DNA of 64,000 nt from Bdellovibrionales bacterium (lineage in GTDB: Bacteria; Bdellovibrionota; Bdellovibrionia; Bdellovibrionales; UBA1609). This document shows positions 1-64,000 of this stretch, piece after piece (positions within the stretch are counted from its first letter, which is position 1; each line of letters starts with the position of its first letter). A program made the position numbers and the translations under genes. The stretch is from contig JAIBAM010000001.1 of assembly GCA_019695175.1 (NCBI GenBank), positions 1-64,000 of the forward strand. The letters are read 5' to 3'. The notes beneath the pieces were generated by a model. That model ran no database searches. It had not been told where the DNA came from and worked only from the letters and a program-made list of their open reading frames with translations.

Positions 1-3000
1 GAACTGTGACGCAAAGCTCATCTCAAACAATAACTGTTGGCTCTAGTGGCTGGACTCAAAGCTCTGGGAATTTTGCGGGAAGCGATGCCAATATTTCAGT
101 AACTGGAGATGTGAGTGTTTCAGGAGGTAGCCTCACCTCAACTTCAACAACATTCACAGCAGGTAACAACTTAACTCTAGCTAGCGGCACTCTCATCCCC
201 AATGGAGGCACCATTGAGTTGTACAGCACACCAGCACTTCATTCCTGTAGCGTCACTCTCAATACTGGAACAAACGCTCTTAATCATTTTAAAATAAATC
301 GAAACAATGGAGGTAGCTGTGGCAGTATCGTCACCACGACAGGTACCGTCACTATTAATGGAAACATGGACATTTATAACATAGGGCTTCCGGGAAGTAC
401 TTCCGCATTAAACGGTGGACAATTTGATGTGAGCGGAAACGTCGATATGACCATGAATTACAGCGGAGGATCTTCAATCATTCAGTTCAATGGTACAGGA
501 AATCAAACGATTTCCCAAAGTGCAGGTGTTTATCCAAGTATAAAAATAAATAAAACCAGTGGAACCTTGACCCTTCCCTCAGCCGTCTTAAAACTAAGCA
601 GCGACTGGACCCATCTCGCCGGAACAGTTGACACTTCTGGCAATACCATTCAATTCGCACAAATAAGTTCTGGTGTTGGTTCCACATCCACCATCACAAC
701 CACAGGGATGTCTTTTAATCACCTTGAGCTGGTAAAGAATAGGGCAGGAAGCAACACCAGTATCTCCGGAACCATCACAGTCTTAGGTAATATGACTGTA
801 AATAATGTCACCGCGGGAGCGTCAGATAGGATCAGTGGCGGAACAATTAACGTCCTTGGCAATTTAACTATGCTGGCCTCAACCGGTGGTTCTGCGACTC
901 TTCAAATCGTGGGAACTGGGGCGCAAACCCTCTCTGGAACAGGTGGTAATTTACCCAATCTCCTCGTAAATAAACCCTCTGGTACGCTCACAATTTCAGG
1001 TATTGTTGGACTGGCTGGAAACTTAACTCACACCGCAGGAACCGTTGTTTCAACTGGATCTACATTCATCCGAACCTCCGCACCGAATCTCTCTCAATGT
1101 AGCTCCACCATCACTCCCAATACCATGGAATTTGATAATTTTTATTTTAACTCTACCTGTGGAGGCGGTGGCCCAACAACAGATACGATCTCGGGAACTC
1201 TTGTTGTCAATGGAACATTGACTATTAATAACTCTGGGCCCTCTGGTTTAGACGTAATCAACGGTGGTTCCATCAGTGCCAAAGGTAACATCTCAATGAC
1301 GGCGGGGGATTCTGGAACAACAAATATTATTTTATCTGGAACTGGCACACAAAATATAACTCACTCTGGGGGAACCTTTCCTGGCTCTGTACTTACACTT
1401 AATAAACCCTCAGGCTCAGCACATCTTTCTTCTCATTTAAACTTAAGTGTCAGTGGACAAGATCTCACTCTGAACTCAGGGTCTCTCTACATGGGTGGCT
1501 ACAATTTAACTATTAACGACCGTTTAACTTTAGATTCAGGAACTTCTCTTTTTACCGAGTGTGGGACTTTATCTTACGGAGCCCTCACCAATAATGGAAC
1601 CATTGTAAATGGTTCGGATGTACTTCTTTCGGTTAACGACGTGACTGTTAATGAAGGAAATAACGCTGTCTTTAGTATCGCCCTATCCGGCGCTTCTTGT
1701 AGCGATGTGACATTTAATTATGCTACCAGCAATGGAACCGCAATAGCTGGCACTCACTACACCTCGACTTCAGGAAGTCAAACACTTACGGCGGGATCCA
1801 CAACTCTGAATATTACTGTGCCAACTCTTGATGACAGTTGTTACAGTGGTTCCTCTAAAGCCATGAGTTTGACACTTTCTTCTATTACCGGAACGGGAGT
1901 GCTAGACAATGTGGGAGTCGGAACCATTGACGATCTTGCCACCAAACCCACTGTACAATTTACTTCCACAGGAAGTACTGTTGCGGAGTCGGTTGGAACA
2001 GTTACCATAACCGCACAAAGAACTGGAGCTTCGTGTTCTGCAACCAGCGTTCCCTATAACATAAGCGGAACCGCAACAAGTGGTTCAGATTATACAATCA
2101 CCGCATCCCCGCTTACCATTGCAGCGGGAGCCAGTGGATTGTCAGCCACCTCCACGGTCACTGTTTCAGACGACTCCACTTTAGAAGCCACAGAAACAGT
2201 GATCCTCGATTTGCAAACCATGACAAACGCCGATATCGGCACCAACAGCACATACACTCTTAACATAACGGACAATGACTTGGGTGCATTTTCCATCTCA
2301 GGAATTCAAGGGAGCAATGGGATAGACACTACAAACGACGCCTATTTATCCCAAGACACCCATGCAGTAGTTTCTTGGTCCTCCTCTGTAGGAGCGACAA
2401 GCTACAATGTTCTTATTTACCAAGATGATGGAGCGACCATTCAATGTGCTCAACAAAATACGACATCTACTAGCTATGATTTTAGTTCCTGTAACCTAAC
2501 TGGTGGAACTTATTATCGTGCTAGCGTCACAGCAACTGATGGAACTTCGAGTGGTCCTGCCTCTAATAACACTTATCGTTTTTATGTAAATCAAAACCCT
2601 GTCGCCACCTCTACAGGACCTTGGTACGTCATGAGCACAAGCTCTATAAATATAAATGCCTTGTATGCAGCACCTCCAAGTGTAGGAATCGCATCAGATA
2701 GTGATTCAGGACAAACTCTGACCTTTACAAGTGCCAATAATGGTACCTATGGTACTGTAACTAATAACTCGACCTACATTACTTACACTCCTTCATCATC
2801 CACTAGCACTGGCGCTGACAGTTTTTCTGTAACCATCAACGATGGTGTGGGAGGATCTTTAACAACAACAATTAATATTTATGTAGTTACTGCGTTTACT
2901 TGGACCGGCAACACCAACAACACTTGGTCGAGTGGGACGGCCAGCAATTGGTGTGGAAGTATTAATTCTAATAAAAATGGTTGCACCGGCACTGGGTCTG

Positions 3001-4979
3001 TCCCAGGGGCCAGCGATGTGGCTGTAATTGATAGCACTTGCTCTTCAGGAAATTGCACCCCCACTACCAATTACAATGTAAGTGTGGCTGGAATAAGAGC
3101 CAACGGCCTTACTTTAAACCAAGGAGTAGGGTTTACTTTCACACTAGGAACGACAGGATGGATTCAAAATGGTGGAGTTTTCAATGGCAGTAACTCCAAT
3201 ATCACTACGGCAGCATTTACAATTAATGCTGGATCCTTTACTAGCACCAGCGGGACACTAGCTGTATATCGTGCTTCTACAGGTAATGAAACCTACTTTA
3301 AGGTGGATTCAAGTGCCTCTTTTTTACCAAATAATGGCACCGTTAAAATATCTTCAGGATGTTGGAACTGTAACTATACTTCCACTCTCGATGTGGCAGA
3401 TGGATTTAACTTTTATAACTTGAGTCTGACAAAAGTTGCGGGAGGTGGTGCTGGCGCCACTTATCAGCCTATTACAGGACGTAAAATTATAATTCTAAAT
3501 AATTTCTCCCATGGATCTGACGAATACGTTGATCCAGTCATTTCCCTATCGGGAACTTGGGAAGTTCAGGGAAATTTTTATGTAAAAGGAGAGGCCAAGG
3601 GCGGAACGGGGACCATCACTTTAAACGGAACAGGGAACCAATCCTATGACACTACAAATAGTGGCATTTCAGTTAATTTAGTTATCAACAAAGCGTCAGG
3701 TAACGTTACACCGTCTGGAACAGAATTAAATATAGGTTCCTTCGATTTACAGTCAGGGACATTCACTGCACCTACGGGAACTTTTTATATTAAACACTAC
3801 GCTGCTTCAGCCAGTGTCACCTTGTTTAAAATTGCTGCCACAGCCACTTACAACCACAACAATGGAACCCTTTTACTTAAAACGGCAAATAGCGGTTGCT
3901 TTTGCCCGACAACAACAACTGTTGATGTGCCCGATGCCTTTCAATTTTATAACGTGACCGTATCACAACATAATGCCAATTTTGGAACAACCACGGCACC
4001 CGTCACTGGAAGAAAAATTGTGGTTCTTAATAACTTCTCCCATGGTTCAGATGACTTTGTCGGTGCGGCGAATACCCTCCTCAGTGGAAACTGGGAGGTT
4101 CAAGGAAATTTGTATGTAAAAGCGGAAGCTAATGGTGGATCTGGAACCATTACCTTAAACGGAACAGGGAATCAATCTTACTCCACAACCAATAGTGGTG
4201 TTACCGCAAATGTTGTTGTCAATAAAACTTCAGGTACCGTGACACCTTTAAGCTCTGAATTTAATATAAACTCATTTGATTTACAATCAGGGACTTTTAC
4301 CGCACCTACATCCACTTTTTATATCAAGCACTTCGCCCCTAGCGCTAGCGTGACCATGTTCAAAATTGCTGCCACAGCCACTTATAACCACAACAATGGA
4401 ACCCTTTTACTTAAAACGGCAAATAGCGGTTGCTTTTGCCCGACAACAACAACTGTTGATGTGCCCGATGCCTTTCAATTTTATAACGTGACCGTATCAC
4501 AACATAATGCCAATTTTGGAACAACCACGGCACCCGTCACTGGAAGAAAAATTGTGGTTCTTAATAACTTCTCCCATGGTTCAGATGACTTTGTCGGAGC
4601 AGCGAATACCCTCCTCAGTGGAAACTGGGAGGTTCAAGGAAATTTGTATGTAAAAGCGGAAGCCAACCGTGGAACCGGAAACATTACCTTTACTGGCTCA
4701 GGATCCCAAACTTACACTCGTACAAATGGAACTCCGACAACAGGTACCTGGACTGTAAATAAATCAGGGGGCTCTTTACAGCTCCTTTCAAATTTAACCC
4801 TTAACGATGCCACCCAAGATTTAACCATCTCAGCTGGAACTCTGGATATGAACGGATACAACCTTACCCTAGGTCGAAACATCACCAATAATGACACTCT
4901 TAAACGGGGTAACAGCCCAAGCTGTGGAACTATTACGCAGGGAGGCTCTTACACTGGTAACGCAGCTATCTGTCCTTAA
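1..4979 (+). CDS. Giant secreted repeat protein (adhesin-like), 5' end cut by window
   Basis: The reading frame is open at the left edge (a GTG at position 6 is only the first in-window start codon), so at least 1657 residues are the C-terminal part of a larger protein. It is extremely rich in Ser, Thr, Gly and Asn. Residues about 1-540 are degenerate beta-helix-like repeats around motifs such as GTGAQTLSGTGG and NKPSGTLT. Residues about 545-760 hold two Calx-beta-like domains (VNEGNNAVFSIALSG; TVAESVGTVTITA). A fibronectin-III-like segment follows (about 760-865), then a cadherin-like segment (about 870-960) and three copies of a module of about 178 residues (about 1090-1580). No autotransporter barrel or LPXTG sorting signal is seen at the C-terminus, which ends in CP. 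The composition and domain set fit a surface or secreted adhesin; the secretion route is unknown. It is separated by 210 bp from the convergent flgL. Confidence 0.7.
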   Translation, partial: TVTQSSSQTITVGSSGWTQSSGNFAGSDANISVTGDVSVSGGSLTSTSTTFTAGNNLTLASGTLIPNGGTIELYSTPALHSCSVTLNTGTNALNHFKINRNNGGSCGSIVTTTGTVTINGNMDIYNIGLPGSTSALNGGQFDVSGNVDMTMNYSGGSSIIQFNGTGNQTISQSAGVYPSIKINKTSGTLTLPSAVLKLSSDWTHLAGTVDTSGNTIQFAQISSGVGSTSTITTTGMSFNHLELVKNRAGSNTSISGTITVLGNMTVNNVTAGASDRISGGTINVLGNLTMLASTGGSATLQIVGTGAQTLSGTGGNLPNLLVNKPSGTLTISGIVGLAGNLTHTAGTVVSTGSTFIRTSAPNLSQCSSTITPNTMEFDNFYFNSTCGGGGPTTDTISGTLVVNGTLTINNSGPSGLDVINGGSISAKGNISMTAGDSGTTNIILSGTGTQNITHSGGTFPGSVLTLNKPSGSAHLSSHLNLSVSGQDLTLNSGSLYMGGYNLTINDRLTLDSGTSLFTECGTLSYGALTNNGTIVNGSDVLLSVNDVTVNEGNNAVFSIALSGASCSDVTFNYATSNGTAIAGTHYTSTSGSQTLTAGSTTLNITVPTLDDSCYSGSSKAMSLTLSSITGTGVLDNVGVGTIDDLATKPTVQFTSTGSTVAESVGTVTITAQRTGASCSATSVPYNISGTATSGSDYTITASPLTIAAGASGLSATSTVTVSDDSTLEATETVILDLQTMTNADIGTNSTYTLNITDNDLGAFSISGIQGSNGIDTTNDAYLSQDTHAVVSWSSSVGATSYNVLIYQDDGATIQCAQQNTTSTSYDFSSCNLTGGTYYRASVTATDGTSSGPASNNTYRFYVNQNPVATSTGPWYVMSTSSININALYAAPPSVGIASDSDSGQTLTFTSANNGTYGTVTNNSTYITYTPSSSTSTGADSFSVTINDGVGGSLTTTINIYVVTAFTWTGNTNNTWSSGTASNWCGSINSNKNGCTGTGSVPGASDVAVIDSTCSSGNCTPTTNYNVSVAGIRANGLTLNQGVGFTFTLGTTGWIQNGGVFNGSNSNITTAAFTINAGSFTSTSGTLAVYRASTGNETYFKVDSSASFLPNNGTVKISSGCWNCNYTSTLDVADGFNFYNLSLTKVAGGGAGATYQPITGRKIIILNNFSHGSDEYVDPVISLSGTWEVQGNFYVKGEAKGGTGTITLNGTGNQSYDTTNSGISVNLVINKASGNVTPSGTELNIGSFDLQSGTFTAPTGTFYIKHYAASASVTLFKIAATATYNHNNGTLLLKTANSGCFCPTTTTVDVPDAFQFYNVTVSQHNANFGTTTAPVTGRKIVVLNNFSHGSDDFVGAANTLLSGNWEVQGNLYVKAEANGGSGTITLNGTGNQSYSTTNSGVTANVVVNKTSGTVTPLSSEFNINSFDLQSGTFTAPTSTFYIKHFAPSASVTMFKIAATATYNHNNGTLLLKTANSGCFCPTTTTVDVPDAFQFYNVTVSQHNANFGTTTAPVTGRKIVVLNNFSHGSDDFVGAANTLLSGNWEVQGNLYVKAEANRGTGNITFTGSGSQTYTRTNGTPTTGTWTVNKSGGSLQLLSNLTLNDATQDLTISAGTLDMNGYNLTLGRNITNNDTLKRGNSPSCGTITQGGSYTGNAAICP
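3829..4663 (+). repeat. Near-identical 534-bp-offset direct repeat inside the giant protein gene
   Basis: Bases 3829-4129 and 4363-4663 are almost identical, with only a few substitutions (for example tacaac/tataac and ggtgcggcg/ggagcagcg). The offset is 534 bp, that is 178 codons, so the reading frame is kept. The shared segment encodes residues around SGCFCPTTTTVDVPDAF and NNFSHGSDDF. A third, clearly diverged copy lies upstream around 3295-3600 (SGCWNCNYTSTLDVADGF). The near-identity at nucleotide level, including third codon positions, indicates recent duplication or gene conversion. Confidence 0.9.
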
Positions 4980-5189
4980 CCCCAGCATTACTATAACTGC
5001 GATTTTAAAAACATCTTATGTAAACAAAAATTAAGATATTGCAGGAACGATTAATTTAACTTTCAAGAGAAATCACTACCAATGATCTCAAGTTTAAAGA
5101 TTTTCTTTGATTACTTCAGTAAACTAAAATTTAAATGATCTTCTTTACTTAGAACTGGCTGAAAAACCCTGTCTCAACTACTACAGAAG

Positions 5190-6350
5190 CTAACGCAAAA
5201 ATTGTAACAATGTAGGTTGAATAAGTTTTCCAGAAGTTTGTAGGGTGGCCTGCAATGTACTTTCCGTTTTATTAATGTCACTCACAGTGGAATAAACATT
5301 TGCGTCTTCCAATTGCGAGATAGAAACCTGATTGTCCACCTTTGCCTTTTCAAGACTTTGTAATAAACTTTCCACTGCCATGCCTCGACTACCTACTTGC
5401 GATCTCGCCAAAACCACCTGGGACAAAACTGAATCTATTGAGTCCAAGGAGTCCTGCACTCCTTTTTTGTCATTGGTCCTCAGCGAAACCTCTAAATCCT
5501 TGAGCACTTTAAATAAATTAACCCCCGCATTTTCAGATTCTTTTTCACTGGTACGACTTGATTCCTTCTCACTGGACTGACTTGATTCCTTTGTTCCTTT
5601 TAAATCAAGTGGTGGCATCCTTAAAGAACTGGGGCCTCTCAGCGGCAAATGATTCCCTTTAGTTTCGGACTCATTTTGCTTCCGCTTTAAATTGTCTTCA
5701 TTTACATCCATATTTGAACTTAAATCCTGCTTTACCCCAATCCACTCTTCAATCGTTTGGGGTTGTTCCATAGAAGGCTTTACCTTTCCATCTGATGAAA
5801 AACCCTCACCCAGAAAAACCCGATTTCCAGAAATATTCATAGGTAAAAAGGTGGCCTTATCAATATGGATCATCATTTCGCCATCATCACCCAAGTATTG
5901 GCCTTGAGTTCCGAAGGGTCTGCTCTGGGTCTTAAATCCAGCAAAAATAAAACGATCCCCTAATTTTCGATTCCCAATATTGACCACTTGATTAAAAATC
6001 TGCTCCACTTCCGTGGCTACAACCCTGCGACTTTCCTCATTGGCGCTCGCATCATTAGATTGGCTTATTGCCAATTCCTTAACTCTCATGAGGTTTTCAC
6101 CCACTTCTCCTAAGGCCTGATCTGTTGTATCCAAGAAACTTTTTGTGTAGTTTAAATTTTTAATAAATTGTTTGTTACCTTCAAAATCAATTCGAGAATT
6201 TAAAACTCGACTGGCAGAGATGGGATCATCCGATGGTTTTGTAACTCTTTTTTGTGTGGCCGCTTGATTTTGTAACTCGGACATTTGCGTACGATTTTTA
6301 CCCAAGTTCCCTAAAACTTGATCATAAGCCATGGTGTCAGCAACACGCAT
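5190..6350 (-). CDS. flgL: Flagellar hook-associated protein 3 (FlgL)
   Basis: FlgL forms the second hook-filament junction layer between FlgK and flagellin outside the cell. The N-terminus (MRVADTMAYDQVLGNL, then TKPSDDPISASRVL) is the typical flagellin-like D0/D1 helix region, and the C-terminal helix is also present (SQVGSRGMAVESLLQSLEKAK). At 386 residues it is longer than common homologues of about 300. The extra length is a low-complexity Ser/Glu/Lys stretch around residues 245-275 (SSQSSEKESSRTSEKESE). A GAGGAG ribosome site lies 7 nt before the ATG. It is the last gene of the flgM-flgN-flgK-flgL group, 40 bp after flgK. Confidence 0.93.
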   Translation of the reverse strand: MRVADTMAYDQVLGNLGKNRTQMSELQNQAATQKRVTKPSDDPISASRVLNSRIDFEGNKQFIKNLNYTKSFLDTTDQALGEVGENLMRVKELAISQSNDASANEESRRVVATEVEQIFNQVVNIGNRKLGDRFIFAGFKTQSRPFGTQGQYLGDDGEMMIHIDKATFLPMNISGNRVFLGEGFSSDGKVKPSMEQPQTIEEWIGVKQDLSSNMDVNEDNLKRKQNESETKGNHLPLRGPSSLRMPPLDLKGTKESSQSSEKESSRTSEKESENAGVNLFKVLKDLEVSLRTNDKKGVQDSLDSIDSVLSQVVLARSQVGSRGMAVESLLQSLEKAKVDNQVSISQLEDANVYSTVSDINKTESTLQATLQTSGKLIQPTLLQFLR

Positions 6351-6390
6351 AAAGACACTCCTCTAAGAGCCTGTATGGAGAAACTCTAAT

Positions 6391-7818
6391 TTAGAAGCGG
6401 CGCAAATTAAGTACCGTATCCATCATTTCATCCGCCGCACGAATGATTCGAGCGGAAGCATCGAAAGCTTTTTGGTATTCAATCATTTTTGTTGTTTCTT
6501 CATCTAAACTCACACCGCTCACACTTTCTCGAACATTTTTAATTTGATTATAAATATCTTTTTGTGCCGCATGGGCCGAAATAGACCTTTGACTTTCAAT
6601 TCCGATTTTACCTACGATGCTAGAATAAAATTCATCTGCAGTTGCTGTTTCCTGATTTAAAATGGGTTTATATTGTAATGCAGATAGCATATTTGCAATT
6701 CGATTGTCGCCCGGGGAGTTTGGGGCTCCAGAGGCTGCAATTTGACCCACATCTTCCAAAATCCCTTGATTCACTTTTATACTTTCAGCAGCATTTTCAA
6801 TGCCATTTGAAAATTGAAAAAAATCCTCACCCTTCTGATTGTACCGATTAAATCCTTCTCTATGAATTTTATTTGTTTCCAGACCCATGGTATAAGCCAT
6901 GTCATTCATTTGCTCGTGCAAGCTTTCTATCGTTTGGTCTCTGACCTCGAGCAACCCCCCAATATGCCCTCCAGTTAACTGTCGAGTGACATTAATTGGA
7001 GTTGATTCATCCATGGACTTATAAAAGATTTCAAAACTTCCTTCCTTTTTCCCATTCTCTTTGGGTGTACTCATGACATAAAGATCTCGCTGACTAAATC
7101 CAGAGACTAAAACCGCCGTGTTGCCTGCGGTAATGGTGAGTTGCCCATCTTTTCCCTCGGCATAACGAATATTTACCACTTCCCCCAATTTTTTTACCAA
7201 CAAGTCCCGTCGATCCCTTTCATCATTAGCCACTCCACCATTAAGTTCCACAACTTGAACTTTTTCATTGAGCTGAGAAATTTCTTTGGTGAGTTGATTG
7301 ATTTCCTCCACCTTAGTAGTCAATCGAAAATCCACATCATTTTGGATCTCATTCAACTGTTTTGAAACGCGATGAAAATCTTGAGCTAAAAAATGAGTCG
7401 ACTCTTTCACAAGAGTTCGCGCAGCTAAACTTTCTGGATTATTGGAAAGCTCGCGAAAAGCATTAAAGACATCGCTCATGGCGTGATTCAACCCTTTATT
7501 CACCTGTTCATTGTACACTTCTTCCACGCGCCCCAAAAGTTCGGAACGGGAATCTAAAAAACCCAATTGATTCCCCTCACGCTCCAATTGCTTTTCAATG
7601 TAATGATTGTTCGTTCGAGTAATTTCTCCAGGGCGAGCGCCCATGCCAACCCTTGTATTACCAAAACCAACTGGCTCATTGGTTTTGAAGGTTACATTTT
7701 GTCGAGAATATCCTTCGGTGGTTCGATTTGCGATATTATGTGAAACAGTTTGTAATCCGGTCTGACTATTCATCATTGACCGTTTACCCACGTCCATCAT
7801 GGACCAAATTCTAGACAT
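6391..7818 (-). CDS. flgK: Flagellar hook-associated protein 1 (FlgK)
   Basis: FlgK is the first hook-filament junction protein, exported by the flagellar type III apparatus. The N-terminal rod/hook family signature is clear (TGLQTVSHNIANRTTEGYSRQ, then R-x-G-x-G motifs), and the C-terminus carries the conserved heptad region (MIEYQKAFDASARIIRAADEMMDTVLNLR). The length of 475 residues is normal. It lies 80 bp downstream of flgN, its export chaperone, and upstream of flgL, with which it assembles. A GAGGGAAG ribosome site precedes the ATG. The order flgM-flgN-flgK-flgL is the common late flagellar arrangement. Confidence 0.95.
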   Translation of the reverse strand: MSRIWSMMDVGKRSMMNSQTGLQTVSHNIANRTTEGYSRQNVTFKTNEPVGFGNTRVGMGARPGEITRTNNHYIEKQLEREGNQLGFLDSRSELLGRVEEVYNEQVNKGLNHAMSDVFNAFRELSNNPESLAARTLVKESTHFLAQDFHRVSKQLNEIQNDVDFRLTTKVEEINQLTKEISQLNEKVQVVELNGGVANDERDRRDLLVKKLGEVVNIRYAEGKDGQLTITAGNTAVLVSGFSQRDLYVMSTPKENGKKEGSFEIFYKSMDESTPINVTRQLTGGHIGGLLEVRDQTIESLHEQMNDMAYTMGLETNKIHREGFNRYNQKGEDFFQFSNGIENAAESIKVNQGILEDVGQIAASGAPNSPGDNRIANMLSALQYKPILNQETATADEFYSSIVGKIGIESQRSISAHAAQKDIYNQIKNVRESVSGVSLDEETTKMIEYQKAFDASARIIRAADEMMDTVLNLRRF

Positions 7819-7830
7819 TTTTCTTCCCTC

Positions 7831-7847
7831 ACTTCCATCCTGGAAGT
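7831..7847 (-). other. Small inverted repeat just upstream of the flgK ribosome site
   Basis: ACTTCCA and TGGAAGT form a perfect 7-bp stem with a 3-nt loop in the 80-bp flgN-flgK spacer. The stem ends only a few bases before the flgK Shine-Dalgarno sequence. There is no T-run after it on the coding strand, so it is not a classical terminator. It could influence flgK translation or mRNA stability. Confidence 0.3.
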
Positions 7848-7898
7848 TGAGTTTTTAAATCAATTTTAAACCCAAAGATACCGGCTTCATAACCATGG

Positions 7899-8414
7899 TT
7901 AAACTTCTCGTTTAACCAAATGACCGGTGGAAGTCACTCCCGCTTTGACTTCTCCTTTGCGTTGATAGTTCTGCTTATCTTGTAAGTTTTCACGAATGGA
8001 TTTCATAGCACCAGTCACTGTCTGCAAAGCAGATTCAACCAACACTTTGTTTTCTTTATTTAACTCTTGCACTCTTTTTAAGAGAATTTCCAATACTGAG
8101 TGAATATTCCTTAAGTGATCACCTCCAGATCCCCCCACCACTCTGGCAATTTCTAAAAGCCGAGGTGACTCCTCCTTTAAGGACAAAAACTTAGATAAAA
8201 ACTGAACCTGAAGAATGCGTTGTTCCTCCAAATTACTGACCTTAGCTAACATGGCTTCCTTCGCTCGATTGTTTTCATTGAGATCATCCAAGTGACTGGA
8301 TATTAAAATCTCCTTTTCTCTTCTGACGGTGTCCAACAATGAACGATAAACTCGCACCAGGTCATCTAAGATCACATACAATTTTTCTAGATTTTCTTGT
8401 AACTCCTGATTCAT
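7899..8414 (-). CDS. flgN: Flagellar export chaperone FlgN
   Basis: A 171-residue, highly charged, mostly helical protein in the position expected for FlgN, the cytoplasmic chaperone that binds the C-termini of FlgK and FlgL before export. The pattern LEKLYVILDDLVRVYRSLLDTVRREKEILI at the N-terminus, written here as LEKLYVILDDL followed by YRSLLDTVRREKEILI, matches FlgN-family helices in which a Leu-rich coiled coil is followed by an EKE motif. It starts 27 bp after flgM. Sequence identity in this family is generally low, so synteny carries much of the call. Confidence 0.85.
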   Translation of the reverse strand: MNQELQENLEKLYVILDDLVRVYRSLLDTVRREKEILISSHLDDLNENNRAKEAMLAKVSNLEEQRILQVQFLSKFLSLKEESPRLLEIARVVGGSGGDHLRNIHSVLEILLKRVQELNKENKVLVESALQTVTGAMKSIRENLQDKQNYQRKGEVKAGVTSTGHLVKREV

Positions 8415-8441
8415 CCTTGAACCAGTTCCTTTCTTTAAAAA

Positions 8442-8759
8442 TTAATCGACCATTTCTAAATGTTCATCCACCAATCGATCGGCCACAGCCTTTGCATCGA
8501 CTTTGTAATTTCCACTATCAATTAAATTCTGCAATTCGGAAACTCGAGCCTCATTGATGCTAATATCAGAGGCAAGATCTTTTGCTTTTTGTAAAGCTTG
8601 CGCTTTATCTGATAGATTTATTTTAGCCGTGTCACCCACTCTGGAAGCTCGAGGAGTGAGCATTTTATTAAGTTCATTGGTCTTCACGCCTTTGGTGGCA
8701 GAGGATTTTCCAGCATCAATCCCAGGAGTATTTTGATTTACCTTATTTCCAACCTTCAT
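8442..8759 (-). CDS. flgM: Anti-sigma-28 factor FlgM
   Basis: A 105-residue protein with the conserved C-terminal sigma-28 binding region: ISINEARVSELQNLIDSG, then YKVDAKAVADRLVDEHL. FlgM holds FliA inactive until the hook-basal body is complete, when FlgM is exported. The N-terminal half is polar and probably disordered, as in other FlgM proteins. A GGAGGAGG-type ribosome site lies directly upstream. It heads the flgM-flgN-flgK-flgL group, and its target FliA is encoded in the same window at 30978-31829. Confidence 0.9.
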   Translation of the reverse strand: MKVGNKVNQNTPGIDAGKSSATKGVKTNELNKMLTPRASRVGDTAKINLSDKAQALQKAKDLASDISINEARVSELQNLIDSGNYKVDAKAVADRLVDEHLEMVD

Positions 8760-8906
8760 TTTTCCTCCTCCAAATTCCCAAAGTTTTAAAATTCTTTAAA
8801 CCTCGAATCAGATTCCCGCTGGATTCAGCTTCTTTTTTAAGTGTATCACAATGGGAAAAATTCTCACAATGTATATTGATAACCTGGGTTTAGTTAAAAT
8901 CAATGG

Positions 8907-9617
8907 CTAAACTATGGCCTCAATCGACCAGTTTAATTTTGTTTGATCCGGTGACGAAAATTGCCCCAACTTTTGTCCAGCCTGCACTTCTTGATTGGGG
9001 GTTATTTTTTCTAAAGCACCCGGGAAAATAATTTTGGATATAAAACCTTCCGGATGGGATATTTGAATGGCCGATAAACCGTCCTCAGTTTGAAATCGAT
9101 CCAGCACTTTTCCAGACCAGGGGCTCGTAATCGATAGAGATTGACCTAGAAAGGAGTTGGGTTCTTCGGTTAATTGCAACTGCAAATTTAAACTCTGCTT
9201 TTTAATGTTTTTTTCCCCCGGAATATGAGATAGCGATTTTAATTCTTCTACTTTTATTACTGGGGTTTTTCCATTGGCTGGGATCGGCAATGGTCCCTGG
9301 GGCCTAGCCGTTGGCACGAGAGGGGCCATACGCTCCTTGATATTGTTGTAAATCAAATCTGCTAAGCCCACGCCCCCTTGTTTAGACCAATTGTTGGTGT
9401 ACTGTTGATCCAATTGATCGCGATAAAGTTTTTCTGCAAAACTAGTTTTCATTAAATCACTCTCTGGAACAGCTTGACGCATAGCTTTGACCATTTCACC
9501 CAAAAAGTGCTGCTCGTAAAGCCGAGCAGCCTCGCGCAATCGATGGTCAGAGCTTTCTTGAGCGGAATCAGGGGCTCGAGAATGTGAATCCAAAGGAATA
9601 ATTTGATTTATTTTCAT
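8907..9617 (-). CDS. flgJ: FlgJ-type rod-binding protein with a degenerate M23/LytM-like C-terminus
   Basis: Residues about 20-90 are the FlgJ rod-binding domain (AARLYEQHFLGEMVKAMRQ, then SFAEKLYRDQLDQQY), needed for rod assembly in the periplasm. The C-terminal 80 residues resemble a LytM/M23 fold (SPWSGKVLDRF, then AIQISHPEG, then QEVQAGQKLGQF), but the catalytic HxH region reads KLNWSIEA, so it should be inactive. There is no GH73 glucosaminidase domain as in enterobacterial FlgJ. I chose the ATG at 9617, giving 236 residues. An upstream in-frame GTG at 9662 has no better ribosome site. It follows flgI after a 165-210 bp spacer. Confidence 0.82.
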   Translation of the reverse strand: MKINQIIPLDSHSRAPDSAQESSDHRLREAARLYEQHFLGEMVKAMRQAVPESDLMKTSFAEKLYRDQLDQQYTNNWSKQGGVGLADLIYNNIKERMAPLVPTARPQGPLPIPANGKTPVIKVEELKSLSHIPGEKNIKKQSLNLQLQLTEEPNSFLGQSLSITSPWSGKVLDRFQTEDGLSAIQISHPEGFISKIIFPGALEKITPNQEVQAGQKLGQFSSPDQTKLNWSIEAIV

Positions 9618-9664
9618 AAAAAAGAGGGGGGAAGGCGAGTCAGAAACCAGTGCATCCTGCACTT

Positions 9665-9683
9665 GTATTACTTTAAGTAATAC
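9665..9683. promoter_or_regulatory. 19-bp perfect palindrome between flgI and flgJ
   Basis: GTATTACTT-T-AAGTAATAC is a perfect inverted repeat with a single central base, located immediately upstream of the possible flgJ starts. A symmetrical site of this size is compatible with a dimeric regulator operator or a small mRNA hairpin. No regulator is known for it, and this is inferred from symmetry only. Confidence 0.35.
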
Positions 9684-9827
9684 CTGCCTATCCTTGGCTT
9701 AACTGAAACAAACCCATGTTTCCTGCGTGAAACCGGCCCACACCTAGTGTGATGTCTCTTGGTTCAGTGCCTCTAACTCACCCACCCCCACAACACAATA
9801 ATATTTATTTATACAATAAATTCAACC

Positions 9828-10880
9828 TCACAAAATTTCTAAATCACCATGAAGGGCTCCCGCAGCCTTAACACTTTGTAAAATTGTGATCAGGTCCTTA
9901 GGCGTAACCCCCAATCGATTCATAGCCTTCACTAAATCCCCCACTTGGGCAGATTCTTCCATCACCATGACAGATTCACCTTCCTTCTTTTTTCCTTCCC
10001 CGCCCACCCGCAAAGTTAAATCACCGTGGCTTATAGCAACTCTAGAAATTTTCACATTTTGCCCAATAACAACCGTACCAGTACGTTCGTTAATAACAAC
10101 CCTGGCCTGGGTATCGGGGTTGATCTCAATACTTTCAATTAATGCCATTAGCTCCACCCCCTTGCCCTCAAACGAAGGAGGTGTAACAACATCTATAGTG
10201 CTGGAATCTAATGCTGTCGCATATTTTCCGGCCATCTCCCGATTGATCGTTTTCACTGTTCGAGCCGCCGTTGTAAAATCTGGGTTGTTGAGGGTGAGTC
10301 GAAACATTTTTCTAGAAGAAATATCTTGACCTAAATCACGTTCAATCATGGCTCCATTCGGTACGTGGGCGACCGTTTCTTGTACTCCCGATTGACTGTA
10401 ACCGACCATGACAGCTCCTTGAGCCACGGCATATATTTGTTGGTCGGCGGCTCGCAAAGGGGTTTGCAGTAATGTTCCACCTTTAAGGCTTGAAGCATCA
10501 CCTATGGAACTCACAGTGACGTCTAATTTATTTCCTGATCTCGCAAAGGCTGGCAAATTGGCTGTGACTATTACTGCGGCGACATTTTTAGAACTCAAAT
10601 CCTTACCTGACACCTTCATGCCTAAACGATCTAGCATTCTTTCCAGACTTTTACTTGTAAACTCGGCCTTGCTATCACCTGACCCAGAAAGTCCAACTAT
10701 AATTCCATACCCTACCAATTGGTTGGAACGAACTCCCCGAATGTTTGCAATGTCTTTGAGACGAGCGCCTTCTGCAAAAAAAGAGACCCCACCGAACCCA
10801 AACGAAATAAATAATATTTTAAATAAGTTCGTCCGATTTATTTTAAATATGAAATAAAATAAATGGTTCACAAAAGTCAT
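9828..10880 (-). CDS. flgI: Flagellar P-ring protein FlgI
   Basis: FlgI forms the peptidoglycan-associated P-ring bushing of the flagellar rod. The signature after the signal peptide is typical (ARLKDIANIRGVRSNQLVGYG, shown as ARLKDIANIRGV and NQLVGYGIIVGLSGSGDSK). Conserved C-terminal elements include TGTVVIGQNVKISRVAISHG and LGVTPKDLITILQSVKAAGAL. The length of 350 residues is normal. A hydrophobic export signal covers about residues 17-36. The start overlaps the flgH stop by 4 bp (ATGA-type coupling), supporting co-translation of P- and L-ring components. Confidence 0.96.
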   Translation of the reverse strand: MTFVNHLFYFIFKINRTNLFKILFISFGFGGVSFFAEGARLKDIANIRGVRSNQLVGYGIIVGLSGSGDSKAEFTSKSLERMLDRLGMKVSGKDLSSKNVAAVIVTANLPAFARSGNKLDVTVSSIGDASSLKGGTLLQTPLRAADQQIYAVAQGAVMVGYSQSGVQETVAHVPNGAMIERDLGQDISSRKMFRLTLNNPDFTTAARTVKTINREMAGKYATALDSSTIDVVTPPSFEGKGVELMALIESIEINPDTQARVVINERTGTVVIGQNVKISRVAISHGDLTLRVGGEGKKKEGESVMVMEESAQVGDLVKAMNRLGVTPKDLITILQSVKAAGALHGDLEIL

Positions 10881-11674
10881 TCCAACTCCTGACTTCTTAA
10901 ACTAACGATGTCATATTTGGCATCCAAAAGTTTTGCAGCAGGAATTCCTTCATCAGAAAAATCCTCCGCCCGAACAATTCCTGTAATTAAAACTTTATAT
11001 TCTCGTGGACCAATCATCAAAGGTTGACTGCCCTTCACTCGATAATTTCCATCGACAGTGCGTTCGATAACGCGAGTGGGGACATTTTTCACATTAAAAT
11101 CCGCTTTGACGTCAGTGACAGTTGCCGAATTTGTTTTATCAGCTGCATTCGACTCTTGTTTATTTGCCTCTTCCTTTTTCTTTGCAGGATTGTCTTTATT
11201 TCCTTCCACGACATTAGAAGCCAAAGCTCGGCTTTTAATTTGACGTTCTTCAAACTTTGACCATAATTTTTTAATAATATCTGCTTTGGCTTGTAATTGA
11301 TCCTTAGGATCCCCCTCCAAAATAATGGCAATCGGATCCCCAATCATGCGAACAATATTTTGAGCAAATAAATAACCGCCTTGACCCTCCATAACCCATA
11401 AAGATCCAGCTTGTGAACTTAAAAGAGCCTCATCAGATAAACTTTGTTTAGTTACTCTTTTATATTGCCTTCGCGGACCAGAAAACATATTGGGATTGTC
11501 AGAGAATTTTGTTCCAGAAGAGTTTCGAGCAGTCTTATTCTCGGAAGTTTCTTTACCCCCCAAAAAGGCCTTTAGCTTTTTGCCAAAACTAGAACATCCT
11601 GTACATGCGAAAGTACCGATCAACATAATTCCAATTATGCACTGAGTTCTAACTTTAACATAAATAATATTCAT
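10877..11674 (-). CDS. flgH: Flagellar L-ring lipoprotein FlgH
   Basis: FlgH forms the outer-membrane L-ring. The N-terminus is a lipoprotein-type signal (IIGIMLIGTFACTGCSS) with a Cys at the expected cleavage point, although the lipobox is not ideal. The family region is seen in SSQAGSLWVMEGQGGYLF, RMIGDPIAIILE and the C-terminal ITGIVRAEDFSDEG. A Lys/Glu/Asn-rich insertion around residues 170-200 separates the conserved halves. It overlaps flgA by 4 bp upstream and flgI by 4 bp downstream, so the three are probably translated together. Confidence 0.92.
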   Translation of the reverse strand: MNIIYVKVRTQCIIGIMLIGTFACTGCSSFGKKLKAFLGGKETSENKTARNSSGTKFSDNPNMFSGPRRQYKRVTKQSLSDEALLSSQAGSLWVMEGQGGYLFAQNIVRMIGDPIAIILEGDPKDQLQAKADIIKKLWSKFEERQIKSRALASNVVEGNKDNPAKKKEEANKQESNAADKTNSATVTDVKADFNVKNVPTRVIERTVDGNYRVKGSQPLMIGPREYKVLITGIVRAEDFSDEGIPAAKLLDAKYDIVSLRSQELE

Positions 11675-12609
11675 TGGATTTGGACCTCTCCTCGACCGAT
11701 GACCCGAACTAAAATAGATTGCTTGCTTTTGGAGTTAAGGACTTTAATTGTATCTCCAATATAAGCGTCCTGTTCAGCCACCCCTTGAAGACCCACCTCC
11801 CACCCCTGTTCTTGGATGAAAATCTTTACTTCTTGTCCCTTATTCAAAGCCTTTTCTTTTTCCAATGCACTGTTAAAAACGATTTCGTTAAGTGCTAAGG
11901 GGCGCTTTACTTTTTTTCCTATCAATGACTTTTCCTCTGGACAACTGTCCCTAGAAAAAGTGATCTCTCTTTCCTCCATTCTTATATCTGAGGTTTCAAT
12001 TCTTTCACCATAATTTAAAGATCGCTTCGTCACAGGAACCTTCTGGAATAAACTCATTCTTCCCCGAATCCATAATTTCTGCTCTTGATTTTCAGAGTTA
12101 TAAATCACAACAGGAAGGGTAAAACTTCCCCTTATAATTTCAGAACCCATTTGCAAATCCCAACGTGATAAAGCTTTCCATGTAGGGATAAAAGGTAAGA
12201 CCAAATCTTCCACCTGCACCCGACACTGACACAAAGCCTGCCAATGCTCCTGTATTTTGTTTTTAACCTTAATTGCTGTCATTTTAAACCCTACATTTTC
12301 AATAATCACCTGGTGTGGAATTAAAATTTGAGGCTTTTCTTTTAGCTGCAGCCAGGAAGAGTGAGATCTCATCAAAGTAGAAATGGTTTCGCCAGAAAAC
12401 TCTACTTTTTCCCCTATCTGAATAGGCTTAGAAAATAAAATATATTTACTTAAAACATCTACGATAGACTTATTTAAATCAACAAAATCAGCCACATCCC
12501 CCAAAACAATATTTTGTACTGTATTTAATTCCGTATGTGACCTTACCCTAACTTGCGGAGAAGCATTAGTCGTCACTGCGATCATGAGAACTAAGAGCAA
12601 AAAAGACAT
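11671..12609 (-). CDS. flgA: Flagellar basal-body P-ring formation chaperone FlgA
   Basis: FlgA is the periplasmic chaperone for P-ring assembly. A signal peptide (MSFLLLVLMIAVTTNA) precedes the mature protein. The C-terminal half has the SAF-type region typical of FlgA: KRSLNYGERIETSDIRMEE, then GKKVKRPLALNEIVF and VKIFIQEQGWEV. The 312 residues are a little longer than E. coli FlgA. It begins 4 bp after the flgG stop and overlaps flgH by 4 bp, which places ring assembly functions in one transcript. Confidence 0.88.
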   Translation of the reverse strand: MSFLLLVLMIAVTTNASPQVRVRSHTELNTVQNIVLGDVADFVDLNKSIVDVLSKYILFSKPIQIGEKVEFSGETISTLMRSHSSWLQLKEKPQILIPHQVIIENVGFKMTAIKVKNKIQEHWQALCQCRVQVEDLVLPFIPTWKALSRWDLQMGSEIIRGSFTLPVVIYNSENQEQKLWIRGRMSLFQKVPVTKRSLNYGERIETSDIRMEEREITFSRDSCPEEKSLIGKKVKRPLALNEIVFNSALEKEKALNKGQEVKIFIQEQGWEVGLQGVAEQDAYIGDTIKVLNSKSKQSILVRVIGRGEVQIQ

Positions 12610-12613
12610 TGCT

Positions 12614-13399
12614 TTACCTCAAAGAATTAATGGACTGCAACATTTGATCTGAGGCCTGAATGACTTTTGAATTGGTTTCATAAGACCTTTGTGCAGTAAT
12701 CATATTCACCATTTCATCAACAATATTTACATTACTTGATTCCAATTGTCCTTGAGCCAAGAATCCCAAACCGCTTTCCCCTGGATTACCTTGTTGCGGC
12801 AAGCCACTGGAACCCGAAGGAACAAAAATATTTTGTCCAAGACTTTTTAGTCCCGCTGGGTTCACAAAACTAACTATTTGGATTTGACCAATATTTTGCG
12901 GTTGCGTTTGACTATCAATCGATATGGAAACCTGTCCATTGGCTGATATTTCCAAACCTGTTGCATTAGGAGGTACGACAATTTCGGGTTGCAAAATATT
13001 TCCATTTTTATCTTGGACTTTTCCATCGGCACCCTTTTTAAAAGCACCTTCCCGTGAGTAGCCTATTTGACCATTCGGCATTAACAGAGGAAAAAAGCCA
13101 TTACCTTGAATTTCAACATCCAATGCATTTCGAGTGATTTTTGTTGATCCCTGTTCAAAATCTTTTTGTACCGCGCTATTTTTAACTCCTAAGCCAATTT
13201 GTACTCCCGTAGGTGAACTGGCATTATTGCCTGTAACGGCTCCAGGCTCTTTAACAGTTTGATACATTAAATCTTCAAACTCAGCTCTTGCCTTCTTAAA
13301 CCCATTTGTTGAAACGTTGGCTAAGTTGTTGGCTATTACGTCCATGTTAGTTTGTTGTGCTTTCATTCCCGTAGCTGCAGTATTTAATGATTTTAACAT
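12614..13399 (-). CDS. flgG: Flagellar distal rod protein FlgG
   Basis: FlgG builds the distal rod. The canonical N-terminal motif (MLKSLNTAATGMKAQQTNMD, then VIANNLANVSTNGFKKARAEF) and C-terminal motif (LESSNVNIVDEMVNMITAQ, then RSYETNSKVIQASDQML) are both intact. The length of 261 residues equals the usual FlgG. It follows flgF by 16 bp and is followed by flgA after 4 bp. Confidence 0.97.
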   Translation of the reverse strand: MLKSLNTAATGMKAQQTNMDVIANNLANVSTNGFKKARAEFEDLMYQTVKEPGAVTGNNASSPTGVQIGLGVKNSAVQKDFEQGSTKITRNALDVEIQGNGFFPLLMPNGQIGYSREGAFKKGADGKVQDKNGNILQPEIVVPPNATGLEISANGQVSISIDSQTQPQNIGQIQIVSFVNPAGLKSLGQNIFVPSGSSGLPQQGNPGESGLGFLAQGQLESSNVNIVDEMVNMITAQRSYETNSKVIQASDQMLQSINSLR

Positions 13400-13415
13400 A
13401 TTTTATATAGATCCT

Positions 13416-14243
13416 TTATATTTTAGGAACTTCTGTATTGAGTTTTTCGTCCATTTGATCATAGGCTTTCATTGCCTTTTGGGCGGCCTCAAATGTTCTT
13501 GAAGCTGCAATCATATCTGTCATTTCATCCACAATATTCACATTACTTAACTCAACAAAACCTTGATGAATTTGCGTTTCTACAGAGGGAATCATTTTTC
13601 TTTCACTGTCGCCAGAAGCAGCCGTGGCCAAGTTGCCCTTTAATGAGTACAAACTACCCCCCATTTTTTGTAAACTATCCCTTTCTACCTGTTCCACAAT
13701 TGATATTTTCCCAATTGAATTAGCACCATCAAACACGTCCCCTCCTGAAGTGACGACTAAATTTTTTCCATCGACTGTTATTTTTCTTTGTTGAGGGTCT
13801 TGAGTACCTTCCTTCAAAACTGGAAACCCATCTTTGGTAACTAAATTTTTTTGATTATCGATTTTAAATTGACCAGATCTGGTATATCGAACGCCTTGGG
13901 GTGTGAGAACTTCAAAAAATCCTGGACCATCCAGTGCAAGATCTAATGGAGCAGAAGTGGGCTTGAGTTGCCCTTGGTTGAGGTTTACAAAAGTTCCCGC
14001 AGAATCCACGTAAGCTCGATCCGCTCCTTGCATATCATAAAAGCTTTCAATGGAGGCTGGGATTCGAGGTACTTGGATTACGTCCACAGGTTTTTCTGCC
14101 GCGGTTAAATACTCATAAAAGGTTTGTTGATCTTTCTTAAAGGCCGTCGTGTTGGCGTTGGCAATATTGTTCGCAATGGTATCCAGTCGCTGGTTTTGAG
14201 CCATGGCGCCACTGAGCGCAGTAAAAAGCCCTTTACTGCTCAT
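13416..14243 (-). CDS. flgF: Flagellar proximal rod protein FlgF
   Basis: A FlgF/FlgG-family rod protein. The N-terminus MSSKGLFTALSGAMAQNQRL with IANNIANANTTAFKK is typical, and the C-terminus repeats the family motif (ELSNVNIVDEMTDMIAASRTF). The 275 residues and the position directly before flgG support FlgF. It is the first gene of the flgF-flgG-flgA-flgH-flgI operon, about 46 nt downstream of the predicted sigma-54 transcription start. Confidence 0.92.
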   Translation of the reverse strand: MSSKGLFTALSGAMAQNQRLDTIANNIANANTTAFKKDQQTFYEYLTAAEKPVDVIQVPRIPASIESFYDMQGADRAYVDSAGTFVNLNQGQLKPTSAPLDLALDGPGFFEVLTPQGVRYTRSGQFKIDNQKNLVTKDGFPVLKEGTQDPQQRKITVDGKNLVVTSGGDVFDGANSIGKISIVEQVERDSLQKMGGSLYSLKGNLATAASGDSERKMIPSVETQIHQGFVELSNVNIVDEMTDMIAASRTFEAAQKAMKAYDQMDEKLNTEVPKI

Positions 14244-14299
14244 AAAACACCTCGTTTTTTTTAAAAACTTTTACATCAAATAGATCCATCCATAGAAAC

Positions 14300-14315
14300 A
14301 GCAAGTCGGATGCCA
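14300..14315 (-). promoter_or_regulatory. Sigma-54 (RpoN) promoter of the flgF operon
   Basis: Read on the minus strand, the site is TGGCATCCGACTTGCT. It matches the -24/-12 consensus TGGCAC-N5-TTGCW with the invariant GG and GC at the correct spacing. The implied transcription start lies about 46 nt before the flgF ATG. The fliL operon has an almost identical box (42175-42190), which makes chance unlikely. Confidence 0.75.
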
Positions 14316-14539
14316 AAAAACATTAAATGAACCAAATGATTTAAAACGAATAAAACCCTTATTCAATTTGAAAAACTCCACTTTAGTAAATAAAGTTTGA
14401 TTACTCTCTAGATAAAAGTCCCGTCACTTTTATGACTCAACATAAATAAATGACACCCAATTGCTCTCTTTGTTTATCTTTGTGTATTATGTTATCAATG
14501 ACTTTTTTATTTATTCCAAAAATTGCTAAGGGGCCCCTA

Positions 14540-15502
14540 ATGGAGGGAATTGTTTTTCTGACCCTTTTTCAAACTTTTATTCTACAAATATTTTTGTCTC
14601 CCACACTGGTTCATGCCGCAATTGACAGTAAAAATAAAATTTTAGAAGATTTTAACCACCGTCCAAATAAAATACAGAAACCATCGCCCCAAGTGGAGTT
14701 CACCCCTGTTAACAAACAACCTTTTTTTGATATACCTATCACTTACAACGTCAAAGTAAAACAGTGGATTACCTTTTATCAAAACCAAGGGAAAAAGTGG
14801 TATCACAGCTGGCTTGAAAGATCCCATCGCTACTTACCCACCATGCGTAAAGTTTTAAAAGAAAGAGGTCTCCCGCAGGACCTAGCCTATGTGGCTATGA
14901 TTGAAAGTGGTTTTTCTCCCCACGCCACGAGTACCGCTTCTGCTGTGGGATACTGGCAGTTTATCCAACCCACAGCTACACGTTATGGATTAAATATTAA
15001 TTGGTGGATAGATGAAAGAAGGGATTTTCAAAAATCAACTTTAGCTGCTGCGAGGTATTTAGGCGATCTTTATAAAATATTTGGATCCTGGTATCTCACA
15101 GCATCTGCTTTCAATATGGGTGAAGGAAAATTAAAAAGGTTGATACAAAAGTACCAAACCAACAATTATTGGATTTTATCAAAAGAGCCCGATTTTCCCT
15201 CTGAAACAAGAGAGTACATACCTAAAATGTTGGCCGCCATGCTTATTGCAAAAGTTCCAAAACTGTACGGATTCACAAACGTCGTACCTAAAGAACCCTA
15301 TCGATATGAGTACTTTTATGTTCCTGGTGGAACAGATTTAATTAATCTTGCTGATGCCATTGGAATTCAGCCCGACATGATTCAAACTCTCAATCCTGAA
15401 TTGATTAAAGGTTTCATTCCTGGCTCGATAAAAAACCATCGCATTCGCATCCCTTCAGGGTACACCCTTGCTGTTTCCAACTACATTCGCACCCAACTCT
15501 AA
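14540..15502 (+). CDS. Secreted lytic transglycosylase (MltD-like, GH23 SLT domain)
   Basis: A probable periplasmic murein lytic transglycosylase. I chose the ATG at 14540 (320 residues) because AAGGGG lies 6 nt upstream and the new N-terminus is a good signal peptide (MEGIVFLTLFQTFILQIFL, cleaved after VHA). The frame is open to 14450, but that region is a poor N-terminus. The SLT domain shows the catalytic Glu in AYVAMIESGFSPHA, followed by SAVGYWQFIQPTATRYGL and the NMGEG motif. The C-terminal 60 residues are LysM-like (VPGGTDLINLADAIGI, IRIPSGYTL). It is divergent from flgF and may help the rod or cell-wall remodelling; that role is inferred from position only. Confidence 0.85.
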   Translation: MEGIVFLTLFQTFILQIFLSPTLVHAAIDSKNKILEDFNHRPNKIQKPSPQVEFTPVNKQPFFDIPITYNVKVKQWITFYQNQGKKWYHSWLERSHRYLPTMRKVLKERGLPQDLAYVAMIESGFSPHATSTASAVGYWQFIQPTATRYGLNINWWIDERRDFQKSTLAAARYLGDLYKIFGSWYLTASAFNMGEGKLKRLIQKYQTNNYWILSKEPDFPSETREYIPKMLAAMLIAKVPKLYGFTNVVPKEPYRYEYFYVPGGTDLINLADAIGIQPDMIQTLNPELIKGFIPGSIKNHRIRIPSGYTLAVSNYIRTQL

Positions 15503-15555
15503 AATGAGGTTCTAGGAACTTGCTCAGAGCAGAAACAGGCCTCTGCCACAGATTT

Positions 15556-16440
15556 CTAAAGATCTAAATTAACGTCGATCTCTTTATCCGTATTTACAAC
15601 CTCAACCTTGTTTTCTTGATTTAAAAAATGAGCGTAGGTGAGTAAGGAATCATTAGAAGTAGAACTGACTGAAAGCATTGCCATGGTTTTAGCGTCCAAG
15701 TGACCTTGAACACTCAACAATACATCTAATGCAGCCATTTGACTCAATGTTGTATCTACCATTATTGTTTTTCCATAGATTTTGTATTTTCCTAAAGCCT
15801 CTAAATCATTAAATTCATTTTTACTCTCGAGGTCACCTTTCAAGTCTGAAGGAAGCTCCTTTACTGCCATTAACTCTTCCTGAGCTGCATTAATTATTTT
15901 TTCACTGTAGTATTCCAGTTGAGCAAGATCACCATCATTTTTTTCTGAAATATCAGCATACACTTCAATAAGACTTTGCATCATAAGTTGACGAGCCAAA
16001 ACTTCATTTCGAGGAAATGCTGATAAGTTATTTAAAATAAATTTCAAACCTTCTTGATTCTCGATGCGGTTTTTAATAATTTTCAAAGCCGCCAAATAGT
16101 CAACCGCAGTAAAAGTTTTTGCATCCATTAGTTTTTGAAATTTTAAATCGAGAGGAACACCATCATCTTCCAAATTTTTTGGGAAATTGAAATCTTCTAT
16201 TGAAAAATTTAGTGTCGCTTGAGCCAACAAATCTTGTTCCATCATGCTGTGATGATTTTCGAAAGAGACTGAGGATAAACTCGCAGAGCTCATTTTCTTA
16301 TTTTGAGAATCAGTGAACTTCTGCAATTCCTGATAAGAATGATCTTTCTGAGACATTAAAGACCCCCTATTAACAAAAAACCAATTGCCCAACCCAAATA
16401 AAATCAATACCAGAAATATTATTTTTCCAGTTACCTTCAT
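15556..16440 (-). CDS. Membrane-anchored hypothetical protein
   Basis: Not recognised. The preferred start is the ATG at 16440, with GGAGG just upstream, giving 294 residues. Residues about 4-20 are a single hydrophobic segment (KIIFLVLILFGLGNWFF), so the protein is probably anchored in the inner membrane or exported. The rest is soluble, mainly helical and acidic, and it ends EVVNTDKEIDVNLDL. No known domain is apparent. It is convergent with the transglycosylase gene and preceded by a long AT-rich intergenic region. Confidence 0.6.
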   Translation of the reverse strand: MKVTGKIIFLVLILFGLGNWFFVNRGSLMSQKDHSYQELQKFTDSQNKKMSSASLSSVSFENHHSMMEQDLLAQATLNFSIEDFNFPKNLEDDGVPLDLKFQKLMDAKTFTAVDYLAALKIIKNRIENQEGLKFILNNLSAFPRNEVLARQLMMQSLIEVYADISEKNDGDLAQLEYYSEKIINAAQEELMAVKELPSDLKGDLESKNEFNDLEALGKYKIYGKTIMVDTTLSQMAALDVLLSVQGHLDAKTMAMLSVSSTSNDSLLTYAHFLNQENKVEVVNTDKEIDVNLDL

Positions 16441-16996
16441 TGATCCTCCGATCCTTATAAGGAACTGATGCAATCAACGAACCAATTCCACCGAAATCTT
16501 CTTCTCATTTTCAAACAATCACTTTGAAACAAAGATCAATCAAAATAAATTTATAGATACGTGGTTACTTTCTAACAGTTCAAAATAAAAATTTTCCTTT
16601 CTGCAAAAAACTAAAAATGACTTCTAATTTAACAAGAGAAAAGGATCTTAACATTCATGGAAAACATAAGGAAAAACAATGGTTTTTATAGATTTTAACA
16701 ATTTAAGATATGTATTTCTTCAACAAAAAAATTTAAATGACTATTATTTATTTAAAGGTCAAATAAATTTAACCCAGTAAAATTTTAACTTTGTGAAACA
16801 CAAGTGTACGATGAATTCTAAGTTAAGATCCTTTAATTCCCTGTAAAAACTCATTTTTAATTATTTTTTTTACAATTTAAAACTATTCAAATTTTTCCAA
16901 AAATTAAATTGGCTCAAAATATGCTTTCTAAATTTTTGGTGGGAACACTACTTTCATAACGGTGTGTTCTTTTTAAAAGTTCAAAGGAGACACCTT
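16441..16996. other. 556-bp AT-rich intergenic region
   Basis: This divergent spacer is strikingly AT-rich with poly-A and poly-T tracts (for example 16840-16910), and no reading frame is worth reporting. It should contain the promoters of the unknown minus-strand gene and of the zincin-like gene. One sigma-54-like box is listed separately. No tRNA, strong hairpin or repeat was seen. Confidence 0.6.
16911..16926 (+). promoter_or_regulatory. Possible sigma-54 promoter of the zincin-like protein gene
   Basis: TGGCTCAAAATATGCT keeps the GG and GC of the -24/-12 elements at the right spacing but has two mismatches in the boxes (A to T in TGGCA, T to A in TTGC). The implied start is about 60 nt before the ATG. 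It is weaker than the two flagellar boxes in this window. Confidence 0.35.
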
Positions 16997-18796
16997 ATGG
17001 AAATAAAATTTAAATATAAGTTATTTATTAGAATCTTTCTTCTACTTGGATCCACCAACGTGTACGGGGAAATGGATTCAACAACAGCCTATGAAGATTA
17101 CAAATATCTTATGCTTAAAAAGTACGAACCACAAAGTCTTAGTTGCAATGGAAATTCTTGTAGTTCCTACGGCATTACTCTTAAAGGGTTCAATAGCATT
17201 CAATCCCAAAAAATCCACAGTGCATTGTCCAATCTTTATTTCATGAGGAGTTTTAATCCTGGGTTAGGAAGTGATTCTTCACCTATTGACTATGTTAAAA
17301 GCGGAATCAACACCATTATAAACGACGGCGGTCCTACGAGGCATTATGTAGGTCAGCATTTAACTGCAACTTACGGGAGTTGGCTTAATACTGAACATCC
17401 AACCTACGTAGCCGCTGTTCTAGCCCACGAAGCAGGTCATGAACATGTAGGACCTCATGCTCCCGATGGTAAGGATGCCAATGGAGGTGGCGCTCACTCC
17501 ATCGGTGGAATGATTGCTCTTAGAAGCTCACTGAATCCACATCTGGCTTTATCTCAAAGAAATTCTTTAAGAAATTATGCTTGGCAACGTTTTCATGCTG
17601 TTCAAAACGTAAATGACATTAAAATTTTGAAGAACTATTTTCACTCTGTAAGCAACATCCCCATGGATAAGGATTCAGGTTGTGCCAATAGAATATGGTC
17701 CTGCTCACACAAAGATATTAAATTTACTATGAGATGTAACAATGAAGGTTATCCCACAACAACCATTGAATGGAGAAATGATTATCCCAATGGAGTACAG
17801 TGGGCTGTAGGACAAAACAAATACACCTTAAATTGTTCCCATGGTTCTCCCAGTTACATTAAAATGTTTTGGGTGCCCAGAGCTTTTGGGCATGATGGTT
17901 ATTCCCAGGCCTCATCAAATATTGGTAGTTTAGGAGGATCCTTTTGTAATCAAAGTTTAAGAGAAATACCTGCGTTCAGCAGTAAAGTTTTTGACCCACA
18001 TAGATATGCAGCTAACTATCCTGATCTAAATATCTTTAATAATAATTCCATTGCCCTAGCAGATCACTGGCTACATCGGGGAATAAAGGAAGGTCGAGTG
18101 GGAAGTTTAATCTTTAGCGCTAAAGAATATTTACAAATGTATCCCCAAGTAAGCAATAGTTCATCGAATGAAGTAAAATTTAACCAAGCCATAACACATT
18201 TTGTCACATTAGGTTCAGTGAACCGTGAAGTCGCAGGACGCATCGCTTTACGATCTCAAGTTTTTAATCCTAATCATTATTTAAGCTCCAATGCTGATTT
18301 AAAAGAAATTTTGGAGGATTTAAAAATATCAGCTCTCTCTAAACTGAACTACTTAACGACCCATTGGTTGTATCATGGTCGTTATGAAGGTCGCCAAGGG
18401 AGTTTAACTTTCGATAGTAGAGAATACTTGATTATGTACCCCGAAATCCGTCACGTACCCGGCGTTAATAGTTTCGCCAATGCTATCGACGACTATGTTC
18501 TATATGGTACCTCTGAGAGAAAGACAGGGGTTTTCGAATTACACCCTAGTGTTTTTAATATTGATATCTATCGAAATCGAAATGCAGACATTAAAAATGA
18601 AACTCCTAATAATCTCTTAATCCACTGGCTAAAATACGGTGTGAAGGAAGGGCGAGTTGCTTCAAACGGATTCTCTTCGATGGCCTACCTTGCTCTTTAC
18701 CCAGATGTTAGAGAAACTTATGGAGTAAAAAATTACGCAGGAGCTCTTCACCATTATGTAGTCCATGGAATTGCAGAAGGTCGTCGTGGACAATAA
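16997..18796 (+). CDS. Secreted zincin-like (HExxH) protein with six C-terminal repeats
   Basis: The start at 16997 is chosen for AAAGGAG 7 nt upstream and for the signal peptide beginning MEIKFKYKLFIRIFLLLGS, cleaved after VYG; the length is 599 residues. Around residues 144-154 lies HEAGHEHVGPH: an HExxH zinc site with a third His at the metzincin spacing, but with Gly one position later than in HExxHxxGxxH. A Cys-bearing middle region follows (SGCANRIWSCSHK). From about residue 335 there are six alternating repeats with the pattern F-x4-YL-x3-YPD ... HW(L/V)-x-G-x-x-EGR, like repeats seen in exported proteins with DUF4214 or calcium-binding regions. It is probably an extracellular metalloprotease or binding protein; the substrate is unknown. 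Confidence 0.72.
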   Translation: MEIKFKYKLFIRIFLLLGSTNVYGEMDSTTAYEDYKYLMLKKYEPQSLSCNGNSCSSYGITLKGFNSIQSQKIHSALSNLYFMRSFNPGLGSDSSPIDYVKSGINTIINDGGPTRHYVGQHLTATYGSWLNTEHPTYVAAVLAHEAGHEHVGPHAPDGKDANGGGAHSIGGMIALRSSLNPHLALSQRNSLRNYAWQRFHAVQNVNDIKILKNYFHSVSNIPMDKDSGCANRIWSCSHKDIKFTMRCNNEGYPTTTIEWRNDYPNGVQWAVGQNKYTLNCSHGSPSYIKMFWVPRAFGHDGYSQASSNIGSLGGSFCNQSLREIPAFSSKVFDPHRYAANYPDLNIFNNNSIALADHWLHRGIKEGRVGSLIFSAKEYLQMYPQVSNSSSNEVKFNQAITHFVTLGSVNREVAGRIALRSQVFNPNHYLSSNADLKEILEDLKISALSKLNYLTTHWLYHGRYEGRQGSLTFDSREYLIMYPEIRHVPGVNSFANAIDDYVLYGTSERKTGVFELHPSVFNIDIYRNRNADIKNETPNNLLIHWLKYGVKEGRVASNGFSSMAYLALYPDVRETYGVKNYAGALHHYVVHGIAEGRRGQ

Positions 18797-18888
18797 CCTC
18801 GACGCCAGTATATGATTCAATACAAATCAGCAAATGAGGATTTTTGATTCAACACCGCAAGGGACTTACAAAAGGATTTTAACCCGAT

Positions 18889-20085
18889 ATGGGAAATTTA
18901 GTGGTGCAAAAATATGGAGGGATGTGTCTATCATCCCCTGAAAAAATTGTTGCCACTGCCAAAAAAATTGCCCGCAGAGTACAACATGGAGATCAAATCA
19001 TTGTCATTGTCAGTGCCATGGGTAAATCCACGGATGAATTGATCCGCTTAGCTTATCAAGTAAGCCCCCACCCCCAACGAAGAGAACTGGATATGTTCCT
19101 CTCCACAGGAGAGCGAATCAGCATGTCTCTCTTGACTATGGCCCTCATCGATCTTGGAGTTAAAGCGATTAGTTTTACCGGAAGTCAAGCCGGTGTTTTT
19201 ACCAATCATTCCCATTCCAATGCAAAAATTGTCGACATTAAAGCCCATAGAATTGAGGAAGAATTAAAAAAGGGAAAAGTCGTTGTATTAGCAGGATTTC
19301 AAGGCGTCGACCCAACAACAAAAGAAATTACTACCCTTGGTCGTGGAGGATCCGACACGACAGCAGTCGCTATGGCCGCAGCCTTTAAAGTCCACTGCTG
19401 TGAAATTATCAAAGAGGTGGAGGGACTCTGCTCCGCAGATCCAAAAATTATATCCTACCCTAAAATTTATCCTAAAATAAACTACAATGAAATTTTAGAG
19501 ATGTGTTTTTGGGGAGCTAAAGTTTTACATTATCGCTCCGTGGAACTTGCTAAGATGAGAAAAGTCCCACTGGAAATTCATTTTGCAAATAACACCTTTA
19601 ACAAAACCCTCGTCCATGGGGAGAAATCCATGTTTGAAAATGAAAAAGTTCTTGCGATAAATTCGCACACAGAAGTCCATCATCTTGAGGTCGGCAATGT
19701 GGAAAATTTAGCTCAGGGTTTTAAAGAAATGGAAAGTTTCCTGGCGCAAACTCAATTGGCATGGCCACAAATTTTAGCCTCAGCTTTAGAGGGGAACACT
19801 TTAAAAATAATGTACACTTCTGATTTGGAGCACCTTGGCGCCATGGCTCATGGACTTCAAAAACACCCCATATGTAAAATCCACCGACCTCCATTAAGTT
19901 CCATATCGCTGACTTGCCATGGATCTGTAGGATCGGATTTATGGCGAAAAATTCCTCAAGCACTTGCTGAAAACAATATTCCTGTTTTAAAAATTCTTTC
20001 CAGCCCATTGACTTTAACTCTTCTCGTAGCTCCTGAACACCGTGAGTTATCTATTAAACAACTCCACGAAAAATTTATCTCTTAA
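18889..20085 (+). CDS. lysC: Aspartokinase
   Basis: Aspartate kinase catalyses the first step from aspartate to Lys, Thr, Met and diaminopimelate. Family motifs are in order: VQKYGGMC, SAMGKSTDELI, FLSTGERIS, GSQAGVFT, TLGRGGSDTTAVA and EGLCSADPKI. The C-terminal 140 residues form the ACT regulatory region; its first half is diverged and its second half (SSISLTCHGSVGSDLWRKIPQAL) is more typical. The usual KxGGTS start motif reads KYGGMC, so Thr and Ser are replaced. At 398 residues it has the length of a monofunctional enzyme. It lies alone on the plus strand, convergent with the MBL gene. Confidence 0.92.
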   Translation: MGNLVVQKYGGMCLSSPEKIVATAKKIARRVQHGDQIIVIVSAMGKSTDELIRLAYQVSPHPQRRELDMFLSTGERISMSLLTMALIDLGVKAISFTGSQAGVFTNHSHSNAKIVDIKAHRIEEELKKGKVVVLAGFQGVDPTTKEITTLGRGGSDTTAVAMAAAFKVHCCEIIKEVEGLCSADPKIISYPKIYPKINYNEILEMCFWGAKVLHYRSVELAKMRKVPLEIHFANNTFNKTLVHGEKSMFENEKVLAINSHTEVHHLEVGNVENLAQGFKEMESFLAQTQLAWPQILASALEGNTLKIMYTSDLEHLGAMAHGLQKHPICKIHRPPLSSISLTCHGSVGSDLWRKIPQALAENNIPVLKILSSPLTLTLLVAPEHRELSIKQLHEKFIS

Positions 20086-20159
20086 AGATGATTCAAAGCG
20101 ACCTAGGTCAACGGCTATCGACTGAAAAAACTACTCTTGGCCAAAAACAAAGGATCTTT

Positions 20160-21140
20160 TTAAATTTGCAGAGTCATTCCTTCACGAGCAAATCCCCATT
20201 CAATTTTGGGCAGGGACTCCCCTTTTGTTTGAGCGGCACAGGCCATAGCAGTCAAATAATCTTGCGTTTGTTGTTCTATTTTTGCAATTTTTGAATCTGA
20301 AGCAGCGGGGTCATGATGAACAAAATATATTTTCTTTATGTTTTCTCTAAACGCCAGATCCAATCCAATGGGTGCCGTGGAGTGCCCCCAATTAATTCTC
20401 TCTGTAACTTCTAAAAAAGAATACTGCGCATCAAACAACATAAGATCCACCCCTTGATAAAGAGGAAGATCCAAACCCATATCCTTTCGACTCATACGAG
20501 TGCACTCAGTATCAACACAATAACTAAAAACTTTATTTTTATGAGTAAACTTAAACCCCCAACAAGGATCAGGATGATCTAGCAAATAAGGGGTTACAGC
20601 TATATCTGTAAATATTTTTTCTTGACGTGGCTCCAGTTTATGAAAAGTAATTTTTGCTCCCAACTGATCAAAAGGTACGGGAAAGTTTGGTTTTTGAAAA
20701 AGCAGAGCAACATTTTTTTCCAAATCCTCTTGAACGGCATAAAAATGAATCTCGTTTCCTGGGACAAACATGGGGAGAAAAAATGGTAATCCAATTAAGT
20801 GATCCCAGTGAAAATGGGAAAATAGTATATGAACAACACCTCTCCCTAAACCACAAGGACCAAGCATGAGCTGTTCCCCAAGTTTTCGAATGCCGCTCCC
20901 TGCATCCACAATAAGACTCACTTTATCAGTCATTACTTGCACACAAGCTGTTTGGCCACCAAACCCACCGAATTGATGCGTTGGAAGCTGATTGAGAAAA
21001 TCCTCAACCGAGATCCCACCCTTACTTTGGTAAACCAAAAAAAGTTTGAGTATCTGAAAAACTCTTTCTTCAATTTGAGCCGGTGCTAATGGGGCTGGCA
21101 AAGACCCTCGTATCCCCCAAAGATTTATTTTCATATTCAT
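20160..21140 (-). CDS. Metallo-beta-lactamase-fold hydrolase
   Basis: An MBL-fold phosphodiesterase-type protein. It begins MNMKINLWGIRGSLP, a start typical of this subfamily, then GGQTACVQV, LIVDAGSGIRKLG and the metal motif FSHFHWDHLIGLPFF (HxHxDH). Further metal ligands are likely in YLLDHPDPCWGF, SYCVDTE and WGHS. Length is about 327 residues from the ATG at 21140. The frame continues to a TTG at 21173, for which no ribosome site is seen. A central helical insertion (residues about 25-45) is uncommon. The substrate cannot be told from sequence. It is divergent from the 2OG-oxygenase gene. Confidence 0.82.
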   Translation of the reverse strand: MNMKINLWGIRGSLPAPLAPAQIEERVFQILKLFLVYQSKGGISVEDFLNQLPTHQFGGFGGQTACVQVMTDKVSLIVDAGSGIRKLGEQLMLGPCGLGRGVVHILFSHFHWDHLIGLPFFLPMFVPGNEIHFYAVQEDLEKNVALLFQKPNFPVPFDQLGAKITFHKLEPRQEKIFTDIAVTPYLLDHPDPCWGFKFTHKNKVFSYCVDTECTRMSRKDMGLDLPLYQGVDLMLFDAQYSFLEVTERINWGHSTAPIGLDLAFRENIKKIYFVHHDPAASDSKIAKIEQQTQDYLTAMACAAQTKGESLPKIEWGFAREGMTLQI

Positions 21141-21308
21141 AGATAATAATAATACCTTGTCTCTAACTGCCAAGAAAATCTGACGTTAGCCCGAATTTAA
21201 CGCTGCAAGTGTATTCCTGGACAAATTGACGGCTAAGGTTTTATAAAAAACCCCAGGGATTTGCATTGAGAGTTTTTTTGAAGTCAACGACCAGCTGAAA
21301 CCGCATCC

Positions 21309-21322
21309 TAAAAAGCTTTTTA
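21309..21322. promoter_or_regulatory. 14-bp palindrome before the 2OG-oxygenase ribosome site
   Basis: TAAAAAGCTTTTTA is a perfect palindrome lying immediately before the GGGGG ribosome site of the oxygenase gene, in the spacer between two divergent genes. It may be an operator, but AT-rich palindromes of this size also arise by chance. Confidence 0.22.
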
Positions 21323-21337
21323 AAGGGGGAAATATTT

Positions 21338-22276
21338 ATGTTGGCTAAAGTACCGGAACTCAACCTAAACGATTATCTTAGGGGCTCAAGCCCGTTAAAA
21401 CAAAAGTTTATTCAAGAACTTTATGCTGGATTAAGGCAATTTGGTTTTATTATTTTAAACGATCACACCCTTGATGAAGACCTACTTGCCCATGCTTATG
21501 AGCTCAGTGAAAAACTCTTTAGCCTTCCGGAAAACAAAAAAAAATCCTACATAAGTCCTTCTGGAGCTGGGCAAAGGGGTTACACCCCCTTTGGAACTGA
21601 ACATGCCAAGGACAGCGCTTACGCAGACCTTAAAGAATTTTGGCATATTGGGCGTGAATTCGCCCATGATTTAAATTCCTATCCACCAAATATTTGGCCC
21701 GAAGAACTTCATGACTTTAAACCGGTTTTTGTAAAAATTTATGAGAGTTTAGATCATATCGGCCGAATCCTGCTCCAAGCTCTGACGCAACCTCTCCAGT
21801 TGGAACTAAACTATTTTGATAAAATTGTAAATCGAGGCAACTCCATTTTAAGACTTCTACATTATCCGCCCATTCCCCCAAACACCGATCCCAATTGCGT
21901 ACGTGCTGCGGCCCACGAAGATATAAATTTAATTACCTTACTGGTTTCCGCCTCCTCTTCGGGTCTAGAACTCAAAGACCACGATGGCCATTGGATCCCC
22001 ATTGAGACCTCAGCTCACAACATTATTGTGGACTCAGGAGATATGCTCGCTCGCATTACAAATGACATAATCCCTGCCACTACCCACAGAGTGGTAAACC
22101 CCAAAGGCCCCAACACCAGTCGGTACTCCATGCCTTTCTTTTTACACCCAAACAATGAGGCCCTCTTAAGTTGTCTTCCCTCTTGCCGTGGGGAAAAAGA
22201 AAAATACGCCCCCATCCTTGCCGGTGATTTTTTACAGCAAAGACTTAAGGAAATCGGGCTTTATGAAAAAAAATAA
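21338..22276 (+). CDS. 2-oxoglutarate/Fe(II)-dependent oxygenase (isopenicillin N synthase-like)
   Basis: A non-haem iron dioxygenase of the isopenicillin N synthase superfamily. The N-terminal DIOX_N region (ELYAGLRQFGFIILNDH, FSLPENKKKSY, GQRGYTPFGTEHAKD) leads to the catalytic core. The iron triad is His and Asp in AAHEDINLITLL and His in ATTHRVVNP; the Arg-x-Ser that binds 2-oxoglutarate is in SRYSMPFF. The 312 residues are normal. GGGGG lies 8 nt before the ATG. The substrate is unknown and no biosynthetic cluster is present around it. It ends 10 bp from the convergent valS. Confidence 0.88.
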   Translation: MLAKVPELNLNDYLRGSSPLKQKFIQELYAGLRQFGFIILNDHTLDEDLLAHAYELSEKLFSLPENKKKSYISPSGAGQRGYTPFGTEHAKDSAYADLKEFWHIGREFAHDLNSYPPNIWPEELHDFKPVFVKIYESLDHIGRILLQALTQPLQLELNYFDKIVNRGNSILRLLHYPPIPPNTDPNCVRAAAHEDINLITLLVSASSSGLELKDHDGHWIPIETSAHNIIVDSGDMLARITNDIIPATTHRVVNPKGPNTSRYSMPFFLHPNNEALLSCLPSCRGEKEKYAPILAGDFLQQRLKEIGLYEKK

Positions 22277-22286
22277 TGATTAATTC

Positions 22287-24962
22287 TTAACTCAATCGTC
22301 TTGCGGCTTCTTCCAATGTGCTCATTTGACTTTTTAATGTAATCAACTGTTCGTGACCTTGACGAACCACTTCTTCAGGAGCTTGTTTTAAAAAACTTTT
22401 GTCCTGAAGACGTTGTTCTAAGGTCACAAAATCACGTTTTAATTTCTCCAAATTTTTATGAATTCTTTGGACTTCTATTTTAAGATCCACTAATCCCTCT
22501 AAAGGAACAATGACATCCACCGCAGAAGAGTGCAGTCGAATTGGACTCAGCGCACATTTGGACAATGAAGCCGCAGGACCCACTTCACAATGATCCAACC
22601 CGGCCAGTCTCATAATGATGGCCTTATTGGCCCCCAGAATTTTTTGACTTTTATCATCTGATGGTGAAAGACGAACCGTAATTTTCAATCCGGGTTTAAT
22701 TCGATTTTCACCACGAATATTACGAATAGCTGTAATAACAGCAACCACAATATCCATGGTTTGAGCTGAGGCTTCATCGCCAAAAGCTAATAAAGAACGA
22801 TCTGTTCTCACTGTTGGATAAACCTCTAAAATGCAAGCTTTGGATTTAACCGGTAGCATTTGATATATCTCTTCACTAATAAAAGGTGCAAAGGGATGTA
22901 GCAAGCGCACCACTCGATTCAACACCTGGGCCAAAACCCATTGACTCATAACTCTTTCAGAATTTTGAGGTCCTTGAAGACTTGGTTTAATCAATTCTAA
23001 ATACCAGTCACAAAATTGGTGCCAAACAAATTCGTAAATAGATTGCGCGGATTCTGAAAACCGGAATTGATTTAAATAAAACTCCACTTCCTTTTCACAA
23101 ACACCTAATTTAAATAATATCCATTTATCATGGGTTGAAAGATTATTTTTATTTAATTGTGCTTCCTCTTCTGGGGTCATTACTTTAAAATCATTTAATG
23201 CTTGCAAAGAAAACCGTGCCGCATTCCATATTTTGTTCATAAAATTGCGGTAGCCTTCCAAGCGCGGCAATGAAAACTTCAGGTCCCTTCCTGCTGCCAG
23301 CTGAGAGATTAAAGTAAACCGCAGGGCATCCGCTCCCACCTCATCAATCAACTTCACTGGGTCTAGAGCTGTCCCACTGGATTTGGACATTTTCTTTCCA
23401 TTGGCGTCACGTATCAGACCATGAATATAAACTTTGCGGAATGGAACGTCCTTTTTAAACTCCAACCCCATCATGATCATCCTGGCAACCCAGAAAAAGA
23501 TAATATCGTGACCCGTAACCAAAACGCTGGTGGGATAAAATGTTTTTTGTGTTTCAGTTTCTTCTGGCCATCCCATGGTACTAAAGGGCCACAAAGCAGA
23601 AGAAAACCAGGTGTCCAAAACATCCTCATCCTGTTGCAATTCTTCATGAGCACAATGTTGACATCTTTTTGGATCTTCTTCAGCAATAGTGAGCTTTAAA
23701 CATTTCAAGCAAGTCCAAGCCGGAATACGATGCCCCCACCAAAGCTGTCTAGAAATACACCAATCCTGAATGATCTCCATCCAATGCAAATAGGTTTTGG
23801 TCCAACTTTCTGGCTCAAAGGTAATAGTCCCACTTTCGACCACACGCTGGGCTGGACCTGCCAATTCTTTCATACGGACAAACCACTGTTCAGAAAGAAG
23901 GGGCTCCACAACCCAGCCACTACGAGAACAATGCCCGACTTGATGGGTGTGGGGCTCTGTTTTTATCAATAAATTTTGTTGTTCAAGATCACTCACTAAA
24001 CGCTTTCGAGCTTCAACCACACTCAACCCAGTATATACACCGCACGAATCGTTAAGAGTTCCATTTTTATTTAAAATATTAATTTGTGGCAGTTGGTGTT
24101 TTAAACCTAAATTGTAATCGTTAAAATCGTGGGCGGGTGTGATTTTGACCACACCAGAACCAAATTCGCGATCCACACTTTCATCTCCAATCACAGGAAT
24201 TTTTCTTTGCGTTAAAGGCAAATGGACATTCTTTCCAATCCAAGAAGCGTACCTTTCATCCTCAGGGTGGACAGCGACAGCCACATCTCCTAAAAGGGTC
24301 TCAGGTCGTGTGGTTGCCACAGTCAACTCGCCAGATCCATCTTCTAAAGGATACTTAATATAGTAGAGCTGACCTTTGACTTCTATGTACTCCACTTCCA
24401 AATCAGAAATGGCAGATTCAAGACCAGGGCTCCAGTTTATTAATTTTTTACCGCGATAAATTTGTCCCTTCTCATAGAGAGATACAAACACTTTCCGTAC
24501 CGCTTTGGAAACCCCTTCATCCAGAGTGAAGCAAAGGCGGTTCCAATCACAAGACTCTCCAAGGCGTTTCATTTGTTCTACAATATGATCGCCATATTGA
24601 TTTTTCCATTCCCAAACTTTTTCTACAAATTGATCTCGGCCCAATTGGGTGCGAAATAAATTTTTTTTCTTTAGATCCTTTTCCACCACGCTTTGGGTAG
24701 CAATTCCAGCATGATCTGTCCCTGGTAACCACAAAACATTGAACCCCGACATACGTTTCCAGCGCACAAGAACGTCTTGAATGGTATGATCCAAGGCATG
24801 ACCTAAATGCAAAGAGCCAGTCACATTAGGCGGCGGTAAAATGATGCTAAAGGGGGGCAAAGTGGATTTGTCTGCGCCAGAAAAATAATTATTTTCAGTC
24901 CACCAAGCATAAATCCTTTTTTCTACTTCTTGAGGGGAATAACGATCTGAGAGTTTTGTCAT
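22287..24962 (-). CDS. valS: Valyl-tRNA synthetase
   Basis: A class I aminoacyl-tRNA synthetase charging tRNA-Val. The HIGH-type motif is in PPPNVTGSLHLGHALDHT and the KMSKS loop in DANGKKMSKSSGTALDP. The CP1 editing domain (TTRPETLLGDVAVAVHPED) lies between them. The C-terminus has the ValS arm, a coiled coil (VDLKIEVQRIHKNLEKLKRDF) ending in LEEAARRLS. Full length at 891 residues. A short CxxC pair (CLKCLKLTI, then RCQHC) suggests a zinc-binding insertion, which is known in some ValS. The rhodanese gene lies 39 bp upstream in the same direction. Confidence 0.98.
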   Translation of the reverse strand: MTKLSDRYSPQEVEKRIYAWWTENNYFSGADKSTLPPFSIILPPPNVTGSLHLGHALDHTIQDVLVRWKRMSGFNVLWLPGTDHAGIATQSVVEKDLKKKNLFRTQLGRDQFVEKVWEWKNQYGDHIVEQMKRLGESCDWNRLCFTLDEGVSKAVRKVFVSLYEKGQIYRGKKLINWSPGLESAISDLEVEYIEVKGQLYYIKYPLEDGSGELTVATTRPETLLGDVAVAVHPEDERYASWIGKNVHLPLTQRKIPVIGDESVDREFGSGVVKITPAHDFNDYNLGLKHQLPQINILNKNGTLNDSCGVYTGLSVVEARKRLVSDLEQQNLLIKTEPHTHQVGHCSRSGWVVEPLLSEQWFVRMKELAGPAQRVVESGTITFEPESWTKTYLHWMEIIQDWCISRQLWWGHRIPAWTCLKCLKLTIAEEDPKRCQHCAHEELQQDEDVLDTWFSSALWPFSTMGWPEETETQKTFYPTSVLVTGHDIIFFWVARMIMMGLEFKKDVPFRKVYIHGLIRDANGKKMSKSSGTALDPVKLIDEVGADALRFTLISQLAAGRDLKFSLPRLEGYRNFMNKIWNAARFSLQALNDFKVMTPEEEAQLNKNNLSTHDKWILFKLGVCEKEVEFYLNQFRFSESAQSIYEFVWHQFCDWYLELIKPSLQGPQNSERVMSQWVLAQVLNRVVRLLHPFAPFISEEIYQMLPVKSKACILEVYPTVRTDRSLLAFGDEASAQTMDIVVAVITAIRNIRGENRIKPGLKITVRLSPSDDKSQKILGANKAIIMRLAGLDHCEVGPAASLSKCALSPIRLHSSAVDVIVPLEGLVDLKIEVQRIHKNLEKLKRDFVTLEQRLQDKSFLKQAPEEVVRQGHEQLITLKSQMSTLEEAARRLS

Positions 24963-25001
24963 TGGCTAAAAATCCTCCTTAAGGACAGTTGCGGCAAAAA
25001 A

Positions 25002-25325
25002 TCACAAAGCTTCTTGCTTCAAAACTTCATAACCCCCTAAAAAAAAATAAACATTCAAAAAACCCATGGAATTTAACTCTTCTGCTTTGAGTGCTGATTG
25101 TTTTCCGTTGTCACAGATCAAAAGAACTGGATGAGCTACGTGGGGCAATAGCTCCCTTACCTTTGTCAAAACTTCACTTTCATCAACAGATAAAGCTTTT
25201 TTAAAAAAATTTATAGGTTCATCCTGTCGACTTTTCTTAACTCTTAAGTCCAAAAGAAGAAAGTTCACATTGTTCAACAAAAGATTTTCAACCTGAAACC
25301 AACTTAAAGCATGAATGGAATCCAT
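25002..25325 (-). CDS. Single-domain rhodanese-like protein
   Basis: A small (107-residue) rhodanese-fold protein. The characteristic parts are LLLDLR near residue 25, the active-site loop LLICDNGKQSALKAEEL (a Cys followed by Gly, Lys, Gln and Ser, so sulfurtransferase chemistry is possible) and the terminal GFLNVYFFLGGYEVL. It lies just upstream of valS on the same strand and may share its transcript. The physiological sulfur acceptor is unknown. Confidence 0.72.
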   Translation of the reverse strand: MDSIHALSWFQVENLLLNNVNFLLLDLRVKKSRQDEPINFFKKALSVDESEVLTKVRELLPHVAHPVLLICDNGKQSALKAEELNSMGFLNVYFFLGGYEVLKQEAL

Positions 25326-25420
25326 TTCTAGAGGTATACACTGAAAAAATTAGAAACTCAAAATGGAGTGTGAAATAATAAGGTTTGAAAAAACTCAATC
25401 GAAACTTTCACCAAAGATAA

Positions 25421-26644
25421 TCAAAGGCGAGTTGTCTTCGGCAGAATATGACGAACTTTCCAAGCCAACGTCGCGGCCACAAAAGTAAAACCCATGGCTA
25501 TGATAAACGGGATTTCTCCACCCCACTCTTGATAAGTAAACCCACCAATCCCTGGGCCTAAAATACGAGCTAAAGCCGACAGACTTTGATTGACTCCCAA
25601 GGTTTCACCCTGATGTTCAGAGGAGGTAAGCAAACTTATACTCCCGGTGAGAGCTGGGTTGGCCAACCCATTCCCTAAAGCCAAAAGAGTCACTGCTACA
25701 GCTAGAGGATATATTTGATGAGAAATTGCGATTCCACCAAATCCCAACCCCATAGCCACGAGTCCAATTAAAAAAGATCTGGTCTCCCCCCATAACGGAA
25801 GTGTTCGCCGGATCAGTCCACCCTGAGTGAGAGCCATTATAACTCCCACGTAAGCGAATCCCCAGCTGGCTGTTCCCATACTCCAATGGAACCGGTCCTG
25901 AACAAGCATAAACAAAGAGGCTTCCATATTTGCCATGGCCAATGTCGCCAAAAAGTAAATAATGAGCAGAGGAGCTATCTTATTTTTTTGCAAGAGTTGA
26001 AAAATGACACCAAATCTTTTTAAGAAAGCCAATCCATCTATAGGTTTTTGGTTTCTTTCAGTTTGAAACAGTCGTGTTTCAGGAAAAATGAACCATGCCA
26101 AAACAAAGTTGGTAAAACAAATAACTGCAGCAATCAAGGCAGGGAAACTGGAACCAAAAGGTGGGTGGTCGCCAAAATAATGGCCCCACGATCCGGTCAC
26201 TCCACCAATGAATGGGCCCAAAACAAATCCCAGACCAAAGGCAGCACCCACCAACCCCATACCTTTTGATCTTTCTTTTGAAGTCGTTACATCAGCAACT
26301 GCCGCCATGGCAGTGGAAATATTCCCACCAAATAGTCCAGCTAGAATTCGAGCTAAAAACAAGCCGGTAATACTAGTTGCCAAACCAAACCAAAGATGAG
26401 CCACACTGGAACCTAGCACACTGAGTAGTATAACTGGCCGGCGACCCCAGCGATCACTAATTTGCCCCCAAAAGGGAGAGAAAATAAATTGGAAAAAGGA
26501 AAATACAGCCATAAGCAAACCCACTTGAAAAGGGCTGGCCCCAAATTGTCGCGCCAAGTACGAGTTTAAGGGAATAACAATCCCAAACCCGACCAGGTCC
26601 ATAAAAACTGTTAAAAAAATGATGAGAAAAACTTTCTTATTCAT
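25421..26644 (-). CDS. MFS multidrug/TetA-like efflux transporter
   Basis: A 12-helix major facilitator protein of the drug:H+ antiporter-1 type. The N-terminus MNKKVFLIIFLTVFMDLVGF with GIVIPL is typical of TetA/multidrug exporters, motif A is clear (GQISDRWGRRPVILLSV), and motif C-like GAAFGLGFVLGPFIGG follows in helix 5. I used the ATG at 26644; an upstream ATG at 26662 is in frame. The gene is divergent from the outer-membrane protein gene with almost no spacer. The substrate cannot be predicted. Confidence 0.86.
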   Translation of the reverse strand: MNKKVFLIIFLTVFMDLVGFGIVIPLNSYLARQFGASPFQVGLLMAVFSFFQFIFSPFWGQISDRWGRRPVILLSVLGSSVAHLWFGLATSITGLFLARILAGLFGGNISTAMAAVADVTTSKERSKGMGLVGAAFGLGFVLGPFIGGVTGSWGHYFGDHPPFGSSFPALIAAVICFTNFVLAWFIFPETRLFQTERNQKPIDGLAFLKRFGVIFQLLQKNKIAPLLIIYFLATLAMANMEASLFMLVQDRFHWSMGTASWGFAYVGVIMALTQGGLIRRTLPLWGETRSFLIGLVAMGLGFGGIAISHQIYPLAVAVTLLALGNGLANPALTGSISLLTSSEHQGETLGVNQSLSALARILGPGIGGFTYQEWGGEIPFIIAMGFTFVAATLAWKVRHILPKTTRL

Positions 26645-26673
26645 AATATATCGATGTATCATTGATATCAGTC

Positions 26674-27786
26674 ATGCAATTTCGATTCAACTCCATCATG
26701 TTAATTTCCCATATTATTTTTCTGACTTTGATTTCAGCGCCATCGGCGTTGGCGCTCACTGATCCTATTTCATCACCGCAGGAGAACATTCATCTCTTCC
26801 TTGAGGGAAGTTATTTCAATACCACTGCTAATTATGATAATGGCGGAGGCAGCTATACGAAATTAACCGGAAGTCGGTATTATCGACTTTATGAAGGAAA
26901 CTTTGGTGCTGAGTTTTGGCCCATGGAGCAATTAAGCCTGATTGGACAATTGGGAGTGGCTCGAGCGCAAAGTTACGATGGTGATACCACTCGAACCAAA
27001 ATAAATTTAACCGAAGGGCTTGTCGGTGTTCGTTACGTGGTTAAACGAAGTTTCTTTAACCTGATTCCCGAACTGAATTTTTCCTATCCGTTCAAACGAA
27101 TTAACTCAGACACCGATGAAGTCCTACTTAATGAAGGTACCATGAAGTTTTTTGGCGGAACTTGGTTTGAAATCCCCTATAAATCTTTGGTGCCCTATGG
27201 ACAAGTGGGTTTTCGCTATCAAGATGAGGGTCGAGCGTCCTATTTTATTTATAAAGCTGGGGTGGCATGGACACCCAGTGACTTTCGCGTGAGTGGTGAG
27301 TTGTATGGTGACGTCGTTGTCATTGATGATGAAGACTCAAACCAAACAAGCCGAAGAGATCTTACCGTCATCAGAGTCGACGGGGGGAGTCGCAAGTTTT
27401 ATGGCGTCAATCCCACCGTTTTAGGTTTAAGAGCGGCTACAAAAATGAATCTATCAAACGCTGTTCAAATTGGTTTTACCTTTGATAAAACCATCAATGG
27501 AAATAACTCAGCCGCCGGATGGACGGCACTTCTCAGCCTAGAAGCCTTTTTTAGTATAGGAAACACTTTCAACTCCAATGATGGAAAATACGTTCCACGG
27601 GTTTTAAATCCCACTCAAGATGTCCAGCGATTTGTTCCCGAGCTACCGAAATATGACAAAAAACTTTTTAATGAATATGAGTCCCCTGTATCTCACAAAA
27701 AAATAAAGAAAAAGAAGAGAAAAAAACCCACCCCTCAAGATGTAGATAAGGCCCTTGAGGACGTACAAAAATCTCTTGAGCATTAA
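26674..27786 (+). CDS. Predicted outer-membrane beta-barrel protein
   Basis: Not assignable to a named family. The ATG at 26674 gives a clear signal peptide (LISHIIFLTLISAPSALA). The mature part has alternating hydrophobic and aromatic strands separated by charged turns (IHLFLEGSYFNTTANY, LSLIGQLGVARAQSY, LVPYGQVGFRYQDEGRASYF), as in an outer-membrane barrel of about 12 strands. The C-terminal 70 residues lack the final aromatic barrel strand. Instead they form a periplasmic-type tail with a Lys cluster (KKIKKKKRKKPTP). The first in-frame codon, a TTG at 26662, is less likely. No ribosome site is obvious. Confidence 0.65.
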   Translation: MQFRFNSIMLISHIIFLTLISAPSALALTDPISSPQENIHLFLEGSYFNTTANYDNGGGSYTKLTGSRYYRLYEGNFGAEFWPMEQLSLIGQLGVARAQSYDGDTTRTKINLTEGLVGVRYVVKRSFFNLIPELNFSYPFKRINSDTDEVLLNEGTMKFFGGTWFEIPYKSLVPYGQVGFRYQDEGRASYFIYKAGVAWTPSDFRVSGELYGDVVVIDDEDSNQTSRRDLTVIRVDGGSRKFYGVNPTVLGLRAATKMNLSNAVQIGFTFDKTINGNNSAAGWTALLSLEAFFSIGNTFNSNDGKYVPRVLNPTQDVQRFVPELPKYDKKLFNEYESPVSHKKIKKKKRKKPTPQDVDKALEDVQKSLEH

Positions 27787-27955
27787 AATTAATTTTTAAC
27801 AAAAATTTTAGGGTCAGTTTGGAGATGCTGCACCCTCATGACATTATCCAAAAAATTCAAAACTATTTTTATAATGGACAAAACCACACAAGCCCATTAG
27901 TTCTTCATTTTTTTCTAACACTTCTAACATTCAAGAATTCGTGGGTTTTCAAAAA

Positions 27956-29206
27956 ATGATGCCATTCATTTACGCATTTTTTTATTTTTATCAAACCGCC
28001 TTTTTCTTTCCACCAGCAACCCATGGACTCACTTTTGAAAATCCCCCCCTACCCCCCATGAAAATAACTCTAGCTCAACCCCCATTAGATAAAATCACCA
28101 ACAGATATGGTTTATCAACAACAGAAAATTCCACCAGTTCACAATATTTTCCTGCCCTAGCGAACCTCAACTTTCTGATGGGTTATGGTTTAGCTGACAA
28201 TTTGGATCAAATGATTAACAATACCTCCGCACAGCAAAAGATATCACTGACCATAACGTTGAATGAAACCTTCACCCTATCCAATTATGATCCGGAAAAT
28301 ACTGTCCCCATTCGCAATTTTATTAACAACTGGATTCAAGAAAAACTAGCTGAGTCCCCCAACTTCATTAAAATTAAAAGAATGGAAAATCTGTCTACCG
28401 TAGTGCAGAGAATAGAAGACTACGCCATTGAAAGTTTAGAAATAAAACTAGGTGAAAATAAAGCTCTCCTTGTTCAGATTCAACTGAGCCTAGAGGTGGT
28501 TATCAGCAATAATGTTATCGTTTATATTCTGTCTGATACCACTCCCACCTCGACCCCCCTCCCCAACGATTGGAATGGAAGTGGCATCCCCTCCAGATCC
28601 ATTCACAAATTGCCTATCTCTGTAACTGAATCAGGAATTTCAAGTCATACTTCCGTCGGCTCAGCCACGACAACTTTTAAAGTAGAGGCTCAACTTGTGC
28701 TCAACAAAAAAAGTTACTCCAAACTGGAAAAAAATCAAAATCCCGTAGTCGGTTTGCTCACCAAAGAAGATAGACAAAATGTTTATTCGATTAATTCAGG
28801 TCAATTGGCATTAGCCCTATCGCAAAGAGAACACCAACTGCTAACCAGATTTTCTGTGGAGGCGAATTCTAAAACCATCCATGGAAATACTAGTCTGGTA
28901 TCAAACCCATTACCCTTTTTAAGAGTTGAGGCGGATACATCCTACGCCATAGACTCAGTTCTCTCTGCCGCAGGTGACGTGAAATTTCACATTAAATTTG
29001 AGGACACCGGCACAATCTATGTTGGAGCCCATACAAATGAAATTTTCTTTAAGGACAAAATTTTCTTTTCTTATTTGTTGGGGCTTACCCTCAATTTATT
29101 TAAGTATAAATCAAATTATACCCTAACAACTGTGCACCTTGATTTAGGCAAAACCGACTATGGAATTCAATCTATGCTTTGGTTCAATTTAATCGAAACC
29201 AAATAG
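27956..29206 (+). CDS. Exported hypothetical protein
   Basis: No family recognised. It has an N-terminal signal peptide (MMPFIYAFFYFYQTAFFF, cleaved near THG) and about 400 residues of Ser/Thr/Asn-rich, largely beta-type sequence. A GTG at 27941 is an alternative start. There are no Cys pairs and no repeated domains. The C-terminal third (FFKDKIFFSYLLGLTLNLFK, TLTTVHLDLGKTDYGIQSML) resembles amphipathic strands ending in an aromatic residue, which would suit an outer-membrane or periplasmic protein. It follows the barrel protein after about 150 bp and may be functionally linked, which is inference. Confidence 0.55.
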   Translation: MMPFIYAFFYFYQTAFFFPPATHGLTFENPPLPPMKITLAQPPLDKITNRYGLSTTENSTSSQYFPALANLNFLMGYGLADNLDQMINNTSAQQKISLTITLNETFTLSNYDPENTVPIRNFINNWIQEKLAESPNFIKIKRMENLSTVVQRIEDYAIESLEIKLGENKALLVQIQLSLEVVISNNVIVYILSDTTPTSTPLPNDWNGSGIPSRSIHKLPISVTESGISSHTSVGSATTTFKVEAQLVLNKKSYSKLEKNQNPVVGLLTKEDRQNVYSINSGQLALALSQREHQLLTRFSVEANSKTIHGNTSLVSNPLPFLRVEADTSYAIDSVLSAAGDVKFHIKFEDTGTIYVGAHTNEIFFKDKIFFSYLLGLTLNLFKYKSNYTLTTVHLDLGKTDYGIQSMLWFNLIETK

Positions 29207-29445
29207 TTTAAGATATTCGAGAAACAATTACTTAAAAAAATCCCTCGTTCATTTTTTTTGAACAAATACTTTTCGGGATTAAATGAGTTTTTAATGTCGG
29301 AAGAAAATAGATTTTTTTTATCTTTCCTCAATTTAAACCCTTTTTTCACCTCGGGCATGAGCCATTGAAGGTAAGCTCTCGAAATATTTAAAAAGAAGTT
29401 TTTCAAATTCACTGATGATAGGTCGAGAGTAGTTTGGTCAAACAT
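29167..29445 (-). CDS. Small uncertain protein next to the 23-bp tandem repeat
   Basis: A 92-residue frame (starting MFDQTTLDLSSVNLKNFFLN and containing SRAYLQWLMPEVKKGF) on the strand opposite its neighbours. A GGAG ribosome site with 6-nt spacing lies before the ATG, inside the downstream copy of the tandem repeat. It overlaps the end of the preceding gene by about 40 bp and is Lys/Asn-rich. It could be a genuine small gene, the remnant of a mobile element, or a chance frame. No family recognised. Confidence 0.25.
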   Translation of the reverse strand: MFDQTTLDLSSVNLKNFFLNISRAYLQWLMPEVKKGFKLRKDKKNLFSSDIKNSFNPEKYLFKKNERGIFLSNCFSNILNYLVSIKLNQSID

Positions 29446-29608
29446 TTTTGGCTCCAGAGTTGCATCTAATTTGGCTCCAGAGTTGCATCTAAAAAATTAT
29501 AGAATTTTGTTTAGTAGTTGTCCAAAAAAATTCCCTGCCATTTAAACGAAAGGGCAACGTTCTAAAAACAAACTAACTCCATGTAGACGAGGTTTTTTCA
29601 AATTCACC
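29207..29608. other. 402-bp spacer between two exported-protein genes
   Basis: The spacer holds the uncertain 92-residue frame on the minus strand and a perfect 23-bp tandem duplication (29447-29492). Otherwise it is AT-rich sequence without a clear hairpin or RNA gene. The promoter of the gene at 29609 should lie in 29493-29600, but no convincing boxes were seen. Confidence 0.5.
29447..29492. repeat. Perfect 23-bp tandem direct repeat
   Basis: Two head-to-tail exact copies, 29447-29469 and 29470-29492, each with the core TGGCTCCAGAGTTGCATCTA. Surrounding DNA is much more AT-rich than the repeat. On the minus strand each copy carries CTGGAG. It could be a duplicated regulatory site, a trace of a mobile-element end, or a replication-slippage product. 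Confidence 0.9.
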
Positions 29609-30865
29609 ATGAAAACAAATCCCGATCGTCAAAAATATAGGCAATTTTTAATTAAAACTTCACTTTACCTAGCTCTCCCAATTGGCTTACAATTTTTTTG
29701 TTCTAATTCATGGACACAACCATCAGTGGGCTCACAACAACCCACTATCAGTAGGCTCTATGGGCCTCAAATTGTAGGATCACCAAATTCTAGTTGTACA
29801 ACATTACTACAAAAACCTCCCCTGCCCAGATACCCTGTATCTCTCTTTGGTTGGCCATTGAGTCCAGGCTATCATTACTCAGCTCTATTGCTAGATTCAC
29901 TCAACCTGCCGGGGGCCTCTTTACCTCAACTTAAAACCACAATGGGTCTTTTTATATTCGATCCAGAATATGCATTGTATCCATTAATGTGGCGTTGGCA
30001 AAACCCCACTAGTGGACAAGGAAATACTTTGTTGAGCCAGAAACCTCCTATCGGAGTGGACCTCAATTCCCTCCCTATAAAATACAATTCATTGATTAAT
30101 CTGTTAATAACTGTTGCACCTAGGTCTATACCTATTTCCCTGCTAAATATTTTCAGATTTTCTTCAAAGAAATTGTTAAAAAAAACGAGTGTAGGAACTG
30201 TTTTAATTCATCTAGCTCAAGAAAACCCAGAGGTCGCCAGTGCACTGGAATTCGAAATATTACTTGTTAATGAAATTCTTGTTCACCTTAATCTCGTAGA
30301 TCAAAATTTGAATCCAGAAAGGGATAGCCCTAAAATAGGGACAAAATTATTACATTCCATTTTTGCAGCCCTTTGGGATATCTATTTCTATGGTGCCAGA
30401 CTTCATGCACAATCGCTTCCCAGCGAAAAATCTAAGCTTATACCGGACTCTCATTTACATTATTTTCTTATTCAAAATTCTTGGCAACCTGTCAGTCCTG
30501 ATCAATCCCTGGTGGACATAAAGTTTGCCTATTTGTTTCTGAAACTTTGGAAGCAAGAATTTCCTGAGCTTTTGTCCCAAAACAATTTATCTGATCAAAT
30601 AAATGAAGAATTAAGAGAAACAATTTCTGCTTTAGAAAGTTCATCCCATTCGCAAGGGGAACCGTCTAAAATTGAAAAGGTAAATAAAATAACTTGCATG
30701 GCAAAGTTTTCCAGATATTTAGCCTTATCCACAACTGCCTTGCAATTGTTGGAAACCAAAATGATAAACATTGTTTGTGACGAAAATCCGCTCATAAATC
30801 CCATGGGGGAAAATTTAAATGAAATAGAATTACTATCTTTTTTGTTAAATATGTTAACTACATGA
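29609..30865 (+). CDS. Exported or membrane-associated hypothetical protein
   Basis: Not recognised. It is 418 residues, with an N-terminal hydrophobic stretch after a basic start (KTSLYLALPIGLQFFCSNSW), compatible with a signal peptide. The mature part begins with a Pro/Ser-rich region (about residues 35-90), then becomes mostly helical with Leu-rich segments (NSLINLLITVAPRSIPISLL, LEFEILLVNEILVHLNLVD, LLSFLLNMLTT). Cys occurs near residues 30, 63, 366 and 390. No repeats or catalytic motif are visible. It is convergent with fliA. Confidence 0.55.
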   Translation: MKTNPDRQKYRQFLIKTSLYLALPIGLQFFCSNSWTQPSVGSQQPTISRLYGPQIVGSPNSSCTTLLQKPPLPRYPVSLFGWPLSPGYHYSALLLDSLNLPGASLPQLKTTMGLFIFDPEYALYPLMWRWQNPTSGQGNTLLSQKPPIGVDLNSLPIKYNSLINLLITVAPRSIPISLLNIFRFSSKKLLKKTSVGTVLIHLAQENPEVASALEFEILLVNEILVHLNLVDQNLNPERDSPKIGTKLLHSIFAALWDIYFYGARLHAQSLPSEKSKLIPDSHLHYFLIQNSWQPVSPDQSLVDIKFAYLFLKLWKQEFPELLSQNNLSDQINEELRETISALESSSHSQGEPSKIEKVNKITCMAKFSRYLALSTTALQLLETKMINIVCDENPLINPMGENLNEIELLSFLLNMLTT

Positions 30866-30938
30866 TTAGATTTATTAAAACCTGTATGAATAAAGCCCTT
30901 ACATCTCAAGCAAAACAGGCTTGGAATTTTCAACCATC

Positions 30939-30956
30939 ATCCTCAAAGACGAGGAT
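30939..30956. terminator. Possible hairpin between the exported-protein gene and fliA
   Basis: ATCCTC-AAAGAC-GAGGAT forms a 6-bp perfect stem with a 6-nt loop in the gap between two convergent genes. No clear T-run follows on either strand, so it is a weak bidirectional terminator candidate. Confidence 0.3.
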
Positions 30957-30977
30957 TCTATATATCCTTTATTCCCT

Positions 30978-31829
30978 TTATACTGCTTCCAATTCCTGTT
31001 CTTGAAAAAACTGGGTGAGCTTTGCCCTTAGTCTCGTAATCGCTTGTGCATGGAGTTGGGAAACCCGACTCTCAGTAACACGAAGGACTTTACCGATCTC
31101 TTTTAAGTTTAAGTCTTCATAATAATAAAGCGAAAGCACCAATCGTTGTCTTTCGGGAAGATCTTCAATGGACTTGGCCACCATGTCTTTGACCGATTTA
31201 ATATTCAATTGGTTAAAAGGATTGCCCAGTTTACAAGTCTCGAGCAAATTCAAAATAGATTTTTTATCGACATTACTAAATGTATTGGCATCATCAATGG
31301 AAAGCACACTGACAGGTTTCACTTGATTAATTAAGTCATAAAAATCGTCCATAGAAACGCCAATTTTCTGGGCCACTTCTTCATCTGTAGCAGATCGACC
31401 TAACTGCGCTTCCAAATCAATCAAAGCCCGATCCAACATTTTTGCTTTATCCCGAACCGACCTTGGCACCCAATCTTGAGCACGCAATTCATCTAAAATG
31501 GAACCACGTATGCGAAACTCCGCATAGGTTTTAAACTTATTGTCGCGACTCGGGTCATATTTTTCAATGGCGTCCATAAGACCAATCACACCACTGGAAA
31601 TCAAATCATCCAATTCAATATTGGCTGGTAATCGTAATGCAATTTTTTGAGCTATAAATTTAATAAGTGGGGCATACTCCATAATCAATTTATCTTTTTG
31701 TTGCGGTGTTAATTTGGAAGGTTCCTCTTTGTATTTTCGCAAAAGGGCGCTGCTATTTGAGTTCCCAGTCATTCCGATCTCATTAGCTCCACTCATGTTT
31801 TGACTGTTACTATTTTTCATACTTGTCAT
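30978..31829 (-). CDS. fliA: RNA polymerase sigma-28 factor FliA
   Basis: A flagellar-type sigma-70 family factor. Region 2 is seen in LIKFIAQKIALRLP, DLISSGVIGLMDAIEKYDP and FKTYAEFRIRGSILDELRAQDW with VPRSVRDKA. Region 3 follows with LEAQLGRSATDEEVAQKIGV, and region 4 with LPERQRLVLSLYYYEDLNLK and the helix-turn-helix VLRVTESRVSQLHAQAI. The N-terminus has about 30 extra polar residues (SQNMSGANEIGMTGNSNSS). Its anti-sigma factor FlgM is encoded in the other flagellar block. The gene follows flhG after a 232-bp spacer, so it probably has its own promoter as well as read-through from the fli/flh operon. Confidence 0.95.
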   Translation of the reverse strand: MTSMKNSNSQNMSGANEIGMTGNSNSSALLRKYKEEPSKLTPQQKDKLIMEYAPLIKFIAQKIALRLPANIELDDLISSGVIGLMDAIEKYDPSRDNKFKTYAEFRIRGSILDELRAQDWVPRSVRDKAKMLDRALIDLEAQLGRSATDEEVAQKIGVSMDDFYDLINQVKPVSVLSIDDANTFSNVDKKSILNLLETCKLGNPFNQLNIKSVKDMVAKSIEDLPERQRLVLSLYYYEDLNLKEIGKVLRVTESRVSQLHAQAITRLRAKLTQFFQEQELEAV

Positions 31830-32061
31830 TGAATCACCCCACCCTTAGTTGTCCTAACCCGTAACATCAAAGTTTCACTTCTATAATAAATATAATTACA
31901 TTCATAAAGCTTTGAAGGACTTCGAATAACAAAAAATATTTAAAACGGGTTACTTAAATTTTACTCTCTTTATATTGATTTTGGAAATCTTAGAACCCCT
32001 TCCCATTATTAAACACGTTTTATGATATCAAAACGAGAATTCTACCAAAAGTCCTATTCTT

Positions 32062-32907
32062 TTAGGCCACTCCAGAAAGTTGTTGCCAGAAAAATTGCAA
32101 ACTCCCTTTGGGTTCCTTAAGCTTTGGCAAACCATGGATTTCATTGACTAAGTTTAAGATACCACGACTCGACTGGGCCAAAGGATCGGTATGAACAATC
32201 ATTTGTTGCTTTTTTGTTGCTTGTCTCATTTTGGGATCATTAAGAATAAAACCTTTAAAATCCAAACTCACACACAAAAAACGATCCGCCACCTCTGCCA
32301 GCCGACGATAGGTTGATATTGCTTCCTCTTCATCGCGAACCAAATTCACCACAATTCCAAAATGGTTTTCATGAAATTTTTGCGTCAATACTTTTATGAG
32401 AGCGTAAGAATCGGTGATACTGGCTGGATCAGGCGTAACTACAACCAGAATATCTTGGGCCGCAGAATTTAAATAAAGCACATTTTCACTAATTCCAGAG
32501 GCCGTATCGATCAACAAATAGTTAAAAAAATGATCCATCTCGCTGACCTGTTCCAATAGTGATTTTTTTTGATGGGGGGCCAAATGGCTAAGTTGATAAA
32601 GTCCAGATCCTCCAGGGATCAAATACACATTCGGTGAAACCTCAAGTAAAATATCTTGTAATTTTTTTTCACAATTTAAAACATCAAATATTGTATGTTT
32701 ACTTTTTTTTCCGAAAATAATATCCACATTAGCTAAACCCAAATCACCGTCTAAGATTAAAACCTTTTGCCCTTTTTGTCCCAAACTGTAGGCTAAATTA
32801 GCGAGTAAAGTGGATTTACCAACACCCCCTTTTCCGGAAGTCACGCTAAGAGTTTGAGTTCGATTTCGTGTTGAATTTACTTCTAAAAATGAAGGGAAAT
32901 AGTGCAT
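32062..32907 (-). CDS. flhG: MinD-like ATPase FlhG (FleN), lacking the DQAxxLR activator motif
   Basis: A deviant Walker A ATPase that controls flagellar number together with FlhF. Walker A is SGKGGVGKSTL, the switch region is ILDGDLGLANVDIIFG and Walker B-like is YLLIDTASGIS. A C-terminal amphipathic helix may be present in GSLQFFWQQL. The start is firm: AGGAG lies upstream and an in-frame TGA is found 8 codons before the ATG. The N-terminus is therefore only MHYFPSFLEVNSTRNRTQT and contains no DQAxxLR sequence, the helix that stimulates FlhF GTPase in characterised FlhG. It starts 1 bp after the flhF stop. Confidence 0.93.
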   Translation of the reverse strand: MHYFPSFLEVNSTRNRTQTLSVTSGKGGVGKSTLLANLAYSLGQKGQKVLILDGDLGLANVDIIFGKKSKHTIFDVLNCEKKLQDILLEVSPNVYLIPGGSGLYQLSHLAPHQKKSLLEQVSEMDHFFNYLLIDTASGISENVLYLNSAAQDILVVVTPDPASITDSYALIKVLTQKFHENHFGIVVNLVRDEEEAISTYRRLAEVADRFLCVSLDFKGFILNDPKMRQATKKQQMIVHTDPLAQSSRGILNLVNEIHGLPKLKEPKGSLQFFWQQLSGVA

Positions 32908-32908
32908 C

Positions 32909-34303
32909 TTAGCTCCTCTTAAGCTTCGTCAGTTTAAATATTAAATCCACAACCCGTTCTTTTGTTGCGGCTTCAAAATCCTCTGGAATTTGACGTCCAA
33001 TTCCAAAGGAATGAAGGGGTAGATTGAAACGCTGTAGAAAATTGTAGATGAGACCATGTTGAGCCGCTTCGTCCAAGCCAGTAAATAGAAGGTCTGATGG
33101 TTCTAGACGAAGGGAGTTTTGTGCCAACTCTGAAGCTGACTCTTCATTGCCCAAAACAGAGAGGACGTAGTGAATAGCCAAAGAAGAATGAATGAGTGCT
33201 TTAATTTGACAAATTTTTTGCAAGATCAGATCGTTTTTCAAACTCAATCCTGGAAAATCAAATAAAACAAAATCAACCTGTGCTAAAGAAGGGGAGAGAT
33301 CAAGCCAATCCTCCGCTTCATTTAAGACAGCAAACGGTACATTTAAAATTTTTGCATATATTCGCAGCTGTTCAATAGCTCCTACCTTGTGGACATCTGT
33401 CGTCACTATAGCAATGCGATATTTTTGTTTTAAAACCATTTCACTAGCCAATTTTACCAGGGACGAAGTTTTTCCTTGCCCTGCAGGGCCAACGAAAAAA
33501 TGGTGTCTCTCAGCAAAACGATTGCCCACAATTTTCGTATTATTTAAAATATGATGAGCAATAAATGCATCTACAAAAGCAGACTTTCCTAATTGTTCTG
33601 AGGTCAATTTTGTTTGAGCTAATTTGATTAATTTAAAAGTATTTTCATGATTAATTCCAGCACGAAATAGTTTTTGATAAGTCATACTTTGTTTTAAACT
33701 TTCATCACCATGACTTTGTACGGAAGAGGACACGAAGGTTTGAGGTACTTTTTGAAACGTTTGTAAAACTTTTTTTAATTGCAAAATCTCAGCTTGTAGT
33801 TTCTCTACAACTTGGGACTCCACTGAATTTTTTTGAACATTTTCATCGTTTAAAATATGAGAATCATTCATGGCTTGCCAGGCTCTTTGTGCCGCAGTTC
33901 TAACTCTGACGCCAGAAGCCAAAATGGGTGTCAGTGGAAGAGAATCTGCGTCCCCTAAAAGTTCATCATCATCTTCGATATCAACATATTTTCTCTGAGA
34001 TTTCGGAGTTTCATGAATCGGTTCATTTAAATGTGATTTGTTAATAAACTGTTTTTGTGATTTAGCAGTAGATTGAGCATAAATTGATTTTGATTTTTCT
34101 GGAAGTTTCGCTTCAGCCATTTGTTTTTTCTTAAGAGTTTCTTCACTAATAGCTGCGGTAACCTCCACACTTCTATTGCCGACCAATCCAAAACCACGAC
34201 TGTTGTCTTTGGCGGAAAGAATAATGGCTTCTGGACCCATATGTCCTTTGACCAATTCGAGAGCTTCTTTCATCGTTTTTGCTTCAAATTTTCTAACCTG
34301 CAT
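32909..34303 (-). CDS. flhF: SRP-family GTPase-like FlhF with altered G motifs
   Basis: FlhF marks the cell pole for flagellum assembly. The N-terminal B domain is typical (MQVRKFEAKTMKEALELVKG, GPEAIILSAKDN) and is followed by a long disordered linker. The N and G domains start near residue 215. The P-loop is FVGPAGQGKTSSLVKLA (near residue 272) and G2 is DVHKVGAIEQLRIYAKIL. G3 reads FDFPGLS instead of the usual DTAGR, and G4 reads TGLDEA instead of TKLDEA. GTP hydrolysis is therefore doubtful. It overlaps flhA by 11 bp. Confidence 0.92.
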   Translation of the reverse strand: MQVRKFEAKTMKEALELVKGHMGPEAIILSAKDNSRGFGLVGNRSVEVTAAISEETLKKKQMAEAKLPEKSKSIYAQSTAKSQKQFINKSHLNEPIHETPKSQRKYVDIEDDDELLGDADSLPLTPILASGVRVRTAAQRAWQAMNDSHILNDENVQKNSVESQVVEKLQAEILQLKKVLQTFQKVPQTFVSSSVQSHGDESLKQSMTYQKLFRAGINHENTFKLIKLAQTKLTSEQLGKSAFVDAFIAHHILNNTKIVGNRFAERHHFFVGPAGQGKTSSLVKLASEMVLKQKYRIAIVTTDVHKVGAIEQLRIYAKILNVPFAVLNEAEDWLDLSPSLAQVDFVLFDFPGLSLKNDLILQKICQIKALIHSSLAIHYVLSVLGNEESASELAQNSLRLEPSDLLFTGLDEAAQHGLIYNFLQRFNLPLHSFGIGRQIPEDFEAATKERVVDLIFKLTKLKRS

Positions 34304-36389
34304 GGGCTAACTCCACTGTACCTACAGCTGAAATTTTTGCATCTGTTGAAAGTTCACTGTGGGACAACACAGCTAGTTGGGGCACAAATCTCGAGATCAG
34401 TTTAAATAAATGTCTTCTTGAAGTCGGACTCGTTAATAAGATAGGTTGCGAGGCAATCTCAGGATGCTGTTCCACTAATTTTGCAACTCCAGAAACAATT
34501 TCTTGCGCCGATCTTGGATCCATCACTAATTGCACACCTTGCTCTGTCTGCAATAAGGAGTTGGACACAAGTTCTTCCACACTGGGTCCTAAGGTCATCA
34601 CCGCAATTCGATCGCCATCGTTTTTGAATTTAGCGGTAATGGCTCGAGATAATGATTTTCTAACTGCCTCGGTGAGAACTTCGGAATCTTTACTGCGCAG
34701 AGCCTCATCGGCAAGCGTTTCAAAAATTGTGAGCAAATCACGTATAGAAATTTGTTCCCGTAGTAAATTTTGTAAAATTTTGACCACCAACCCAAGACTC
34801 AACAAATTGGGAATGAGTTCTTCGACCACTTTAGGATAGTTTTTCTTAAAATTATCCACCAACGTACTGGCTTCTTGTCGTCCAAATAATTCATGGGCAT
34901 GGCTTCGAATAATCTCAGTTATATGGGTGGCCATGACTGTGGGCAAATCTACCACAGTATAACCAGCCAGCTCCGCATCTTCTCTCTGCGCTTTAGAAAT
35001 CCAAAGCGCATCCAAGCCAAACGCTGGTTCCTTTGTTGGCACTCCCATCACTCGACGAACCACTTGCCCAGGATCCATGGCCAAAAGATTTTCAGGACGC
35101 AACAGTCCGCCACCCACCCTGTTCCCCTTAATCAGCAAACGGTACTCACCAGGTTCCAACTGTAAATTATCACGAATGTGAATGCTGGGAACAACGATAC
35201 CCAAATCCATGGCAAACTGCTTACGAATACTTACGATTCTTTCCAATAAATCGCCTGACTGATTAGACTCAACAATATTTATTAACCCATAGCCCACTTC
35301 TAATTCAATTAAATCCAGCGGAAGCATATTTTCAATCGCTTCCCGTTTAGGCTTTCTAGATTCCTCTTCGGCCAAACGTTCTTTGATTTGCTTCTTCTCT
35401 TCACCATATCTTTGCGTCATCCAAGCAATCATTCCCAAAGTAGCCGTCATTAAAAAGAAAGGAATCGTTGGCAAACCAGGAACCAAACCCAATAAAAATA
35501 AAATAAAGGCCACAATACCCACGGCACGCGGTTTTAAAAATAATTGACCTGCAACCTCCACTCCCATGTTTTGCGTGGAGGAATTACGAGTCACAACAAT
35601 ACCTGCAGCCGTCGATATAATTAAAGCAGGAATTTGAGTCACCAACCCATCACCAATGGACAACATGGAATATGTTTTTGCTGCGGCTCCGAGATCCAAC
35701 CCTTTTTGAATCACTCCAATTAACAAACCACCCACCACATTCACCAGAGTAATAATAATTCCTGCGATAGCATCACCTCGAACAAATTTGCTCGCACCAT
35801 CCATCGCTCCATAAAAATCAGCTTCAGCTTCAATCTCTTTGCGTCGTTTTCGAGCGTCTTGTTCGCTTATGAGCCCTGCATTCAAGTCAGCGTCAATAGA
35901 CATTTGTTTACCAGGCATGGCGTCTAATGTGAATCGAGCTGCCACCTCGGCCACTCGCCCAGAACCCTTAGTAATGACAATAAAATTTATAACTACTAAT
36001 ATGATAAAAACGATAAATCCAATAACGTAATTATCTCCAACCACAAAGTGCCCAAAAGCATGGATCACCTCACCAACAGCATCAGATCCCCTATGCCCGT
36101 TGGTGAGAATCAACCGTGTCGTTGCCACATTTAAGGCCAATCGATACAACGTTGTCATCAAGAGAAGACTAGGGAAAACACTAAAATCTAAAGAACGATC
36201 TGTATAAACCGCAACTAATAATATTAATAAAGATAATCCCAAAGAAAAGGTTAAAGATAAATCCAATAAAATAGGCGGAAGGGGGATGATCATAACCGCG
36301 AGTATGGCGATCAAACCAAAAGCTATGAGTAAATCAACATTTTTACTATACTTTTCAAAGCGCTTTAAGAACTGAAAAAGCTGTTCCAT
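34293..36389 (-). CDS. flhA: Flagellar type III export gate protein FlhA
   Basis: FlhA is the large export-gate protein: an N-terminal membrane domain of about 8 helices and a large cytoplasmic domain that docks chaperone-substrate complexes. The FHIPEP-family signature is present (GRVAEVAARFTLDAMPGKQM, SIDADLNAGLISEQDARKRR), then VRGDAIAGIIITLVNVVGG. The cytoplasmic part contains LDALWISKAQREDAELAGY and the terminal LFKLISRFVPQLAVLSHSEL. Full length at 698 residues. It lies 2 bp after flhB and overlaps flhF by 11 bp. Confidence 0.98.
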   Translation of the reverse strand: MEQLFQFLKRFEKYSKNVDLLIAFGLIAILAVMIIPLPPILLDLSLTFSLGLSLLILLVAVYTDRSLDFSVFPSLLLMTTLYRLALNVATTRLILTNGHRGSDAVGEVIHAFGHFVVGDNYVIGFIVFIILVVINFIVITKGSGRVAEVAARFTLDAMPGKQMSIDADLNAGLISEQDARKRRKEIEAEADFYGAMDGASKFVRGDAIAGIIITLVNVVGGLLIGVIQKGLDLGAAAKTYSMLSIGDGLVTQIPALIISTAAGIVVTRNSSTQNMGVEVAGQLFLKPRAVGIVAFILFLLGLVPGLPTIPFFLMTATLGMIAWMTQRYGEEKKQIKERLAEEESRKPKREAIENMLPLDLIELEVGYGLINIVESNQSGDLLERIVSIRKQFAMDLGIVVPSIHIRDNLQLEPGEYRLLIKGNRVGGGLLRPENLLAMDPGQVVRRVMGVPTKEPAFGLDALWISKAQREDAELAGYTVVDLPTVMATHITEIIRSHAHELFGRQEASTLVDNFKKNYPKVVEELIPNLLSLGLVVKILQNLLREQISIRDLLTIFETLADEALRSKDSEVLTEAVRKSLSRAITAKFKNDGDRIAVMTLGPSVEELVSNSLLQTEQGVQLVMDPRSAQEIVSGVAKLVEQHPEIASQPILLTSPTSRRHLFKLISRFVPQLAVLSHSELSTDAKISAVGTVELAHAG

Positions 36390-36391
36390 AA

Positions 36392-37459
36392 TTAATGAAT
36401 CTTCCTTTTCAATCGATAAACATAAGCCAACACCTCAGCCACAGCGGTGTACAATTCTCTTGGAATCTGCTGACCCACTTTAATTGTTTTATATATTGTT
36501 CGAGCCAAGGGTTTATTTTCCACAATAGGTATTCCATGTTCCTTTGCAATAGCTCTAATTTTTTCTGCAATGAGGTCTGCACCTTTAGCTAACAATTGCG
36601 GGGAAACCATATTCCCATCATACTTCAAGGCCACAGCAATGTGCGTAGGATTGGTGATGATTACATCCGCTTTAGGAACTTTTTCCATCATTCGACGGCT
36701 GGACATTTCTCTTTGAATACGCTTAATCCGTGCACGGATGAGAGGATCCCCTTCACGAGATTTTACTTCTTCCTTAATTTCCTGTTTGCTCATCATCATT
36801 TCCTTTTCAAGACTCCATCTTTGAAAAAGATAATCAAAGCCAGACAGAAATAACATGATGAAACCCAGAGCCGAAATCAGTTTAAAAATGATTTGACCCA
36901 AATAAAGGAACATTTGTTGAACTGAAAACTCCACGAGATGAGGCAATAGAGAAACTTCTTTTTTTAAAATAAACCATGTCACCCATGTTATAAGAAGCAG
37001 TTTAAAAGTGGCTTTGATACCTTCAACTATATTTTTTAAACTCAGAATTCTTTTAAACCCTTGAATGGGGTCAATATGATTAAAATTAATTTTTAAAGCC
37101 TCATCATTGTACAAAAAACCTATTTGAACGAGTGTTGAAATTATGGAAAAAAGCCAAAAAATAAGTAACATAGGACCCAAAATTAAAACCAATTTCCCTC
37201 CCACAAATAAGGAGGCTGAAATCCACTCTCCCTGTCGAGCCGCTAATAAAATATGATCTTTAAAAGAAGTTATAAAAACATCATGGATCTGACTTAAAAA
37301 GAATTTACCAAAAACCCAAATCATAAATAAAGCCGAGAGCAAAGCAAATACCGTAGCCAACTCACGGGTATGAGCCACTTGACCTCGACGACGAAATTCT
37401 TCTCTCCTCTGCGGCGTGGCTTCTTCGGTTCTTTCACCAGACTCATTCTCACTTGCCAT
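36392..37459 (-). CDS. flhB: Flagellar export switch protein FlhB
   Basis: FlhB switches export specificity from hook to filament substrates. The N-terminus MASENESGERTEEATPQRRE matches the family, followed by four membrane helices. The autocleavage motif NPTH is in ADVIITNPTHIAVALKY. The C-terminal PLARTIYKTIKVGQQIPREL is conserved. At 355 residues it is normal length. It begins directly at the end of fliR with no gap and is not fused to it. Confidence 0.98.
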   Translation of the reverse strand: MASENESGERTEEATPQRREEFRRRGQVAHTRELATVFALLSALFMIWVFGKFFLSQIHDVFITSFKDHILLAARQGEWISASLFVGGKLVLILGPMLLIFWLFSIISTLVQIGFLYNDEALKINFNHIDPIQGFKRILSLKNIVEGIKATFKLLLITWVTWFILKKEVSLLPHLVEFSVQQMFLYLGQIIFKLISALGFIMLFLSGFDYLFQRWSLEKEMMMSKQEIKEEVKSREGDPLIRARIKRIQREMSSRRMMEKVPKADVIITNPTHIAVALKYDGNMVSPQLLAKGADLIAEKIRAIAKEHGIPIVENKPLARTIYKTIKVGQQIPRELYTAVAEVLAYVYRLKRKIH

Positions 37460-38239
37460 TTACAAACCCTTCATAAATTGAAAGATATGACGGGCTGATA
37501 TTTCCAAAAGAACTGGAACTTCATCCATCATAAAAGGCAATGATAAAATTAAAACAACAAAACCTAACAAAATATTTACCGATAAACTTGTGACTAAAAT
37601 ATTTATTTGTGGCACCACTTTACCCAACAATCCCATGGTGATATTCACAACTAAAATTGATAAAAGAATAGGAGCACTCATTTTGAGACCTATTAAAACA
37701 ATTTCTTGAACTAGATTGCCCACAGTGAAAAAAGGTTGAAGAGAAATCCCTTTTGCGGACAAAGGAATCAACCTAAATGTGTCTACAATACCCATCAAAA
37801 ATAAATGATGTCCGTTAATCGATAAAAAACACAGTCCGGTCAAAAAAAATAACAATTGATCTAAAGGGGTCGACGATGAGCCCATTGCTGGGTTAAAAAG
37901 CTGAGCTCCTGAAAGTCCCACACTCACACTCACCAAGTCCCCTGCCACCTGACAAGCTGAAATAAACATTTTTCCCAAATAACCAAAAAACAAACCAATC
38001 AAAACTTCCTTTATCGACAAAAAAATTAAATATTGATTATTTAAAACATTTTGCAAACCATGCCACTCAATATTTGGAAAAATAAGAATAGATGTCAGCA
38101 AAGCAAAAAGAATTTTAATTTGTGAGGGTACGGTCTCACCACTAAAAAAAGGCCAGGTAACAACAAAACCAGATAATCGCAACATAACTAGACAAAACGA
38201 AAGAATTTTAGGTTCGGAAAACTGATATATATTTTCCAT
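37460..38239 (-). CDS. fliR: Flagellar export gate protein FliR
   Basis: An integral membrane export-gate subunit with about 6 helices. Family features include LRLSGFVVTWPFFSGETVP, EVLIGLFFGYLGKMFISAC, SLSINGHHLFLMGI in slightly altered form (CFLSINGHHLFLMGIVDTF) and GLLGKVVPQINILVTSL. The length of 259 residues is typical. It abuts fliQ upstream and flhB downstream with no intergenic space. Confidence 0.96.
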   Translation of the reverse strand: MENIYQFSEPKILSFCLVMLRLSGFVVTWPFFSGETVPSQIKILFALLTSILIFPNIEWHGLQNVLNNQYLIFLSIKEVLIGLFFGYLGKMFISACQVAGDLVSVSVGLSGAQLFNPAMGSSSTPLDQLLFFLTGLCFLSINGHHLFLMGIVDTFRLIPLSAKGISLQPFFTVGNLVQEIVLIGLKMSAPILLSILVVNITMGLLGKVVPQINILVTSLSVNILLGFVVLILSLPFMMDEVPVLLEISARHIFQFMKGL

Positions 38240-38512
38240 TTAATTTCTCACCATATCAACAATTCCAGTAAACAACTCTACCGTAAAATGGCTCATAACA
38301 TCCAGCATCCATGGGGCCGCTAAAACTAAGATTAAGGCCACCACAGCCATTTTTGGGATAAAAGTTAAAGTGGCTTCATTTATTTGCGTCACGGCCTGAA
38401 GAATACTGATAATAAGCCCCACTGCAAGTGCAGACAAAAGGATCGGGCTAGCAAGCAATGCTGTCGTTTTTAAAGCTTGCTGTCCTAGATGGAGAATCAT
38501 TTGCTCAGTCAC
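38240..38512 (-). CDS. fliQ: Flagellar export gate protein FliQ
   Basis: A 90-residue protein with two membrane helices, the standard FliQ size. The signature is ASPILLSALAVGLIISILQA, then VTQINEATLTFIPKM. It forms part of the FliP5Q4R1 export gate and is located between fliP and fliR, 66 bp after fliP. Confidence 0.96.
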   Translation of the reverse strand: MTEQMILHLGQQALKTTALLASPILLSALAVGLIISILQAVTQINEATLTFIPKMAVVALILVLAAPWMLDVMSHFTVELFTGIVDMVRN

Positions 38513-38578
38513 ACCAACCCCTACTATAAACTTTGGAAGTGCTAATCCGCCCTTTCCAAAGAATTTATCATTTCCAAT

Positions 38579-39358
38579 TTAAGTTCCAAAACTCTGCACC
38601 AAAGAACCCACAATTAAAGACCAGCCATCAACCAAAACAAAAATCATTATTTTAAATGGTAGTGAAATCACCACCGGAGGCAGCATCATCATTCCCATCG
38701 CCATCAACACACTTGCCACCACCATATCTATCACCAGAAAAGGCAAATAAATGACAAATCCAATTTGGAAGGCTGTTTTTAACTCAGACAAAACAAATGC
38801 TGGAACCAAAATCGTGGTGCTCACATCGGCCCTGGTTTTTGGCTGTGCGATCTTAGCCATTTTTACAAAAAAGCCTAAATCTTGATCCCTGGTTTGATTA
38901 AACATAAATTGTCTAATTGGAGACAATGCTTTTTCCAAAGCTACATCTTGATTCATTTGTCCCTGCAAAAAAGGCTGTAAGGATTCCTGATTTATTTTAT
39001 TTAAAAAGGGGGACATAATAAAGAGTGTCAGAAAAAGAGCTAATCCCACCAAAAGCTGATTGGGTGGCATTTGCTGAGTTCCCAAAGCCTGTCTTAAAAA
39101 AGAAAGAACAATAATAATCCGAGTAAAACTGGTCATTAAAATAATAATTGCTGGAGCCAAAGTGAGCACTGTCAATACCATTAATATTTTAATAGTATTG
39201 ACAATTTCATTAGGATTTTGTGTGGACTTAAATCCTAAATTTATTGAAGGTAAAGTCATTTGAGCCTGCCCTTGAAAGGGAGCTAGTAGCAAAATTAAAA
39301 GTCCCAAAAACGGCAAACTTAAGCAAAAACTTTTATTAAAAAATATTTTATTTTTCAA
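38579..39358 (-). CDS. fliP: Flagellar export gate protein FliP
   Basis: The core pore protein of the flagellar export gate. The N-terminus has a cleavable signal peptide (FCLSLPFLGLLILLLAPFQ, ending near QAQ), as usual for FliP. Conserved segments are TSFTRIIIVLSFLRQALGTQ, MPPNQLLVGLALFLTLFIM, VLVPAFVLSELKTAFQIGF and MMMLPPVVISLPFKIMIFVL. The 259 residues are normal. It overlaps fliO by 4 bp. Confidence 0.97.
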   Translation of the reverse strand: MKNKIFFNKSFCLSLPFLGLLILLLAPFQGQAQMTLPSINLGFKSTQNPNEIVNTIKILMVLTVLTLAPAIIILMTSFTRIIIVLSFLRQALGTQQMPPNQLLVGLALFLTLFIMSPFLNKINQESLQPFLQGQMNQDVALEKALSPIRQFMFNQTRDQDLGFFVKMAKIAQPKTRADVSTTILVPAFVLSELKTAFQIGFVIYLPFLVIDMVVASVLMAMGMMMLPPVVISLPFKIMIFVLVDGWSLIVGSLVQSFGT

Positions 39359-40128
39359 ATAGCCCTCATTCCCTTAAGGCGAGTCACAATTTTATCCTTT
39401 AGGTGAATTAAACCCATTTCTCCATCACTTTTATTTTCGTCATGAATTGACGTCATTTTTAAATCCTGGGGCAAAGTAAAGTTTTCAGGAAGATCGACAG
39501 GTAGATCCTCATCGAGCAATGAGAGAGATTTAATTAAATTAATTTGGTTGTCTGTGACTCCAATGAGTATAGATTCTCCAGCCACTCGAACAATCATCAA
39601 TTGCTTTTTTGGCCCCAAAGGAAATTGAGTCAAAACTTTAATTTGTGAATGTAAGGGTTTGGCAAATTTCTTTTTTATAACCAAACGGGAAATGAGAACC
39701 AAACCTCCGATGAGAACAATGAGCAAGGTCAAACCTACTAAAGTTCGATGAAGCCCAGAAGAACCTTCCCCAGAGGCCTTTTTGTAATTCGTCAGAACAG
39801 GATAATCAGCTTCTGATTTAATTTTTTTTTCTTGAGAAATTTTTTCTACAGAAGACAGAGATTTATCTAGATTATTTTCTTGAATATTACTATTTTCATT
39901 TTTTTCAATCGACTTTTCTCCGATGAACTCCTGATCTAAAATTTTTTGAGAATCTCTTTCGGCGGCACTTAATTCAGTGTTTGAAAGCAATGTATTGGCT
40001 TCTTGTAGGTCCGCATTGTCCCCTTCTTCCGAATCCACCATCTGCGCTTTACTGTTTTGAGATTGCGACCCATATGCCACGGGACATATCAAAACCAATT
40101 CCAAAATAATTTCTAAAATAAACTTCAC
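39355..40128 (-). CDS. fliO: FliO-like flagellar biosynthesis protein
   Basis: FliO assists assembly of the FliP ring. An N-terminal signal-like segment (FILEIILELVLICPVAYG) precedes a long acidic, Ser/Glu/Asn-rich periplasmic region of about 110 residues. One membrane helix follows (TLVGLTLLIVLIGGLVLISRL), written here in part as LVGLTLLIVLIGGLVLI, and then the conserved cytoplasmic domain (LTQFPLGPKKQLMIVRVAGE, SILIGVTDNQINLI). At 257 residues it is longer than enterobacterial FliO. The call rests on position between fliN and fliP and on the C-terminal domain. Confidence 0.85.
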   Translation of the reverse strand: MKFILEIILELVLICPVAYGSQSQNSKAQMVDSEEGDNADLQEANTLLSNTELSAAERDSQKILDQEFIGEKSIEKNENSNIQENNLDKSLSSVEKISQEKKIKSEADYPVLTNYKKASGEGSSGLHRTLVGLTLLIVLIGGLVLISRLVIKKKFAKPLHSQIKVLTQFPLGPKKQLMIVRVAGESILIGVTDNQINLIKSLSLLDEDLPVDLPENFTLPQDLKMTSIHDENKSDGEMGLIHLKDKIVTRLKGMRAI

Positions 40129-40481
40129 TTAAGTTGCTCCACTCGTTCCATGGGTGAAATAACATCTGTTAAACGAACACCAAACTTTTCATTGACAACA
40201 ACGGCTTCGCCACGAGCCACCAATTTGTCGTTGACCAATACTTCCATGGGTTCCCCAGCCAACTTATTCAATTCTATAACGCTGCCTTGCCCTAAATTAA
40301 GTAGGTCAGCCACCACCATTTTAGTTCGACCGAGTTCTACAGTTACACGAAGTGGTATATCGAGAATTAAAGATAAATTTCTCTGATTTACCTCCGTCTC
40401 CGCCAAAGGAGGAACTGCCTTAAGTGTGGGCTCCCCTTGAGGGGCTATTTTTTCCGCTAAATTAGAACTTCCATCGGACAT
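40125..40481 (-). CDS. fliN: Flagellar motor switch protein FliN
   Basis: A 118-residue C-ring protein. The SpoA/surface-presentation domain fills the C-terminal 80 residues: LILDIPLRVTVELGRTKM, VADLLNLGQGSVIELNKL, AGEPMEVLVNDKLVARGE and VVVNEKFGVRLTDV. It binds FliM and sets rotation sense at the base of the motor. It starts 7 bp after fliM and overlaps fliO by 4 bp. Confidence 0.97.
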   Translation of the reverse strand: MSDGSSNLAEKIAPQGEPTLKAVPPLAETEVNQRNLSLILDIPLRVTVELGRTKMVVADLLNLGQGSVIELNKLAGEPMEVLVNDKLVARGEAVVVNEKFGVRLTDVISPMERVEQLK

Positions 40482-40488
40482 AAAAACC

Positions 40489-41478
40489 TCATTTTGTAAT
40501 TGATCGAGTTATTTGCACTGCTACAGAGCCATGATGAACTCCATAGAATGCTTTAAATTTTTTTATCCCCTCAATTAAAACATCAAATTCGCCATTGGCA
40601 TCCTGATCTAAAGAAATCACATCCCCTTTTTTGAGTCCCATTAGGTTTTCAAGAGAAATTTCTGATTCACCCAATTTGACTTCCACATCCACTTCTGTTT
40701 CATGCAGTTGATTGTGAATAATTGAGGTCCACATTTTTTTGTCTGCTTGATCACTTTCAACTTGAAATCCAGTCGATAATTTTTGTTTTATAGGTTCAAT
40801 CGTTGAATACGGTATTACCAAAGTAATGGTTCCGTTTGCATTTTCCAATTCCACATCAAAAGTGGATGCAATCACAATATCTGTTGGAGGAACAATACCC
40901 ACAAATTGGGGATTAATTTCAGTTCTAACAAAACTGGCTTCAATTTTTTCCACTGAGGCCCAGGCCGCTTCCAGATCATCCACAGCCAAATCCACAACTT
41001 TGCGCACAATGGACAGCTCAATGGGGGTAAATTCTTTTCCTTCAATTTTTGTATAAGGACGATCCGCACCCCCAAAAAAACTATCCACTAAAGCATAGGC
41101 CAACTTACTTTCGATAACGAGGAGTGCCGATCCGCGAAGGGCGTTAAACCTTAAAACACTCATGCAAGTGGGCATAGGCAAAGTATTAATGAATTCACCA
41201 AACTTAAGAAAATCTGTACTGGCATGATTGAGTGTGGCTATTTTTCTTAAAGAAGCGGAAAGGGAAACGCGAAAGGAACGCATGAATTTTTCGTAAATCA
41301 CATCTAACTGGGGAAGACGACCGCGAATGATGCGATCCTGACTGGTCAAATCATAGACCACAACCATTCGATCATCACCACCTTTGGTGCCTCCCGACCC
41401 ATCAGCTGAGGCGACCTCACCTTCCGAAACAGCGGCGAGTAAGGCGTCCACTTCCCCTTGTGATAAAACTTGGCTCAT
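40489..41478 (-). CDS. fliM: Flagellar motor switch protein FliM
   Basis: FliM couples CheY-P binding to motor switching. The N-terminal CheY-binding peptide is present (MSQVLSQGEVDALLAAVSEG). The middle domain (RGRLPQLDVIYEKFMRSFRV, GSALLVIESKLAYALVDSFF, GG) and C-terminal SpoA-like domain (IHNQLHETEVDVEVKLGESE) follow. The 329 residues are normal. The intact CheY-binding motif implies chemotactic switching. Confidence 0.97.
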   Translation of the reverse strand: MSQVLSQGEVDALLAAVSEGEVASADGSGGTKGGDDRMVVVYDLTSQDRIIRGRLPQLDVIYEKFMRSFRVSLSASLRKIATLNHASTDFLKFGEFINTLPMPTCMSVLRFNALRGSALLVIESKLAYALVDSFFGGADRPYTKIEGKEFTPIELSIVRKVVDLAVDDLEAAWASVEKIEASFVRTEINPQFVGIVPPTDIVIASTFDVELENANGTITLVIPYSTIEPIKQKLSTGFQVESDQADKKMWTSIIHNQLHETEVDVEVKLGESEISLENLMGLKKGDVISLDQDANGEFDVLIEGIKKFKAFYGVHHGSVAVQITRSITK

Positions 41479-41500
41479 TTGGTTCCTTCTAAATCATCAG

Positions 41501-42073
41501 TTAGTTATAAATAAACTCAGTAAAGTAAACGTTTTTTATCTGACCCTTGCTTAAAAACAAATTTACTTGATTTCGAATTTCAGCTCTTAAATTGTCTTTA
41601 CCTTCTTTGCTTGAAAGTTGGATCATATTTTTATCTGAAATAATCATAATCACCATGTCTCGAATTCGTGGCTTGAGCTTTTCAATCTCCTGCTGAACCT
41701 CATCACTTCCCACCTCAAATTCCATATTGATTTTAGCCAATTTTCTTCCCCGACTCTGAGCTAAATTGACTAAGAAGGTTTCCATGGGAACTAATTTCCC
41801 GATAAAATCCGTGTCTTTTTCTTCTTCTTTTTGTGTTTTATGTTCACCCTCAATCACTTGTTCGATACCCGGTTCAACGGCTTTCTTTTTTTGCCCAAGG
41901 TACATCATGACTCCCACTCCTACGACAACACCCAAATTCAGTAGAGTTAGAATTATAAATAAAGTTGGTTTTTGCCCTGAAGAAGTCGCAGGAGGTGGAC
42001 TTGATGTCGGAGGTGCACTCTTTGCTTCTGCCACGATTGCCTCAATTTCCATGAGCCCTATTCTTAAGCTCAT
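41501..42073 (-). CDS. fliL: Flagellar basal-body associated protein FliL
   Basis: A 190-residue single-pass membrane protein beside the stator. A Pro/Ser-rich cytoplasmic N-terminus (APPTSSPPPATSSG) precedes the membrane helix (LFIILTLLNLGVVVGVGVMM) and the periplasmic domain typical of FliL (PMETFLVNLAQSRGRKLAKI, LRAEIRNQVNLFLSKGQIKN, VYFTEFIYN). It heads the fliL-M-N-O-P-Q-R-flhB-A-F-G operon and lies about 90 nt downstream of a sigma-54 box. Confidence 0.92.
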   Translation of the reverse strand: MSLRIGLMEIEAIVAEAKSAPPTSSPPPATSSGQKPTLFIILTLLNLGVVVGVGVMMYLGQKKKAVEPGIEQVIEGEHKTQKEEEKDTDFIGKLVPMETFLVNLAQSRGRKLAKINMEFEVGSDEVQQEIEKLKPRIRDMVIMIISDKNMIQLSSKEGKDNLRAEIRNQVNLFLSKGQIKNVYFTEFIYN

Positions 42074-42174
42074 TCATTTAATTTAAGACCATTTCTAAAA
42101 TTTAATTCCCCCCTAACAAATTTCAACTTTCCGAGTTGTTAATCCTGTCAAAGAGGGCGACTTATCATTTTAAA

Positions 42175-42190
42175 AGCAACCCTGATGCCA
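42175..42190 (-). promoter_or_regulatory. Sigma-54 (RpoN) promoter of the fliL operon
   Basis: On the minus strand the site is TGGCATCAGGGTTGCT, with the -24 GG and -12 GC at the canonical spacing. It shares TGGCATC and TTGCT with the box before flgF (14300-14315). The transcription start should lie near 42164, giving a leader of about 90 nt. It sits in a 286-bp gene-free spacer between suhB and fliL. Confidence 0.78.
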
Positions 42191-42359
42191 ACTCGACTTC
42201 CCATAAAAAATTGAGGATTCACTAAGACAGATCCATAAATTGGCCTAGTCAAAATCGTGTTATTCCGATTTTTTTCAGTCCTAGGTTGAGCCAAATCCCA
42301 AGCACTCTTGTGAAGTTTTGACAGGACTTAGCTCGAAATTTTGAAATTAAATTTTTAAA

Positions 42360-43199
42360 TTACTTTTTGGTCGCATTGAGAATGGTCTGATGAAGAAAGC
42401 CATTGGATGCGATAATAGAGTTCCCATTAACATCAAAGGGCGCCCCAAGATAATCCGTCACTCGACCTCCGGCCTCACGAACCAAAACAACTCCGGCCGC
42501 AGTATCCCAGGGTTTTAAACCTTTTTCCCAAAAGGCATCAAAAACTCCCTCGGCTACTAAACAAAGATCAAAAGCAGCCGCTCCTGCACGACGAATTCCT
42601 CGGGCTTTGAAAACAAGCTCTCTAAATATCCCCAGTTGTTCATTTAAAACCTCGGGAATCTCGGGAAAAAAACCTGTAGCTAGCAAGGCCTCTTGCAAAA
42701 GCTTTCTTTGACTCACAGCCAGAGGTTGCCCATTTAGAAACGCCCCCTGACCCTTTGTTGCAGAGTAAGTTAAGCCCAGTTTGGGTACAGAGACCAAACC
42801 AAAGACCAATTCACTCTCCCACATCAACCCAATACTGATACAAAAAATAGGGAATCCATAAACATAATTTGTAGTTCCATCTAAAGGATCCACAATCCAA
42901 CAACTGTCCGTAGCTAAACCCTGAAGACCCGTTTGAGCTGAAGACTCTTCTCCTAAAAATTTTATGGGTAACGTTGATATCAACAGAGCCTTGATCGCCT
43001 CTTCACTAGCCTCATCCGCCTCTGATACCAAACCCGCAAGATGTTTTTCTCGAACTTTTTTGAGCTTGCCAAAATACTCCAACAATATTTTTTCCCCTGC
43101 TTTTGCCGCCGCAAAAGCACCTTGCTCAATTGCATTCCGATTCCAGATTAACTTCTTATTTCCGTTATTCCCGGCCAAAGTCGAGTTTTTATTTTTCAT
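42360..43199 (-). CDS. suhB: Inositol monophosphatase family protein (SuhB-like)
   Basis: A Mg-dependent phosphatase of the IMPase family. Motifs are LVSEADEASEEAI (with the metal-binding Asp), FLGEESS, the double-Asp motif WIVDPLDGTTNYVYGFPIF and WDTAAGVVLVREAGGRVTDY. The 279 residues are typical. It probably hydrolyses inositol-1-phosphate or a related substrate; a role in ribosome or transcription complexes as in E. coli SuhB is possible but cannot be read from sequence. It is divergent from the SPOR protein gene. Confidence 0.92.
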   Translation of the reverse strand: MKNKNSTLAGNNGNKKLIWNRNAIEQGAFAAAKAGEKILLEYFGKLKKVREKHLAGLVSEADEASEEAIKALLISTLPIKFLGEESSAQTGLQGLATDSCWIVDPLDGTTNYVYGFPIFCISIGLMWESELVFGLVSVPKLGLTYSATKGQGAFLNGQPLAVSQRKLLQEALLATGFFPEIPEVLNEQLGIFRELVFKARGIRRAGAAAFDLCLVAEGVFDAFWEKGLKPWDTAAGVVLVREAGGRVTDYLGAPFDVNGNSIIASNGFLHQTILNATKK

Positions 43200-43260
43200 G
43201 TCTTCTCAAAGCGCGGGACAGCTGCTTTGTCAAGGTTTGGTTGACCACCACCTTTTCTGG

Positions 43261-43276
43261 CCTTTAAGATTAAAGG
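43261..43276. promoter_or_regulatory. Inverted repeat in the suhB/SPOR divergent spacer
   Basis: CCTTTAA-GA-TTAAAGG is a perfect 7-bp inverted repeat with a 2-bp centre, placed midway between two divergent genes that must both be transcribed from this 140-bp spacer. That makes it a plausible operator. No regulator is known. Confidence 0.35.
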
Positions 43277-43341
43277 ACCGTTCCTGTTATGTATGGGAAC
43301 CCTAAATAATGCTTCGATATTTAATGCGGGGGAGGGAAGAT

Positions 43342-44193
43342 ATGTTGAACGACCACGGTGGGTCAAAAACGGATGGATTAATTCAACTGGTAATGATTTT
43401 TTTTGTTTCATTATTGTCTTTTTCCGTAGGGACGTATGTTGGCAAACAGGTCAGTGACAGTGACCATCGGCGTATGCAAGTCGAGGGTGAATTTACCGCA
43501 GCCAACTCTTCGAATGACGACGAAGACTCTAAAGAAGACCATGATTCTTCGTCTGAAGAAAAACTTTCTGAAGAAGATATCTCAAGCCTCACTGAAGAGT
43601 TTGTGGCCAAAGAAAAAACAGAGACTCAAAGTTCTGAGGGGAACATTGCTCCCGAGAAACAACGGGATATAGCTTCCAAATCAGAAGACGCAGCAACAGA
43701 AAAAACTGGTTATAAACAATACAATTCCCCTCACCATGTTTCAGATTCAACAAAAACAGCGTTGGTGCCAACTCCTTCCCAAACCCCAACCCAACATGGA
43801 GAAACCGCAAAACATAACGCCCCCACAAAGGAAGTGTCTGATGCTCCCAGTGCCGTGGCCCACCGTCTTGCAGATGGAAAAACCCCTACACCTGAAATAA
43901 AAGAAACTCGTCAACCCTTAAGCATTTTACCTTCCGTTGCCGGGAACTCCATTGGAAAATATACCATCCAAGTGGCGGCTTACCCCGATGAGCTTGGAGC
44001 CAAAAACCATGCTGCCGAACTCAAAGCCAAAGGTTGGACGGCTTTCTATCTTCCTGCAGAGGTGCAAAATAAAACTTGGTATCGCGTGAGTGTGGGTTTA
44101 TTTTCCACCGCCAAAGCAGCCAAAGAATTTCGTAAAGAATTACAAAATGAGGCCCACATCACTACTGCTATAGTTCAAAAAATTGTAAAATAA
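43342..44193 (+). CDS. Membrane-anchored SPOR-domain protein
   Basis: SPOR domains bind denuded septal peptidoglycan. The start at 43342 is preferred because GGAGG lies 6 nt upstream (283 residues); the frame is open to 43309. One membrane helix (LIQLVMIFFVSLLSFSVGTY) is followed by a long acidic, Ser/Glu/Asp-rich periplasmic linker and a Pro/Thr-rich stretch. The C-terminal SPOR domain (about residues 205-283) reads GKYTIQVAAYPDELGAKNHA, AELKAKGWTAFYLPAEV and TWYRVSVGLFSTAKAAKEF. It probably acts in cell division or cell-wall maintenance. Confidence 0.88.
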   Translation: MLNDHGGSKTDGLIQLVMIFFVSLLSFSVGTYVGKQVSDSDHRRMQVEGEFTAANSSNDDEDSKEDHDSSSEEKLSEEDISSLTEEFVAKEKTETQSSEGNIAPEKQRDIASKSEDAATEKTGYKQYNSPHHVSDSTKTALVPTPSQTPTQHGETAKHNAPTKEVSDAPSAVAHRLADGKTPTPEIKETRQPLSILPSVAGNSIGKYTIQVAAYPDELGAKNHAAELKAKGWTAFYLPAEVQNKTWYRVSVGLFSTAKAAKEFRKELQNEAHITTAIVQKIVK

Positions 44194-44203
44194 AGTTGTC
44201 AGG

Positions 44204-44238
44204 AGCTCTGGTTCATAAAAGCATTCCGACCCAGAGCT
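44204..44238 (+). terminator. Inverted repeat after the SPOR gene
   Basis: AGCTCTGG and CCAGAGCT are perfectly complementary 8-bp arms with a 19-nt loop, beginning 10 bp after the SPOR-protein stop codon. There is no T-run directly behind, so it may be a weak terminator or an mRNA-stabilising hairpin. Confidence 0.4.
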
Positions 44239-44343
44239 AAGAATTCGATATAGTTCAAGGTCCAAAAAAATTATTTTGCCAGTTGTCGTAGTCCGTTTTT
44301 TCTTTGCTTCTCCGATTCTTGAAAAGTATGGATTGAAAATCTT

Positions 44344-44371
44344 TTGGTTTGTGCAAAAACAGTTTTATAAA
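44344..44371 (+). promoter_or_regulatory. Possible sigma-70 promoter of icd
   Basis: TTGGTT (44344-44349) and TATAAA (44366-44371) are separated by 16 bp. The -10 has one mismatch and the -35 two to three mismatches to consensus. The start of transcription would lie about 55 nt before the icd ATG. Confidence 0.35.
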
Positions 44372-44432
44372 ATACCCTTGAAACTGACATGAAATAAAAT
44401 CAACTCAACTTTATTAACGACAAAGGACTTTC

Positions 44433-45656
44433 ATGAAAAAAATTAAAGTGGCCAATCCCATTGTTGAATTGGATGGAGACGAAATGACCCGTATCATTTG
44501 GTCTTTTATCAAAAATAAATTAATTCTACCCTACCTTGACCTCCCCATTAAATACTTCGACTTGGGAATTCAACATAGAGATCAAACCGCTGACCAAGTC
44601 ACAGTGGAAGCTGCTGAAGCCATTAAAAAATACGGAGTTGGGGTCAAATGTGCCACCATCACCCCAGATGAAGAGAGGGTGAAGGAGTTTAATCTAAAAA
44701 AAATGTGGAAATCACCAAATGGGACTATCCGCAATATTTTAGATGGAACTGTTTTTCGTGAACCGATTATTTGTAAAAATATTCCTCGCCTTGTTCCTGG
44801 TTGGACACAGCCCATCGTTATTGGCCGACATGCATTTGGAGATCAGTACCGAGCCACAGATGTCCTTACCAAAGGCAAAGGAAAGCTCACCTTAATTTTC
44901 ACACCCGAAAACGGCGCGGCTCAATCTCACGAAGTCTACAATTTTGAAGGGGATGGGGTAGCGTTAGCCATGTTTAATACAGATGAGTCCATTCGTGGTT
45001 TCGCACGGAGTTGTATGAATATGGCCCTTCTAAAAGGTTGGCCCCTTTATCTTTCCACCAAAAACACCATACTAAAAAAATATGACGGAAGATTTAAAGA
45101 CATCTTTCAACAAATCTTTAATGAAGAATATAAAACTCCTTTTGCAAAAAAGGGTATTACCTACGAGCACCGACTTATTGACGACATGGTTGCCTCCGCT
45201 TTGAAATGGCACGGAGCTTTTGTTTGGGCGTGTAAAAACTATGACGGAGATGTTCAGTCCGATACCGTGGCGCAGGGTTTTGGATCTCTCGGGCTTATGA
45301 CCTCCGTTTTGGTCACTCCTGATGGACAAACTATGGAGTCTGAAGCGGCTCATGGCACAGTCACTCGTCACTACCGTCTTCACCAAAAGGGGCAAAAAAC
45401 CTCAACAAATCCGTTGGCCTCAATTTATGCCTGGACTCGTGGTCTGGCCTTCCGTGGTCAACTGGATAAAAATGAACCCCTGATCCACTTTGCTCAAACC
45501 TTAGAAAAAGTTTGTGTTCAAACCGTTGAAGCCGGATACATGACTAAGGATTTAGCCATTCTCGCCCACGGCAATGATGTTAAAGAAGATCAATTTTTAT
45601 ATACCGAAGATTTTTTAGATCAAATCGACAAAAACTTAAAGAAAAGCTGCTTGTAA
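44433..45656 (+). CDS. icd: NADP-dependent isocitrate dehydrogenase
   Basis: Converts isocitrate to 2-oxoglutarate in the TCA cycle. The sequence is of the eukaryote-like homodimeric type (subfamily II): [20 protein letters not shown] near the N-terminus, [20 protein letters not shown] for substrate binding, the metal-binding [20 protein letters not shown] region and [12 protein letters not shown] before the C-terminus. The 407 residues match this type. AAAGGA precedes the ATG. It also supplies 2-oxoglutarate, the co-substrate of the oxygenase encoded at 21338, though no regulatory link is visible. Confidence 0.96.
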
Positions 45657-45683
45657 AACTTCCGGTCCAATTCCGAAAAAGGG

Positions 45684-45710
45684 GGAATACAGGCTCTTCG
45701 CGTGTATTCC
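45684..45710 (+). terminator. Hairpin after icd
   Basis: GGAATACA and TGTATTCC form a perfect 8-bp stem with an 11-nt loop, about 28 bp after the icd stop. Only a short TT follows, so it is not a textbook intrinsic terminator, but its position between icd and the rpsB promoter suits termination. Confidence 0.45.
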
Positions 45711-45718
45711 TTATGCCT

Positions 45719-45747
45719 ATCACACAGTTATAATTCAGACCTATAAT
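45719..45747 (+). promoter_or_regulatory. Probable sigma-70 promoter of the rpsB operon
   Basis: TATAAT (45742-45747) is a perfect -10 box and ATCACA (45719-45724) is a -35 with two mismatches, at 17-bp spacing. The predicted leader is about 145 nt. Within it TCTGGT (45844-45849) can pair with ACCAGA (45884-45889), immediately before the AGAGG ribosome site. This could serve feedback control by S2, as known for rpsB leaders in other bacteria. Confidence 0.45.
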
Positions 45748-45900
45748 GTGACAACTACAACCGTGATCTTCCATAAAAAAACATTATCCTTAACCCTTCT
45801 TCTATGTTATCAAAGCCCACTCAATACACACTCCCTGGATTTTTCTGGTGCCCTATGTTGGGGTCCACTGGGGAGGCGGTTTAACCAGAAGAGGTAAAAC

Positions 45901-46836
45901 ATGGCTCAAGTTACGATGAAACAAATGATTGATGCTGGAGTTCACTTCGGACACCAAACCCAGCGTTGGAATCCAAAAATGAAACCCTACGTATACACCG
46001 ATCGCGGTGGAATTCACATTATTGATCTGCAAAAGTCAGTACTGTGCGCTAAGTCTGCAGCGGAGTTTGTGGCTAAAATTGCAACTAAGGGTGGAAAACT
46101 CATCTTTGTCGGCACCAAAAAACAAGCTCAAGATCCTATTAAAGAGGCTGCAGTGAAATGCGGAGCCTACTTTGTTACGAAACGTTGGCTTGGTGGAACC
46201 CTCACCAACTTCCAAACTGTCAAAACCTCCATTGATCGTTTGAAAAAAATTGATCAAATGCGAGAAAAGGGCGAGTTGGAATACTTTTCTAAAAAAGAAA
46301 GAGCTTCCGTTGAAAAAGAATGGCAAAGGCTCAACGATCATTTGGAAGGTATTAGGGAAATGAAAGATTCCCCTTCTTGTATGTTTGTTGTGGATTTAAA
46401 TAAGGAGCACATTGCCGTCGCCGAAGCCAAACGATTGGGAATTCCGGTTGTGGGTATTGCGGATACAAACACAGATCCGGAACTCATAGACTACCCCATT
46501 CCTGGAAACGACGACGCCATTCGATCCATCAAGCTCTTTACTCAACTTGTGGCGGATGCTTATCTTGAAGGTGCCAAGAATTATGTAGAAACCGTAAGAT
46601 CGCAAAGCAATAAACAATCAGAAGCTACTGAAAAACCAAAAGCATCCCAACACTATGATAAGCCCGTTCGTGGAACCCCAGCACAAGAAAAATCATCTGG
46701 TCCGGCTGTCGTTAAAGTGAGCCGAGGAAGAAAGCTTGTAGCCGCCGGCACAGCAGATGATGTGGAAATCGCCATGGAATTGGATTCATCCGCTGAAAAG
46801 AGTGAAGTGGATTCTACCGAAGAAAGCGCAGAGTAA
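45901..46836 (+). CDS. rpsB: 30S ribosomal protein S2 with extended acidic C-terminus
   Basis: Conserved S2 sequence from [20 protein letters not shown] through [33 protein letters not shown] and [20 protein letters not shown]. At 311 residues it exceeds the usual 235-260. The extra 70 residues after about 235 are polar: first Lys/Gln/Pro-rich, then [19 protein letters not shown] and an acidic end ([16 protein letters not shown]). S2 joins the small subunit late and binds S1. It is the first gene of the rpsB-tsf-pyrH-frr-uppS-cdsA-rseP cluster. The ribosome site is AGAGGT. Confidence 0.97.
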
Positions 46837-46890
46837 TTCTTTTATTGAAATTTACGCTTATTTTTTATTTGTTGTTAGGAAGGATAACTT

Positions 46891-47547
46891 ATGTCTCAAG
46901 TATCAGCTCAGTCAGTTAAAGAATTAAGAGAACGTACCAATGCCGGAATGATGGACTGCAAAAAGGCCTTGCAAGAGGCCCAAGGGAATTTTGACAAGGC
47001 CATTGAGTGGCTTCGCGCCAAGGGATTGAGCCGAGCTGCAAAGGCCGCCGGCCGAGTGGCAGCAGAGGGAACAATTTCTTCCTATATCCACGCCGGTGGT
47101 CGCATTGGAGTGATTGTAGAAGTAAACTCAGAAACTGATTTCGTGGCTCGCAATGAAGAGTTTCAAAAGTTTGTTCAAGATGTGGCTATGCATGTCGCAG
47201 CTATGAATCCTAAATTTGTAGCGCAAAATGAAATTCCCGAACTTGAAATCCAAAAGGAAAGGGAAGTGTTAAAAGCCAAAGCCATTGAAGAAGGTAAAAA
47301 ACCCGAAATGCTTGATAAAATTTTGGATGGACAGATCAAAAAATGGGCTGCTGAAATTTGTCTGATGGATCAAAAGTTTGTTAAAAACCCTGATAAAACT
47401 GTAAAAGATTACCAAAATGAAATGATCGCCAAAATTGGTGAGAATATTGTGGTGAGAAGATTCACAAGATATGAATTAGGCGAAGGAATCGAAAAAAAGC
47501 AGGGAAATTTTGCTGATGAAGTTGCCGCCCAAGTCAGGGGTTCTTAG
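46891..47547 (+). CDS. tsf: Translation elongation factor Ts
   Basis: EF-Ts exchanges GDP for GTP on EF-Tu. The N-terminal UBA-like domain is canonical (VKELRERTNAGMMDCKKALQ, FDKAIEWLRAKGLSRAAKAA), and the core holds IHAGGRIGVIVEVNSETDFV with ARNEEF. At 218 residues it is a short form that lacks part of the repeated core domain of the E. coli protein (283). Short EF-Ts proteins are known in several lineages. It follows rpsB by 54 bp with an AGGAAGG ribosome site. Confidence 0.97.
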   Translation: MSQVSAQSVKELRERTNAGMMDCKKALQEAQGNFDKAIEWLRAKGLSRAAKAAGRVAAEGTISSYIHAGGRIGVIVEVNSETDFVARNEEFQKFVQDVAMHVAAMNPKFVAQNEIPELEIQKEREVLKAKAIEEGKKPEMLDKILDGQIKKWAAEICLMDQKFVKNPDKTVKDYQNEMIAKIGENIVVRRFTRYELGEGIEKKQGNFADEVAAQVRGS

Positions 47548-47606
47548 AAACTCTACGAACTTGGTTCGGAGAGACTACGTCAGCTGCTGTGGCGACAAAG
47601 AAAATC

Positions 47607-48389
<783 letters not shown>

Positions 48390-48558
48390 AAAGTCAGTTC
48401 CAATAACAATAACGCCGTAACAGCGACGACAAAAGAATTTTGCGATCAGTGATAGCTGACGCAGCATTTCCGAAGAGGCTCTAAATGCAAATCCTTATGA
48501 ACTGTTATATAAGTGGACGAGACAACAAATCTAATTCATTCTTTGGGGGTTCCTGTTT

Positions 48559-49113
48559 ATGACTCAACAACAAACCGTAGCTAAAGAACATATGGAAAAA
48601 GCCGTCAGTGGTCTGCTTGGCGAATTAAAAAAAGTTCGCACAGGAAGAGCTCAGGTGTCCATGCTGGATGTGGTAAAGGTCAATTTTTATGGAACATTGA
48701 GTCCATTGAGCCAAGTAGCGGCCCTGTCTTGTCCAGATGCACGCTCGTTTTTAATTTCACCCTGGGACAACTCTATCTTAAAGGAAATTGAGTCCGCCAT
48801 TGTAAAAAGTGATTTGGGAATGACCCCTCAATCCGATGGGAAAGTCATCCGTTTAAAGGTTCCTGAACTGACTGAACAAAGACGAAAAGACATGGTGAAA
48901 TCGATAAAAAAATTAGTTGAAGATGGTCGTGTAGCCATAAGGATGGCAAGGAGAGACGCCAACGAATCCATCAAGAAAGCTCAAAAAGATAAGGTCATGA
49001 GCGAAGATGAAGCCAAACGCAATGAAACTGAAATCCAAAAAATGACGGATGAATACATAAAAAAAGTGGATAAAATCGCTGAAGACAAAGAAAAGGAGCT
49101 CATGACTTTTTAA
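48559..49113 (+). CDS. frr: Ribosome recycling factor
   Basis: RRF separates ribosomal subunits after termination with EF-G. The sequence has the canonical three-helix bundle core: KVRTGRAQVSMLDVVKVNFY, GTLSPLSQVAALS, KVIRLKVPELTEQRRKDMVK and the C-terminal RRDANESIKKAQKD. The 184 residues are typical. It comes 169 bp after pyrH and 4 bp before uppS. Confidence 0.98.
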   Translation: MTQQQTVAKEHMEKAVSGLLGELKKVRTGRAQVSMLDVVKVNFYGTLSPLSQVAALSCPDARSFLISPWDNSILKEIESAIVKSDLGMTPQSDGKVIRLKVPELTEQRRKDMVKSIKKLVEDGRVAIRMARRDANESIKKAQKDKVMSEDEAKRNETEIQKMTDEYIKKVDKIAEDKEKELMTF

Positions 49114-49117
49114 AGTC

Positions 49118-49867
49118 ATGGATGATATTTTTTTGGAGCTACCTCGTCATTTAGCAATAATTATGGATGGAAATGGTCGCTGGGCTAAGTCCCGTGGACG
49201 AAATCGTCTTTATGGACATATTCGTGGAGCTCAAGTTGCTAAACAAACCATAGAAAACTGTGCCCGACTGGGAATCAAAAACCTAACCCTATTTGCATTT
49301 AGTACCGAGAATTGGTTTCGTCCCTCCGAAGAAGTTTCTTTTTTAATGGGCTTGATGGCTCGCAAATTAAAAATCGAAGCCCCCTCATTAATAAAAAATA
49401 ATATTCGTTTCCATTGTATTGGAAATTTGCGGAATCTCCCCTCAGCAGTTCGAGAAAAAGCCTTAGAAACCATAAAGTTAACCGCTCACTGCACGGGAAT
49501 GAATTTAACTTGTGCCCTCAGTTATGGTGGTCGACAAGAAATCACTGCGGCAGCTCGTCTTATTGCAGAGGAAGTTGCCAAAGGAAGTCTTAAGCCAGAA
49601 AATATTGACGAGGCCCTATTCGCTGGGGCCTTAGATTCCTCATTTATGCCGGACCCGGATTTAATTATTCGAACCAGTGGGGAACATCGGCTTTCAAATT
49701 TTTTTCTATGGCAAGCAGCGTACTCAGAAATTCACATTGTGGATAAATCCTGGCCCGAATTTTCCAAAGTAGAACTCTATCAAGCCCTTGAAACCTTTTC
49801 CAAAAGGGAACGACGCTTTGGAAAAACCAGTGAACAGATTAAAAACTCCACTTTGAGATCTCCATGA
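49118..49867 (+). CDS. uppS: Undecaprenyl diphosphate synthase
   Basis: A cis-prenyltransferase making the C55 carrier lipid for peptidoglycan and surface polysaccharides. Signature parts: LAIIMDGNGRWAKSRGRNRL with the catalytic Asp, LTLFAFSTENWFRPSEEVSF, and near the end DLIIRTSGEHRLSNFFLWQA. Here the usual GExRLSNF motif reads GEHRLSNF. The 249 residues are normal. The stop overlaps the cdsA start by 4 bp. Confidence 0.97.
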   Translation: MDDIFLELPRHLAIIMDGNGRWAKSRGRNRLYGHIRGAQVAKQTIENCARLGIKNLTLFAFSTENWFRPSEEVSFLMGLMARKLKIEAPSLIKNNIRFHCIGNLRNLPSAVREKALETIKLTAHCTGMNLTCALSYGGRQEITAAARLIAEEVAKGSLKPENIDEALFAGALDSSFMPDPDLIIRTSGEHRLSNFFLWQAAYSEIHIVDKSWPEFSKVELYQALETFSKRERRFGKTSEQIKNSTLRSP

Positions 49868-50709
49868 AGGCTCCAAAATTATCTGGACTTAAGGCCCGTG
49901 TAATTTCAGCATTAATTGCGTTGTTTTTAATCCTAGCAACGGCCTACCAATTCAAAGCCAAGGGTCTAGAATGGGCCTGCATCTTGGTAGTTTTTCTTAT
50001 TGTTCGAGAATATAAACGAACGGCATTTTCCCGTTTAATTATTCCACATGGAGTGAAAGTATTATTTTCAGTGCTGTGTTTTGCTCTGTTGATCTCTCTT
50101 CTTTGGCTTCCCAACTCTCTTCTTGTTTTTTCTTTTTATTGTTCACTGTTTATAGCCCTCACTTTTTGGCTCACTCGAAATAAAACAGACAACGAAACGA
50201 TACTCACATTTTTAAGTCGAGGAATTTTTGGATTTTTATGGTGCGTGGCTTTTCCATGTTTTGAAATTTACACTCTTCGTCAGAAAGTTGGATTGGAACT
50301 CTTTGCCTTGCACCTCATGGTTGTTTTTGCAGGAGATATTGGGGCTTACTTTGGGGGCAAGTGGCTTGGAAAAAAAGCTTTAATGCCGCAAGTTTCACCC
50401 AACAAAACTATTGAGGGAGCTCTTTCTGGACTTTTGTGTTCCTTCCTTTGCGCCGTCTTTTGTGTGCTCAGTTTTTTCCCTCAAGGTACTGCTCTTGGTC
50501 CAGCTATTGCGTTTGGCCTGGGTTGCGGATTCATAGCACAAATGGGAGATCTCACCATTTCCTTATTAAAAAGAGTCGCGCAGATTAAAGATTCTGGTCG
50601 CCTGATGCCTGGGCATGGAGGTATGCTAGATCGATTGGATGGAGTTTTAATGAGCAGCCCTCTCATTTATTTTTTCACGTTTTACAGTTCTATTTTGTCC
50701 ATGGGATAA
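49864..50709 (+). CDS. cdsA: Phosphatidate cytidylyltransferase
   Basis: Makes CDP-diacylglycerol for phospholipid synthesis. It is a polytopic membrane protein (about 7-8 hydrophobic segments). The family pattern is seen in AGDIGAYFGGKWLGKKALMP with VSPNKTIEGALSG, and in the C-terminal signature GDLTISLLKRVAQIKDSGRL with MPGHGGMLDRLDG. The 281 residues are normal. It overlaps uppS by 4 bp. A dxr gene, often found after cdsA, is absent here. Confidence 0.96.
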   Translation: MKAPKLSGLKARVISALIALFLILATAYQFKAKGLEWACILVVFLIVREYKRTAFSRLIIPHGVKVLFSVLCFALLISLLWLPNSLLVFSFYCSLFIALTFWLTRNKTDNETILTFLSRGIFGFLWCVAFPCFEIYTLRQKVGLELFALHLMVVFAGDIGAYFGGKWLGKKALMPQVSPNKTIEGALSGLLCSFLCAVFCVLSFFPQGTALGPAIAFGLGCGFIAQMGDLTISLLKRVAQIKDSGRLMPGHGGMLDRLDGVLMSSPLIYFFTFYSSILSMG

Positions 50710-50814
50710 TGGCACAAACTGGAAAACAGTACTAGTGCTCAAAACTTCATAATCAATTGATACTCATCACATCACTTGTACCATTACATGATGTAAAAAG
50801 AGAAAGGAGTCCCT

Positions 50815-52557
50815 ATGAAAACAATGGAATTACTAACCAATGCACTCCACGGCATAGCTTCTGGTATCGGTCCTTTTTTTATTCTGCTTGGTATTCTTAT
50901 TTTTGTCCACGAACTGGGACATTTTCTTGTAGCAAAATTTTTTGGAGTGCGTGTTGAAGTTTTTAGCCTTGGTTTTGGTAAAAAAATTCTTCAGTTTCAG
51001 AGAGGAGATACTCTTTACTGTATCTCCATTATTCCTTTGGGTGGTTATGTTAAAATGTTTGGCGATGACCCAACCAAAGAAATCTCTGAGCAGGAAAAAA
51101 AATATTCCTTTCTACATCAACCTGTTCTCCCGCGCATTGCCATTGTATTAGCTGGTCCTTTAATGAATTTACTCTTTGCCTTTTTATTGTTTATTTTTAT
51201 TGGACTTAATGGCGAACCCCTCCCTGGACCTTACTTAGGCGATATCACTCCAAAAACCAAAGCCTACGAAGCTGGATTTCGCTCCGGCGACAAAATACTC
51301 TCCATCAATGAGGAGCCAGTTCAAACATGGATCCAAGTGAAAGAAAAAATTGCCCTCTCCGTCAATGAACCCCTGGTATTCAATGTGGAAAGGGAAGACT
51401 CCCTTGAAAAGGGGCAAATTAAAATCGCCCCAACACTTGGAGCCAATGACAATATATTGAGTAGCAAGAAGGAAGTGGGAGTTATTGAGGGTTTGGACCC
51501 CAGCTCTATGGGAGCCATGATCGGCGTAATTGATGAAAAATCTGTGGCCGCTCAAGCCGGGTTAAAAAACTTGGATGTGATTCTCTCTATTAATGACCGT
51601 GAGGTTAATTCATGGAGAGACATGGAACGATATATAAAAGAGGACGTTTTCAAAAACCGCTTACCGCTTCAATTAAAAGTTCAATCTTATGCCGGCAATG
51701 ATCCTGGTCAACCAAGACAATTAACCATGGAAGTCCCCAGAAAAGAGTTGGACGTCGCAAACAGCCATGGTGTTTCTGGGGCAACAGTCCCACAGGGAAT
51801 TGAGTTGTCAGATCTAGGATTAGAAAGTGCACAGTTCTACCTCTGGAAAATCAAAAGAAACTCCCCCGCAGATCAAGCTAATTTAAAGCCAGGGGATCGA
51901 TTACAAAGTATTAATGGAGAAAAAATAACCGACTGGATGCAAGTAATTGAACTAGTAAAAAAATATCAATCCGACTCCAACCCCTTGGAGTTTGTTCTTA
52001 TACGTTCTGGAACTCCATTAACTGTTTCAATGCGCCCGGAACTCAGTGAAGTTATGGACCCAACCCGTGGAAAAACGGAAAAACGATTTACCGTGGGAAT
52101 TGTTTCTGGACTTTTCCAAACCGGTCCAAAATCAGTCCTAGTTAAAGCAAAAGGACTGGGTGAAGTGTTTAGCATGGGAATCCATAGAACCATTGAAACA
52201 ACCAAAATGGTTGTAATCAGTTTGGTTCGTCTGGTGCAAGGGGATGTTTCAGCTAAAAATATTGGTGGAATTATTTCCATTGGAAGATTTGCTAACCAAT
52301 CCTATGAGGCCGGCATTGCAGCGTTTTTAAAAATGATGGCACTGATCTCTGTAAACTTATTTTTACTAAATTTATTGCCTGTTCCCGTATTGGATGGGGG
52401 TCATTTACTGTTTTTCACCATTGAAGCTCTACGGGGAGCTCCCATGAGTATGAAAAAAATGGAAATCGCCCAACAGGTGGGTTTGGTTCTTCTAATGAGC
52501 CTTATGGCCTTTGCCCTCTTCAATGACATCTCGAATTGGTTAAACTCATTTTGGTAG
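50815..52557 (+). CDS. rseP: RseP-type site-2 intramembrane zinc protease with three PDZ-like domains
   Basis: A site-2 protease cleaving anti-sigma factors and signal peptides inside the membrane. The zinc site is H32-E-L-G-H36 in LIFVHELGHFLVAKFFGVRV, and the second metal-binding motif is NLLPVPVLDGGHLLFF near residue 520. Between them lie three PDZ-like segments, about residues 140-190 (AGFRSGDKILSINEEPVQTW), 225-285 (AGLKNLDVILSINDREVNSW) and 345-405 (ANLKPGDRLQSINGEKITDW). The 580 residues exceed the usual 430-460 two-PDZ form. AAAGGAG lies 5 nt before the ATG. Confidence 0.95.
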   Translation: MKTMELLTNALHGIASGIGPFFILLGILIFVHELGHFLVAKFFGVRVEVFSLGFGKKILQFQRGDTLYCISIIPLGGYVKMFGDDPTKEISEQEKKYSFLHQPVLPRIAIVLAGPLMNLLFAFLLFIFIGLNGEPLPGPYLGDITPKTKAYEAGFRSGDKILSINEEPVQTWIQVKEKIALSVNEPLVFNVEREDSLEKGQIKIAPTLGANDNILSSKKEVGVIEGLDPSSMGAMIGVIDEKSVAAQAGLKNLDVILSINDREVNSWRDMERYIKEDVFKNRLPLQLKVQSYAGNDPGQPRQLTMEVPRKELDVANSHGVSGATVPQGIELSDLGLESAQFYLWKIKRNSPADQANLKPGDRLQSINGEKITDWMQVIELVKKYQSDSNPLEFVLIRSGTPLTVSMRPELSEVMDPTRGKTEKRFTVGIVSGLFQTGPKSVLVKAKGLGEVFSMGIHRTIETTKMVVISLVRLVQGDVSAKNIGGIISIGRFANQSYEAGIAAFLKMMALISVNLFLLNLLPVPVLDGGHLLFFTIEALRGAPMSMKKMEIAQQVGLVLLMSLMAFALFNDISNWLNSFW

Positions 52558-52572
52558 TAAACAAAATAACTT

Positions 52573-53328
52573 ATGATTCCAAAAAATAATAAGCCAACCA
52601 ATCTATGGTTGGCTTTAGATACGAGTACAGATTTTGGTTCCATCGCGTTAGGTCAATTGCAAACCCATCAGGTTGAAATCCTTTGTGAAAATACCTGGGC
52701 TCATCAACGCACCCATTGTGAAGTCATTACAACGCACTTGGAACAACAACTCAGAACACATCATCTCACTGTGACCGATTTAAATGGCATTGCCTTCGGA
52801 TTAGGCCCAGGTAGTTTTACAGGCGTTCGCGTGACAATCAATATGGCTAAAACTCTTTGTTACAGTTTAAGTTTACCTCATGTTGGCGTATCCTCTCTGA
52901 GGATTTTAGCTCAACCGGCTTTGGCCAAAGCTCCTTCTGTTCTAGCTCTCAGCTACGGATTTCGAGATCTTATTTATTTGGCCCAGTACCAAAAAGTGAA
53001 TGAAAAAATCCTGACTGTTGTTCAACCCTGCGCCATGACTTTTCAAGAACTTTTAAGTTTTTTAAAGCCTCCCTATCCATTACTAGTAGGTGATGGATGG
53101 CAAAAGTGTGCCCCACTTTGGCCCAGTGAAAAAGTCCTCCATTTAGAAAACAAATTAGAATTTCATCCAACTAGCCCCATCCAAAGTCGAGATCTTCTCA
53201 CACTCTTATCAGAAGAAGAAAATTTAAAAGTGGAAAAAGACTGGAAATCAATAAAACCACTTTATATTCGCGGAGCAGAAGCCGAAGAAAAACTGAAACA
53301 AAATTTAATAAAAAAACCTAACCTTTGA
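52573..53328 (+). CDS. tsaB: tRNA threonylcarbamoyladenosine biosynthesis protein TsaB
   Basis: TsaB is the scaffold partner of TsaD in t6A37 tRNA modification. The N-terminus is typical of the ASKHA-fold family: WLALDTSTDFGSIAL, then a His-rich helix (WAHQRTHCEVITTHLEQQL), and GIAFGLGPGSFTGVRVTINM with AKTL. The 251 residues are normal. It begins 15 bp after rseP, so it is probably in the same transcript. Confidence 0.92.
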   Translation: MIPKNNKPTNLWLALDTSTDFGSIALGQLQTHQVEILCENTWAHQRTHCEVITTHLEQQLRTHHLTVTDLNGIAFGLGPGSFTGVRVTINMAKTLCYSLSLPHVGVSSLRILAQPALAKAPSVLALSYGFRDLIYLAQYQKVNEKILTVVQPCAMTFQELLSFLKPPYPLLVGDGWQKCAPLWPSEKVLHLENKLEFHPTSPIQSRDLLTLLSEEENLKVEKDWKSIKPLYIRGAEAEEKLKQNLIKKPNL

Positions 53329-53345
53329 TTTTTGAGATCAAGTTT

Positions 53346-54332
53346 ATGATGAAAGGAACTGATCCCGTGTCCTCACCCAGTCACACCTACCAGTTTGTCA
53401 GAGGTCAATTTGATTCTGACGCTGTTATTTTTGCGATTGGCGGCGGAAAGGGTGGAATAGGAAAATCTTTTATCAGTTCAAGTCTGGCTTTATTTTTAGC
53501 CCACATGGGCCATGAAACCTACCTAATTGATTTGGATTTAGGTTGCGCCAATATCCACACTTCCATTGGGGAACCTCTGCCGAAATTAGGAATCCATGAC
53601 TTTCTTAGTGATCCCTCCTTGTCAATAAAAGATGTTTCTGTACCCACAGCAATTCCCAATTTGAAATTGGTCGCTGGCAGCAGTGACATGTTAGAAACAG
53701 CAGATATTTCTGAATTCCAAAAATCAAGAATTATGGGTTCTTTGTATAAACTAAAAACAAAGTTTATTGTATTGGACTTAAGTGCTGGAACTCATCATTC
53801 CACATTAGACTTTTTTTTAATGGCTACAAATAAAATTGTTTTATTTACGCCAGAACCCTCCAGTATTGAAAATGCTTATCGTTTTTTAAAGGCTGCTTTC
53901 TATCGCAAAGTTCGCCGATTGGAAAACCAGTTGGAATTGACTGAGATGATTGCAGATTTAATGAGTCGCCGCGCTGAATACGGATTGAAATCACCTGGTG
54001 ATCTTCTAAAGGCAATTCAGAATAAAGATTTAGTTGCCGGTCAAAAACTCAACCGGATACTCAAGGATCTTCACCTCCACGTGATTCTCAATCAAGTACG
54101 AACTCTGAAAGATACGGACCTTGGACCATCAATAAAAGATGTTTGTGTTAAATATTTTGGTCTTCCCTTTAATTATCTAGGACACGTGGAACATGACAAT
54201 GCGGTTTGGCAGGCCTTACGAAATCGTAAGCATCTCCTGCTTGAATATCCTCACAGTAAAGTTTATGCCCAAATGATGAATATAACCAGAAATCTGGTGG
54301 CTCCTTATCTTAAACGGGATATGGTGGGATAA
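53346..54332 (+). CDS. MinD/FlhG-like ATPase paired with a J-domain/HTH protein
   Basis: A deviant Walker A ATPase of the MinD/ParA family distinct from the FlhG at 32062. Walker A is GGGKGGIGKSFISSSLALFL, the switch region is YLIDLDLGCANIHTSIGEP and the Walker B-like segment is FIVLDLSAGTHHSTLDFFLM. After residue 190 an insertion (AFYRKVRRLENQLELTEMIA, RRAEYGLKSPGDLLKAIQN) is absent from ordinary MinD. The ATG at 53346 is preferred to a TTG at 53325 that overlaps tsaB. The stop overlaps the next gene by 1 bp, so the two proteins are probably made together. Function unknown; spatial organisation or regulation of a membrane complex is a guess from the family. Confidence 0.82.
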   Translation: MMKGTDPVSSPSHTYQFVRGQFDSDAVIFAIGGGKGGIGKSFISSSLALFLAHMGHETYLIDLDLGCANIHTSIGEPLPKLGIHDFLSDPSLSIKDVSVPTAIPNLKLVAGSSDMLETADISEFQKSRIMGSLYKLKTKFIVLDLSAGTHHSTLDFFLMATNKIVLFTPEPSSIENAYRFLKAAFYRKVRRLENQLELTEMIADLMSRRAEYGLKSPGDLLKAIQNKDLVAGQKLNRILKDLHLHVILNQVRTLKDTDLGPSIKDVCVKYFGLPFNYLGHVEHDNAVWQALRNRKHLLLEYPHSKVYAQMMNITRNLVAPYLKRDMVG

Positions 54333-55015
54333 TGAAAAACACTGATAGCAAAAAATGGAACGAGTCGACTTTTTATGAACTCATTGAAGTGGATCCTCAA
54401 GCCAGTTCACGCGAGATTCATGCCGCCTACATGAGGGCTAAGCAGACATATTCCCCTGACAGTCCGGCCCTCTATACCATGTTTTCTCCAGAAGAAGCCC
54501 GTGAGCTTTCAAAACTGATTGAGGAAGCTTTTTTTACATTAAGCAATCAAAACCGCAGACAACAATATGATTTACAACTTGCACAGTCTGGTCACCCAAT
54601 TTTTTCCAATCTTCTTAAAGATGAGAAGAAGTCTAAAACGATGACCTCCCTCCATCCAATTTCTATAAATCCTGAACCCTCCCTTGTGACTTCTTCAAAA
54701 GTTCCAGCAGGTTATGGAAAAACAAAGTTTGGTGTTTACAAAGAAGATCCTGAATTTGAAAAACAGTTACAACAGCCTACTTTTTGCAATGGAGAGTTCT
54801 TACAAAAAATCAGAACATATAAAAATGTGAGCCTCGAACAATTAAGTGAAGAAACTCGTATTAGTAAATCCTACCTCTCAGCTTTAGAAGCAGATCGAAG
54901 GGATCAGTTGCCGGCACCGGTTTTTATTCGAGGGTTTGTACTTCAAGTAGCTCGTGCATTGATTGTATCCGATAAGCTTGCCGATGCTTACATGAAATCG
55001 ATTAGAAAAAATTAG
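54332..55015 (+). CDS. Fusion of a J-like domain (no HPD) with a RodZ-type helix-turn-helix
   Basis: Residues about 13-80 have the J-domain pattern (TFYELIEVDPQASSREIHAA, LIEEAFFTLSNQNRRQQYDL), but the loop that should read HPD is SPD (residues 41-43). Stimulation of a DnaK partner is therefore unlikely. A polar linker (80-150) leads to a Cro/RodZ-type HTH at about 154-212 (FLQKIRTYKNVSLEQLSEET, RISKSYLSALEADRRDQLPA). No membrane helix follows, unlike RodZ. The 227-residue gene is translationally coupled to the MinD-like ATPase, suggesting that the two proteins work together. Confidence 0.82.
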   Translation: MKNTDSKKWNESTFYELIEVDPQASSREIHAAYMRAKQTYSPDSPALYTMFSPEEARELSKLIEEAFFTLSNQNRRQQYDLQLAQSGHPIFSNLLKDEKKSKTMTSLHPISINPEPSLVTSSKVPAGYGKTKFGVYKEDPEFEKQLQQPTFCNGEFLQKIRTYKNVSLEQLSEETRISKSYLSALEADRRDQLPAPVFIRGFVLQVARALIVSDKLADAYMKSIRKN

Positions 55016-55079
55016 AGCTCAATTTTAACTCCCAATTATAGGGTTTTTTGTTTCGAACCACTCAAGTGATAAAATCCCA

Positions 55080-56048
55080 ATGAAAGATATTTTTTCATTC
55101 CAAATAACAATAGATCAAATAAACCAGAGAATAGATAAGGTCTTATCTTCCCTTGCTGAAATTTCAAGCCGCTCACGAGCCTTACAGTTGATCGAATCCC
55201 AGAGAATCACCGTTAACGGAAAAAATGTTAAGGCCTCCTATAAAGTGAAACCAGGTGACTCCATTCAAATTCATCTGCCACCACCATCTCCTTCAAATTT
55301 AGTTCCTCTCAATCGCCCTTTGAATATTATTTTTGAAGATGACGACCTCATTGTGATCAATAAACCTTCAGGTTTGGTAGTTCATCCTGCCGCTGGCCAT
55401 GCACAAGATACTTTGGTGAATATATTGCTTTTTCATGTGAAAAAGTTATCCATGGGGTTTGGGGAAAACCGCCCCGGCATTGTACATAGATTGGATAAAG
55501 AAACCAGTGGCTTATTAGTTGTGGCAAAGAATGACTTTGCTCATCAAAGTTTAAGTCGACAATTTAAGGAAAGAACGATTCAACGGGAATACTGGGCCCT
55601 GGTTTATGGGCATCCTAAAAGCCAGAGTGGAAAAATAACGACTTTTTTAGCAAGGCACCCTTCTATCAGAAAAAAATTTGCATCGATAAAAACAACACCT
55701 CAAGGAGAACAAAAAGGGAAAAAAGCCATTACTCATTTTGAGGTCATCCAAAAATTTCCTTCAGGGATATCTCTTCTCAAATGCCGTTTAGAAACAGGTA
55801 GAACCCATCAAATTCGGATTCACCTCTCGGAAAGTGGTCATGCCATCGTGGGTGATAAACTCTATGGGACCAACCGCCCCTTGATAGGGTTGAAAAACTT
55901 AAAAGTTCGACACTGCTTACAGCAAATGGAAAGAATAGGTTTACATGCTCACACACTCGGCTTTCAACATCCCACCAAAAACTGCCCCCTGCTCTTTCAT
56001 TGTGACTGGCCAGAGGATTTAAAGGAACTCATCCTCCTCCTCAGCTAA
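55080..56048 (+). CDS. rluD: 23S rRNA pseudouridine synthase (RluD family)
   Basis: An N-terminal S4 RNA-binding domain (residues about 12-75: RIDKVLSSLAEISSRSRALQ, TVNGKNVKASYKVKPGD) is followed by the catalytic domain: DDLIVINKPSGLVVHPAAGH and the catalytic Asp in GIVHRLDKETSGLLVVAK. The C-terminal LETGRTHQIRIHLSESGHAI is also canonical. The 322 residues are normal. It starts 64 bp after the J/HTH gene. Confidence 0.95.
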   Translation: MKDIFSFQITIDQINQRIDKVLSSLAEISSRSRALQLIESQRITVNGKNVKASYKVKPGDSIQIHLPPPSPSNLVPLNRPLNIIFEDDDLIVINKPSGLVVHPAAGHAQDTLVNILLFHVKKLSMGFGENRPGIVHRLDKETSGLLVVAKNDFAHQSLSRQFKERTIQREYWALVYGHPKSQSGKITTFLARHPSIRKKFASIKTTPQGEQKGKKAITHFEVIQKFPSGISLLKCRLETGRTHQIRIHLSESGHAIVGDKLYGTNRPLIGLKNLKVRHCLQQMERIGLHAHTLGFQHPTKNCPLLFHCDWPEDLKELILLLS

Positions 56049-56134
56049 TACCCCATTATCATGCATGAAAGTCGAAATCCTTCCCCTAATAAATAGGATG
56101 GTCATGGATCTTATTTTTTAGTACAAATACCTTC

Positions 56135-56857
56135 ATGGAAGAATTTCTATGGAAAGAAAAACTCGTTGGTTACTCCTATCATTCTAAAAATTGTTTTTAT
56201 TTTTTCGGAACTCTCCACTTACTCCCTGAAAATTTATCACAAATTTTTCCGGATTTTGAATTTCAATTTTTAAAACAAGTTCATGGCAACAAATTGATTG
56301 AAGCTCAAAGCTCAAACTTAATCGAAGCAGATGCCCATTGGACTAAAGAAAAAAATCAAGCCCTAGTTATTCAAACGGCGGACTGTATGCCCATTCTTAT
56401 GGGCGGGGCAGGTCTTGTCGTGGCTGTTCATGCAGGATGGAAAGGTGTGGCCCAAGGAATTGTATTTCATAGTGCGGAATTTATGAAATCCCATAGCCCT
56501 CAAACTGAGGATATTTTAATTGGCCCCCATCTACAAATGGAAAGTTTTGAAGTGGGTTTAGATGTGGCGGAAAAATTACAACAATCCCACGAACAAATTT
56601 TAAAATCTTTTTATTTAACACACGATTCTTCCCCCGAGCTCCAACAAAGATCTTTTGTTTTTTCCCATAAAGATCCCAACAAAAGATACATTTCTTTGTC
56701 GGAAATCGCCCGTCAACAAATCCAAATTCATTTTTCAACGGGATTTCATACAAAAATTTCACAACTCAACACCAGCACAAACCTGATTTTTCACTCCTTT
56801 CGTCGAGGCAAAGCCACCCCCGCTCGGCAATACAGCTTTATTGTACGAACGTCTTAA
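56135..56857 (+). CDS. pgeF: PgeF/YfiH-type peptidoglycan editing factor (DUF152, laccase domain)
   Basis: A multicopper-oxidase-like DUF152 protein. In E. coli PgeF removes wrongly placed L-Ser from peptidoglycan precursors. The three metal-site residues are present: His in LKQVHGNKLI, Cys in QTADCMPILM and His in AVHAGWKGVAQGIV. The usual Cys before YEVG is missing (HLQMESFEVG). The 240 residues are typical. It follows rluD by 86 bp, matching the common rluD-pgeF gene pair. Confidence 0.9.
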   Translation: MEEFLWKEKLVGYSYHSKNCFYFFGTLHLLPENLSQIFPDFEFQFLKQVHGNKLIEAQSSNLIEADAHWTKEKNQALVIQTADCMPILMGGAGLVVAVHAGWKGVAQGIVFHSAEFMKSHSPQTEDILIGPHLQMESFEVGLDVAEKLQQSHEQILKSFYLTHDSSPELQQRSFVFSHKDPNKRYISLSEIARQQIQIHFSTGFHTKISQLNTSTNLIFHSFRRGKATPARQYSFIVRTS

Positions 56858-56978
56858 AAAGAGTCCAAAAATCTTGATGAAAAATATGTTTATTTACTAA
56901 TGAGGGTTCATTTCTTCTCGACTGAAAGAAGATTCGGTCTTTTCTCGCAACCCTTTTTAAGGCACAATTTAAAAATCA

Positions 56979-57494
56979 ATGAAGCTGATCTCCTATCTCA
57001 AAAAAAATTACGCCTTATTTCTCCGTCTTTCTTGGACGTGGAAAATTTTGTGGAGTTTACTTTTCACTGGAGTCCTTATTTCTGGAGGTCTTGCCTTAAG
57101 CTCAAGGCATCGTTTGCTTTGGCAGGCACATTTTTTTCCTGAAAAAAAAGAACTCCTCGCAGTCGTTAATGGTGATCTATTGGGAAATGGGTCAGAATTC
57201 AAAGTCCTCAAATACGCCACAAGAAAGGGACTCATCATCGAAATTCAATCCCCACACCAGAGAAACGACAACCCCTACCAGATGGTAGATCGTGTTTTTA
57301 TTCCGGACCGCCACGATGGTTACTTTTCACTCAGCACGGCCTCAACTCAATTGGCAATTCTTGATATCAACGGAGATGGTGTTCCTGAAATTATCGCTCC
57401 ATCTTTTGATGAAAACCTCATGGCCCATCTCAACCCCATGAGATTAGATCCCATAACCAAAAAAATTCAATTGATCCGCCCCGAAGAGTTGTGA
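56979..57494 (+). CDS. Small membrane-anchored protein with an FG-GAP-like segment
   Basis: No named family. It has a single membrane helix near residues 22-42 (WKILWSLLFTGVLISGGLAL) and an exported domain of about 125 residues. The segment AILDINGDGVPEIIAPSFDE resembles an FG-GAP/VCBS-type calcium-binding loop (DINGDGxPE). A frame at 56900 overlapping it is judged a shadow. It lies after pgeF and may be the last gene of that transcript. Confidence 0.6.
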   Translation: MKLISYLKKNYALFLRLSWTWKILWSLLFTGVLISGGLALSSRHRLLWQAHFFPEKKELLAVVNGDLLGNGSEFKVLKYATRKGLIIEIQSPHQRNDNPYQMVDRVFIPDRHDGYFSLSTASTQLAILDINGDGVPEIIAPSFDENLMAHLNPMRLDPITKKIQLIRPEEL

Positions 57495-57690
57495 TGGTAT
57501 AGATGATTAAAGTTTAGTCACAGCTTATAAGTTCTTCCCTTTAAGGAAATGAATTTAATCCCGGTGAAGCCGTTTTTGCTTTGATTTAATTCAATATCTT
57601 CCAAAAATGACATACATCTGGCATATTGGAGCGAATTTAACCTTAGAGAAATGTTTTCGATTTAAACCATTGGTGCCAATTTGGAGTCCC

Positions 57691-58407
57691 ATGATCAACA
57701 ATTTTTGTTACAAAAAATCAATCCTCGGTTCATTAGTGCTTTTAGTCCTTATCTTTTTGCTTGGATGTGGTGGAGGGAACAGCCTAAATGCTCCTAAGGG
57801 CACTGTTTGCACCAAGGACTACCAACCCTTTGAATATGAGTTGCCCAATAAACCAGGTAATCCTTCGGCCAAACCAATAGATATCGGTGATGCAACAGAT
57901 GTCCCGGTTGGAAACTATGTATATGAGGGTGCTGAGATTTTTTATTTCAACGCCAAAGAAAATATTCGTCTGCACCTACAAGAGGTTAAGGAATTAAAAA
58001 ACAATAGCTTCAAAACCTCTGTGATTTGCGCCTCAGGACTACGTTTATCAACAAAAGAACTTCACTACAGCGTGACAGGTGTCGCAGGTTTTACCATGGT
58101 TGAAACAAGAATACATTATGGACTCATTAATAGTATCGTGGCTGGAAACACCTTGCCCAGAAATTTCACACTCAATTTGGATGATCGCTTTCATTTACAA
58201 CTTTTGACACAAGAACAAAAACCCACTCAGGATTTGCCTTCAAAAGTATTTAATGACAATGACGTTTCATTTAATTTCTACAAACTTGCAAATGGCACTG
58301 CAAGTCACCAAATCCGTTCTCAATATATTGTTGGCGATGGTGAATCCATTACTCTTTTGGTGAAACTTTCCCACTCAGTTCCTAATACTGGAACAAATAA
58401 AAATTAA
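57691..58407 (+). CDS. Hypothetical lipoprotein
   Basis: The start at 57691 gives a good lipoprotein signal: MINNFCYKKSILGSLVLLVL, then IFLLGCGGG with the lipobox LLGC. The frame is open to 57607, but the longer N-terminus hides the signal. The mature part of about 210 residues is rich in beta structure (DVPVGNYVYEGAEIFYFNAK, LRLSTKELHYSVTGVAGFTM) and has no recognised domain. It is probably attached to the outer membrane. It is convergent with murA. Confidence 0.65.
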   Translation: MINNFCYKKSILGSLVLLVLIFLLGCGGGNSLNAPKGTVCTKDYQPFEYELPNKPGNPSAKPIDIGDATDVPVGNYVYEGAEIFYFNAKENIRLHLQEVKELKNNSFKTSVICASGLRLSTKELHYSVTGVAGFTMVETRIHYGLINSIVAGNTLPRNFTLNLDDRFHLQLLTQEQKPTQDLPSKVFNDNDVSFNFYKLANGTASHQIRSQYIVGDGESITLLVKLSHSVPNTGTNKN

Positions 58408-58450
58408 TTGAATTTGACTACGAATCTCCTAGATCACTGGATCCAAAACC

Positions 58451-59704
58451 TTAATTCTCACTGCGAACTATTTGGGCTCCCAAACTTTTTAACTTTAAAT
58501 CCATGCCCTCATAACCTCGATCTAGATGGTAAATACGACCCACAACGGTTTCACCTTGCGCGGCAAGTCCCGCCAGAACCAAACAAGCACTGGCTCTTAA
58601 ATCTGTCGCCATCACAGGGGCTGCGTGGAGGGCTTTAACTCCACGCACGACAGCCACTCTGGTTTTAGGTGTAATGTCAGCTCCCAGACGAACGAGCTCC
58701 TGTACATGCATAAATCGGTTTTCAAAGACCGTCTCTGTAATCACACTTGTCCCATTGGCTAAAGTCATAAGTGCCATAAATTGAGCTTGTAGATCTGTAG
58801 GAAAAGCTGGATGGGGAGCCGTAGTTAAATCAACACCGGACCAACGAGCACACGGCTTAATTCTCATCTGAGAAGTGGAACATTCCAGCTCAAACCCACT
58901 TTCTTTCAACTTTGCAATCAAAGCATCCAAGTCCGTCGGAACACATTGAGTCAGTGTCACATCACCTTTTGTAAGAGCTGCCGCAATCAGTAAAGTTCCA
59001 GTTTCAATTCGATCCGCAATCACCGTATGAGTAGCTGGTTTTAATTTAGAAACCCCTTTTATTTTAATAATACTTGAGCCAGCTCCAGATATTTGAGCCC
59101 CCATACGAATCAAGTAATTAGCCAAATCCACAATCTCAGGTTCTTTGGCTGCATTTTCAATGGTGGTCTCACCCTCAGCAAGGCATGCCGCCATCATTAA
59201 GTTCTCAGTACCACCCACTGTCGGACTTTCAAATAGAATCATGTTCCCTTTAAGTCGCTTGGTGGTTCCAAGTACATAACCATTTTCTAATTCCAACTGA
59301 GCGCCCAAGAGTTTAAGACCTTCCAAATGGAGATCGATGGGTCTTGTTCCAATAGCACAGCCACCAGGAAGACTCACCTTAGCTTGACCATACTTCGCAA
59401 GAAGTGGACCTAAGCACAAAATACTGGCCCGCATCTTTCTTACCAAATCATAGGGGGCTTCAAAACTTTTTGGAGGACGAACCAAAATACGAAATGTAGA
59501 TCCAATATGTTCTGTTTCACAACCTAAGTGCTCTAAAAGTTGCGCTGTGGAACGAATGTCCATTAAACGGGGAACGTTGTGAAAAACATGCTCTCCCTCT
59601 GCCAATAGAGATGAAAATAGCAAGGGTAAAGCCGCATTTTTAGCACCACTAATTTGCACTGTCCCCATAAGGGGTCGTCCACCAACTACTTTCATCTTAT
59701 CCAT
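58451..59704 (-). CDS. murA: UDP-N-acetylglucosamine 1-carboxyvinyltransferase
   Basis: MurA performs the first committed step of peptidoglycan synthesis. Motifs: MGTVQISGAKNAALPLLFSS, the catalytic Cys loop in LPGGCAIGTRPIDLHLEGL, FESPTVGGTENLMMAACLAE, HPAFPTDLQAQFMALMTLA and the end DRGYEGMDLKLKSLGAQI. The active-site Cys is kept, so fosfomycin sensitivity of the enzyme itself is expected. The 417 residues are normal. It is 2 bp downstream of prmC. Confidence 0.98.
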   Translation of the reverse strand: MDKMKVVGGRPLMGTVQISGAKNAALPLLFSSLLAEGEHVFHNVPRLMDIRSTAQLLEHLGCETEHIGSTFRILVRPPKSFEAPYDLVRKMRASILCLGPLLAKYGQAKVSLPGGCAIGTRPIDLHLEGLKLLGAQLELENGYVLGTTKRLKGNMILFESPTVGGTENLMMAACLAEGETTIENAAKEPEIVDLANYLIRMGAQISGAGSSIIKIKGVSKLKPATHTVIADRIETGTLLIAAALTKGDVTLTQCVPTDLDALIAKLKESGFELECSTSQMRIKPCARWSGVDLTTAPHPAFPTDLQAQFMALMTLANGTSVITETVFENRFMHVQELVRLGADITPKTRVAVVRGVKALHAAPVMATDLRASACLVLAGLAAQGETVVGRIYHLDRGYEGMDLKLKSLGAQIVRSEN

Positions 59705-59706
59705 AT

Positions 59707-60567
59707 CTATTCCTCTATTTTTTTTAGAGTAACGACTCTAGGAAGGCCGGCCAAGTCTTTTTGTAAATAAAGAAATTCCCATCCCAGGTGTTCAGCAAAT
59801 TGTTTGACCTGAGACTCTTGGTTACTGCCAATCTCCATAACCATATATCCTTCGTTTTTTAACAATCTAATCCCCATCTCCAGCCAGCTTTTCATGGCGC
59901 CAAAACCCTGATCTGGTGAAAACAAAGCTGCAGGAGGTTCATATTCACGCACCGCTTTTTCCACAGAAGGATCGTCTTTTGCAATGTAGGGTGGATTGGC
60001 CACAATCAAATCAAATTCATTTTCTTTTACAAACTGAGAAAGTCTTTCCACTCTTCGGGGCAAAACCTGAACCCTATTATACAAATGAAATTTATTAATG
60101 TTTTTATTTAAATATCGAATTGCCTCATCAGAACTTTCAACAGCCATCAATGAAAATAACGGTTGCTCCAATAAGAGAGACAAGCCAATACACCCACTCC
60201 CAGCCCCAAAGTCAGCCACTTTCAAATGATGTCTTAAACCATGTGTCAGTTTCAAAACAGTCTCAACGACAATTTCAGTTTCAGGTCTGGGAATCAAAAC
60301 ACCAGGACCCACAACAAATGAACTTTTATAAAAATTCTTTTCCCCTAAAATGTAAGCTAAAGGCTCCCCTTGCAATCTCCGAGTTCTCCCTCTATCAAGC
60401 ACAACCCACTGTGCGGAACTAAGTAATTCAGTTTCACGGGTCATCAAGTGAATACGAGGCCAATTTAATATCCCTGCCACTAAAAGTTCAGCTTCTGTTC
60501 GTGGTTGAATAAAATTTATTTGTTTAAATTGGAAATGGGTTTCTTCTACGAACTGGGCAACCGTCAT
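59707..60567 (-). CDS. prmC: Peptide chain release factor methyltransferase PrmC
   Basis: PrmC methylates the Gln of the GGQ motif in release factors. The AdoMet motif is [20 protein letters not shown], and the catalytic NPPY is in [14 protein letters not shown]. The N-terminal helical domain includes [18 protein letters not shown]-type sequence ([20 protein letters not shown]). The gene overlaps prfA, which encodes its substrate, by 4 bp. The 286 residues are normal. Confidence 0.96.
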
Positions 60568-61637
60568 GACTCAGTTTGCTTTTTGAGGGCTTCACTACGA
60601 AAATGAGTCATAAGAGGCTCAATGAGAATGGTTAAATTTCCATCCATCACCTCTTTAACTGAATGACTTGTAAAACCTATTCGATGGTCCGTGATGCGAC
60701 TCTGGGGGAAATTATAGGTTCGAATTCTTTCAGATCTATCCCCCGTACCAATTTGAGACAGTCGAGCGTCTGAAGCCTCTTTTCGAGCTCGCTCTTCTTC
60801 TTGAGCCAGAAGGCGCGAGAATAAAATCGTCATAGCTCTTTCCCTATTCGAATGTTGAGATTTCCCTTCTTGGCAATAAACAACAAGACCTGTAGGCAAA
60901 TGAGTGATTCGAACGGCCGAATCTGTACGATTCACCGATTGACCACCCGATCCACTGGCCCTTGTAGTATCAATTCTTAAATCATTGGGATTGATTTTAA
61001 CATCCACTGATTCGGCCTCAGGTAACACTGCAACGGTAATGGTAGAAGTGTGAACCCGACCTGAAGCTTCTGTTTGTGGGACCCTTTGCACCCGGTGAAC
61101 TCCACTTTCATATTTTAATTTCGAAAAAACTTTTTCACCGGAAATAGAGGCAATGACCTCTTTATAACCGCCCACACTCCCCTCAGAAATAGACATCAGA
61201 TCGCAACGCCAATTTTGTGAAGCCGCATAAAGCGAATAGGCCCGGAACAACTCCTTAGCAAATAACCCAGCTTCATCACCACCCGCACCGGCACGAATTT
61301 CCAAAATAATATTTTTATCGTCGTTTGGATCTTTAGGAAGAAGCAACACCTTCAGTCGTTCTTCACAAGAGGCTATATCATATTCTAAAGTTGAAATTTC
61401 ATCCTTGATCAGTTGTTTGAGTCCTGCCTCTTGTTCTCCCGAAAGAAGTTCGAAACTGTCCACTAACTGTTTTTGTTTACTCAGATAGGTTCTATACTCT
61501 TTCACCACCTCTTCCAAGGCGGCCATTTCTTTCATCATCTTGCGGTAGAGGACCTGGTCATCTGCCACTCCAGGGCGCTGCAGATCTTGCTCCAGTTGCT
61601 CATATTTTTTTTCGACTTCGGCTAATTTAGTAAACAT
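60564..61637 (-). CDS. prfA: Peptide chain release factor 1
   Basis: RF1 recognises UAA and UAG. The GGQ motif is in [20 protein letters not shown]. The stop-codon-reading tripeptide is at [20 protein letters not shown], where the PxT motif reads PQT, as expected for RF1 and not RF2. The 357 residues are typical, with no frameshift site. It lies 10 bp after rho and overlaps prmC by 4 bp. The rpmE gene often found between rho and prfA is absent. Confidence 0.97.
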
Positions 61638-61647
61638 GAACTTAAAA

Positions 61648-63318
61648 TTAACTGCTCATGGAATTTAAAAAATCACCATTGGATTTGGAACTTTCCAATT
61701 TACTAATGAGGAACTCCATACTGTCGATCACATTCATTGGAGCTAAAACTTTTCTTAAAATCCAGAGTCGATTGAGATCTGCCTTTTCAACCAACAGATC
61801 TTCTTTTCGCGTGCCGGATTTATTAATATCCATACATGGGAAGATCCGTTTTTCCATCAGTTTTCGATCTAGAATGATCTCAGAATTACCTGTTCCCTTA
61901 AATTCCTCAAAGATAACCTCATCCATACGTGAGCCCGTATCAATAAGGGCTGTGGCAATAATTGTAAGACTTCCGCCTTCTTCAATATTCCGTGCTGCTC
62001 CAAAAAATCTTTTTGGTTTATGAAGTGCATTAGAGTCCACACCACCTGATAGAATTTTTCCCGAGGGAGGCACAACGGTATTATAAGCTCTAGCCAATCG
62101 CGTGATTGAATCCAACAAAATAACTACATCCTGTTTATGTTCAACCAATCTTTTGGCTTTTTCGATTACCATCTCAGCCACTTGCACGTGACGTGTGGGT
62201 GGTTCGTCAAAAGTCGAACTGACCACCTCACCTTTCACGGTTCGCAACATATCTGTCACCTCTTCAGGCCGTTCATCTATGAGCAACACGATCAAAGTCA
62301 CTTCGGGATGGTTTTTAGAAATGGCATTGGCGATATTTTGTAACAAAACCGTTTTACCGGTACGGGGAGGGGCTACGATGAGAGCCCGTTGCCCTTTTCC
62401 TAGGGGAGCCATCAAATCCACAACTCTTGTAGTATATTCTTTAGGTCCAATTTCCAAACGCAAACGAGTGTCAGGATAAAGAGGAGTCAAGTTATCAAAT
62501 AAAATTTTATCTTTGGCTTTTTCTTGTGGTTCAAAGTTAAGTGTGTCGACCTTCAGTAGTGCGAAGTAACGTTCTCCGTCTTTAGGTGGACGAACCGTAC
62601 CGCTCACAGTATCCCCTGTCCTCAAACCAAAACGACGGATTTGTGACGGACTCACATATATATCATCAGGACCTGGTAAATAATTATAATCTGGCGATCT
62701 TAAAAAACCATATCCATCTGGAAGAATTTCCAAAACCCCATTGCCGTAAATATCGCCCAATTGAGCCGCTCGTTTTAGAATTTCAAAAACGATATCTTGA
62801 CGACGCATTCCTGCAGCATTCTCAATTTTTAATTTAGAAGCCAATGCGGTCAAATCACGAATATCTTTAGATCGAAGATTTTTAGAGGTCAGATCTTTTC
62901 GTTCATCCTCGGTCAAACTAATATCTGAAAGATCAATAACTTGCGAAGATTGAATATCTTCATTCTCATCCATCATAGAGTGGGATTTGTTTTGATGATT
63001 GGGGCGAGGACTGTGTCCACCATTTCGGTTCCTATTATTGTTGTTGTGGTGACCACCTTTTTGGAATCTCTTTTCGTGTTTACCATCGCCATTATTTCGA
63101 TTGTTTCGTCTAAAGTTATTACTATGACCCCGCTCTTTATCTTCCTGTTCTTTTGATTCTTTCTCTTTCCCATCATTGTGATTTTTTACGACTCCAGCAG
63201 AGGCTTCACTTTCTTTCGCAGCTGTTGAAATCGGTGCCGGCGCTACTACTGGCGCTGGGTGGGAAGTGATATTTAATTCTTTTTTTTCAGTGGACGGGGT
63301 TTCGGAATGATCCGACAT
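61648..63318 (-). CDS. rho: Transcription termination factor Rho with a long N-terminal insertion
   Basis: A hexameric RNA helicase. The N-terminal 115 residues are an extension rich in Glu/Lys, then Asn/Arg/Gly ([20 protein letters not shown]). The Rho N-domain follows ([20 protein letters not shown] and [20 protein letters not shown]), then the cold-shock RNA-binding fold ([17 protein letters not shown]). The ATPase has [17 protein letters not shown] as P-loop, [13 protein letters not shown] and the Q/R-loop region [20 protein letters not shown]. Total 556 residues. It lies at the head of rho-prfA-prmC-murA. Confidence 0.97.
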
Positions 63319-63678
63319 GCCATTTTTTCCTTATTTTTTATGATTATGGGATATAAACGATAGTTGAACTCTTATTTTTAACGAAACAACCCTCTATGAG
63401 ATACCCATTTTTACGTAAATTGTCTGGAGATTGTCAATGAAGAGTCAAGGACAGTATAATGCACAATGTTGCCAACCTGCAAGTGTGATATGTGTTCTTT
63501 CGCTAAATTTTTAGCTCTTTTTTTAAAAGGTCTTAATTTAAAACAACAGCTGTCACATCCACAGACATTTTTTTAACATTTATAATTTTCTTTTTCCGAT
63601 TTTCGGACCTTTAACTGACTGCATTCTAAAACAAATCATCATGGCACTGAACGATAGAATTGCAATCCTCAAATTCCA
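63319..63678. other. 360-bp divergent spacer between rho and the secretin-like gene
   Basis: No reading frame was supported here. The region is AT-rich on the plus-strand gene side and should carry both divergent promoters. One sigma-70-like promoter for the plus strand is listed separately. A rho leader of unknown length would also lie here, and autoregulation of rho by its own leader is known in other bacteria. No hairpin or RNA gene was seen. Confidence 0.5.
63558..63586 (+). promoter_or_regulatory. Possible sigma-70 promoter of the secretin-like gene
   Basis: TATAAT (63581-63586) is a perfect -10 box, with TCCACA (63558-63563) as a -35 differing at two positions, at 17-bp spacing. The leader would be about 86 nt. 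Confidence 0.4.
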
Positions 63679-64000
63679 ATGAGTTATCAATTAGTTCTTA
63701 TCATTTTATGTTTATTGGAGGCCTCAGCTAAATTAAAAGAATTTAGCCATGAAAAAAATCTATCCCTACCAAATAACGTCATTATCTTATCTGTTGGTGA
63801 AAAAAAGAATTTATCTGTAAGCGATACTTCCTCCCTCCGTGTGAGCAGCGCAAAAAGAGTTCGAATTCTAGCTCAATCTAAAAAAAACCTAGTTATTTTA
63901 GGAAGATCTCCAGGAAAAGTCCTACTAAGTTCCACCAAAGAAATTTTCCGTATTGAAGTTCTCTCCACCTCCGTTGGCCTGGCTTACCAAAAACTCTTAA
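63679..64000 (+). CDS. Secretin-type pilus protein (CpaC/RcpA-like), N-terminal part only
   Basis: A reading frame from the ATG at 63679 stays open to the window edge (107 residues seen). A signal peptide (MSYQLVLIILCLLEASA) is followed by NNVIILSVGEKKNLSVSD, SSLRVSSAKRVRILAQSKKN and LVILGRSPGKVLLSS. This pattern (a conserved VGE-x-L opening, then a segment ending in GxxPGxVxL) resembles the N-terminal domain of Tad/type II-III secretins and CpaC-type pilus proteins. The rest of the gene is outside the window, so the assignment is tentative. No strong ribosome site is visible. Confidence 0.55.
   Translation, partial: MSYQLVLIILCLLEASAKLKEFSHEKNLSLPNNVIILSVGEKKNLSVSDTSSLRVSSAKRVRILAQSKKNLVILGRSPGKVLLSSTKEIFRIEVLSTSVGLAYQKLL

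Follow-up and report, generated by a model that had tools for sequence, protein, structure and literature searches.

The pairing of a MinD-like ATPase with a protein that joins a J-like domain to a RodZ-type helix-turn-helix (HTH) domain raises the question of what such proteins could do together, and why the J-like domain has no HPD motif. The two genes lie near the end of the window, the 64,000-nucleotide stretch that was analysed, and their features are collected in Table 1. The evidence is genomic throughout, the direct observations being the protein families, gene linkage, a single clade of ATPases, gene fusions, the pattern of ATPase loss and the decay of one motif.

Table 1. Features of the ATPase/J-HTH locus (positions are those of the window)
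Feature	Position	Strand	Description
ATPase gene	53346..54332	+	FlhG/FleN-type deviant Walker A ATPase, 328 aa; end includes TAA
Walker A region	53424..53483 (approximate)	+	GGKGGIGKS, signature lysine K35, P-loop K40
J-like/HTH_25 gene (J-HTH)	54332..55015	+	227 aa; ATG overlaps ATPase TAA by 1 bp
J-like domain without HPD	54371..54571	+	aa 14-80; PF00226, 40.2 bits; top PDB matches are J-domain folds
HPD-replacing segment	54452..54484	+	aa 41-51, SPDSPALYTMF; predicted short helix 45-50; proposed ATPase docking site
RodZ-type HTH domain (HTH_25)	54779..55012	+	aa 150-227; PF13413, 62.7 bits; S. aureus YmfM 3fym among PDB matches

The locus and its two proteins

The ATPase gene starts with the ATG at 53346 and stops with the TAA at 54330-54332, where the J-HTH gene begins. 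An ORF check of the coordinates confirms the one-base overlap (TAATG) reported in the initial annotation, a sign that translation of the two genes may be coupled. The gene tsaB (TIGR03725) lies upstream of the pair, and an RluA-family pseudouridine synthase gene followed by pgeF lies downstream. The placement between tsaB and rluD therefore stands, with the latter better called RluD-like, as RluD is its best equivalog at a score under that model's cut-off. A separate FlhG-type ATPase is encoded in the same window at 32389-32877 on the minus strand. A PADLOC search for defence systems gave weak generic matches only, and a role in defence was dropped on that ground.

The ATPase matches the ParA/CbiA families and carries their deviant Walker A motif. 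Among 28 homologues K35, K40, D62, D64 and D144 are invariant, as are G34-G37, G39 and K40 across the Walker A region. The best matches of its profile to solved structures are FlhG (4rz2, E 9.7e-35) and FleN (5j1j, E 1.5e-34), and a fold search with the model of a homologous natural fusion ranks FleN first and FlhG second. The ATPase thus appears closest to FleN/FlhG, with MinD next. It resembles FlhG/FleN in fold and sequence branch and retains the Walker A lysines and Asp residues, but its family has an insertion of ~50 residues after the PEPSSIENAYRF segment. Shortened ATPases of 262-263 aa, apparently without this insertion, occur in two genomes (L207:2916-3704 and L286), where the J-HTH motif is intact. 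The N-terminal DQAxxLR-type motif of FlhG/FleN acts on FlhF. A pattern search for a DQAxxLR-like motif was negative for the ATPase family and also for the FlhG-type copy of the source genome, so that the control failed. With MinD and ParA/Soj the ATPase shares the deviant Walker A fold and the invariant catalytic residues; its NCBIfam MinD equivalog score of 46 bits, however, is far under the cut-off of 212.9, and its adjoining partner is J-HTH rather than MinC/MinE or ParB.

J-HTH scores above the cut-offs of both of its domain families, which are 27.8 bits for DnaJ (PF00226) and 24.6 bits for HTH_25 (PF13413, matched at aa 157-210). Fold searches place J-domain structures on top, with weak E-values and a probability of 1.00. 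The AlphaFold2 model has pLDDT >90 for the HTH and for most of the J part, a low-confidence linker between them, and a short helix (45-50) at the place of the HPD loop. The linker is ~65 residues long in the source protein and nearly 400 in the J-HTH frame of Myxococcus xanthus (L259). The J fold, helices II to IV, is common to J-HTH and the J-domain proteins DnaJ, Sis1 and CbpA, whereas the extra short helix, with its A-x-Y-[ST] motif, distinguishes the J-HTH family; no zinc or C-terminal domains of the DnaJ kind were found in it. With RodZ (YfgA/YmfM) it has in common an HTH_25 domain with the LPAxVFxRGF segment of helix 4. In J-HTH this domain is C-terminal, behind the N-terminal J domain, where RodZ has it at the N terminus, and the membrane helix and periplasmic domain of RodZ are missing. 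The highest Kyte-Doolittle mean over 19 residues is 1.53 and the protein ends after the HTH, in agreement with the earlier description of a RodZ-type HTH without a membrane helix. Another HTH_25 protein of the source genome is its RodZ candidate (L261).

Canonical J domains dock Hsp70 via the HPD loop, and the HPD residues are needed to stimulate Hsp70. YSPDS of J-HTH aligns with YHPDK of Sis1, which puts SPD at the HPD position as first described. SPD is merely the commonest triplet there, found in 19 of the 115 homologues that have residues at all three positions. None of these 115 has H at the first position, and a further 84 rows, partly overlapping them, hold one HPQ and no HPD. HPD loss is an ancestral trait of the family; close relatives with an intact HPD were looked for among the homologues and none was seen, which rules out a peculiarity of the source sequence. 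The family instead conserves S-x-A-[LI]-Y-[ST]-x-F, and in separate-gene J-HTH proteins outside Bdellovibrionota Y48 is present in 52/53 and A46 in 50/53.

Distribution and linkage

The ATPase profile is matched in 241 of 290 Bdellovibrionota genomes at E 1e-45. The J-HTH profile is matched in 279 of the 290 at E <=1e-12, an upper bound, since RodZ HTHs alone can attain that E-value. The pair is near-universal in this phylum, and nearly every J-HTH locus sampled across its families has the ATPase gene next to it, usually in the order ATPase, J-HTH, rluD, pgeF. The family extends far beyond Bdellovibrionota: the pair is also present in Myxococcota (M. xanthus included), Acidobacteriota, Nitrospirota, Nitrospinota and SAR324. 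A codon-pattern scan turned up 100 loci in named genomes, many of them next to a J-HTH gene, in a sample skewed to GC-rich genomes by the pattern used (GC-rich codons for DLGxANLHTxLG). A check for genes that are unlinked and never co-occur found the opposite, linkage across several phyla. The neighbours in other phyla differ (ScpB, LptF/G) and have no common theme, so that no functional context can be taken from them.

In the ATPase tree, which is midpoint-rooted with the root falling on the FlhG row, one branch (99/93) contains all 59 linked rows together with 7 fused and 4 contig-edge rows, and no unlinked ones. Outside it are the unlinked ATPases of Spirochaetota, Verrucomicrobiota, Lentisphaerota, Fibrobacterota and some Myxococcota. 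R252 and R292 of the ATPase are conserved where J-HTH is a separate partner and less so in the unlinked and fused forms, which is a lead only. In a mirror-tree test the partial distance correlation given rluD is a modest 0.22, a weak signal.

Related ATPases with the GANLHT-type motif, for which no J-HTH neighbour was detected, were noted at eleven loci, in Spirochaetota, Verrucomicrobiota, Lentisphaerota (at the edges of contig stretches), Fibrobacterota and KSB1.

ATPase loss, motif decay and gene fusions

The ATPase has been lost and J-HTH retained in genus g19, families f5 and f7, genus g33 and one g38 genome, all within Bdellovibrionia. In nine such loci, fetched with wide flanks, J-HTH still lies between tsaB and rluD. 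The pair is therefore not obligate, and the treatment of the two genes as one obligate unit in the initial annotation has to be given up. Family f21 has an HTH_25-only protein of 107-134 aa (L205:3483-3806, L206:3842-4246) encoded away from tsaB-rluD, with neither a J domain nor an adjoining ATPase. Since the HTH is retained without the ATPase, and stands alone in f21, it has a use that is independent of the ATPase.

Loss of the ATPase leaves a mark on J-HTH. Across 68 conserved columns, compared between 66 J-HTH proteins with the ATPase and 16 without it, the four most decayed are 46, 49, 50 and 48; with four conserved columns drawn at random, the chance that they fall within 5 residues is 5e-5. 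Where the ATPase is present, 65/66 proteins have the strict motif intact, and where it is absent 2/16 do (Fisher p 8e-13, uncorrected for kinship). After ATPase loss the lineage-weighted conservation is 0.45 for the four columns, as against 0.89 for the rest of the J part and 0.94 for the HTH, so that what erodes selectively is the segment in place of HPD. The lineages of loss were counted by taxonomy and are partly dependent on one another, and they decay unevenly: g33 retains A46, f5 retains Y/F48, and the g38 genome retains all. In two ATPase-lost genomes (L202, L288) the motif is still present, perhaps reflecting recent losses.

Because the HPD-replacing helix follows the presence of the FlhG/FleN-type ATPase, it is likely that this ATPase is what the J-like domain docks, much as canonical J domains dock Hsp70. 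The decay of the motif upon ATPase loss thereby strengthens the earlier idea that the J-like domain serves as a docking module.

Natural fusions join the same parts. Six Myxococcota proteins (L150, L181, L253-L256) carry ATPase, J-like domain and HTH in one frame, and the AlphaFold2 model of a natural fusion, in which the ATPase and HTH domains are confident, has a pTM of 0.64. Five further Myxococcota fusions (L105, L137, L143, L167, L182) join ATPase and HTH without the J part; these are paralogues, because their genomes also have the standard pair. At least two fusion events are needed on the ATPase tree, which holds seven of the fusions. Only one of the six complete fusions has Y48, against nearly all of the separate genes outside Bdellovibrionota, and it appears that proteins in which docking would be covalent also mostly lose this residue.

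Possible roles of the pair

On balance we favour the view that the pair is a nucleotide-switch module composed of the ATPase, a docked J-like domain, and the HTH as output. The ATPase, a ParA/MinD protein of the FlhG/FleN branch, would probably cycle between an ATP-bound dimer and ADP or apo forms. The J-like domain would dock it via the short helix S-x-A-[LI]-Y-[ST]-x-F, the successor of the HPD loop, and so would have swapped the usual ATPase client of J domains, Hsp70, for a P-loop ATPase. The flexible linker would carry the RodZ-type HTH as the output end, which probably grips a protein partner by its conserved helix 4, and the ATPase may set the time or place at which the HTH engages its target. 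A protein target appears to fit better than DNA, given the RodZ-type sequence and helices 1 and 4, which are among the most conserved elements. Weighing against the switch module are the J-HTH genes that outlive the ATPase, the HTH-only protein of f21, the two ATPase-lost genomes with the motif, the differing neighbours in other phyla and the modest partial correlation. The fuller evolutionary proposal is more tentative, and we hold it slightly short of evenly balanced: the J domain would have changed its ATPase partner, rebuilt its Hsp70 loop as a docking helix and come to control the activity or dimerisation of an FlhG/FleN-type ATPase, and this change would have founded a switch module now present in several phyla.

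It is also possible, if unlikely, that the ATPase acts in the manner of ParA/MinD proteins and places J-HTH together with a cargo, such as a pilus or another polar machine. Membership of the ParA/MinD family and the RodZ type of the HTH are consistent with this, as is the distribution of PilT, which occurs in every pair-positive genome of a 53-genome panel and is missing, like the pair, from f14 and f21. Among the reduced f1 genomes, those that have the pair keep PilT type A, and those that lack it keep types B and C. This pattern fails across the phylum, however, since PilT occurs in family f19 and genus g81 although the pair does not, and type A is missing from genomes of f18, f20 and f22 that do have the pair, and the link to type IV pili was rejected because PilT types track the pair within f1 only. 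Nearly all genomes of the panel have MreB and MglA, irrespective of the pair, so that these are uninformative as linked processes, and no membrane-targeting C-terminal helix is evident in the ATPase by eye. The "positioning or assembly switch" of the initial annotation goes beyond what these data show, and a surface or polar apparatus, e.g. type IV pili, is a weak lead to the process served. The PilT paralogues of Bdellovibrionota (L210-L249) fall into distinct types.

A flagellar role is ruled out by four FliG-less genomes that retain the pair (G003, G015, G020, G022). Together with the other FlhG-type ATPase of the source genome (L062), these genomes support the earlier claim that the two proteins form a system apart from FlhF/FlhG, and the tsaB/rluD setting likewise differs from that of FlhG/FleN in having no association with flagellar genes.

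Transcription control of the FleN-FleQ kind, in which the HTH would bind DNA and the ATPase would be a co-regulator or antiactivator, is a rather unlikely reading. FleN is among the closest structures, including FleN-FleQ complexes, SinR is among the fold matches of the HTH, and the median net charge of the HTH is +3, compared with +1 for six sampled RodZ HTHs of the same genomes. The HTH is nevertheless of the RodZ type (HTH_25), conservation is lower in its recognition helix 3 than in helices 1 and 4, and the AAA+ domain of FleQ, where FleN binds, is missing.

The two genes could also be operon neighbours whose products do not interact, held together by the conserved housekeeping string tsaB-rluD-pgeF, but this is improbable given that linkage holds in phyla with other neighbours, that natural fusions exist and that ATPase loss is accompanied by decay of the motif. 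Least credible, and barely worth retaining, is a divergent Hsp70 co-chaperone still serving a DnaK paralogue, which would suit the PF00226 score and the J fold but not the lack of HPD throughout the family or a replacement motif that follows the MinD-like ATPase.

The ATPase/J-HTH pair, which is conserved in several phyla, appears not to have been described: no account of it was found in the open-licence literature searched. Bdellovibrio has three other ParA proteins, ParA1, ParA2 and ParA3 (Milner et al. 2020, PMC7186360), which belong to the same ParA/MinD superfamily and bacterial group. As far as the accessible part of that paper goes, their neighbours (a bolA homologue, bd2329 and parB) do not match the pair locus, and no mention of the ATPase/J-HTH pair was found in it.

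If true, the proposal would be a clear example of a J domain converted from serving Hsp70 to serving an unrelated ATPase, and it specifies the residues concerned. The docking hypothesis reduces to two residues and can be tested by point changes. The module itself is a widely conserved one of the ParA/MinD type, and it is present in the model organisms Bdellovibrio and Myxococcus xanthus.
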